NCBI GenBank assembly: GCA_030651285.1
Contig: JAUSCN010000013.1
Location: forward strand, 119,697 to 155,135
DNA: 35,439 nucleotides
Reading direction: 5' to 3'
Source: a bacterium
Lineage (GTDB): Bacteria > Patescibacteriota > Minisyncoccia > Phycocordibacterales > Phycocordibacteraceae
Below the pieces are notes generated by a model. It worked only from the letters and a program-made list of their open reading frames with translations. It had not been told where the DNA came from and searched no databases. The position numbers and the translations under genes were made by a program. Below are positions 1 to 35,439 of this stretch, piece by piece (position 1 is the stretch's first letter; each line of letters begins with the position of its first letter).

Positions 1-1
1 T

Positions 2-373
2 TCAAGTAGTTTCGGTGTTCATTCATGGTACTTTGAATCACTTCCAGACAAGCTAAGGCAGGAGGCAGAAAAGCTTGTACGTCGGCAGCTTGCTGCTATA
101 GACACACTTCCTCAAGATAGACTCGGACGACAATACTATCTCCCCATGGGGATGTGTGTGCCGTGCCGATTGACAGGCGATTTGCCAGCGCTTGTGTATG
201 TGGTTGAACGACGCGCACAGCGGGATGTTCATCCGACGCTTCATGAGGTTGCGCTCGAAATGGCAGACGATCTTCTTACCCAGTTTGGTCCTTTCGGACT
301 AACTCTGAATGTCGACCGTGAGAAAGGACGGTTTGACGTGAAGCGCGGTCTTCAGGATATTGTGCAGAAGTAG
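2..373 (+). CDS. thyX: FAD-dependent thymidylate synthase (ThyX family), C-terminal part
   Basis: Partial gene entering from the left edge; the frame is open from base 2, giving 123 visible residues ending in a TAG. ThyX enzymes convert dUMP to dTMP using methylene-tetrahydrofolate and reduced flavin. The visible tail has the ThyX-like layout: a Leu-Pro-Met-Gly segment, then a helix of the type ALVYVVERRAQRDVHP followed by an amphipathic helix (LHEVALEMADDLL). These resemble the C-terminal 'ELR..HP' helices of ThyX-like proteins. The N-terminal flavin- and substrate-binding motifs lie outside the window. The neighbours dcd, tmk, dut and glyA all belong to dTTP synthesis, which supports the call. 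The family assignment is inferred from a partial sequence, so a distant ThyX paralogue is also possible. Confidence 0.68.
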   Translation, partial: SSSFGVHSWYFESLPDKLRQEAEKLVRRQLAAIDTLPQDRLGRQYYLPMGMCVPCRLTGDLPALVYVVERRAQRDVHPTLHEVALEMADDLLTQFGPFGLTLNVDREKGRFDVKRGLQDIVQK

Positions 374-385
374 AGAGTGCATTCT

Positions 386-413
386 AGCGACGGCCCCCGG
401 CCGTCGCTTTTTT
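386..413 (+). terminator. Rho-independent terminator after thyX
   Basis: A perfect 10-bp stem (386-395 with 399-408), three-base loop and a run of six T. It closes the ThyX transcript just 13 bases past the stop. Confidence 0.9.
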
Positions 414-417
414 ATAG

Positions 418-446
418 TTGCCTTTTATTTTCTAAGCGCGTAGAGT
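418..446 (+). promoter_or_regulatory. Putative dcd promoter
   Basis: TTGCCT (418-423), 17-base spacer, TAGAGT (441-446). The same architecture, TTGCCG-17-TAGGGT, precedes the gene at 33633. It lies between the thyX terminator and dcd, leaving a leader of about 50 bases that ends in AGGAG (491-495), seven bases before the ATG. Confidence 0.55.
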
Positions 447-502
447 TCGCCCCAGATTGTACCTACCATCATTAACAAGAAACAAACGGAAGGAGATGAA
501 TT

Positions 503-1618
503 ATGTCGAGAAAGGGAGTTTTACCAAAACAGATGCTTAGGGAGTTGTTCAGTCCGGAAAATATCGCAGGAGTTGAAGAGCAATACTTGAATCCTGCGTC
601 GATCGATCTCCCCCTGTCAGAAGAAGCGTATAGGATTGAGAGTATCTTCCTTATCCTCAATGGTCAGGAAAAAGTACGAGATCTTCTCCCTCTGGTCGGT
701 GCGACTAAGCACTGTCTCGACAGTCCTCTTGAGGTGGGAGTGCCGTATCTCATCCGTGTTGCGGGAGCGTGGAAACTTCCGAGCACTGTGTACGGATACG
801 CAAATCCGAAGTCTTCGACAGGTCGGATAGGGTTTTTTTGTCGTACCATTGCTGATGGTGTCGACATGTATGACTCGCTGGACGCTGAAACATCCAACCC
901 GCAATTCAAATCTGGTTGGTCTGGCGAAATCTGGATGCTCGTTCGTGCGGAGTATTTCCCGATTCTTTTGCGTCCTGGACTTGCCTTGTCGCAAATGAGA
1001 CTGTTTGACGGGAAATCATTCCTCGATGATCTTCATAGTGAACTGGCGATACGGAGTGCAGGACTTATCTTCGATGAGACCGGAAAAAAGCTCTTGTATC
1101 AGGAAACTCGTCGGCATGATGACTCATTTCTCCTGACTATCCATGTCGGAGAAGTGATGGGATGGGAGTGTCGAGGGACTCGCAAAATACTCGACATGAG
1201 CAAATCGAATTTCTACGATCCGAGGGATTTCTTCAGTCCGATACAAGCCCCTGACGGAAGATATATTCTCCGGAAAAATTGTTTCTACATCTTAACTACA
1301 AGAGAACGGATAATGGTACCGTCGCACCTCTCAGCAGAGTTGCGAGCCATCGAAGAACGACTTGGCGAGTTTAGATCACATGCTGCCGGATACATTGATC
1401 CGGGTTGGGGATGTGGCGCCGATGGTAATGGATGTGGTCGACCAATCACGCTGGAAGTAATTCCACAGGAAGATATGCTCGTGCGGAACGGACAAAGAAT
1501 CGCCCGCATACGGTATGAAGAGATGAAAGACATTCCGGAAATTCTGTATGATGATCCGACGCGTTCGAACTACACGGATCAGTGGGTAGCACGACTTTCA
1601 AAACATTTTAAGCTTTAA
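503..1618 (+). CDS. dcd: Two-domain dCTP deaminase
   Basis: Predicted 2'-deoxycytidine 5'-triphosphate deaminase (dCTP to dUTP + NH3), feeding dUTPase and ThyX. At 371 residues it is about twice the length of the ordinary ~190-residue Dcd and matches the long two-domain form in which two dUTPase-fold units are fused. The N-terminal unit has NPASIDLPLS and an NPKSSTGR segment equivalent to the SS-x-x-R substrate loop of Dcd. The C-terminal unit has the HAAGYIDPGWG strand followed by an ITLE segment, resembling the region that carries the catalytic Glu in single-domain Dcd. The start at 503 is fixed by a well-placed AGGAG, which is unusual in this window. The gene is monocistronic, with a promoter and terminator of its own. 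Codon choice shows fewer GCG/CGC codons than the argS-metG region. Confidence 0.82.
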   Translation: MSRKGVLPKQMLRELFSPENIAGVEEQYLNPASIDLPLSEEAYRIESIFLILNGQEKVRDLLPLVGATKHCLDSPLEVGVPYLIRVAGAWKLPSTVYGYANPKSSTGRIGFFCRTIADGVDMYDSLDAETSNPQFKSGWSGEIWMLVRAEYFPILLRPGLALSQMRLFDGKSFLDDLHSELAIRSAGLIFDETGKKLLYQETRRHDDSFLLTIHVGEVMGWECRGTRKILDMSKSNFYDPRDFFSPIQAPDGRYILRKNCFYILTTRERIMVPSHLSAELRAIEERLGEFRSHAAGYIDPGWGCGADGNGCGRPITLEVIPQEDMLVRNGQRIARIRYEEMKDIPEILYDDPTRSNYTDQWVARLSKHFKL

Positions 1619-1653
1619 GAAAGGGATAAGTTACCTTAAGATTAGAATTAAAT

Positions 1654-1694
1654 ACCCCTGCAGCGACGCAAGTCGCTGCAGGGGTTCCTTTTTT
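1654..1694 (+). terminator. Rho-independent terminator after dcd
   Basis: A perfect 14-bp stem (1654-1667 with 1672-1685), GCAA loop, then a TTCCTTTTTT tract. Confidence 0.93.
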
Positions 1695-1736
1695 CTTGCT
1701 TTCGTATAGGATGACCCCGGATTGTTCGCAACACAC

Positions 1737-1744
1737 AAGGAGGT
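1737..1744 (+). promoter_or_regulatory. Strong Shine-Dalgarno site of tmk
   Basis: AAGGAGGT ends six bases before the ATG at 1751. A possible -10 element (TATAGGAT, 1705-1712) lies upstream, implying a leader of about 30 bases. Strong Shine-Dalgarno sites are rare in this window. Confidence 0.8.
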
Positions 1745-1750
1745 TCTGTT

Positions 1751-2401
1751 ATGAGAAATGCAAAGTATATCGTAATTGATGGTATGGATGGCTGTGGGAA
1801 GGGAACTCAGGTGGCATTGTTGAAGCAAGTCCTCGACTCCGGCGCCATGGTCCACACTCGTGAGCCTGGAGGCACGGCACTTGCTGAAGACTTACGGAGT
1901 ATGATTTTGGGTAATCTGGAAGTTGCTAAATCAACGCCCTTCAATAATTTGTTGCTTTTCTTCGCCGCTCGAGAGGATCATCTGCATCGACTGGTTAGTC
2001 CAGTCCTTAAGAGTGGGCGGCATGTATTCTCTGATCGGGGTGATTCTTCAACATTTGCCTTCCAGATTTGCGGTGAGGAGAATCACTGTCTTATGGATGT
2101 CTTCTGCATCCTGAGGGAACAAGTGTTCCTGAGTCCTGGACGTCGATGTCCCGATCTCTATGTCATACTCGACCTTCCGGCAGGAGTTGCCCGAAAACGT
2201 GTCATGAAAGATCGAAGAAGAGAAGTAACTCATTTCGACGCACGCGATCTCGGTTACTACAAGCGAGTCCGTAAAGGGTTTCGTGAGTTTGCATCATTTG
2301 TTAGTGCCTCCGTGGTGTTTGTGGATGCGACAAAATCGCCTCAGGAAGTGCATCGGCTCGTTCTTGCAGCTCTTGCCACGAAGGGGATTGTCCCGAAGTG
2401 A
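1751..2401 (+). CDS. tmk: Thymidylate kinase
   Basis: dTMP kinase (dTMP + ATP to dTDP + ADP), 216 residues, the normal length for the family. The P-loop GMDGCGKGT is at residues 11-19, the TREPGGT substrate-binding motif at about 37-43, the DRG motif after the SGRHVFSDRG segment, and an Arg-rich lid region (KDRRREVTHFDARD) before a YYKRVRKGF helix. The DRG segment reads DRGDSSTFAFQ, where the family usually has DRY..SS.AYQ. The gene has its own strong Shine-Dalgarno and is flanked by terminators, so it is probably a separate transcription unit from dcd and dut although all serve dTTP synthesis. Confidence 0.93.
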   Translation: MRNAKYIVIDGMDGCGKGTQVALLKQVLDSGAMVHTREPGGTALAEDLRSMILGNLEVAKSTPFNNLLLFFAAREDHLHRLVSPVLKSGRHVFSDRGDSSTFAFQICGEENHCLMDVFCILREQVFLSPGRRCPDLYVILDLPAGVARKRVMKDRRREVTHFDARDLGYYKRVRKGFREFASFVSASVVFVDATKSPQEVHRLVLAALATKGIVPK

Positions 2402-2419
2402 ACATTCGTCAACATCAGC

Positions 2420-2450
2420 CCGGCGCACCACAAGTGCGCCGGTTTTTATT
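2420..2450 (+). terminator. Rho-independent terminator after tmk
   Basis: A 9-bp GC-rich stem CCGGCGCAC (2420-2428) with GTGCGCCGG (2434-2442), CACAA loop, then TTTTTATTT. Confidence 0.92.
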
Positions 2451-2474
2451 TAAGCTAATCAAATTCGTTCGGAG

Positions 2475-2490
2475 TGATACAATCCCGGCA
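2475..2490 (+). promoter_or_regulatory. Extended -10 promoter of dut, leaderless start
   Basis: TGATACAAT contains TG-n-TACAAT (-10 hexamer 2478-2483). Only six bases separate it from the dut ATG at 2490, so the predicted +1 is the A of the ATG. No Shine-Dalgarno is present. Confidence 0.65.
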
Positions 2491-2918
2491 TGAAAGTACA
2501 AGTCAGGCGCGTCGATAAAGAATTGCCTTTGCCGGAATATAAGACTCCTGGGGCGGCGGCGATGGATTGTTCTGTACGTGAGGATATAGAGATTCCAGCA
2601 AAGAGCGTCGCTATGGTCCCGCTCAATATCGCTCTCAAACCGCCGCAAGGACATTTCGTTTTGCTTGCAGCACGCAGCTCGCTTCATAAGCGGGGTCTCA
2701 TGATGGCGAATGGTATTGGTATCGGCGACGAAGATTTTTCGGGAGACAATGATGAGTATCAAGCTGCGCTCTACAACTTTACCGATGCGCCAGTCCAGCT
2801 GAAGAAAGGGGATCGGATCGTGCAGATGATCATTCTCTCGTTCGATCGTGTCGAGTGGAGTGAGGTTGATTCGCTTGGTGGACCTGACAGGAGCGGATTT
2901 GGTACAACTGGGATATGA
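2490..2918 (+). CDS. dut: dUTP diphosphatase (trimeric dUTPase)
   Basis: Hydrolyses dUTP to dUMP and PPi, keeping uracil out of DNA and supplying ThyX. It has 142 residues, typical of the trimeric family, with the five motifs in order: GAAAMDCSV (residues 21-29), ARSSLHKRG (61-69), GIGIGDEDFSGDNDEY (75-90), KKGDRIVQM (105-113) and RSGFGTTG (134-141). Motif 3 is unusual: where E. coli-like enzymes have G-x-I-D-x-D-Y-x-G, this protein has G-I-G-D80-E-D-F83-S-G. The catalytic Asp is kept, but the usual Tyr that packs on the deoxyribose is Phe. The stop overlaps the glyA start (ATGA, 2915-2918), so the two are translationally coupled. Confidence 0.93.
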   Translation: MKVQVRRVDKELPLPEYKTPGAAAMDCSVREDIEIPAKSVAMVPLNIALKPPQGHFVLLAARSSLHKRGLMMANGIGIGDEDFSGDNDEYQAALYNFTDAPVQLKKGDRIVQMIILSFDRVEWSEVDSLGGPDRSGFGTTGI

Positions 2919-4180
2919 GTTTCTATGACCACATACAGGAAGAGGATCCAGATATTTTTTCGGCTCTTGAAGGAGAAGATAAACGCGAAGCGGAGGGTTT
3001 GGAACTGATCCCGTCAGAAAATTACGTGTCGCGGGCGGTAAAGGAAGCAATGGCTTCATCGCTTACAAACAAGTACGCTGAAGGATATCCGGGCAAGCGC
3101 TATTACGGAGGACAGGAATTTACAGACAAAGTAGAGACGCTTGCTATTGAGCGCGCAAAAACGCTTTTTGGTGCGGAATATGCAAACGTGCAGCCGCTCG
3201 GCGGAGCGAACGCAAATATCGCAATGTATATGGCGCTTCTTCAGCCCGGCGACACGGTGCTCGGCATGGATCTCTCGCACGGCGGGCACCTTACACATGG
3301 TCATCCGGTGACGTATCTCACCAAGATATTCAATTTTGTGCGGTACGGAATGAAAGATGTTGAAACAGGTGAGATCGACTATGACGAAATGCGGCGCGTT
3401 GCGAAGGAAGTGCGGCCGAAGATCGTGCTTGCCGGCTTCTCGGCGTATCCGCGCGAGCTTGATTATGCGAAGTTCGTCGATATTGCGCGCGAGGTGGGAG
3501 CAATTGCGGTGATGGATACCGCACATATTGCGGGGCTTGTTGCGGGGAAGGCGGTGAAGAATCCGTTCGACTACGGGTTTGATGTCATGACGACCACGAC
3601 GCACAAGACACTGCGCGGTCCCCGTGGCGGCATGATTCTCACAAGAGAGTCTGAGGATCTTGCGAAAAGAATAGACAAAGCAGTATTTCCTGGATTCCAG
3701 GGTGGTCCGCACATGCACCAGATCGCTGCGAAAGCGGTTTCGTTTCGCGAGGCGCTCCACCCATCGTTTAAGGCATACGCAAAACAAATCATCGCGAACA
3801 CTCATGCGATGGAAAAGGTTTTTATAGAACATGGTGCCCGCTTGATTACGGGTGGTTCGGATAATCATTTGATTCTGCTTGATGCGTCCAAGTCGTTTGG
3901 TATTTCTGGCGGGGAAGCGGAGTCTCTTTTGGATCGTGCAGGAATCACGCTCAATAAAAATGTGATTGCCGATGATACGCGTAAGCCGATGGATCCTTCC
4001 GGCATTCGTTTTGGCACCTCTGCGATAACGACGCGTGGTTTTAGAGAAGAGGAATCCGCGGAAGTTGCGAAAATAATGATCGAAGTGCTTACGAAGCGTG
4101 GTGATGCGACTGTTGCAGAGTCTCTCACAAAGATCCGCACGCTTGCGCTCGCACATCCTATTCCTGAATCATTTCTTTAG
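2915..4180 (+). CDS. glyA: Serine hydroxymethyltransferase
   Basis: PLP enzyme converting serine and tetrahydrofolate to glycine and 5,10-methylene-tetrahydrofolate, the one-carbon donor for ThyX. 421 residues, normal for the bacterial family. Visible landmarks are the LIPSENYVS segment (31-39), YAEGYPGKRYYGG (54-66), the AHIAGLVA segment after the PLP-ring Asp201, and the PLP lysine K231 in TTTTHKTLRGPRGG. It starts four bases inside dut, so GlyA and dUTPase are probably made from one mRNA, a sensible pairing because both feed thymidylate synthase. The gene uses many GCG/CGC codons, like the tRNA-synthetase genes downstream. Confidence 0.97.
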   Translation: MSFYDHIQEEDPDIFSALEGEDKREAEGLELIPSENYVSRAVKEAMASSLTNKYAEGYPGKRYYGGQEFTDKVETLAIERAKTLFGAEYANVQPLGGANANIAMYMALLQPGDTVLGMDLSHGGHLTHGHPVTYLTKIFNFVRYGMKDVETGEIDYDEMRRVAKEVRPKIVLAGFSAYPRELDYAKFVDIAREVGAIAVMDTAHIAGLVAGKAVKNPFDYGFDVMTTTTHKTLRGPRGGMILTRESEDLAKRIDKAVFPGFQGGPHMHQIAAKAVSFREALHPSFKAYAKQIIANTHAMEKVFIEHGARLITGGSDNHLILLDASKSFGISGGEAESLLDRAGITLNKNVIADDTRKPMDPSGIRFGTSAITTRGFREEESAEVAKIMIEVLTKRGDATVAESLTKIRTLALAHPIPESFL

Positions 4181-4185
4181 ATTTC

Positions 4186-4201
4186 TGGTACACTCGCCGC
4201 A
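4186..4201 (+). promoter_or_regulatory. Extended -10 promoter of argS, leaderless start
   Basis: TGG-TACACT (-10 at 4189-4194) lies six bases before the argS ATG, the same geometry as at dut. No -35 box of good quality and no Shine-Dalgarno are visible. Confidence 0.6.
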
Positions 4202-5850
4202 TGGAGGAGCAAATTAGAAAAGCAATTGCCGAGGCACTACACAGTGTGGGCGCCGGCGATGTTTCGTTCTCGGTTGAAAGGCCGAGCGAGTTTGCACATG
4301 GCGATTATGCAACCAATGCCGCCCTAGTGGTAGCAAAAGCGCTCGGAAAGAATCCGCGAGAGGTTGCTGAACACGTTGCTGAATCTCTTACGAAATCACT
4401 TGGTACGAAAGTAAGTCACGTTGCGGTCGCAGGTCCTGGTTTCGTAAATATCACTCTCTCAAAAGAGGCTGTCAGGCTCGCTATTTCCGAAGCCGGGGCT
4501 CAGGGCGGGGAGTGGGGGAAGGGTGCTACAGATTCAGGAAAGCGCGTGCTCATTGAATACACCGACCCGAATCCATTTAAAGAAATGCATATCGGGCATC
4601 TGATGAGCAATGTCATCGGCGAAGCGCTTACTCGGCTCGCTGGTAATGAGGGGGCGACGGTTATTCGGGCTAATTATCAGGGCGACGTCGGTCCGCACGT
4701 GGCTAAGGCGATATGGGGCTTACAGAAGGCGGGCATTACTGAGCCGACGTCTGCAAAGGAGATTGGAGACGCATACGCAGAAGGCTCTCGCGCATACGAA
4801 GAGTCTCCGGAAGCGAAAGCTGAAATCGATGTGCTGAATCAAGCGATCTACATGGGTAATGATCAGGATGTCATGGAATTTTGGCGGAAAGGTCGCGATG
4901 TATCGCTCGCGGCATTTGAGCGTCTCTACAAGATTCTTGGAACGCATTTTGATTACTACTTCTTTGAGAGCGAAACGGCCGAATCTGGAATACGCATCGT
5001 GAAAGATGGCCTCAATAAAGGAATTTTTGAGGAGAGTGAGGGTGCGGTGATTTATCCGGGCGAAAAGAAAGGTCTCCATACGCTCGTATTCATTACGAGC
5101 AGAGGCACGCCGACCTATGAAGCAAAAGATGTCGGTCTCGCCTTTCTGAAGGAGGGGCGCGTACAAAGCGACCGCTCGATAATTGTGACGGCCGCTGAGC
5201 AGATCGGTCACTTCAAGATAGTGTTTGCAGCGCTTGAGGAATTAGCGCCGACGATTGCACAGAAAACAACGCACGTGCCGCACGGGTTCCTGCGCCTTTC
5301 GACGGGGAAGATGTCTTCTCGTGCTGGTAATGTGATTACGGCGGAGGGACTCATCCAAGAAGTTATTAGAAAAGCGAGTGAGAAAAATGAAGATCCGCTC
5401 ATTGCAGAGCAGGTCGCTCTCGGTGCGGTCAAATACATGATCCTGCGCCAAGCTCCGGGCTCCGATATTATTTTCGATGAAGAAAAATCACTTTCGCTTG
5501 AAGGAGATTCTGGTCCGTATCTGCAATACGCATTGGTGCGCGCTCGAAAGATTCTCGCGTATGCTTCAGGGAGTGTTAATGGGGTAGAGGAGCCAGACGC
5601 TCCATACCCGATTGAGCGGATCATCCTGCATTTCCCAGAAGTTGCTGCACGAGCTGCACGCGAGCTTTCTCCGAACATTCTCACGACGTATCTTACTGAG
5701 CTCGCGGGCGCATGGAATTCGTTTTATGCAGAAGAACAGGTACTTGGAAGTCCCGAAGAAGCGTACAAGCAGCGCGTCACTCGGGCATTTGCCAACACGA
5801 TGATAAACGGTCTTACTATTCTCGGTATTCCTGCGCCTGAGCACATGTAA
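4201..5850 (+). CDS. argS: Arginyl-tRNA synthetase
   Basis: Class I synthetase charging tRNA-Arg in the cytoplasm; 549 residues, usual length. The N-terminal Add-1 domain (GDYATNAAL at about 34-42) is followed by the HIGH motif HIGH (130-133) in [10 protein letters not shown], the Rossmann catalytic core, a degenerate KMSKS loop GKMSSRAGN (369-377), and an anticodon-binding helical domain beginning near [16 protein letters not shown]. ArgRS often lacks a canonical KMSKS, so KMSSR is acceptable. The start is chosen because the ATG follows the -10 box by six bases and gives the full N-terminal domain. Confidence 0.97.
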
Positions 5851-5868
5851 ATCAGCAGATTTACTTTT
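5847..5868 (+). terminator. Weak terminator hairpin at the argS stop codon
   Basis: GTAAATC (5847-5853) pairs with GATTTAC (5858-5864), followed by TTTT. It overlaps the argS TAA. A second small hairpin (5873-5877 with 5886-5890) followed by a T-rich tract lies just beyond, so partial termination before ileS is likely. Confidence 0.55.
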
Positions 5869-5890
5869 GCGGCTGATCTTCTGCAATCAG

Positions 5891-5920
5891 TTTCCATTTT
5901 TGCTCTGTAAACGATACTAT
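5891..5920 (+). promoter_or_regulatory. Putative ileS promoter
   Basis: TTTCCA (5891-5896), 18-base spacer, TACTAT (5915-5920), nine bases before the chosen ileS ATG. The predicted leader is only about three bases. Confidence 0.55.
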
Positions 5921-5929
5921 GGGGAAGTT

Positions 5930-8900
5930 ATGGGAGCCCCGGAAAAGTCAGAGGCAGCCAAACGAGAGGAAGCGATCCTCGCGTTTTGGGAGCGCGAACG
6001 CATCTTCGAAAAATCGCTGCAGAAGAAATCCCCAAAGGGAGATTTCGTTTTTTACGAAGGTCCGCCAACAGCTAATGGCAAGCCCGGGATTCACCATCTT
6101 GAGAGTCGTGCGTTTAAAGATGCTATTCCGCGCTACAAGACGATGCGTGGCTATCGAGTTAATCGTCGTGCCGGCTGGGATACTCACGGTCTTCCGGTGG
6201 AACTGCAAGTCGAAAAGGAGTTAGGGTTTTCGGGGAAGAAGGATATCGAGGCATATGGCATCGCTGCTTTTAATAAAAAGTGTCGGGAGAGTGTCTTTAC
6301 CTATATCGATCTTTGGGAAAAGTTTACGAAGCGCATCGGCTACTGGGTCGATGAGTCGAAAGCATATTTCACATTCGATAGTGCCTATATGGAGACAGTG
6401 TGGCATCTTTTCGCACAGTCTGCGAAAGACGGGCGCCTCTATAAAGATTATAAAGTGTTGCCATGGTGTTCTCGTTGCGGTACCGCACTTTCATCACATG
6501 AGCTTGCACAGGGTTACACGGACGTCAAAGATATTACAATCACAGCGAAGTTCGAGCTGGTTGATGAGCCGGGAACATTTCTTCTTGCATGGACGACGAC
6601 GCCATGGACTCTTCCGGGGAATATCGCGCTCGCCGTTGGTGCTGATATCGAATACGGCATATACGAACAGGATGGGATACGCATTATTATCGCGAAGAAA
6701 CTTGCAGAAAAACAAACGGGTCTGTCCGAGGTTGTTACGACATTGTATGGTCGTGATTTGGTGGGAAAGAAATATAAGCCGCTCTATGATTTTGCAAAAG
6801 AAATTTCGGCTGAGGGCGAAAAAGCGAAATTCGAGAAAGCGTTTCAGGTACATGCCGCCGACTTTGTAACGACTGAAGATGGTACGGGTATCGTGCATAC
6901 GGCAGTCATGTATGGACAGGAGGATTTTGAGCTCGGAAATAAAATAGGGTTGCCGAAAGTGCATCTCGTAAATCCGGAAGGGAAGTACGTTTCAGGTACC
7001 GGTTTTCTTGCGGGCCGCTCAGTCGTTGATGAAGAGACGTCGATCGAAATACTGAAGGATCTGCAGGCGCGCGGGCTGCTTTTCAAAAAAGAATCATATA
7101 CGCACTCGTATCCGTTCTGCTGGCGCTGCAAGACTCGGCTCATCTACTACGCACGCGACTCGTGGTATATCCGCATGTCTGACCTGCGCGCGAAGCTCGT
7201 CGCGGAGAATAAGAATATTCATTGGGAGCCGGAGTACATTCGCGAGGGTCGCATGGGCGAATGGCTCGCGAATGCGAAAGACTGGGCGATAAGTCGCGAA
7301 CGGTACTGGGGCACCCCACTGCCAATATGGCAGAGCGAAGATGGTAAAGATCAAATGGTTGTCGGCTCAATTGATGAGCTTAAGAAATACACAAAGAAGT
7401 CTGGCAATACGTATCTCGTGATGCGACATGGTGAATCCGAGGGGAATGTCAAAGGGATTTTTGACTCTGATGGTATGTCCACGAACTCTCTTACGGAAAA
7501 AGGCCGCATACAGGCGCGCGATTCGGCAGTTCCCCTTAAAGGAAAAAAGATAAGGAGAGTCTATGCCTCTCCATTTTTGCGAACGCGACAGACGGCCGAG
7601 ATAGTCGCTGAAACGCTCGGATTTCCGAAAGAGGAGATTATTTATGACGACCGATTGCGCGAATTCAAGTTCGGCGAGTTCGATCAGAAGAGTAGTTTCA
7701 AAGAACTTCTCGCGTGGAAGGCAGCACACGATTTCGCCGATCCAGTCTCGGGCGGCGAAAGTTACCTTGACGCGAAACGACGCTTTGGTTCCTTCATTTA
7801 CGATCTCGAACGGGAGTACACAGACGAAACTATCATTATCGTCACACACGGTATCGCTTTCGAGTCTCTGTATACTGTCATCGCTGGAGCCGACAAGGTG
7901 GAGTCTGCAAAAATGCTCGATTCGATTATTAATTCGGTCAAGCAGGCCGAAGTGCGCACACTCGATTTCATCCCGTTGCCACACAATGAGGACTACGAAC
8001 TCGATCTGCATCGGCCGTATATCGACGATGTCGTTCTCGTTTCTGAAAAGGGAACAGAGTTGCACAGAGTAAAGGAAGTGATGGATGTTTGGTTTGATTC
8101 TGGCGCGATGCCGTTCGCGCAGGCCGCGAAAGAGCGGGGGAATGAGTCGATCGAATCTTTTTTAAAGAAGGTCGAATATCCGGCTAATTTTATCAGCGAA
8201 GCTATCGATCAGACACGCGGCTGGTTCTATACGCTTCTTGCTGTTGGGGCGATGTATGGTCGCGGGGCTGCTTTCAAAAATGCGATTTCACTCGGACATC
8301 TTCTCGATGCTGAAGGACAGAAGATGAGTAAGTCGAAAGGGAATGTTGTTGATCCATGGGTAGAGATGGAGAAGTGGGGTGTCGATGCACTCCGGTTTTG
8401 GATGTATAGCGTAACGCAGCCGGGTGATTCGAAGAATTATGACGAGAAGACCGTAAAAGAAGCGGCAAAAGCACTCTCATGGTTTGAGAATAGTGTGAAG
8501 TTTTACGATCTCTTTAAAGATCTTTCAAGAACAAAGAGTATCCCGACTGTAGTTGATCGTTGGATGAAAGTCCGAGTAGACAAAACAGTTTTGGCGGTTA
8601 CGAATGCCATGGATGAGTACCGTCCGTTTGAGGCGACTCGAGCGATTGCTGCACTCTTCGAGGATCTCTCACAGTGGTATGTGCGTCGAATACGCGAGCG
8701 TGCACGCAGTGGCGATGGAGCTGCGCTTGAGACATTGGAATACGTACTTCGAACATCATCACTTCTTCTTGCGCCATTTGCACCTTTTCTTGCCGAAGAA
8801 GCATATGCAAAAGTAAAACGATTCAATGATCCGGAAAGTGTACATCTCGCCGAATGGCCGGAAGTAAAGAAAACCTTCAGTTTCAGGAATTTATTCAATG

Positions 8901-9304
8901 GAGATAAAAATGCTGGACTTATCGTTGAGATGGCTCGCGTTCGTGTTCTTGCGTCGGAAGCGCTGCAATTGCGCCAGAAGGAGGGCATTAAAGTGCGCCA
9001 ACCGCTCGCGACACTTTTCGTACCGGATGCGCTCTCTCCAGAAATCGCGCAGATTCTCGCTGATGAAGTAAATGTGAAAAAGGTAATTACGGGAAAAGAA
9101 CTCTCGCTTGATACGGTACTTACGCCCGAGCTCATTAAGGAGGGTGATGAGCGAGATCTTGCGCGTGCGGTCGCTGAGGCGCGTAAGACCGAAGGATTTT
9201 CTCCCAAAGATAAGGCGCATGCGGAAATAACTCCGGAGGGGAAGCATTCTGTTACGCTCTCGACTGGTGCGACACGCTTCAATCTTGTCCGCGATGCGAC
9301 ATAA
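5930..9304 (+). CDS. ileS: Isoleucyl-tRNA synthetase (type 2) with inserted histidine-phosphatase domain
   Basis: Class I synthetase for tRNA-Ile, 1124 residues. It resembles the eukaryote-like IleRS type 2: [16 protein letters not shown] near the N-terminus, a CP1 editing domain with TTPWTLPGN, a [11 protein letters not shown] segment, the KMSKS loop K798-S802 (QKMSKSKGN), and a C-terminal anticodon-binding and tail region. The HIGH signature is replaced by G53-I-H-H56, the swapped GxHH form described for mupirocin hyper-resistant IleRS2. About 190 residues (roughly 491-683) are inserted between [10 protein letters not shown] and [16 protein letters not shown]. They form a histidine-phosphatase (phosphoglycerate-mutase-like) domain with [11 protein letters not shown] (R499-H500-G501) and VTHG (T639-H640-G641). 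An upstream in-frame ATG at 5867 would add 21 residues but lies before the -10 box, so 5930 is preferred. The stop overlaps recO. Confidence 0.96.
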
Positions 9305-9863
9305 GTACGACACGAGAGGCATTGTTCTTTCTCGAATCCCTTCGGGAGAAGCGAATGCGCTCGTGACGATTCTCACGCCAGAGCTCGGACTCGTATATGC
9401 GCGTGCGCAAGGTGTTCGGCACTCTGGCGCGAAGCTTTCTGCGGCACTCGCGACGCTCGCTGAAAGTAGTGTGATGCTTGTGCGAGGGAAGGAGGGGTGG
9501 CGGGTCGTTGGAGCGGTCCTTGAGGAGAATTGGTTTGATAGGATTGCAAACTTTTCTTCTCGCAAAAGAGCTGCACGCATCTCGGGTCTTCTAATGAGAC
9601 TTGTTGCAGGCGAGGTTCGTGACCCAGCTCTATTTAGTATCGTCAGGGGGTTCTTCGAGGCACTCGCTACACTTCCTGATGATGCACACGAGGCCGCCGA
9701 GATGCTTGCTGCGCTTCGCGCGCTATCAGTGCTCGGGCTCGATGCGGGGGAGATTCCAGGTGAGTCCGCGGTGTTTGCTGCTCCTGTGCTCGCATCAATC
9801 GGTGCGGAGCGCACGAACTACATCACACGCATCAATCGCGGTATTACAGCCTCAGGACTTTAA
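9294..9863 (+). CDS. recO: DNA repair protein RecO, short form
   Basis: RecO helps load RecA onto gapped DNA in the RecFOR pathway. The N-terminal OB-fold is clear: [19 protein letters not shown] followed by [20 protein letters not shown] and the strand-rich [14 protein letters not shown]. At 189 residues it is shorter than the usual ~240, and the C-terminal part with the zinc-binding cysteines seen in many RecO proteins is absent. The start at 9294 overlaps the end of ileS by 11 bases (ATGCGACATAA), a translational-coupling arrangement. recA is present elsewhere in this window. An alternative start at 9267 would add nine residues inside ileS and is less likely. Confidence 0.82.
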
Positions 9864-9902
9864 TGCTTCATCGTGCGCTGCGCGAACTTGCCTGAGGGGA
9901 GG

Positions 9903-9908
9903 TATACT
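9903..9908 (+). promoter_or_regulatory. -10 box of the surface-protein gene at 9917
   Basis: TATACT ends eight bases before the ATG at 9917, again predicting an almost leaderless mRNA. No convincing -35. Confidence 0.5.
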
Positions 9909-9916
9909 GATATGCA

Positions 9917-11806
9917 ATGTTACAGCGCCCTGAAGATGACACTGGTTCGCTAGAGCGAGCTCGCGAGCATTTATACAAACCTGGAGTAGTGATGCACGAT
10001 ATGCGTGCGCCGATGAGTGCTTTTCATAAAGATGCGGTGCCTCACGAATGGAGAGAAGAGGAGGCTCCTAAACCTCGACCGCGAGTCACGGGTCGGCACG
10101 TCCGTTTCGCAGGAATATTTTTCGCGGCAGCATTTTTCTTCTTCCTCTTGTCGCTCGGTGGCGTCAGTTACTTCTTCTTCTATGGCGGAAATTCGGTCTC
10201 GGTAGAGCAGATTACTGTCGATATTCAGGGGCCCACGATGATCGCTGGCGGGGACACGGTACCTCTATCGCTCGCGATAACAAATAAGAATCCGACCGCG
10301 ATAGAGAATGCAATGCTCGAGATAACGTTTCCAAGTGGCACACGGAATGCGACCGATGTGTTAAATGCGTATCCTCGATATGTCGAAAATCTCGGCACGC
10401 TTCAGAGTGGTGCGACCGTGATGCGGTCGGTCAAGGCAGTGATGTTCGGTGGGGCGGGGCAAAACCTATCGCTTCCGGTTTCTCTTACGTACACCACGGG
10501 CGGTTCTGATGCTGTCTTTGTGAAGAAGTCGTCATATGCTCTCACGATCTCCTCGACGCCGCTTTCAATATCGGTTGATACGGCTGCCGAGACGGTGTCA
10601 GGGAAACCTCTGATTCTCACAGTTTCAGTCCGTTCAAATGCGACTGTGCCGCTCTCAGATGTCGTTCTTGTTGGAGCATTTCCTTTCGGATTTTCAGTCG
10701 ACTCTTCGTCGGTCTCTATGAGTAACTCGAGCTTCGCTCTTGGTACTTTGCAGCCTGGCGTGCTGAAGACTGTGAAGATCACCGGAACGCTTATGGGGCA
10801 GGATAAGGAGAAACGCGTCTTCCGCTTCACTGTGGGAACTGCGAAGTCCGCACAAGATCAGGCGCTCGCTGTTTCGTACATGAGTCAGGATGCGAATGTC
10901 ACGATCACAACTCCATTTATCGATACAAACATCGCAGTCAATGGAAATACGGTAGAGAATCCAATTGTTTCTCCTGGGAGTCGGCAGGACGTCACTGTGT
11001 CTTATAAAAACACACTTCCTACCAACGTAACGAATGCGACGGTTACGGTCACTATATCAGGCCCTGCGGTTGACTATGCAAGTATCACTTCACAAGATGG
11101 TTTCTATCGTTCCGCCGATCATTCTGTCGTTTTTAGTCAGGACACGGATCCCGATCTGGGGATGTTAGCTCCAGATGCTGTTGGGTCTGGCTCATTCAGT
11201 TTCTCAACGTTGCCAGTGGAGGGGCTTGGGCCAGCTCCGACGATCACATTTTCGATATCTGTGGCAGGGTCGCGAGACGGTCAGGAGAATGTGCCGGAGC
11301 AGGTAAGCTCTACAATACTGAAGACAGTAAAAGTTTCGACAGTAGCCGCTCTCACGGCATATTCGCTGCATAATTTTGGATCTATTAGCAACAGCGGCCC
11401 TATTCCTCCGCGCGCTAATCAAGTCACGACCTATTCTGTTGTGTGGAACGTTCAGAATAAAGGGAATGCTATTGCTGGTGGTTCGGTCACCTCAAAGCTG
11501 CCGAACTATGTGACGTATTCAGGGGCGACTGCTGGTTCGGGATCATTCACGTACGATTCAAAAACACATGTAGTGACCTGGAGTACTGGCGACCTTACGC
11601 AGAGCGCTACTGCGCAAGGAATGTTCAAGGTCTCGATTACACCTTCAACGTCACAGAAGGGAAGTTCTCCTGCGCTCACGGGCAGCATGTCATTTTCTGG
11701 GTATGACCGCTTTGCGGGAGTGTCGGTTTCAGCAACTGCAGATCCTGTGACAACCGAAACCACTCAGGAGCCCGGATATACTGCAGCGAGCGCGATTGTG
11801 CAGTAA
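9917..11806 (+). CDS. Single-pass membrane protein with extracellular Ig-like/DUF11-type repeats
   Basis: Function unknown. 629 residues: a charged cytoplasmic N-terminus of about 60 residues ending in RPRVTGRHVRFA, one long hydrophobic transmembrane segment (about 65-90, rich in Phe), then over 500 residues of Ser/Thr/Val-rich beta-sandwich sequence. Repeated patterns such as 'LGTLQSGATV', 'LGTLQPGVLKTVKI' and 'LGMLAPDAVGSGSF' mark successive domains of the DUF11/CARDB-like kind, and a final block contains KLPNYVTYSG and VTWSTGDL. There is no cysteine-rich or catalytic motif. It probably stands on the cell surface as a structural or adhesive protein. It sits alone between recO and glyS with its own -10 box, with no functional link to either. 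Confidence 0.8.
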   Translation: MLQRPEDDTGSLERAREHLYKPGVVMHDMRAPMSAFHKDAVPHEWREEEAPKPRPRVTGRHVRFAGIFFAAAFFFFLLSLGGVSYFFFYGGNSVSVEQITVDIQGPTMIAGGDTVPLSLAITNKNPTAIENAMLEITFPSGTRNATDVLNAYPRYVENLGTLQSGATVMRSVKAVMFGGAGQNLSLPVSLTYTTGGSDAVFVKKSSYALTISSTPLSISVDTAAETVSGKPLILTVSVRSNATVPLSDVVLVGAFPFGFSVDSSSVSMSNSSFALGTLQPGVLKTVKITGTLMGQDKEKRVFRFTVGTAKSAQDQALAVSYMSQDANVTITTPFIDTNIAVNGNTVENPIVSPGSRQDVTVSYKNTLPTNVTNATVTVTISGPAVDYASITSQDGFYRSADHSVVFSQDTDPDLGMLAPDAVGSGSFSFSTLPVEGLGPAPTITFSISVAGSRDGQENVPEQVSSTILKTVKVSTVAALTAYSLHNFGSISNSGPIPPRANQVTTYSVVWNVQNKGNAIAGGSVTSKLPNYVTYSGATAGSGSFTYDSKTHVVTWSTGDLTQSATAQGMFKVSITPSTSQKGSSPALTGSMSFSGYDRFAGVSVSATADPVTTETTQEPGYTAASAIVQ

Positions 11807-11852
11807 GGCAGAAATCCTTGCATGTCAGGCTTCTTTATTGCACTCTGTTGAT

Positions 11853-13178
11853 ATGTCTGATCAGACTCTGATGGAAAAGCTTATATCTCTCGCCAAGCGT
11901 CGCGGGTTCATATTCCCGGGTTCTGAGATCTATGGCGGGCTCGCGGGCACATTTGATTATGGTCCTCTCGGTGTCGTTCTTAAAGAGAATGTCGAGCGTC
12001 TCTGGCTGCAGATGTTCCGTGACGATCGCGATGATATGTATGGTGTCGATGCCGCTATTTTGATGAACTCGAAGATCTGGGAGGCGAGTGGGCACGTCTC
12101 TGGATTTTCAGATCCGCTTGTCGAGTGCGAAAAGTGCAAGCGACGTTTCCGTGCTGATCATCTCGATGGTTCTGGGAAGTGTCCTGAATGTGAGGGGAAG
12201 TTGGGGGACGTTCGGCAGTTCAACATGATGTTCAAGACGCATGCTGGTGCAAACGAAGATACATCAGCCGTCGTGTATCTGCGTCCAGAGACTGCCGGAG
12301 GTATCTTCGCGAACTTCAAGAACGTCGTGGACTCGATACATCCGAAGTTGCCCTTCGGTATTGCGCAGATAGGGAAGGCGTTCCGAAATGAGATTGCTCC
12401 GCGAGACTTTATATTTCGCCTTCGTGAATTGTCACAGATGGAGGTGGAATATTTCGTACATCCGTCGGAGTGGGAGCAGGCATTCGAAGGGTGGCGCAAG
12501 ATGATGCATCTTTTCGCGAAAGCGATCGGGATACCGCAGGACTCAGTGCATGAGCTCGAGGTTGCTGCTGAAGATCGTGCCCACTACAGCAAGCGCACTA
12601 TCGATTTTGAATTCGACTATCCGTTCGGTCGAAAAGAGCTTTGGGGTCTCGCATACCGCACTGATTTTGACCTCTCTGCTCACGAAAAGCATTCCAATGT
12701 CGAGCTCAAGTATCTCGACGAGACGGCTGGAGTGAAATTCACTCCGCATGTAATCGAGCCATCGCTCGGTGTTGATCGTACGGTGCTTGCAATTCTTTCA
12801 AGCGCGTACCGTGAAGACTCTATGGGTGGGGAGGTACGCACGTATCTCGCTCTCGCACCGAAGATCGCGCCGGTAAAAGCGATGGTGTCGCCGCTTTTGA
12901 AGAACAAGCCTGAGCTTGTTGCGAAAGCTCGCGAAGTACGCGCAGAACTCAAAAAGGTGCATCCGGCAATCGCGTGGGATGACAACGGAAACATCGGTAA
13001 GCGCTATCGCCGTCAGGACGAGATCGGTACGCCGTTCTGTGTCACGATCGACTTCGATACTCTTGGCGAAACGCCTGAGCTCAAAGACACAGTGACTTTG
13101 CGTCATCGTGATACAGGGGAGCAGGAGCGCCTCACTATGCCAGAAGTCGCCGAGCGCATCCGCTCAGTCATCCAATAG
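11853..13178 (+). CDS. glyS: Glycyl-tRNA synthetase, single-chain type
   Basis: Class II synthetase of the dimeric (alpha2, eukaryote-like) GlyRS family, 441 residues. Visible parts are the N-terminal LAKRRGFIFPGSEIYGG with FDYGPLG, a four-cysteine cluster (C92, C95, C110, C113) that could bind zinc, the class II motif 2 region FRNEIAPRDFIFRLRE, a motif 3 region with SLGVDRTVLAIL, and a C-terminal anticodon-binding domain ending at TMPEVAERIRSVI. The ORF extends 19 codons upstream to 11796, overlapping the preceding gene. The ATG at 11853 is preferred because the conserved family start (M..L..LAKRRGF) begins there. No Shine-Dalgarno. Confidence 0.96.
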   Translation: MSDQTLMEKLISLAKRRGFIFPGSEIYGGLAGTFDYGPLGVVLKENVERLWLQMFRDDRDDMYGVDAAILMNSKIWEASGHVSGFSDPLVECEKCKRRFRADHLDGSGKCPECEGKLGDVRQFNMMFKTHAGANEDTSAVVYLRPETAGGIFANFKNVVDSIHPKLPFGIAQIGKAFRNEIAPRDFIFRLRELSQMEVEYFVHPSEWEQAFEGWRKMMHLFAKAIGIPQDSVHELEVAAEDRAHYSKRTIDFEFDYPFGRKELWGLAYRTDFDLSAHEKHSNVELKYLDETAGVKFTPHVIEPSLGVDRTVLAILSSAYREDSMGGEVRTYLALAPKIAPVKAMVSPLLKNKPELVAKAREVRAELKKVHPAIAWDDNGNIGKRYRRQDEIGTPFCVTIDFDTLGETPELKDTVTLRHRDTGEQERLTMPEVAERIRSVIQ

Positions 13179-13186
13179 GGGAGTTG

Positions 13187-13202
13187 TGTTAGGATGCTCG
13201 TA
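13187..13202 (+). promoter_or_regulatory. Extended -10 promoter of the AI-2E family permease, leaderless start
   Basis: TGT-TAGGAT (-10 at 13190-13195) is six bases before the ATG at 13202. The same TGTTAGGAT string precedes rpsF. Confidence 0.62.
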
Positions 13203-14263
13203 TGAGCAAAGAGCTACGAATTTCCATCTCGGCAGGTACGGTCATTACGACACTTTTGATCGTGGCTGGCGCATATGTATTCTGGCTGCTTCGCGACCTT
13301 GCACTTCTTGTGTTGACTGCCATCATCATCGCTTCGGCTATAGAACCGCAGATCGCTTTCTTCATTAGACAGCGTATGCCGCGTTTCGTGGCAGCGCTGC
13401 TCGTTTATACGGTTGTGTTCGGTTCCGTATTTTCGCTTCTATACTTCTTCTTTCCGCCAATCATCGCTGATGCTACGAACTTCTTTTCGGCGATGCCGCG
13501 ATATCTCGATACGATAAATGCCGTCTCGTCGCTCCCAGGCATTTCAAACGCCGCAAGTTTGGTTACTGAGCAGCACAGCATACAGTCTTTCGTGCAGACA
13601 CTCCTCTCGTTCCAGTCGGTCTTTACAGCAAGTTCGGAGGGTGTGCTGCAGGTTCTTGTAACTTTCTTCGGCGGTATCTTCTCACTTGCGCTCGTCATCG
13701 TCCTCTCGTTCTACTTTGCGCTTCAGGACACCGGAGTTGATGACTTTCTTCGTATGGTGATGCCGGTAGCGTACGAGGAATACTCTGTCGATTTATGGAA
13801 GCGCTCCCAGAAGAAGATTGGGCTGTGGATGCAGGGACAGATACTCCTCTCGGTCATTGTGGGCATTCTCGTGTATCTCGGACTCCTCATTATCGGCATA
13901 CCCTATGCACTCCTCATTTCAGTGTTCACGGCTATGGCAGAAATTATTCCTATTTTTGGATCCCTCATAGCGGGGACGGTGGCAGTTATTGTCGCGTATT
14001 CTGATGGTGGCATCTCGCTCGGAGCCATCGTCCTTGGTCTCTACATTGTTGTGAATCAGTTCGAGTCGAACCTCATTTATCCGCTTATTGTGAAGAAGAT
14101 TGTCGGCATTTCTCCACTTCTTGTCATTGTGGCACTTATCGCTGGGTACACTCTTGCGGGATTCCTCGGGGCACTGCTCTCGGTACCACTCGCTGCGGTT
14201 GCACTTGAGTTTATTTCTGATTTCGATAAGAAGAAACGCCGTGTCATGCACGAGCCTGTGTAA
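13202..14263 (+). CDS. AI-2E family transporter (PerM/TqsA-like permease)
   Basis: Polytopic inner-membrane protein of 353 residues, matching the family's usual length. It has about seven to eight hydrophobic segments: two near the N-terminus (residues 12-30 and 35-53), one at about 63-85, an extracytoplasmic stretch (about 90-140), then clustered helices to the C-terminus. Family-like features include the central QILLSVIVGILVYLGLLIIGIP, a MAEIIPIFGSLIAG segment and a C-terminal PLAAVALEF. Members include putative exporters of autoinducer-2 and sodium/proton antiporters, so the substrate here cannot be assigned. The gene lies between glyS and metG, with its own leaderless-type promoter. Confidence 0.88.
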   Translation: MSKELRISISAGTVITTLLIVAGAYVFWLLRDLALLVLTAIIIASAIEPQIAFFIRQRMPRFVAALLVYTVVFGSVFSLLYFFFPPIIADATNFFSAMPRYLDTINAVSSLPGISNAASLVTEQHSIQSFVQTLLSFQSVFTASSEGVLQVLVTFFGGIFSLALVIVLSFYFALQDTGVDDFLRMVMPVAYEEYSVDLWKRSQKKIGLWMQGQILLSVIVGILVYLGLLIIGIPYALLISVFTAMAEIIPIFGSLIAGTVAVIVAYSDGGISLGAIVLGLYIVVNQFESNLIYPLIVKKIVGISPLLVIVALIAGYTLAGFLGALLSVPLAAVALEFISDFDKKKRRVMHEPV

Positions 14264-14269
14264 GTTCCC

Positions 14270-15703
14270 ATGAGTGCGCGCTACATCACCACTGCATTGC
14301 CATATGTGAATGCTGACCCGCATCTCGGGCATGCGCTCGAATTTGTCGAGGCAGATTTTCTCGCGCGCACGTTGCGTGCGCAGGGGACTGAGGTCTTCTT
14401 CAACATTGGTACCGATGAGCACGGGGCAAAGGTCGCCAAGAAAGCGGAAGAAGCAGGGAAGGATCCTCAGGAATACGTCGACGAGTACGCCGTGCGTTTC
14501 AAAGAGTTTGCTGCTCGGATGGACATCTCGGAAGACTCATTCATTCGCACGACCGATCCTGCGCATATTGCCGCCGCACAGGCGTTCTGGGAGCGCTGCA
14601 CCGCTGCGGGCGATATCTATAAAGCGTCATATGAGGTGAAGTACTGTGTCGGCTGCGAGCTTGAGAAGACCGATTCAGAACTTGTGCATGGGCACTGTTC
14701 GCTTCACCCGAATCTCGAAATAGAAACCCGCGAAGAGGAGAATTACTATTTCAAGTTTTCTAAATATCAAGACGTATTGCTTGCGCATTACGCAGCACAA
14801 AAGGATTTTGTCGTGCCAGAAGAGCGCATGCGTGAAATAACCGCGTTTGTCAGTGCAGGACTGAAGGACTTCAGTATCTCCCGACGGAAAGAGAAGTTGT
14901 CGTGGGGTGTGCCAGTGCCTGGCGATCCTGATCAGGTCATGTATGTCTGGTTTGATGCTCTCGTGAACTATGTGTCGGCGATTGGTTGGCCGACTGATGA
15001 ACATCGTTTCTCGAAGTGGTGGCCGGTCACACAACTTGCCGGGAAGGACAATTTACGTCAGCAGGCAGCGATGTGGCAGGCAATGCTGCTTTCAGCGGGT
15101 CTATCGTTTTCTCGAAACATTTTCATTCACGGGTTCATCACTTCAGGAGGGCAGAAGATGAGTAAATCGCTCGGTAATGTCATTAATCCGGTCGATCTGA
15201 TGGAGAAATATGGCACTGACGCAGTTCGCTATATTCTTTTGCGGCACGTAAGCCATACAGAGGACTCAGATCTCACGCTCGAGGCTATTCATGATCACTA
15301 CACGGCTCATCTTACGAACGGGCTGGGCAACCTCGTCGCTCGAGTCATGACGCTTGCTGAGAAGCATCTGTCGCAGCCAGTCGTACTTTCAGATGCGGAT
15401 ACTATGATTGATCAATCATTTCTTACCGCTATCGATGCGTTCCGTTTCAATGAAGCTATGGATTTGGTATTTGCAAAAGCTGCAGCAGCCGATGTGTTCA
15501 TGGCAGAGCGCATGCCGTATAAGAAGATAAAGAGTGAGGATGTTAGTGAGCAGAAGGTTGCACGTCACGATATGGAATATCTGGTTAGGCAAATCGCAAA
15601 TATCGCTGCGCATCTCACCTCTGCGATGCCACGCACGGCAGCAATAGTTGCTGAGGCAGTCCGTACCAATAAAAAACCAGACAATATCTTCCCGCGATTA
15701 TGA
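14270..15703 (+). CDS. metG: Methionyl-tRNA synthetase
   Basis: Class I synthetase charging initiator and elongator tRNA-Met, 477 residues. HIGH-type motif H18-L-G-H21 in NADPHLGHA; connective peptide with C126-V-G-C129 and a C143/H146 pair in place of a full zinc knuckle; GKDNLRQQAAMWQ in the active-site region; KMSKS loop at 296-300 (QKMSKSLGN); C-terminal helical anticodon-binding domain. The family usually has 'GKD..RFH' where this protein has GKDNLRQQ. There is no C-terminal tRNA-binding (OB) extension. The start lies six bases after the upstream permease stop, and the stop overlaps tatD by four bases (ATGA). Confidence 0.96.
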   Translation: MSARYITTALPYVNADPHLGHALEFVEADFLARTLRAQGTEVFFNIGTDEHGAKVAKKAEEAGKDPQEYVDEYAVRFKEFAARMDISEDSFIRTTDPAHIAAAQAFWERCTAAGDIYKASYEVKYCVGCELEKTDSELVHGHCSLHPNLEIETREEENYYFKFSKYQDVLLAHYAAQKDFVVPEERMREITAFVSAGLKDFSISRRKEKLSWGVPVPGDPDQVMYVWFDALVNYVSAIGWPTDEHRFSKWWPVTQLAGKDNLRQQAAMWQAMLLSAGLSFSRNIFIHGFITSGGQKMSKSLGNVINPVDLMEKYGTDAVRYILLRHVSHTEDSDLTLEAIHDHYTAHLTNGLGNLVARVMTLAEKHLSQPVVLSDADTMIDQSFLTAIDAFRFNEAMDLVFAKAAAADVFMAERMPYKKIKSEDVSEQKVARHDMEYLVRQIANIAAHLTSAMPRTAAIVAEAVRTNKKPDNIFPRL

Positions 15704-16500
15704 GCATGCGCTACTTCGATGCACACTGTCACGTACAGTTCGATCAGTACGCGCATGATGCAGATGAGCTCATCGTGAAGATGGGTAGCGAAGGTGTCGG
15801 GGGTATCGTAGTCGGTGTCGACGAAGAGTCTTCAAAGAAGGCGTTGGTTCTGGCAGAGAAATACGAGCATCTTTACGCTTCTGTTGGGCTTCATCCGAAT
15901 CATGTGGGAGAAGAAGTATTTGATATGAGTGCGTACCGCGCGCTCGCGGAGCATCCGAAAGTTGTTGCAGTTGGGGAGTGTGGTCTAGATTACTACCGTC
16001 CCGTCGAAGTAAATGATGAGGTGAAGAGAATTCAAAAAGAAGTATTCAAGAAGCATATAGAACTTGCGGCATTGCTGCATAAACCGCTTATTATTCATGC
16101 CCGCCCAAGCAAAGGCACTCAAGATGCATATCACGATGTAATTACAATCCTGCAGGATGCGAAAATTAGACATCCGGATTTGCGCGGAGACATTCACTTC
16201 TTCGTCGGTGGAGTGGCTGAGGCGGAAGCCTTCTTCGTACTCGATTTTACGATCTCATTTACCGCAGTTATTACCTTTGCACGCGACTATGATGCCGTCA
16301 TCCGTGCCGCGCCACTTGACCGGATTCTTTCGGAAACTGACGCTCCGTATCTTGCACCTGCTTCTCGACGTGGAGAGCGCAATGACCCTTTTGCCGTCCA
16401 GGACGTGGTAGCAAAAATGGCCGAAATACGCGGCGAAGACGCTGACCGTGTCCGTCTGGTCACGCTCGAGAACTCGAAGCGCCTTTTCGGGATTGCGTAG
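15700..16500 (+). CDS. tatD: TatD family metal-dependent hydrolase
   Basis: Putative metal-dependent DNase/3'-5' exonuclease of the TatD amidohydrolase-like family, 266 residues, the normal length. The N-terminal metal-binding FDAHCH (H9, H11), the central VGECGLDYYR with catalytic Glu, HARPSKG for the usual 'HsR', and the C-terminal ETDAPYLAP motif with metal-binding Asp are all present. The usual 'HCFSG' element reads HFFVGG, and a slightly longer insertion follows the HARPS segment. It starts inside the metG stop (ATGA); a second ATG six bases on (15706) is equally possible. The metG-tatD neighbourhood is common in bacteria. Confidence 0.93.
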   Translation: MSMRYFDAHCHVQFDQYAHDADELIVKMGSEGVGGIVVGVDEESSKKALVLAEKYEHLYASVGLHPNHVGEEVFDMSAYRALAEHPKVVAVGECGLDYYRPVEVNDEVKRIQKEVFKKHIELAALLHKPLIIHARPSKGTQDAYHDVITILQDAKIRHPDLRGDIHFFVGGVAEAEAFFVLDFTISFTAVITFARDYDAVIRAAPLDRILSETDAPYLAPASRRGERNDPFAVQDVVAKMAEIRGEDADRVRLVTLENSKRLFGIA

Positions 16501-16521
16501 CCAGCAGGGCAGTGCTCGTCC

Positions 16522-16550
16522 TTGCGGGCATCAAAATCCCATGTTAGGAT
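16522..16550 (+). promoter_or_regulatory. Promoter of the rpsF-ssb-rpsR operon
   Basis: TTGCGG (16522-16527), 17-base spacer, TAGGAT (16545-16550) preceded by TGT (extended -10). The rpsF ATG follows the -10 by nine bases. Confidence 0.68.
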
Positions 16551-16559
16551 GCCGCTATT

Positions 16560-17051
16560 ATGGCTAAGACTAAGGGCGAAAAAGTGCACGAACATGAGGC
16601 TCTTGAGAGTGAGGGTTCTGAGTCGCGCGTATACGAACTCGGTTTCCATCTTGATCCTGAGCTTCCTACTGAGGAGGTAAAGAAGGCGTACCAGGCGGTT
16701 CGCAGTCTTATTGAGGACAAGGGGAGCATTGTCGTCGAGAGCGAGCCTGAGAAGATCCAGCTTGCCTACACCATTTCTCGCCAGGAGGTAGCAGGTCGCC
16801 GCGATTTCGACTCCGCGTACTTCTCATGGGTCGTATACGAAACTTCGGCTGAGAATCATGCTGAGATTCTCTCAGCAATAAACGCAGAGAAGCGCATTGT
16901 CCGTTTCATCGATCTTATTACGACTAAGGAAGCCGCACGTCATTTCATCGAGGCGCGCGAGCTCGCGATAAAGGCCCCGGAGACTGCAGAGGATGCAGAA
17001 GCTGTTCTTAGTACCGACCTCGATGCCGCAATCGAGAGTGCGGTGATATAA
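16560..17051 (+). CDS. rpsF: 30S ribosomal protein S6
   Basis: Component of the 30S platform that pairs with S18. 163 residues, with a core ferredoxin-like fold recognisable from YELGFHLDPELPTEEVKKAYQ through the IQLAYTISRQEVAGRRDFD strand to the C-terminal strand IVRFIDLI. It carries a non-conserved N-terminal extension of about 22 residues and a long acidic C-terminal extension (about 40 residues after TTKEAARHF). It is first in the canonical rpsF-ssb-rpsR operon, which also supports the call. No Shine-Dalgarno. Confidence 0.93.
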   Translation: MAKTKGEKVHEHEALESEGSESRVYELGFHLDPELPTEEVKKAYQAVRSLIEDKGSIVVESEPEKIQLAYTISRQEVAGRRDFDSAYFSWVVYETSAENHAEILSAINAEKRIVRFIDLITTKEAARHFIEARELAIKAPETAEDAEAVLSTDLDAAIESAVI

Positions 17052-17055
17052 CACC

Positions 17056-17514
17056 ATGTACCTTAACAAAGTCTTTCTGTACGGAAACCTTACCCGAGAT
17101 CCAGAGTTGAAAGCGTTGCCGTCAGGTCAGCAGATGGCCTCGTTCGGTCTCGCTACAAATCGTTCGTACAAGGACAAGAACGGACAGAAGCAAGAAGCGA
17201 CTGAGTTTCATAATATAGTCGCATTCGGTCGCCCAGCAGAAGTCATTGCTCAGTACATGAAGAAGGGTCGTCCATTGTACGTCGAGGGACGCATTCAGAC
17301 TCGTTCGTGGGAGAGTGAGGGTCAGAAGAAGTACCGCACGGAGGTCATTGTCGAAAACTTCCAGTTCGGTGACAGTGGCAGAGGACCAGCATCTCCCGCT
17401 TCGGGACTCCCGAAGGGGAACGAGGGGCAGTCGGCTGATGCGGCAGGGAATGATGGTGGGGAAGCGATTAAGTACCCAGACGAAGAGATTAACCCAGAAG
17501 ATATACCTTTCTAA
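17056..17514 (+). CDS. ssb: Single-stranded DNA-binding protein
   Basis: 152 residues. The N-terminal OB fold has the typical opening MYLNKVFLYGNLTRDPELK, the ATNRSYKD and EFHNIVAFGRPAEVIAQYMKKG segments, and the YVEGRIQTRSW strand. A Gly/Ser/Pro-rich disordered linker follows, and the protein ends in the acidic tip ..PEDIPF that recruits repair and replication partners. The gene sits between rpsF (four-base gap) and rpsR, the conserved bacterial order. Confidence 0.97.
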   Translation: MYLNKVFLYGNLTRDPELKALPSGQQMASFGLATNRSYKDKNGQKQEATEFHNIVAFGRPAEVIAQYMKKGRPLYVEGRIQTRSWESEGQKKYRTEVIVENFQFGDSGRGPASPASGLPKGNEGQSADAAGNDGGEAIKYPDEEINPEDIPF

Positions 17515-17525
17515 TATAACGAAAC

Positions 17526-17732
17526 ATGGCTTACCAATCTGAACGCGAAGAGATCGAGATCAAGAAGTTCATCGACTACAAGGATGTGGCGTACTTGAAG
17601 CAGTTCACGAATCCGCACGCGAAGATTCTTTCGAAGAAGCGCACGGGTATCCCGGCAGGGAAGCAGCGCGATATTGCTCAGGCAATAAAGCATGCTCGCT
17701 TCATGGCACTTATTCCGTACGTTGCGGCATAA
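17526..17732 (+). CDS. rpsR: 30S ribosomal protein S18
   Basis: 68 residues, normal length. The core IDYKDVAYLKQFTNPHAKI and RTGIPAGKQRDIAQAIKHARFMALIPY are diagnostic of S18. It binds next to S6 on the 30S platform. Last gene of the rpsF-ssb-rpsR operon, followed by a strong shared terminator. Confidence 0.97.
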   Translation: MAYQSEREEIEIKKFIDYKDVAYLKQFTNPHAKILSKKRTGIPAGKQRDIAQAIKHARFMALIPYVAA

Positions 17733-17760
17733 CGCTTTTCTTAAGTTCATAAAACAAAAA

Positions 17761-17787
17761 ACCGCCCCGAAAGGGGCGGTTTTTTTG
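17761..17787. terminator. Bidirectional terminator between rpsR and efp
   Basis: ACCGCCCC (17761-17768), GAAA loop, GGGGCGGT (17773-17780). There are T-runs on the plus-strand side and A-runs on the left that become T-runs on the minus strand, so one hairpin serves both convergent genes. Confidence 0.94.
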
Positions 17788-17795
17788 TTTTGTTC

Positions 17796-18371
17796 CTATG
17801 CCTTCTCGACTCGCTCAACGTACTCACCCGAATCGGTATTAATGCGAATGATATCGCCAGTATTGATGAAGAGTGGGACGTTTACCTTTGCTCCGGTGAC
17901 AAGTATGGCGAGCTTGTTGCCGCCCGACACTGTGTTTCCCTTCACTGCCGGAGGAGCGTCCTTAACTTCAAGGTCGACTTTCACGGGAATCGTGACTGTA
18001 ATCGGTTTCTCTTCGTAGGTCAGTATTTCTACCGTCGAGTTCGGCATGAGCCACTGTATCTTATCGTGTGTAGCATCAGCGGGAAATGAGAATCGATTCT
18101 TCGGATTTCCTTCCTCGGCAAACCAACTTTCCTCGCGATTAGTGTAGAGATATTGTGCCTGCATCTTCTCGATGTCAGCTTCAGTAACCGTCTCGTTCTG
18201 GTGGAAAGAGATTTCGGTGACCTTCCCGGTTACGAGATGGCGAAGCTTGGTCTGGTTCACAGGCTTCCTCTGCTGCATGCGGAAGATGTGTGCAGAAAGC
18301 ACTTCATATGGCTCACCATTATAGGTAATGACGCATTTCGAGAGGATTTCGTTATATGACAGTACGGCCAT
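17796..18371 (-). CDS. efp: Elongation factor P with atypical tip loop
   Basis: EF-P rescues ribosomes stalled at proline runs. 191 residues with the three-domain EF-P layout: KOW-like domain I, OB domain II (TGKVTEISFHQNETVTEAD) and a C-terminal domain ending NTGDIIRINTDSGEYVERV, which matches the family signature. Domain I aligns without gaps to E. coli EF-P from GEPY to TKL. At position 34, where most EF-Ps carry the modified Lys or Arg in a PGKG-type loop, this protein has Q34 within RMQQRKPV (R35 and K36 follow). The gene is transcribed leftward from its own promoter and convergent with rpsR. Confidence 0.95.
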   Translation of the reverse strand: MAVLSYNEILSKCVITYNGEPYEVLSAHIFRMQQRKPVNQTKLRHLVTGKVTEISFHQNETVTEADIEKMQAQYLYTNREESWFAEEGNPKNRFSFPADATHDKIQWLMPNSTVEILTYEEKPITVTIPVKVDLEVKDAPPAVKGNTVSGGNKLAILVTGAKVNVPLFINTGDIIRINTDSGEYVERVEKA

Positions 18372-18394
18372 GGTCTTGAAACTAAGGGCGGGTA

Positions 18395-18400
18395 ATTCTA
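18395..18400 (-). promoter_or_regulatory. -10 box of efp
   Basis: TAGAAT on the minus strand, giving a short leader of about 17 bases before the efp ATG. No clear -35. Confidence 0.45.
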
Positions 18401-18433
18401 GTTATAAAAAGTACCGCTCTTTGCGGATAGGCG

Positions 18434-18439
18434 TATGAT
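18434..18439 (+). promoter_or_regulatory. -10 box of the ECF sigma factor gene
   Basis: TATGAT, ten bases before the chosen ATG at 18450. There is no matching consensus -35, so the promoter could be weak or could be read by the sigma factor itself. Confidence 0.4.
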
Positions 18440-18449
18440 ACAGGGCATT

Positions 18450-19031
18450 ATGAGTTTTTCAACCGTAGAGGATTATGGCGCGCTTTCGGACGCGGAAATA
18501 CTCGCACGCGTACGGAAGGAGCCAGAGCTCTTCGCAATTCTCGTCCGTCGCTACGAGGCGCCCTTGCTGCGTCGGGCCCGCAGGATTCTATTTTCTCCTG
18601 AAGAAGCAGAAGACGCTGTGCAGGATGCGTTTACGAAAATGTATCTCTACGCGGACAAATACCGTCCTCAGGAAGGCGCAAGTTTCGCATCGTGGGCGTA
18701 TACGATCCTCAATCGTGTTGCATACACGAAGTATCGTGTGGTACGTGCCGAGCAAGGGAAGCGAGCCGACCTTCTTCCAGAACAGTACGAGTCGTTACCA
18801 GATGAGCGGGGGGAATTTATTGAAGACCTATCGATCCGGAACGAAGTTTTGGCTGCGCTCGCTAAGCTTCCCGAAACCGCGGCGAAGATTTTGAAGTTAC
18901 AGTTTATCGAAGGGAAGAATCAGGAGGAGATTGCGAATGAGGAAGGCTTGTCGGTGTCCGCAGTGAAGACTCGTGTGCACCGGGCGAAAAAACTGTTTAA
19001 AAAGGCATATGATGCACAACACCATGAATAA
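18450..19031 (+). CDS. ECF-type RNA polymerase sigma factor
   Basis: Sigma-70 family, extracytoplasmic-function size class, 193 residues. Region 2 runs from LFAILVRRYEAPLLRRARRI through PEEAEDAVQDAFTKMYLYADKY to ASFASWAYTILNRVAYTKYR. Region 4 is LAALAKLPETAAKILKLQF, then the helix-turn-helix NQEEIANEEGLSVSAVKTRVHRAKKLFKK. No region 3 or region 1 is present, as expected for ECF factors. An earlier ATG (18435) lies within the -10 box and is disfavoured. The next gene starts inside its stop codon and encodes a small membrane protein, a typical place for a cognate anti-sigma factor. Confidence 0.93.
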   Translation: MSFSTVEDYGALSDAEILARVRKEPELFAILVRRYEAPLLRRARRILFSPEEAEDAVQDAFTKMYLYADKYRPQEGASFASWAYTILNRVAYTKYRVVRAEQGKRADLLPEQYESLPDERGEFIEDLSIRNEVLAALAKLPETAAKILKLQFIEGKNQEEIANEEGLSVSAVKTRVHRAKKLFKKAYDAQHHE

Positions 19032-19350
19032 CCAATCTGATATCGAGCAAGTAGTAATGCGTCGCGTGGCGCGTATCCGAGTCCTTAGGCACTTTGTGTC
19101 GGGTCCTGCGCTAGCACTATTCGTGTCTGTAGTTGCTCTCTGGAGTATTGGGAGGGAAGTGTGGGTCGCGCACGTGTTTGAAAATGCCCCGACACAGCTC
19201 GCGGACATCATGCGTTTCTCGCTGTTTGCATTCGGGCACACACGATTTGTCGTGCAGGTACTTTCCGTGCTTGTACTTATGTCTCTCCTTTATGTCGCGC
19301 GCGAAACAGCCAAGCTACTCTCCTCACTCTTTGTTCCTGTGCGCAGTTAA
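19024..19350 (+). CDS. Small membrane protein co-transcribed with the sigma factor
   Basis: 108 residues, unknown family. The start (ATG 19024) overlaps the sigma-factor stop (ATGAATAA), so the two are coupled. A short basic N-terminal cytoplasmic part ([18 protein letters not shown]) is followed by two hydrophobic segments, about residues 27-45 and 78-98, and a short C-terminus. Position suggests a regulator of the sigma factor, but no zinc-binding HxxxCxxC anti-sigma motif is present, so this is inference only. Its stop codon overlaps the recA stop on the other strand in the palindrome TTAA (19347-19350). Confidence 0.7.
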
Positions 19351-20393
19351 CCCTCTGCGAGCTTCTCCTGAATCTTCGATAGTAGGTCGTCCGCGACAGA
19401 CGTATTCGTGCGCAGGAAGGTGCGAGTAGCGTCGTAGCCGACACCAAGCTTGGTATCGCCCATCTTGTACGTGGCGCCAGATTTCGCTACAAGGTCAAAT
19501 TTTTCGCCGAGTGCGATGAGCTCCCCTTCGCGACTGATGCCCTCGTTGTAGAGGAGGTCGAATTCAGTCGTCTTGAATGGTGCCGCGACTTTATTCTTCA
19601 CTACTTTGACGCGTACGCGGCCACCAACTACTTCCTCGCCTTTCTTTATGGATGCGATGCGGCGAATGTCGAGGCGTACTGAAGTGTAAAATTTAAGTGC
19701 TTTGCCGCCTGGAGTTGTTTCCGGATTTCCGAACATCACACCGATCTGCATGCGAATTTGATTGATGAAGATCACAATAGTCTTGCTCCGTGCGGCTATG
19801 GCGGTCAATTTGCGGAGTGCTTGGCTCATGAGTCGGGCCTGCTTGCCCATGTGCTGCTGGCCCATTTCTCCCTCGATCTCGTCTTTCGGGGTGAGGGCAG
19901 CAACGGAATCGATGATGACGACGTCGACATTACCGCTACGAACTAGGCTTTCTACGATGTCGAGAGCTTGTTCTCCTGTGTCTGGCTGCGAGATGAGGAG
20001 TTCGTCGAGCTTTACTCCGATGCGTCGCGCATACTCAGGATCAAGTGCGTGCTCAGCGTCGACAAATGCCGCGATACCTCCCAACTTCTGCGCTTCAGCG
20101 ATGGTGTGAAGTGCCAGAGTTGTCTTGCCGGATGATTCCGGACCAAATATCTCGATGATACGTCCGCGAGGGAGACCGCCGACGCCGAGTGCTGCATCAA
20201 GCCCTATGGAGCCTGTAGGGATGACTGGAATCTTCTGGGGCGTACCAGCGCCGTAGGTAGCGATCGCTTCGTCGCCGAATTTCGTGCGGATCTCTTTCAG
20301 AGCCTGTTCGATTGATTTCTGCTTCTCGCTCTTGTCCGTAGTGGACGCCGCGACTGTCTTCAGCACTTTCTCTTTCGATTTCTTTAGGGCCAT
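19347..20393 (-). CDS. recA: Recombinase A
   Basis: ATP-dependent strand-exchange protein and SOS co-protease, 348 residues. Walker A GPESSGKT at 84-91, the [16 protein letters not shown] segment, Walker [11 protein letters not shown], the [13 protein letters not shown] element, loop L2 [26 protein letters not shown], and the C-terminal [12 protein letters not shown]. The N-terminus has a Lys/Ser-rich extension of about 24 residues before the usual [10 protein letters not shown] helix, and the acidic C-terminal tail is short. It is last in a minus-strand operon with ftsK and a small secreted-protein gene. Confidence 0.98.
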
Positions 20394-20402
20394 GATGTGT
20401 TG

Positions 20403-20753
20403 TTAATTGGTATATGAAAATTCGTGCGGCACGAAAATCGCGTGCGTAGAAGTTGCGGCTCTTCCGAATCGATCAGTAGCAACGAAGGTAAGTATAGAGC
20501 CTCCACGCGGAAAGGTAAGCGTTGACGAAAATTGCCCATCCTGGTCGTGTAAGAGTGGGGCACCGTCAAGGGTAAGTGTCGCGGCTCGTGATGCTTTCCC
20601 TTTAATATGTACGACGCCCTCATCTTGAGACAGGGAGGCTTCGGTCACAGAAGCGATGGATAGGGATGGTCCGGCGATAAGTGGCCATGCTTCAAAGCAG
20701 CCGTACGCCCCCAGAATGAGAAGAAGTCCGGCGATGAGTTGTTTTATCGGCAT
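20403..20753 (-). CDS. Small membrane-anchored Ig-like protein between ftsK and recA
   Basis: 116 residues, no firm family. An N-terminal hydrophobic segment (about residues 5-24, signal peptide or anchor) is followed by one compact beta-sandwich domain with the pattern VVHIKGKASRAATLTLDG, DGQFSSTLTFPRGG and ILTFVATDRFGRAATST, resembling the Ig-like/glucodextranase-B type modules found on surface proteins. It starts three bases after the ftsK stop and ends nine bases before recA, so all three share an mRNA. Its role is unknown; an extracytoplasmic location is inferred from the N-terminal segment. Confidence 0.78.
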   Translation of the reverse strand: MPIKQLIAGLLLILGAYGCFEAWPLIAGPSLSIASVTEASLSQDEGVVHIKGKASRAATLTLDGAPLLHDQDGQFSSTLTFPRGGSILTFVATDRFGRAATSTHAIFVPHEFSYTN

Positions 20754-20756
20754 AGT

Positions 20757-22994
20757 CTAGAAGAGTTCTTCCTCGTGCTTATCGTCACCGAGACTCATTG
20801 TTTCATTTGGGCGATTTGCGTGCATGGTGAGGACTTCACGCGGTTTCGATCCATCTGCAGCACCGATGACTCCTTTTGCCTCAAGGACGTCCATGAGGCG
20901 GGCGGCACGGGAATACCCAATCTTTAGCTTGCGTTGTAGGTACGATGTTGATGCTCGTCCAGCCTCCTCGACTGCAGTACGGGCATCCTCATACAGATCA
21001 TCATCAATATCCTCATCTTCAAAGCTGCCGTTCGTAAGGCCGATCACGTCGCTTGCTTCTGAAACAGGGACACTGTTGCCTCCCAGGTCGATGCTCGAAA
21101 GGTCGCCTGCATTGTTCTCTTTTATGTAGCTCACCACCTTTTTTACCTCACTCTCGCTGATGAAGGCGGTCTGGATACGTACCGGCTTCTGCATGTCGCT
21201 CGAGAGGTAGAGCATGTCACCGCCCCCAAGGAGTGTTTCCGCGCCAGCGCCGTCGAGGATGGTGCGAGAGTCGATCTGAGAAGCGACCTGGAGCGCCATA
21301 CGAGTCGGCACGTTCGCCTTGATGAGTCCGGTGATGACGTTTACCGATGGGCGCTGTGTCGAAAGGATGAGATGGATGCCGACTGCGCGCGACATCTGTG
21401 CCAATCGCACGATCGAAGCTTCAAGTTCGCGCGGGTACGATTGCATGATATCTGCGAGTTCGTCGATGACGATGACGATATAAGGGAGCGCTTCAGGCAT
21501 CTCGACGGCATTTTTCTTCTTTGCGGGTTCGTAGACGGTGGAGTGGTAGGAGTCAATGTCGCGGACATGCTCGGCCTCAAGGATATTGTAGCGGCGCTCC
21601 ATCTCTTTGGCTGCCCATTTGAGTGAGAGGATGGTCTTCTTTGGGTCAGTAATGACGGGTGTGAGGAGGTGAGGGATGCCGTTGTATGCAGTGAGCTCCA
21701 CGCGCTTCGGGTCGATCATGATGAAACGAAGCTGGTTCGGTCCATTGCGGTAGAGCAGGGAGGTTATGATTGCATGGATAGCTACCGACTTTCCTGAGCC
21801 CGTGGCTCCGGCGACAAGTCCGTGCGGCATCTTGGCGACGTTGACGTAATGCGGCGTACCGCTGATATCACGGCCGAGTGCGGCGAGTAATGGCTTGGTG
21901 TTATTACTCCATTCGGGGGCGCCGATAAGGCCTCCAAGGCCGACCATAGCCTTAACAGTGTTTGGTACCTCGATACCGACGAGTGATTTACCTGGAATGG
22001 GAGCTTCGATGCGAACGGGATGTGCCGCAAGTGCGAGTTCAAGATTGCTTGCGAGGGAGACGATTTTTGAGAGTCGCACACCCTCGGCAGGCTTTACGGC
22101 GTAACGTGTGACAGTCGGTCCTACCGAGACCTCATCCATTTCAAGGCTTATACCGAAGTTCTGGAAGGTGCGCTTGATGATGTTCGCATTTGCTTTGATA
22201 TCACCCACACCTGGCTTGCCACGGTCTGCTCCGAGTATAGAAAGCGGGGGAGCCTCGTACTCGGCATCGAAGTTCGCGATACCTGTCCCGCGGGCTCCAT
22301 CAGATCGGTTGAAGATATTCACTATCGGTTCTCGTTCGGTTCGTGCAGACAGTTCTTTCTCGTCCGCATACTCATCGGAATTGTGATCTTCATTGCCAGT
22401 ATCCCCATTCTCTTCTGGTATGCCAACGACAGAAAGTTCCTCCTCGAAAGGCTCGTCTTTATTGTTTGTGCGCTCATGGATGCGTCTCCAGAGCGTGACA
22501 ATGTTCTCACCAAGGAATTCGGCGATTACTTCGATGTCGGTTACGATCGCGACGCCTATCGAGATGGTCGCCATGAGGAGTACGAGAGCACCCCAGAATC
22601 CGAAGAAGTTTGCTAGTAACCCCCCGCCCCATGTTCCTGCAAGACCTCCTAAGTGAGTGTCGGGGAAGAGTCCCGCGAAAGCGAGAACGGAAGCGCTGAT
22701 AATGAGGAGCCCAGATGCGGTTAAGGGTTCAAGTGTTGGGCGACCGAAACCTGCGTAGAGACCTACTGAAATAAGTGCGGTCGGAAGCAGAAATGCGCCG
22801 ATACCAACGATTGCATAGCTTGTGGCAAAGACAGCAGTACCTACTGGGCCGGCTGCATTGAAGATCGCAAGCATTAGAAGAACTCCAGCGGCGACAAGAA
22901 TGACTGCGGAAGCGTAACGGATGAGCGCATCATATTCTCTGACATCTCCTTCACGGGATCGTCCACGTTTTCCGGCACCACTTTTACGACTCAT
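20757..22994 (-). CDS. ftsK: DNA translocase FtsK/SpoIIIE
   Basis: Septal DNA pump that clears chromosomes during division, 745 residues. The N-terminal membrane domain has four hydrophobic segments (about 26-46, 55-80, 92-110, 125-152). A short acidic linker (180-225), the FtsK alpha domain (VGPTVTRYAVKPAEGVRLSKI), the RecA-like motor with Walker A GATGSGKS (396-403) and Walker B IVIVIDE (506-512), and LILSTQRPSVNVITGLIKANVPTRMA follow. The C-terminal winged-helix gamma domain (STSYLQRKLKIGYSRAARLMDVLEAKGVIG) normally reads KOPS sequences. First gene of the ftsK-orf-recA operon. Confidence 0.97.
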   Translation of the reverse strand: MSRKSGAGKRGRSREGDVREYDALIRYASAVILVAAGVLLMLAIFNAAGPVGTAVFATSYAIVGIGAFLLPTALISVGLYAGFGRPTLEPLTASGLLIISASVLAFAGLFPDTHLGGLAGTWGGGLLANFFGFWGALVLLMATISIGVAIVTDIEVIAEFLGENIVTLWRRIHERTNNKDEPFEEELSVVGIPEENGDTGNEDHNSDEYADEKELSARTEREPIVNIFNRSDGARGTGIANFDAEYEAPPLSILGADRGKPGVGDIKANANIIKRTFQNFGISLEMDEVSVGPTVTRYAVKPAEGVRLSKIVSLASNLELALAAHPVRIEAPIPGKSLVGIEVPNTVKAMVGLGGLIGAPEWSNNTKPLLAALGRDISGTPHYVNVAKMPHGLVAGATGSGKSVAIHAIITSLLYRNGPNQLRFIMIDPKRVELTAYNGIPHLLTPVITDPKKTILSLKWAAKEMERRYNILEAEHVRDIDSYHSTVYEPAKKKNAVEMPEALPYIVIVIDELADIMQSYPRELEASIVRLAQMSRAVGIHLILSTQRPSVNVITGLIKANVPTRMALQVASQIDSRTILDGAGAETLLGGGDMLYLSSDMQKPVRIQTAFISESEVKKVVSYIKENNAGDLSSIDLGGNSVPVSEASDVIGLTNGSFEDEDIDDDLYEDARTAVEEAGRASTSYLQRKLKIGYSRAARLMDVLEAKGVIGAADGSKPREVLTMHANRPNETMSLGDDKHEEELF

Positions 22995-23003
22995 ATGCTA
23001 AAT

Positions 23004-23012
23004 ATTGTAGCA
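23004..23012 (-). promoter_or_regulatory. Extended -10 promoter of the ftsK-recA operon
   Basis: On the minus strand TGC-TACAAT, with the -10 hexamer at 23009-23004, nine bases before the ftsK ATG at 22994. The short divergent intergenic region (22995-23091) also holds the promoter of the HTH gene. Confidence 0.58.
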
Positions 23013-23049
23013 TTTTCAACGTTTATTGAAGTAGACGAAGGGGAGAGGC

Positions 23050-23082
23050 TTGCACGGCATTTTCACGGACGTATACTGTCCG
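23050..23082 (+). promoter_or_regulatory. Promoter of the HTH gene with overlapping inverted repeat
   Basis: TTGCAC (23050-23055), 16-base spacer, TATACT (23072-23077). The -10 is bracketed by the inverted repeat CGGAC (23066-23070) and GTCCG (23078-23082), the position expected for a repressor operator. Autoregulation by the downstream gene is an inference. Confidence 0.6.
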
Positions 23083-23091
23083 ATACGACAT

Positions 23092-23886
23092 ATGAGACAC
23101 GTGGTATCAGATATAAGACAAGGATCTGAAATTAGGAATGCTCATGCAAAGAATAAGGACACGCATACAGAAGACTTTGTCCTAGAAAAGAACATATTTA
23201 ATAACATTTTCGAAAAGGACATACGTAGGGTATTTATATACAAAAAGGCAGAAAGGCTTGCAAAAGCGATACACCTCATAGCCCCGGCTTTCGCTGGCTC
23301 TGTGTCTTTAAGGAATCGTATGGACACGATTGCTATCAGTCTTGTGGATACTGCTATACAGTCATCTACAACTGCTCGCACCGCGCTTTCGCACGAACTC
23401 CTCACGCTCTCCTCGATCCTTTCCATGGCACGCACCGGCGGGATTCTTTCACCGATGAATGCGGAGATCATATCTCACGAAGCTCACGTTTTATTACAAG
23501 AAGTTGCGGCTTACGAAGAGCCACGTCTTCTTCTCGATGAGGTTTTGACACTTTCTGAAATAGCGAAGAGCGCATCAAAAAGAAAGAGTGTTCAAAACTC
23601 GAATGTCGATAGTGTGTCTGTACCAAAACGAATGGCACATGACGCGGGTACATACAATAAAGGACATATAAAAGACATAGGCGAGCAAGGTTCCCACATA
23701 AAAGACAGGAGGGAAGCTGTAATGTCCGTTATAAAAAATAAAGGTAGCGCGAGCATAAAGGACATATCGACTCTCATAAGAGATGTCTCAGAAAAAACAA
23801 TTCAACGCGAACTTTCTTCTCTCGTTGATGGGGGGTTGATAATCAAAAGAGGAGAGCGGCGTTGGAGTACCTATTCGCTGACTTAG
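23092..23886 (+). CDS. Winged-helix (DeoR-like) DNA-binding protein
   Basis: 264 residues. The C-terminal ~60 residues form a winged HTH of DeoR-like type: RREAVMSVIKNKGSASIKD, then ISTLIRDVSEKTIQRELSSL, VDGGLIIKRGERRWSTYSL. The N-terminal two thirds is helical and unassigned, with a Lys-rich disordered stretch (about residues 165-200) containing repeated HIKD/IKD units. Start at 23092 (ATG after the -10); a TTG at 23050 lies within the -35 box and is rejected. Codon use is unlike the neighbours, with many ATA (Ile) and AAA codons and fewer GCG/CGC. It sits between ftsK (divergent) and the long leader of the surface-protein gene, so it may regulate one or both; that is not shown by the sequence. 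Confidence 0.78.
   Translation: MRHVVSDIRQGSEIRNAHAKNKDTHTEDFVLEKNIFNNIFEKDIRRVFIYKKAERLAKAIHLIAPAFAGSVSLRNRMDTIAISLVDTAIQSSTTARTALSHELLTLSSILSMARTGGILSPMNAEIISHEAHVLLQEVAAYEEPRLLLDEVLTLSEIAKSASKRKSVQNSNVDSVSVPKRMAHDAGTYNKGHIKDIGEQGSHIKDRREAVMSVIKNKGSASIKDISTLIRDVSEKTIQRELSSLVDGGLIIKRGERRWSTYSLT
23657..23767 (+). repeat. Pair of identical 13-base repeats within the HTH gene
   Basis: ATAAAGGACATAT occurs at 23657-23669 and 23755-23767, 98 bases apart, in two different reading frames (encoding N-K-G-H-I and I-K-D-I). The core GGACATA also occurs at 23217-23223 and, outside the gene, at 24222-24228. Confidence 0.75.
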
Positions 23887-24368
23887 TCTGATTGTCTTTT
23901 ATTTTCGTCCCATACAATATTAAGGTCTTAATCCTGACCTCCAATTACGATCAGCAATGAGGGCCTTATGGTTTTCGATATCTTGGACGGTTTTGACTCA
24001 GTGCCCATATTTTGCTAATATTCTCGTTGTGGCAGTGACTAGGGCATAGATACCTGTATAAGAGGCCGGAAACGGCCTATTTACTATATCTATTCCCTTG
24101 CTTATCCACACGCTGGTAAATAAGAAACATTAGTTTCCACTATATACTGGTTGCAGTCCTCTCGGGCTCTATTTTCCCGTCGAGGCGTACTTTGATAACT
24201 GAATAGTCCGTTCAAACCGACGGACATAAACCCTTACCAACTAACCCATGGCGTACTGGTCGATACCGTACGCTGTGGGGTAGTGTGAAAGTGCGTGTGC
24301 ACACTAGTCAGTAATTAGTGCAAATCAACTTGATTATCACGTGCTCCCTAAATTCTTAACAATTGTTT
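23887..24368 (+). other. Non-coding, hairpin-rich region upstream of the surface-protein gene
   Basis: No credible gene is seen in these 480 bases. A candidate promoter is GTGACT (24035-24040), 16-base spacer, TATAAG (24057-24062), which would give a leader of about 300 bases. Downstream of it are stem-loops: AGGCCG-GAAA-CGGCCT (24063-24078); 24158-24185; GTCCGT/ACGGAC (24206-24225); a long stem of about 15 bp, including two G-U pairs and one bulge, at 24245-24279; the palindrome GTGTGCACAC (24295-24304); and AACAATTGTT (24358-24367) directly before the ATG. No Shine-Dalgarno is visible. A further -10-like TACAAT lies at 23913-23918. Confidence 0.6.
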
Positions 24369-27300
24369 ATGACAACAGTAACTACAAAAGCGATCGCGAA
24401 GGTCGCAGCAGTGGCGACTGGACTCGCGATGGCGACATCAATGCTCTCGCTTGCGCCTATGGCGCACGCAGCGGCGCTGACGAACTCGCAGGTTCAGGCG
24501 ATCCTCTCGCTCCTCTCTTCGTTCGGTGCTGATGCATCGACGATCGCAAACGTGAACGCTTCTCTTACAGGAAGCGCGCCGGTAGCGACGACTCCGTCGA
24601 CTTCGGCTTGCTCGTTCACGAGAGATCTTACAATCGGTTCGACTGGCGCAGACGTAACCTGCCTTCAGAATACTCTTAAGGCGAATGGCTTTATGTCAGC
24701 AAACGCGACTGGCTACTTCGGTGGCCTCACGAAGGCTGGCGTCGTCGCATGGCAGCAGTCAGCAGGGGTAATTCCTGCAGCTGGCTACTTCGGTGCTAAG
24801 AGTCGCGCAGCATTCGGTGGTGTTTCAACAACTCCGACTACTCCAACAACTCCTACCACACCGACGATTCCGGTAACGGGTAATGGCCTCAAGGTCATGC
24901 TCTCGCCAGATTCTCCGAATAATATTGCCCTCGTTCAGGGTCAGGCAGCAGGCGAGCTTGCGAAATTCACTTTCGCAAACCCGACCGCAAGCCCGATTAA
25001 CGTAACTTCGGCTTCGTTCAAGCGCATTGGTGTATCCAATGACTCGACGATGACGAATGTATACCTCTACATGGGTGCAAGACGCCTCACTGACTCTGCT
25101 GGTATCAGCAGCTCAGCGTTCAACTTCAACGATCCAACAGGACTCTTTACTGTTCCAGCAGGTGGAACAGTAACGATATCGGTGCGTGCAGATATTGCTG
25201 CCTCAACTTCGGGTCAGCAGATCGGCGCACAGCTCGTTTCGGTTGCTTCGAACGGTACTCTTGACTCATCGGTAGTGTTCCCAATCAACAGCTACACGCA
25301 GACAGTTTCTGCTGCAACGCTCTCGACAGTGGACTTCAACACTACGACGCTCCCATCGTCTACAGCGGTTGATCCTCAGGCTGACTACACAGTCTGGCAG
25401 AACACCACGACGATTGGTACGCGCGCAGTAACACTTCGCACATTTGCCATCAAGAACATCGGCTCCATCCAGAGTGGCGACGTAATTAATTTCCGTCTCT
25501 ACGTAGACGGCGTTATGGTCGGCTCGGCTGTTCCGGCGCTTGATGCAAACAACATGGTGACCTTCGATCTTTCCGCAGCTCCAGTTCGTCTTGAGACGGG
25601 TGGTCGCGTGATCAAAGTTGTTGCTGATGTTGTGAAGGGCGCTTCGCGCACCTTCGCTCTGTCGCTCCGCTACGCTGCAGATGCATTGTTCTACGACACC
25701 GATCTTAATCAGCCAGTCCTTGCGACAGCAAACAGCTCGACTTTCTCGGCTCGTACTGCTACAACCGCAACGATCAACTCGATTTCGACCTCGGCTCCGT
25801 CTATAACTCGCGCTGCTGATTCGCCTACGGCGAACGTCGCACGTGGAGCATCGAACGTGAAGTGGGCAACATTCAAAATTGTTGCTAACGGTGAAGATGT
25901 AAAGGTTGACAATCTCAACGTTACAGCTAACACGTCGTCGTCAGGTTCAGGTCTCGACAACGGTAAAGTGTTCGTCAATGGTGTCCAGGTGGGCTCCACG
26001 AAGGACATTGCTGAATTCGGTGGTACGACCACAAACTTCACATTCGGCTCATCGTTCATCGCAAGGGTTGGTCAGACGGCAACTATTGACATCTACGCAG
26101 ATGCAAAGACGTCTTCGGCTGGCGACCTTACTGCGAACGAGACGGTGCAGATCTATATTGGAGTTGGTTCATCCAACGGCCAAGGCCAGGTCTCGCTCTC
26201 TTCGGTTAACATTCCGGCTTCCGAACTTACTGGAAACTCCCTTACGGTTGCTTCGGGCTCACTCGCAGCAACAAAGGCTTCCGGTTACGGAGATCAGACT
26301 GCTATCGCAGGTGCGCAGAACATGAAGATTGGTTCGTTTACGCTCTCCACGGGCTCAACTGAGGGTGTAAACGTAAATACGATTGAAATCGGTTTTGCTT
26401 CGGCAGTCTCATCGACTTTGAGCGACCTTGTAATAAAGGACAGCTCGACTGGTACGATGTTTGGCTCTTCGAAGGCAACGATCGGTACAACAAACTCGTT
26501 CTCTGGTAATGTCACTCTTGCAGCTTCCGGTACAAAGACGTTCGATGTCTATGCGAACATTAAGACCGGCGCTAATCTTGGTGCTATTCCAGCGACGACG
26601 GTTACCACCAGCACGACGGGTACGGGTAGCAATACCGGTACTTCTGTCGCAGTTGGCACGGCACCAACACTCCAGACTATTACTGTCGGTTCTGCAACCC
26701 TCACGGTGACACAGAATGCGGGTAATACTCCGGATAGCACCAGTGCAATCGCAGGTGCTACAACTGCAATTAAGGTTGGCTCCTTCCGCTTCACGACCCA
26801 GTACTCTTCGTACACAGTCGACAAGGTAGCGGTTAAGGTTCCTGCTAACGTTGCAACGTCTGTTTCGAGTGTGACGGTCAAGTACCTCAATAGTTCAGGT
26901 ACGGAAGTTTCAGAGTCGGCAGCTCTTACGCTCTCGACTGGTGCTCAGACACATGCGACGGCAACCTTCACAGGTATGACGTTCTATGTTCCGTCCGACA
27001 CAAACAGAAACTTCGATGTGTATGTCACGGTTCCGACGGTCGCTTCTGGCGCAACGTCTGGTCGTGGTATCACAGTACTGCTCGATGCAAACGAGGGCTT
27101 CAATGCCACCGACTCATCGGGTACGGCTGACACGACTCTTGCAGGATCAGATATTGCTTCGAGCGATACATCTGGCAAGGGTACGATGTACGTCCGTAAG
27201 TCACTCGTAACTCTCGCAGCTCCATCTGCATCGAGCGCAACGCTCGCGGCAGGTACGGACCAAGTTCTCGGTAAGTTCACTGTCGCAGCTGATGCTGCAG

Positions 27301-27836
27301 GTGATATCGACTGGGGTCAGGTTGTCTTCACGGTAACCAAGACTTCGGGCGTTACTATCGGTGCAACTTCGACAGTCGCTCTCTGGGATGTAACGGGTGC
27401 TTCGACTCAGGTCGCAGGTACCTTTGCAACCACGACGGGTGCACTGCTCGGTGGTCTTGAGTCGTTCGGTTCTGGCGGTGCAACGGCAACTGGCGGTTCG
27501 CTCCACTTCCGTCCGACGACAGTGCAGACTGTCTCGGCTGGCAGCACACGAACCTACGAACTCCGTGGCACTGTTGCAAGTCTTGCAGCTTCGGCAAACA
27601 ACAGCGTGAACGTATCGATCGCTGCTGTGACGACCTCGGCTTCGACAAACAACATCTTCTCGACGACCGCAGGAACACTCGGTACTTCGGGCAACTCGTC
27701 ATTCGTCTGGTCTGACTGGTCTGATACGACTGATCATGCCGGAAGCGCAACGGGTGCCTCAACGGGTGACTGGATCAATGATTACCTTGTGAAGACCCTT
27801 CCTCTCACGGTTGGTTCTCGCTCGGTAAATCTCTAA
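24369..27836 (+). CDS. S-layer-like surface protein with peptidoglycan-binding domain
   Basis: 1155 residues. A signal peptide ends near APMAHAA (about residue 36). A PGRP-like peptidoglycan-binding domain (about 80-150) shows IGSTGADVTCLQNTLKANGF, GYFGGLTKAGVVAWQQ and GYFGAKSRAAF. A Thr-Pro linker built from TPTTP units follows, then at least six tandem Ig-like repeats of about 130-170 residues with recurring openings such as AKFTFANPTAS, KWATFKIVANG, MKIGSFTLSTG, IKVGSFRFTTQ and LGKFTVAADAAG. The protein is very rich in Ser, Thr, Ala and Val with a single Cys in the binding domain. Start: ATG 24369; an in-frame TTG six bases earlier is possible. It probably coats the cell and is anchored through peptidoglycan; S-layer identity is inferred. 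It is the largest surface gene here, with a strong terminator. Confidence 0.87.
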   Translation: MTTVTTKAIAKVAAVATGLAMATSMLSLAPMAHAAALTNSQVQAILSLLSSFGADASTIANVNASLTGSAPVATTPSTSACSFTRDLTIGSTGADVTCLQNTLKANGFMSANATGYFGGLTKAGVVAWQQSAGVIPAAGYFGAKSRAAFGGVSTTPTTPTTPTTPTIPVTGNGLKVMLSPDSPNNIALVQGQAAGELAKFTFANPTASPINVTSASFKRIGVSNDSTMTNVYLYMGARRLTDSAGISSSAFNFNDPTGLFTVPAGGTVTISVRADIAASTSGQQIGAQLVSVASNGTLDSSVVFPINSYTQTVSAATLSTVDFNTTTLPSSTAVDPQADYTVWQNTTTIGTRAVTLRTFAIKNIGSIQSGDVINFRLYVDGVMVGSAVPALDANNMVTFDLSAAPVRLETGGRVIKVVADVVKGASRTFALSLRYAADALFYDTDLNQPVLATANSSTFSARTATTATINSISTSAPSITRAADSPTANVARGASNVKWATFKIVANGEDVKVDNLNVTANTSSSGSGLDNGKVFVNGVQVGSTKDIAEFGGTTTNFTFGSSFIARVGQTATIDIYADAKTSSAGDLTANETVQIYIGVGSSNGQGQVSLSSVNIPASELTGNSLTVASGSLAATKASGYGDQTAIAGAQNMKIGSFTLSTGSTEGVNVNTIEIGFASAVSSTLSDLVIKDSSTGTMFGSSKATIGTTNSFSGNVTLAASGTKTFDVYANIKTGANLGAIPATTVTTSTTGTGSNTGTSVAVGTAPTLQTITVGSATLTVTQNAGNTPDSTSAIAGATTAIKVGSFRFTTQYSSYTVDKVAVKVPANVATSVSSVTVKYLNSSGTEVSESAALTLSTGAQTHATATFTGMTFYVPSDTNRNFDVYVTVPTVASGATSGRGITVLLDANEGFNATDSSGTADTTLAGSDIASSDTSGKGTMYVRKSLVTLAAPSASSATLAAGTDQVLGKFTVAADAAGDIDWGQVVFTVTKTSGVTIGATSTVALWDVTGASTQVAGTFATTTGALLGGLESFGSGGATATGGSLHFRPTTVQTVSAGSTRTYELRGTVASLAASANNSVNVSIAAVTTSASTNNIFSTTAGTLGTSGNSSFVWSDWSDTTDHAGSATGASTGDWINDYLVKTLPLTVGSRSVNL

Positions 27837-27893
27837 TCCTCAGGTTCTCCGCATAGCGGAAAATCTCTAGCTGTGGAATATTAGCCCAGCAGC

Positions 27894-27930
27894 AAAAGCC
27901 CCCTCATAAAGAGGGGGCTTTTGTGTTTTT
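27894..27930 (+). terminator. Strong terminator after the surface-protein gene
   Basis: A perfect 12-bp stem AAAAGCCCCCTC (27894-27905) with GAGGGGGCTTTT (27911-27922), then TGTTTTT. A smaller hairpin TCCGC-ATA-GCGGA (27848-27860) lies just after the stop codon. Confidence 0.93.
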
Positions 27931-27931
27931 A

Positions 27932-27940
27932 TGCTATTCT
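27932..27940 (+). promoter_or_regulatory. Extended -10 promoter of the TPR-protein gene
   Basis: TGC-TATTCT (-10 at 27935-27940), eight bases before the ATG at 27949. It sits immediately after the terminator T-run. Confidence 0.52.
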
Positions 27941-27948
27941 AGAATGCA

Positions 27949-28488
27949 ATGAAACATTGGATGCTATATAGCTTCGTGGCACTTCTTGTTACTGGGTCAG
28001 TCGGTAGTTTGTGGTATGCGAATCGTGAGCCTGTTTCGTACGATTTTGTTCTTGCGTCTGAAGATACGATCGCTTCTTGGGAATTCAAAGGTTTGTATAA
28101 AGATAATGCTGAACTTGTGACTCGCGCACAGAACGAGATTGGTCGTCTTGAGGTCCTTCTTGAGAATGAGAAGGATGATTTTCCAGAATATGAACTCTAT
28201 GTAAGTATTGCAAATCAGTACGATCTTCTTGGTAACGGGGAGAAAGAATATCAATATTTGAAGTATGCTCTTGCTCTCGACAGTCAGAACACGGGTCTCG
28301 CTTGGAATAATCTCGGAGATCTTCTTGAAAAACTTGGAGCGTATCATTCGGCACGTACTGCCTTTGAGAAGGGTATTGCTGCTCAACCATTGCCGCAGTA
28401 TCGCCAAGTCTATTTTGAGTTCTTAATGAAACATTATCCGGGAGATCCTGCCATTGCAATAGAGAAGGCCGTACTAGATAACAAGTAA
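27949..28488 (+). CDS. Membrane-anchored tetratricopeptide-repeat protein
   Basis: 179 residues. An N-terminal membrane anchor (about 5-24, YSFVALLVTGSVGSLWYA) is followed by an extracytoplasmic helical domain with TPR-type units: YELYVSIANQYDLLGNGEKEYQYLKYALALDS, then GLAWNNLGDLLEKLGAYHSARTAFEKGIAAQP and a final helix pair. TPR modules mediate protein-protein contacts. It ends five bases before the O-antigen-ligase-like gene, so the two are co-transcribed, and it may be an accessory subunit of that enzyme. This is inferred from position and from the fact that the partner also has TPR-like repeats. Confidence 0.82.
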   Translation: MKHWMLYSFVALLVTGSVGSLWYANREPVSYDFVLASEDTIASWEFKGLYKDNAELVTRAQNEIGRLEVLLENEKDDFPEYELYVSIANQYDLLGNGEKEYQYLKYALALDSQNTGLAWNNLGDLLEKLGAYHSARTAFEKGIAAQPLPQYRQVYFEFLMKHYPGDPAIAIEKAVLDNK

Positions 28489-28493
28489 CGAAC

Positions 28494-30719
28494 ATGATCT
28501 CCACGGTGTATAGGTGGATACTTCTTGCTCCAACTCTCTTGCCGCTCTTTTACGTCGAGGGGGTCATGTATCCCTTGATTGCGCCGAAAATGTTCGCATT
28601 GCGAACATTGGCCCTAATTGCGCTCGCTCTTTTTGTGTATCTTACTGTATCTAGGCGACCATTCTTCTGGCAGCGTCTCTATCACATCGAAACATGGATC
28701 CCGGCAGGTCTATTGTTTGTTGCGTACGTCACTTCTTTTTTTGGTATCGATTTTTACCACAGTTTCTGGTCCACCTTTGAGCGTGGAGATGGTCTGCTAA
28801 CTTTCACGCTGTGTGTTGCGTATTTCTATCTCATTTTACTTTCGGCAGACGAAAAATTTGTTGATCGTTTTGTTCGCATTAATGCATGGATCGGATCGCT
28901 CACGGCTATCTATGTGATTTTGCAGTGGTTTTTTATGACAAGTGGTCTTGATGTATCGCTTTTCGTGCCGGCAAGTGGTCGAGTCGGCGGAACGATGGGA
29001 AATGCTGCATTTCTTGCCGCATATCTTGGCATGACCCTCCTTATCACTGGGGCGGCGCGACACCTCTATTCTGGGGTGTGGCGCACCTACCTATATATTG
29101 GGGCCGCGTTCCAGGTGCTTGCAATAATTCTGGCAGCAACACGTGGCACACTGCTCGCAATCCTTGTTGTTGCCGGACTTGCGCTCGTGCACGTGTCCTT
29201 GAAGGGCAGTGGTGAAAAACGAATATATGCGCGCCGAGGTCTCGCGGTGTTCTTTGCTTTTATTGCGCTGTTTGTGATATTCCGAGGGTTTCTCTCGAAT
29301 GTACCGTTTGAACCTATCAGACGTCTCACTTCTATCTCATTGACTGATGCAACTGTCTCAAGTCGTCTGTTTGTTTGGTCGAATGTTCTCCGGGAGACGA
29401 ATGGCCGGCTTTTCAGGGGGTATGGTGCCGAGCATGTCGACATTGTCTTCAATCGTGTATACGACCCGAGTGTCCTAACGGAGGAGTGGTTTGACCGATC
29501 ACACAACGCGTTTCTCGATTATCTGGTGCAGTTCGGTGTTTTTGGTCTTCTCCTATATCTAGCGCTGATTGGTGCGATTATAAACATCGGATGGCGACTC
29601 TTTGTTCGTGGCGACTCGTATGGTCCGTGGGTACTTGGTTTAGCGGGGGTCTATGCCGTTCAGAACTTCTTCGTATTTGATACGGTGGTTACGCTCTGGT
29701 TGCTGCTCGCTATGTTTGCCATTGCTCTTGTGCGTGAGCGAGTAGGTGAGAGTAGTGTCGCCGTCTTCAAACCTACCATTGTTTTGTGGGTGTTCATCGC
29801 CGGTCTTGTTCTTCTTATTATTCCAGTCTCGATTCGACCCTTTTTAGCGAACCTAAGGGCATTCGAAGCGTATCGGTATCAGATCGTGGATGTTGCCCGT
29901 GCGGCGGCAGCATTTAGGAATGGTTTAAATCTTTCCACATATGCGGATCTCGAGTACGGCTACAACGCATATTTCATGTATACCGATAATCAGTTTCCGC
30001 GGCTTTCAGGGAATGACCTTGTCGTGGCTTACAATACGACGAAGTCTATTCTTGAACAGACATATGCCCGATATCCATATGATGCGCGTACAGCACTGTA
30101 TTATGCGCAGGTACTCTCGGAAGTGCCTTCTGGCATATTGCCTGATCGTGAAGCACTTTCCGGAGCGATTGCCCGCACAATCGAGCTTTCCCCTAAGCGC
30201 GTACAGTCCTGGCTCATACTGGTGAACGTGGCTATAGACGACGCCAACAAATATCCACCCGGTTCTATAGGACGCAAGGCGGGATATGTCGCCGCTGGAG
30301 ATATTCTGAAGCAGTACATTACGATGGTTCCAAATTTATCTGAGCCGCATTTTGTGCTTGCACAGCTAAAGCTTGCTGTGGACGATCGTGTTGAGGCCGC
30401 TGCTGAGGCTGCTCTCGGAAAGGAACTATATAGGAGTAATGTGAAGACGGCTCGTCGTGCAGCGGCGTATTATGGAAGCCTTGAAAAATGGGAAGATGCT
30501 AAATTTTTCTTGGGAGAGGTGGTAGGGGGCGATCCTCATGATTACGTTTCATTGTTCGATTATGCAAAGTTGACGTACGTACTCGGAGATCCAGGCAAGG
30601 CAAGTCAGATTGTGAATCGACTACGCACTGAACAGCCGGCTATTCTCGAGACCGATCAGAGTTTCCTCTCTGCAATTACCGCATATGAGGCTCGTGCAGG
30701 GGGTGCACAAACGCGATAA
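28494..30719 (+). CDS. O-antigen ligase / PglL-like membrane glycosyltransferase with C-terminal TPR-like repeats
   Basis: 741 residues. The first ~450 residues hold about 12 hydrophobic segments. The Wzy_C (O-antigen ligase/polymerase) core is seen in GRVGGTMGNAAFLAAYL, LAIILAATRGTLLA, SRLFVWSNVLRETNGRLFRGYGAEH and the periplasmic-loop motif DRSHNAFLDYLVQFGVFGLLLYL. The last ~270 residues are helical repeats of TPR type. Proteins of this superfamily join lipid-linked glycans to lipid A, to other glycans, or (PglL/PilO-type) to Ser/Thr of secreted proteins. Its place next to a Ser/Thr-rich surface protein favours protein O-glycosylation, but substrate choice cannot be read from sequence. No Shine-Dalgarno. 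Confidence 0.85.
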   Translation: MISTVYRWILLAPTLLPLFYVEGVMYPLIAPKMFALRTLALIALALFVYLTVSRRPFFWQRLYHIETWIPAGLLFVAYVTSFFGIDFYHSFWSTFERGDGLLTFTLCVAYFYLILLSADEKFVDRFVRINAWIGSLTAIYVILQWFFMTSGLDVSLFVPASGRVGGTMGNAAFLAAYLGMTLLITGAARHLYSGVWRTYLYIGAAFQVLAIILAATRGTLLAILVVAGLALVHVSLKGSGEKRIYARRGLAVFFAFIALFVIFRGFLSNVPFEPIRRLTSISLTDATVSSRLFVWSNVLRETNGRLFRGYGAEHVDIVFNRVYDPSVLTEEWFDRSHNAFLDYLVQFGVFGLLLYLALIGAIINIGWRLFVRGDSYGPWVLGLAGVYAVQNFFVFDTVVTLWLLLAMFAIALVRERVGESSVAVFKPTIVLWVFIAGLVLLIIPVSIRPFLANLRAFEAYRYQIVDVARAAAAFRNGLNLSTYADLEYGYNAYFMYTDNQFPRLSGNDLVVAYNTTKSILEQTYARYPYDARTALYYAQVLSEVPSGILPDREALSGAIARTIELSPKRVQSWLILVNVAIDDANKYPPGSIGRKAGYVAAGDILKQYITMVPNLSEPHFVLAQLKLAVDDRVEAAAEAALGKELYRSNVKTARRAAAYYGSLEKWEDAKFFLGEVVGGDPHDYVSLFDYAKLTYVLGDPGKASQIVNRLRTEQPAILETDQSFLSAITAYEARAGGAQTR

Positions 30720-30722
30720 TAT
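30717..30722 (+). promoter_or_regulatory. -10-like box before the 51-residue membrane protein
   Basis: TAATAT ends seven bases before the ATG at 30730 and overlaps the stop codon of the previous gene. There is no clear -35. Confidence 0.35.
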
Positions 30723-30729
30723 AGAGCTA

Positions 30730-30885
30730 ATGATTCCGAACTCCAAAGGTACCTCAAATGCAAAAAAAGCATCTGGCCGCAGTGCCCTCCCATTCTTCAT
30801 TGAGTTTGTAAAGTTTTCAGTCGGTTTTGCGGCGATTATTGCCGTGGGTCTATTTACTATGCATATCGCAAGCGCGGCGATCTAA
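30730..30885 (+). CDS. Small single-pass membrane protein
   Basis: 51 residues, unknown. A polar, Lys/Ser-rich N-terminus (about 18 residues) is followed by one hydrophobic helix (about 20-48: FFIEFVKFSVGFAAIIAVGLFTMHIA). The frame is open upstream to 30685, but that start lies inside the preceding gene; the ATG at 30730 follows a -10-like box. It could also be read through from the glycosyltransferase gene, 10 bases upstream. It may be an accessory membrane peptide of that locus; no motif allows a function. Confidence 0.6.
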   Translation: MIPNSKGTSNAKKASGRSALPFFIEFVKFSVGFAAIIAVGLFTMHIASAAI

Positions 30886-30906
30886 GGGTATACGTCCGGG
30901 TCCTGA

Positions 30907-30935
30907 TGTACTTTTCCTCTTTAGTCTGTTAGAGT
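30907..30935 (+). promoter_or_regulatory. Promoter of the L10 leader/rplJ-rplL
   Basis: An extended -10, TGT-TAGAGT (-10 at 30930-30935), with a weak -35 (TGTACT, 30907-30912). The predicted start of transcription falls at the first base of the L10-leader closing stem. Confidence 0.55.
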
Positions 30936-30941
30936 GCTTCG

Positions 30942-31065
30942 CGTACGAACCAAAGACCGTGAGTGGTTTGTTTTCTGCCGATAGGGAGGGAACAAGCGTG
31001 AATCTTACGCAGGGAGACCGTAATGGGTCGAACTCTCCTTTATTTCGTTCGTACGAAATTACCGT
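30942..31065 (+). ncRNA. Ribosomal protein L10 leader (autoregulatory mRNA element)
   Basis: 5' leader of rplJ. The ends pair perfectly: CGTACGAAC (30942-30950) with GTTCGTACG (31047-31055), forming a 9-bp closing stem. Inside is ACCAAAGACCGTGAGTGG, matching the conserved kink-turn region of L10 leaders, in which L10(L12) complex binding represses translation. The rplJ ATG follows ten bases after the stem, with no Shine-Dalgarno, so control probably acts through folding around the start. Confidence 0.85.
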
Positions 31066-31560
31066 ATGGCAATATCAAAAGACAAAAAGCGCGAGATAGT
31101 CGCGAAGCTCACAGCTGCTTTTAAGGAGGCTTCCTCGATTGCGTTTGTCGGCTTCACGAAGTTCACGGTTGCAGATGCTTCCCGCGTACGCGGAGAGCTC
31201 TCGAAAGCTGGTGTGCAGTATTTCGTAGCAAAGAAGACGCTTATTCTCCGCGCTCTCAAAGAGGGCGGATATCAGGGAGAAGTGCCAGCATTGCCTGGTG
31301 AGGTTGCAGTTGCATGGACTACAGAAGATTCGACTGCGCCGGCTCGTGGCGTGCATGAACACAGCAAGAAGTTGAAAGGTATTCTTTCGCTTCTCGGCGG
31401 TGTGTTCGAGGGATCATTCCTTGATGCGACAAAGATGACAGAGATTGCGACGATACCGCCAATGATCGTCTTGCGTGGCATGTTCGTAAATGTCATCAAC
31501 AGCCCGATTCAGGGATTTGTCACTGCTCTCGATAAAATTCGCGAGAAGAAGGCAGCATAA
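31066..31560 (+). CDS. rplJ: 50S ribosomal protein L10
   Basis: Base of the L7/L12 stalk on the 50S subunit, 164 residues. N-terminal rRNA-binding domain: MAISKDKKREIVAKLTAAF, FVGFTKFTVADASRVRGELSKAGVQYFVAKKTLILRAL. C-terminal helix (PIQGFVTALDKIREKKAA) that carries the L12 dimers. Slightly shorter than in E. coli but within family range. Preceded by a canonical L10 leader and followed by rplL. Confidence 0.97.
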   Translation: MAISKDKKREIVAKLTAAFKEASSIAFVGFTKFTVADASRVRGELSKAGVQYFVAKKTLILRALKEGGYQGEVPALPGEVAVAWTTEDSTAPARGVHEHSKKLKGILSLLGGVFEGSFLDATKMTEIATIPPMIVLRGMFVNVINSPIQGFVTALDKIREKKAA

Positions 31561-31587
31561 GTTTATTAACTGATTAATAAAACAGGT

Positions 31588-31992
31588 ATGGAAGAAACGA
31601 ATGCATCTGCTCCGGTAGAAGTACCGAGCAAGTTCAAGAAGCTCGTTGAGGAAGTTGAGGCGATGACCGTCGTTGAGCTCTCTGAGCTCGTGAAGGTGCT
31701 CGAGAAGAAGTTTGGTGTGAGCGCGGCTGCAGTAGCGGTTGCGGGTCCTGCAGCAGCAGGCGCACCGGCTGAGGAAGCAAAGTCGACAGTTGACGTTGAG
31801 CTCACCGAGGCTGGCGCAAGCAAGATTGGTGTTATCAAGGTAGTGAAGGAGGCTCTCGCTCTTGGACTCAAGGAGGCTAAGGATCTCGTCGATGGCGCAC
31901 CATCGATGCTGAAGCAGGGCATGAAGAAGGAAGACGCTGCTGAGCTTGCAAAGAAGCTTACGGACGCAGGGGCAAAAGTCACCCTCAAATAA
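31588..31992 (+). CDS. rplL: 50S ribosomal protein L7/L12
   Basis: Stalk protein that recruits translation factors, 134 residues. N-terminal dimerisation/L10-binding helices ([27 protein letters not shown]), an Ala/Gly-rich hinge, and the globular C-terminal domain ([41 protein letters not shown]). It has an N-terminal extension of about 13 residues over the usual start. Usually present in several copies per ribosome; translated from the rplJ mRNA. Confidence 0.97.
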
Positions 31993-32012
31993 ATCGTTCC
32001 TACGATTTTTTT
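31991..32012 (+). terminator. Terminator after rplL
   Basis: AAATCGT (31991-31997) pairs with ACGATTT (32002-32008), loop TCCT, in a run of seven T. It overlaps the last base of the stop codon by a couple of bases. Confidence 0.8.
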
Positions 32013-32030
32013 GTGGAGTGATGCCCCGAA

Positions 32031-32095
32031 GGGAATTGCTCGGGGAGCACTTCCCGGAGTGGGTATAAACCCTCAAATAAATCCACTCTGGATTT
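32031..32095 (+). other. Tandem hairpins between two terminators, possible small RNA
   Basis: Between the rplL terminator and the next strong terminator are three further stem-loops: GGGAA-T-TGCTC/GAGCA-C-TTCCC (32031-32055), GGGT-ATAA-ACCC (32061-32072) and AAATCCA-CTC-TGGATTT (32079-32095). No gene or known RNA family was recognised and no promoter was found. Confidence 0.35.
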
Positions 32096-32101
32096 GCAGT
32101 A

Positions 32102-32136
32102 AAAACACGGCGCCGTCAATGACGGCGCCGTGTTTT
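32102..32136. terminator. Very strong inverted repeat, bidirectional terminator
   Basis: A perfect 16-bp stem from AAAACACGGCGCCGTC (32102-32117) and its complement (32121-32136), AAT loop, with A/T ends on both sides. Confidence 0.88.
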
Positions 32137-32163
32137 GCATTTAGCAGGAAGAACGTCTACACT
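32135..32163 (+). promoter_or_regulatory. Promoter of the gene at 32175
   Basis: TTGCAT (32135-32140), exact 17-base spacer, TACACT (32158-32163). The ATG is eleven bases beyond the -10, for a leader of about five bases. Confidence 0.65.
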
Positions 32164-32174
32164 GCCTTGCACCT

Positions 32175-32744
32175 ATGGAACCGCTCGCAAAACTTTTTGG
32201 CTCGAACGCTCGACTTAAAATTCTTAGGCTTTTTATCTTCAATAAAGATACGGTTCTCAGTGTCCCAGAGGTTGCCGAGAGGACAAAGCTTGCCAAAGAA
32301 GTGGTGCGACGAGAGCTTGCTGATCTGTCCTCCGCAGGTCTTTTGCGTAAAAAGGGTACGCAAGCTCCGGCCCGATACCAGACAAATCCGAATTTCGAAC
32401 ATTTGAATGCTATTGATACATTCATTCGCGAGACGACCAATGTTCGTCCGCAGAATATTCTCAAAGAATTTAAACGTGCAGGAGCCTTACGGCTCGTCGT
32501 ATTGTCAGGACTTTTCACTGGCATCATTGAGACGCAGATCGACCTTCTTGTAGTGGGAGATAATCTTGAAGAGCGGGTACTCGCGAATTCTGTGCGCACT
32601 CTCGAGGCTGAGCTCGGGCGCGAAATTCGGTACGCTTCTTTTGCAACGGCAGATTTCCGATACCGTCTAGGGGTCTATGACCGCCTTCTTCGTGATGTTT
32701 TCGACTATCCACACCGTCTTCTTATCGATAAGATAGGACTCTAA
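32175..32744 (+). CDS. Winged-HTH protein with nucleotidyltransferase-like domain
   Basis: 189 residues. N-terminal winged HTH (LFGSNARLKILRLFIFN, VPEVAERTKLAKEVVRRELADLSSAGLLRKK) of ArsR/MarR-like type. The C-terminal half resembles the minimal nucleotidyltransferase fold: LVVLSGLFTGIIETQIDLLVVGD, where catalytic members have 'GS..RG..SDIDLLV'. The first metal-binding Asp is replaced (T-Q-I-D instead of S-D-I-D) and the Gly-Ser is not conserved, so the domain may be catalytically inactive. The tail FRYRLGVYDRLLRDVFDYPHRLLIDKI also fits this HTH-NTase family. Probably a transcription regulator sensing a nucleotide; the target is unknown. Confidence 0.75.
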   Translation: MEPLAKLFGSNARLKILRLFIFNKDTVLSVPEVAERTKLAKEVVRRELADLSSAGLLRKKGTQAPARYQTNPNFEHLNAIDTFIRETTNVRPQNILKEFKRAGALRLVVLSGLFTGIIETQIDLLVVGDNLEERVLANSVRTLEAELGREIRYASFATADFRYRLGVYDRLLRDVFDYPHRLLIDKIGL

Positions 32745-32750
32745 AAATAC

Positions 32751-32756
32751 TATACT
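32751..32756 (+). promoter_or_regulatory. -10 box of the MscS-like TM-helix gene
   Basis: TATACT, followed by a leader of about 55 bases. The leader contains two small hairpins: ACTCGC/GCGAGT (about 32767-32786) and AAATAA/TTATTT (32799-32815) directly before the ATG at 32819. Confidence 0.5.
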
Positions 32757-32818
32757 CTTAACGTAGACTCGCACGATTACGCGAGTATTAGCCGCAATAA
32801 ATAAAAGAGTTATTTACC

Positions 32819-33502
32819 ATGGGTGTCACTAATTGGGCAGATACGTTGAATCAGTCTTTTCAGGGTCTTTTTTCCGGAATCATCGCGTTCATTCCTAATC
32901 TGGTTGTTGCGATAGTTATTTTCGTCGTCGGTTGGCTCGTAGGTAAGGGTCTTGGTCGCATAGTCGCACAGATCGTCAGTTCGCTCCGTGTCGATCAGGC
33001 ACTCAGATCAACCGGTCTTGAAGCAGTTCTTTCCCGAGCCGGTTTCGAGCTTAATTCTGGAAAGTTCCTCGGATTCCTCGTCGAATGGTTCTTCATTGTC
33101 GTCTTCTTGGTGGCATCTCTTGATGTTCTCGGTCTGAAGACTGTGAATGAATTCATGAAGGAGGTCGTCCTTGGCTACCTTCCTCAGGTAATTGGTGCAG
33201 TTCTTATTCTTCTCGTTGCGGCAGTTGTCGCTGATGCGTCAGAGCGTGTTGTTACTGGCTCAGCAAAAGCAGCATCACTTCACTCAGCCGGATTCATCGG
33301 TAAGGTTGCGCGTTATTCGATCTGGATATTCGCTATCCTTGCAGCTCTCTTGCAACTCAATGTTGCGGCGGGATTTGTGCAGACACTCTTCTCGGGTATC
33401 GTCATCGCTGTGTCGCTTGCGCTCGGTCTTGCTTTCGGGCTTGGCGGCCAGGCTTCGGCATCTCGCTATCTCGAGCATCTTCATTCAGAGATCAGGGACT
33501 AA
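32819..33502 (+). CDS. MscS-like conserved TM-helix membrane protein
   Basis: 227 residues, about five to six transmembrane segments. Two copies of the conserved TM-helix repeat: FIPNLVVAIVIFVVGWLVGKGL with a following amphipathic arm, and YLPQVIGAVLILLVAAVVADASERVV. The C-terminal helix SLALGLAFGLGGQASASRYL resembles the Gly/Ala-rich pore helix of MscS. The cytoplasmic beta domain of true MscS is missing, so it is a short member of the superfamily. Likely a mechanosensitive or small-solute channel in the inner membrane; this is inferred from family only. Confidence 0.82.
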   Translation: MGVTNWADTLNQSFQGLFSGIIAFIPNLVVAIVIFVVGWLVGKGLGRIVAQIVSSLRVDQALRSTGLEAVLSRAGFELNSGKFLGFLVEWFFIVVFLVASLDVLGLKTVNEFMKEVVLGYLPQVIGAVLILLVAAVVADASERVVTGSAKAASLHSAGFIGKVARYSIWIFAILAALLQLNVAAGFVQTLFSGIVIAVSLALGLAFGLGGQASASRYLEHLHSEIRD

Positions 33503-33514
33503 TCGTAGTCTAAA

Positions 33515-33554
33515 AAACAAAAACGCCCCGCCATATGGCGGGGCGTTTTTGTTT
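33515..33554. terminator. Perfect 20-bp inverted repeat terminator
   Basis: 33515-33534 pairs with 33535-33554 through a GC-rich core GCCCCGCC/GGCGGGGC, flanked by A-rich and T-rich arms. It works in both directions. Confidence 0.93.
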
Positions 33555-33581
33555 GCCGTTTCTGCTAGTCGAGAGTAGGGT
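33553..33581 (+). promoter_or_regulatory. Putative promoter of the gene at 33633
   Basis: TTGCCG (33553-33558), 17-base spacer, TAGGGT (33576-33581). Nearly the same as the dcd promoter. The leader carries CATTAACAA (33597-33605), also found in the dcd leader, and ends in a strong AAGGAGGG Shine-Dalgarno about nine bases before the ATG. Confidence 0.55.
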
Positions 33582-33632
33582 GTTTGGCAGCTGGTTCATT
33601 AACAAAACTGTAAAAGCAAGGAGGGTCATATC

Positions 33633-34136
33633 ATGCTAGAAACCGAAAGGTTGCCGCGGGATTACTGTCTCGGCATTTATTTCCTCTCGAGAGGAAATAA
33701 GAATGAGAGATTCCTTGTTGCTGACGAATCCAGAGATTTCGTGTCTGTAGTCATGGCGAAGCGTAGTGTTACTTCGAAAACGAAGATTCTGATTTATGGA
33801 ACATCACCACAGCTAGTTTCCTGGTACGAAAATGTTCTTAAAGCCTCAAGATGTCCGATCGACATCATCACCCTTCAAGATGATGATGTCGGATTCATCC
33901 CAAGACTCCCTCTGAAAGTTCAGAAGCGCATTACTTGCAGGCGGCAAGTGACTGAAGCTAAGGAAGACGAACATCACTTCCTCTTGTTTGGTCAGAATAC
34001 CTATCTCTTCGATGTAAATGGTAATGGAGTTGTGTGGATAGGAAATTTCAATGAGCCGGATGCGGTTCAGCGTTTGCGGGGCCGCTTCGAGCGGCGTCTG
34101 AAAGAATCAGTTCCCGTACCCATTTCTCAACAGTAA
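33633..34136 (+). CDS. Unknown protein in a self-contained cassette
   Basis: 167 residues, not recognised. Two mixed alpha/beta parts. Residues 1-85 contain YCLGIYFLSRG, FVSVVMAKRSVTSKTKILIYG and SPQLVSWYENVLKAS, resembling half of a PLD-like or Rossmann-type fold. Residues 95-160 contain HHFLLFGQNTYLFDVNGNGVVWIGNFNEPDAVQRLRGRFERRL. No catalytic HxK motif of phospholipase D is present and there is no signal or transmembrane segment, so it is probably cytoplasmic. The gene has a long leader, a strong Shine-Dalgarno and terminators on both sides, like dcd and tmk, and codon use with fewer GCG/CGC codons. Confidence 0.7.
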   Translation: MLETERLPRDYCLGIYFLSRGNKNERFLVADESRDFVSVVMAKRSVTSKTKILIYGTSPQLVSWYENVLKASRCPIDIITLQDDDVGFIPRLPLKVQKRITCRRQVTEAKEDEHHFLLFGQNTYLFDVNGNGVVWIGNFNEPDAVQRLRGRFERRLKESVPVPISQQ

Positions 34137-34156
34137 TTCATGCGGGATTTCTCAAC

Positions 34157-34193
34157 GAGGCAGGCCATTTTCTGGCCTGCCTCTCTTATTTTG
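34157..34193 (+). terminator. Terminator after the unknown gene at 33633
   Basis: A perfect 11-bp stem GAGGCAGGCCA (34157-34167) with TGGCCTGCCTC (34173-34183), TTTTC loop, followed by TCTTATTTT. Confidence 0.9.
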
Positions 34194-34204
34194 ATGGGTG
34201 GCTA

Positions 34205-34233
34205 TTGACGCCATAATTGGCTTCGTCTATACT
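34205..34233 (+). promoter_or_regulatory. Strong consensus promoter upstream of 23S rRNA
   Basis: TTGACG (34205-34210), exact 17-base spacer, TATACT (34228-34233): the best -35/-10 pair in the window, as expected for rRNA. A second perfect TTGACA (34359-34364) lies nearer the 23S gene but has no good -10 at 16-18 bases. Confidence 0.8.
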
Positions 34234-34239
34234 CCTGTC

Positions 34240-34340
34240 ACGTGTCTACGAACCGAAAGAACCAGACTTTAGGAGCGGATAGGCCGTAAGGCCCGCGCGT
34301 GTAAACGCGAAAGAACCGCCCCAGGCGGTTCTTTCGTTTC
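34240..34340 (+). other. Hairpin-rich transcript leader or small RNA
   Basis: From the predicted start (about 34240) there are two GTAA-capped hairpins, GGCC-GTAA-GGCC (34282-34293) and CGCGT-GTAA-ACGCG (34296-34309). Next comes a 13-bp stem, 34308-34320 with 34324-34336 (sharing two bases with the second hairpin), followed by TTTC. The last looks like an intrinsic terminator, so this could be a ~100-base independent RNA, or a processed rRNA leader with an attenuator. No known RNA family was recognised. Confidence 0.45.
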
Positions 34341-34467
34341 TGAGAAGACACTGAGTCTTTGACATACGAATATGCATTAGACGAATCATCGCTTTTGCGA
34401 TGGTTTATGAACTTCCTGGAACGGTAGTGGTACCGTGAAGGGAAGTGTGAACATGTGTGTGATATTC

Positions 34468-35439
<972 letters not shown>

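Follow-up and report, generated by a model that had tools for sequence, protein, structure and literature searches.

A conserved surface-protein site in Kaiserbacteria-type bacteria encodes a probable dedicated O-oligosaccharyltransferase and carries a structured leader RNA

Pilin-dedicated O-oligosaccharyltransferases (O-OTases), exemplified by TfpO/PilO and the PglS-ComP pair, are encoded beside their acceptor, while the glycan is made elsewhere. PglS has a WaaL-type fold and carries conserved arginines as well as an active-site histidine, and its C-terminal domain is extracytoplasmic (PMC12800693). The Wzy_C enzymes WsaB of Geobacillus stearothermophilus and WsfB of Paenibacillus alvei have been proposed as S-layer O-OTases; WsfB has a C-terminal TPR, and wsaA, a 168-aa TPR ORF, lies directly upstream of wsaB (PMC2943079).

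Tiny, uncultured bacteria of the Kaiserbacteria type carry the gene for a large wall-bound surface protein (SLP) at a constant position in the chromosome. It is often, though not always, followed by genes for a TPR protein and a Wzy_C enzyme (WZY-A). The window analyzed here, a stretch of 35,439 nucleotides in total, contains this site. All four ORFs named in a preliminary description are present, at or very near where it had placed them.

23050..23886, + strand: DEOR, a DeoR-type HTH regulator-like gene (HTH_DeoR E value of 5e-4; true start uncertain)
24369..27836, + strand: SLP, a secreted, PG-binding, Ser/Thr-rich, all-beta surface protein of 1,155 aa, probable acceptor
27949..28488, + strand: membrane-anchored TPR protein, probable enzyme partner, with an N-terminal hydrophobic segment and then one TPR
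28494..30719, + strand: WZY-A, a membrane enzyme (Wzy_C, WaaL fold) ending in a TPR tail, probably the O-oligosaccharyltransferase that acts on SLP
30733..30885, + strand: 50-aa single-TM protein, likely start ATG 30733
31066..31992, + strand: rplJ and rplL (names assigned from sequence), which form the conserved right-hand border

DEOR is the left neighbor of the SLP gene and is kept in the genus loci and across the order. The site itself is kept order-wide, while the content between SLP and rplJ varies. PADLOC identified no defense family.

The arrangement resembles that of WsaB and WsfB in that a TPR occurs in the enzyme, in the ORF immediately before it, or in both, and the TPR ORF found here is similar to wsaA. 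It differs in that the probable acceptor gene is part of the locus, the enzyme has its own TPR tail in addition to a separate TPR protein, the site lies outside an S-layer glycan biosynthesis locus with no glycan-synthesis genes nearby, and the host has a reduced Patescibacteria genome. Like the pilin-dedicated O-OTases, WZY-A lies beside its probable acceptor gene and combines a WaaL-type fold, arginines, and a histidine with an extracytoplasmic C-terminal domain. Unlike for TfpO/PilO and PglS, the acceptor would be a large PG-binding surface protein rather than a pilin, and WZY-A has a TPR tail. The function proposed below would match that put forward for the O-OTases of S-layers in Gram-positive bacteria, as well as that of the enzymes dedicated to pilins. 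Within the literature searched, no description of glycosylation on an S-layer protein of Parcubacteria surfaced.

The ORF list starts SLP at TTG 24363, but its orthologs begin at ATG 24369, the start used in the preliminary description. The N terminus is signal-like, and Ser plus Thr make up 28.1% of the mature protein, compared to 7 to 13% for most other genes in the window (exceptions at 16.5% and 23.1%). Two N-terminal regions were delimited.

24642..24770, + strand: PG_binding_1 domain of SLP, residues 94 to 136 counted from TTG 24363 (E value of 3.6e-7)
24822..24878, + strand: disordered Ser/Thr/Pro linker of SLP, a candidate O-glycosylation stretch (pLDDT of <50 at residues 154 to 172)

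PG_binding_1 was found in 24/25 SLP orthologs. The protein also contains an extended series of Ig-like beta domains. The protein had been called Ser/Thr-rich and S-layer-like. The composition holds, and the S-layer label stays putative: no recognized S-layer, SLH, or CWB2-type domain was found in SLP, and only PG_binding_1 recurs among the 25 orthologs. The linker is Ser/Thr-rich in nearly all orthologs; it was dropped as a marker of enzyme presence because it is equally rich in loci lacking the enzyme. Known O- and N-glycosylation motifs are not enriched in SLP (D[ST][AILVMT], 5 observed versus 7.0 expected).

The SLP gene is flanked by two RNA elements.

24185..24297, + strand: structured 5′ leader RNA of SLP with two hairpins; 72 nt separate its end from the ATG
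27892..27924, + strand: intrinsic terminator after the SLP gene, 14-bp stem

The leader covariance model scores 123 bits in the window, and the leader is present as a single copy in 74/92 genus genomes. Covariation is strong, with both sides changed in 19 of 29 pairs (0/500 shuffles), and a comparison with Rfam gave no match. We conclude that the SLP leader is a previously undescribed folded RNA. Leader-core matches at 2041 and 3196 in one other locus (L082) are chance matches within coding sequence. A regex search beyond the genus for this leader was discarded, its control standing at 398/400. A terminator comparable to that of SLP follows the gene in 25/35 loci. Because of this strong terminator, the SLP gene is its own transcription unit, insulated from the TPR-enzyme unit. 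The insulated gene and long leader are only suggestive of a protein that might form an abundant two-dimensional lattice.

WZY-A matches Wzy_C with an E value of 5.5e-16 (59.1 bits versus a curated cutoff of 31.7) and TPR_19 with an E value of 4.1e-7. These were the only Pfam domains found at E values up to 0.01; PglL_A and Wzy_C_2 were not found, so that, unlike in the PglL/PilO type, extra Pfam domains were not detected. No NCBIfam model matched WZY-A, and a single-sequence search of the PDB gave no match; a profile was needed. The AlphaFold model has a pLDDT of 93, and a fold search with it showed that residues 1 to 417 share the WaaL fold (Z score of 20.0 over 366 residues, rmsd of 4.2).

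29502..29504, + strand: codon for His337, the putative catalytic base, in a WFDRSHN motif (invariant in 39/39)
29835..30710, + strand: TPR superhelix of WZY-A, residues 448 to 739 (model and fold search)

His337 aligns with the HN histidine of the WaaL O-antigen ligase (7tpg), and Arg217 and Arg291 are also invariant and aligned to that structure. WZY-A thus resembles WaaL in its fold, two arginines, and HN histidine. In contrast to WaaL, there is no lipid A pathway marker (LpxC is absent from this 96.7% complete genome, while four control genomes were positive), and WZY-A has a TPR tail and sits beside a surface-protein gene. The WaaL-type fold serves polymerases and ligases alike.

We propose that the locus serves to produce and decorate a surface protein attached to the wall and that WZY-A is probably an O-OTase/ligase-type enzyme dedicated to SLP. 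This is the best reading because linkage, co-occurrence, the WaaL fold and residues, and the fact that Wzy_C enzymes were recruited to this position more than once all point to it. SLP would be exported through Sec. Glycans would be assembled on undecaprenyl-PP by unlinked genes (a Bac_transf initiator, Wzx flippases, and glycosyltransferases) and then flipped outward. With His337 acting as the putative base and Arg217 and Arg291 predicted to hold the pyrophosphate, WZY-A would transfer the glycan en bloc onto Ser/Thr hydroxyls of SLP. The acceptor may be held by the extracytoplasmic TPR surfaces of the enzyme and its partner, and the decorated SLP would then be placed on peptidoglycan.

The genome encodes these undecaprenyl-PP pathway parts, including a Bac_transf glycan-lipid initiator, on other contigs, unlinked to the site, together with a polysaccharide pyruvyl transferase. 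The WZY-A loci examined showed neither a glycosyltransferase nor a flippase at the site. Since the glycan has to be supplied by unlinked genes, the locus is not self-contained, and the earlier picture of a compact three-component glycosylation system is not borne out. It is also possible, but unlikely, that the enzyme polymerizes or ligates a secondary cell wall glycan, that SLP docks on or beside this glycan via its N-terminal wall-binding domain, and that the linkage reflects co-assembly. Wzy_C enzymes do include polymerases, pyruvylated wall polymers anchor S-layers in Gram-positive bacteria, and the pyruvyl transferase, Wzx, and wall-binding domain are all at hand. However, this would fit poorly with a site seen to be free of glycosyltransferases and flippases, with a PG_binding_1 domain that would bind peptidoglycan itself, and with an enzyme that varies with SLP type. 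The paralog that is linked to a glycan locus also belongs to a different clade. That paralog, WZY-B (L072 in the same genome), likewise combines Wzy_C with a TPR tail at 22 to 28% identity to WZY-A, but it adjoins genes for Wzx and an FkbM methyltransferase, murB, and secA and is found in nearly all genus genomes. The polymerase-type context, beside a flippase and glycosyltransferases, is true of such paralog lineages and not of WZY-A, which forms a separate clade rather than clustering with the paralogs beside glycan genes. The phylogenetic outcome that the preliminary description had named as refuting its proposal thus did not occur.

Co-occurrence across Patescibacteria (CPR) genomes, proposed as a check in the preliminary description, also favors a dedicated enzyme. 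Of the 56 named WZY-A-clade loci, at least 52 have the SLP gene upstream of the enzyme, and 53 have the TPR gene there. Among 92 genus genomes, 36 have both WZY-A and a long SLP, 7 and 6 have either alone, and 43 have neither (Fisher P = 2e-12, with counts uncorrected for shared ancestry). Outside the genus, SLP accompanies the enzyme in 7/7 carriers, while an SLP of ≥42% identity is found in just 8/242 sampled genomes. Members of two other Wzy_C lineages immediately follow related surface proteins at this site, one in five C-type genomes and one in L209 (435 aa). SLP does not need the enzyme, since three genomes (G011, G044, and G071) retain a long SLP in an intact context where WZY-A is missing and, across the order, most SLP relatives lack an adjoining Wzy_C.

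These data bear on a still less likely explanation, in which WZY-A is a general O-OTase for many exported proteins, such as pilins or the Thr/Ser-rich tethers of the TPR proteins, and lies next to SLP for shared expression alone. Such tethers occur on many TPR orthologs, and further PG-binding surface proteins are found in these genomes, but a general enzyme would not be expected to track a single acceptor gene, and the close co-occurrence of enzyme and long SLP, repeated across families, and the recruitment of other Wzy_C lineages to the same acceptor site argue against it. A purely historical linkage, in which a Wzy_C gene landed and stayed at a stable site without functional relation to SLP, is compatible with an order-wide site of variable content but is very improbable given three separate Wzy_C lineages at one position, the strong co-occurrence outside the genus, and TPR-enzyme co-evolution.

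The TPR protein (179-aa ORF; TPR_8 E value of 2.4e-5) and the WaaL-fold enzyme with its own TPR tail are a coupled, co-evolving pair downstream of SLP. Their ORFs mostly overlap by 4 bases in relatives, and their co-evolution gives a partial r of 0.81 to 0.90. The TPR protein follows the enzyme more closely than it follows SLP, which makes "enzyme partner" a better description than "pure substrate presenter." The TPR gene occurs without the enzyme in L075, L076, and L080, and likewise in L077 up to the contig end, and three loci have the enzyme without the TPR gene (L115, L121, and L154); the proposal that the TPR protein presents the substrate is thus not supported as worded. A 998-aa TPR-enzyme "fusion" in L113 was rejected as Rosetta-stone evidence because it is an artifact: its translation contains stretches of X where the assembly has gaps, and residues beyond the gap are out of frame. 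Profile matches at the corresponding position in about 40 loci show that the tiny membrane protein is a real gene, and it is not SecE, which is encoded elsewhere (G000:C11:117151). It stays where the enzyme is absent (L080, L081, and L088) and is therefore not a specific member of a glycosylation set but a resident of the site. Since it is retained in loci lacking the enzyme, and the TPR protein often is too, the genes do not form one strict system. What stands of the suggestion that the set O-glycosylates the surface protein after export is the probable dedicated O-OTase/ligase-type enzyme; the tiny protein as a specific member, the TPR protein as a pure presenter, and self-containment do not.

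More tentatively, with slightly less than even confidence, the site may be a fixed coat site of Paceibacteria, where the mRNA of a wall-bound coat protein carries a new class of structured 5′ leader RNA and unrelated Wzy_C O-OTases have been recruited at least three times, each as a dedicated local decorator supplied with glycans by the general pathway. The surfaces of Patescibacteria, which touch their hosts, are almost uncharacterized molecularly. The locus names a conserved candidate coat protein, a probable dedicated O-glycosylation enzyme, its partner, and the leader RNA before the coat gene, all with defined sequences and expressible in Escherichia coli. If true, the O-glycosylation reading would extend S-layer-type O-glycosylation to reduced genomes and would provide a new Wzy_C enzyme family with a natural folded acceptor.

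The four genes named in the preliminary description are all present in the window, which spans positions 119697-155135 of contig C11 in a genome of 855,539 bases (G000); the closest named loci carry the label Candidatus Kaiserbacteria. The locus contains the following features.

24185-24297, + strand: structured 5' leader RNA of the surface-protein gene (covariance model R1, two hairpins)
24369-27836, + strand: gene of SLP, the Ser/Thr-rich surface protein (start at ATG 24369, as in orthologues)
27949-28488, + strand: gene of a separate membrane TPR protein
28494-30719, + strand: gene of WZY-A, the Wzy_C enzyme with a TPR tail
30733-30885, + strand: gene of a small membrane protein (50 amino acids, single TM)

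SLP has a signal-like N-terminus, a PG_binding_1 domain (residues 94 to 136, numbered from TTG 24363; E = 3.6e-7) present in 24 of 25 orthologues, a disordered linker, STTPTTPTTPTTPT (pLDDT < 50 at 154 to 172), and then a beta-structured region of ~970 residues, for which the closest solved structures include Ig-like surface proteins, e.g., PrgB. The whole-chain model has a pTM of 0.38, so only the domain type was trusted from these matches. Ser and Thr together account for 28.1% of residues in the mature protein. Because SLP contains no recognised S-layer domain, the term "S-layer" is an analogy only.

Of the 92 genus genomes, about 43 carry WZY-A (about 43 to 58% identity), at one site wherever contigs permit checking, in the order RecA-FtsK, DeoR-type HTH, SLP, TPR, WZY-A, small protein, rplJ-rplL, HTH, and mechanosensitive-channel-like gene. 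WZY-A and a long SLP occurred together in 36 of the 92, the enzyme without SLP in 7 (mostly short contigs), SLP without the enzyme in 6, and neither in 43 (Fisher P = 2e-12 on raw genome counts, which ignore shared ancestry). Outside the genus, 7 of 242 sampled order genomes contained WZY-A (33 to 47% identity); all 7 had SLP at 43% or more, with gene order unchanged to the extent of their contigs, and just one further genome, without WZY-A, had SLP of 42% or more. The co-occurrence in CPR genomes that had been proposed as a check was thus found within the genus and beyond it. Among the 56 named WZY-A loci that extend far enough upstream, at least 52 have SLP ahead of the enzyme and 53 have TPR there; the carriers belong, among others, to Kaiserbacteria, Taylorbacteria, Wolfebacteria, Giovannonibacteria, Yonathbacteria, and Nomurabacteria, and the TPR and enzyme ORFs overlap by 4 bases in most. 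TPR and enzyme distances were correlated (partial r of 0.88 to 0.90 in four comparisons, 0.81 in a fifth). For SLP and the enzyme, partial r was ~0.5 with the DeoR-type gene as background (21 loci) and 0.23 to 0.67 with other backgrounds (8 to 11 loci).

WZY-A matches Pfam Wzy_C (E = 5.5e-16), and its AlphaFold model, built with 39 homologues, reaches pLDDT 93.3 and pTM 0.90. Against the O-antigen ligase WaaL (7tpg), residues 1 to 417 of the model align over 366 residues with Z = 20.0 and rmsd 4.2, a score well clear of unrelated rows, and residues 448 to 739 are predicted to form a TPR superhelix. Profile alignment places Arg217, Arg291, and His337, each invariant in 39/39 sequences, on Arg191, Arg265, and His313 of 7tpg (sequence index). 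The O-oligosaccharyltransferase PglS has been described with a like arrangement of arginines, active-site histidine, and extracytoplasmic C-terminal domain (PMC12800693). No LpxC was found in G000, which excludes a lipid A ligase role as far as this single marker reaches.

Other Wzy_C enzymes occupy the same site. Five genus genomes without WZY-A (G006, G010, G024, G078, and G087) encode an enzyme of another lineage, C (~660 amino acids), which follows a shorter PG-binding surface protein after ~100 bases; for the G010 copy, cut by a contig end, the gap is ~550 bases. In G308, from another family, a further enzyme lies 112 bases behind SLP.

L209:5557-6864, - strand: Wzy_C enzyme of G308, 435 amino acids, without TPR

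In trees, WZY-A and C form separate clades (support 100/100), and the L209 enzyme falls outside both on a long branch of unsure placement. The paralogue in G000 (L072) and its relatives form a further distinct clade, B, whose inspected members adjoin Wzx or ABC exporters, glycosyltransferases, and sugar-nucleotide enzymes. WZY-A therefore stands apart from the paralogues found near glycan genes; clustering with polysaccharide polymerases in such a setting was the pattern that the preliminary description had set against its own proposal. The L209 enzyme would be a third recruitment of Wzy_C to the site, and it is hard to explain without a function why enzymes of one class should have arrived repeatedly at a single acceptor gene.

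The SLP site predates the enzyme by far, since all 18 distant SLP loci of the order keep SLP beside FtsK, nearly all with the DeoR-type gene, and all except L209 lack an adjacent Wzy_C. Three genus genomes (G011, G044, and G071) keep a long SLP and TPR with the enzyme absent; in G018, G019, and G039, contig ends prevent judgment. The small protein (core LPFFxEFVKFSxGF) is conserved upstream of rplJ with or without a Wzy_C enzyme, including at the enzyme-free sites L080, L081, and L088. In one genome without the enzyme, an IS200-like transposase (L075:12151-12867) lies between SLP and TPR.

SLP forms its own transcription unit, because a 14-bp terminator follows it (27892-27924) and 25 of 35 loci have one like it. 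The leader upstream is conserved far above the protein, and R1 gives a single match in each of 74 genus genomes out of 92, ending about 50 to 140 nt before the SLP ATG at inspected loci, ahead of long and short SLPs, with the enzyme present or absent. Across 38 aligned matches, one of them the window's copy read antisense, pairing holds in 96.9% of cells and 19 of 29 pairs changed on both sides; two-sided changes (131 cells) exceeded shuffles (34.9; 0/500 as high) and slid controls (13 to 30), in an alignment fitted to the structure, which favours covariation. In an unfitted MAFFT alignment of 21 sequences, RNAalifold already gave two-sided changes at six pairs within the variable hairpin, in 4 to 13 of the sequences. 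An Rfam search returned no match to the leader. Only two matches were found outside the genus in 247 order genomes (E = 5e-4 and 8e-4); each likewise precedes a secreted protein, by 81 and 136 nt, and follows a regulator-like ORF, and one of these proteins has a peptidoglycan-binding-like N-terminus. These two are an unbiased confirmation, and the new leader RNA is a solid by-product of the analysis. The leader may serve in mRNA stability, in control of translation, or in sensing. Further elements lie farther upstream (23993-24022, 24063-24078, and near 24103). A promoter-like TTTGACT-17-TAnTAT is conserved there, with a small terminator-like hairpin ~40 bases further on. Next come a DnaA-box-like TTATCCACA and an element TATATACT, so that the SLP promoter may be preceded by a short transcript or an attenuator.

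Elsewhere in the window, a class I (Ile-type) tRNA synthetase (5867-9304) carries a His_Phos_1 histidine-phosphatase domain between its synthetase segments (residues 517 to 677, E = 1e-32). A 629-amino-acid ORF (9917-11806; Ser+Thr 23%), without a match in a Pfam search, lies between recO-like and tRNA-synthetase genes. The window and the contig both end within a 23S rRNA gene, whose 5' part (34477-35439) lies a few genes past the surface-protein site; no 16S match was found within the window.

G000 encodes a Bac_transf initiating enzyme (contig C13) and two Wzx-like flippases (C28 and C14), which makes an undecaprenyl-PP glycan supply from unlinked genes plausible. WsaB and WsfB are proposed O-oligosaccharyltransferases of Gram-positive S-layer systems; WsfB bears a C-terminal TPR, and wsaA, a 168-amino-acid TPR ORF, lies directly upstream of wsaB (PMC2943079). 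The layout here closely resembles theirs, but we do not claim membership in that family because the enzyme lies outside any glycan locus and its candidate activity is predicted. The proposal of O-glycosylation stands in part: linkage and recruitment point to an enzyme probably dedicated to SLP, while a strict four-gene system is not borne out. Persistence of SLP, TPR, and the small protein at enzyme-free sites marks the small protein as part of the site and the enzyme as an optional decorator. On balance, we favor a wall-bound surface protein that probably has dedicated O-glycosylation.
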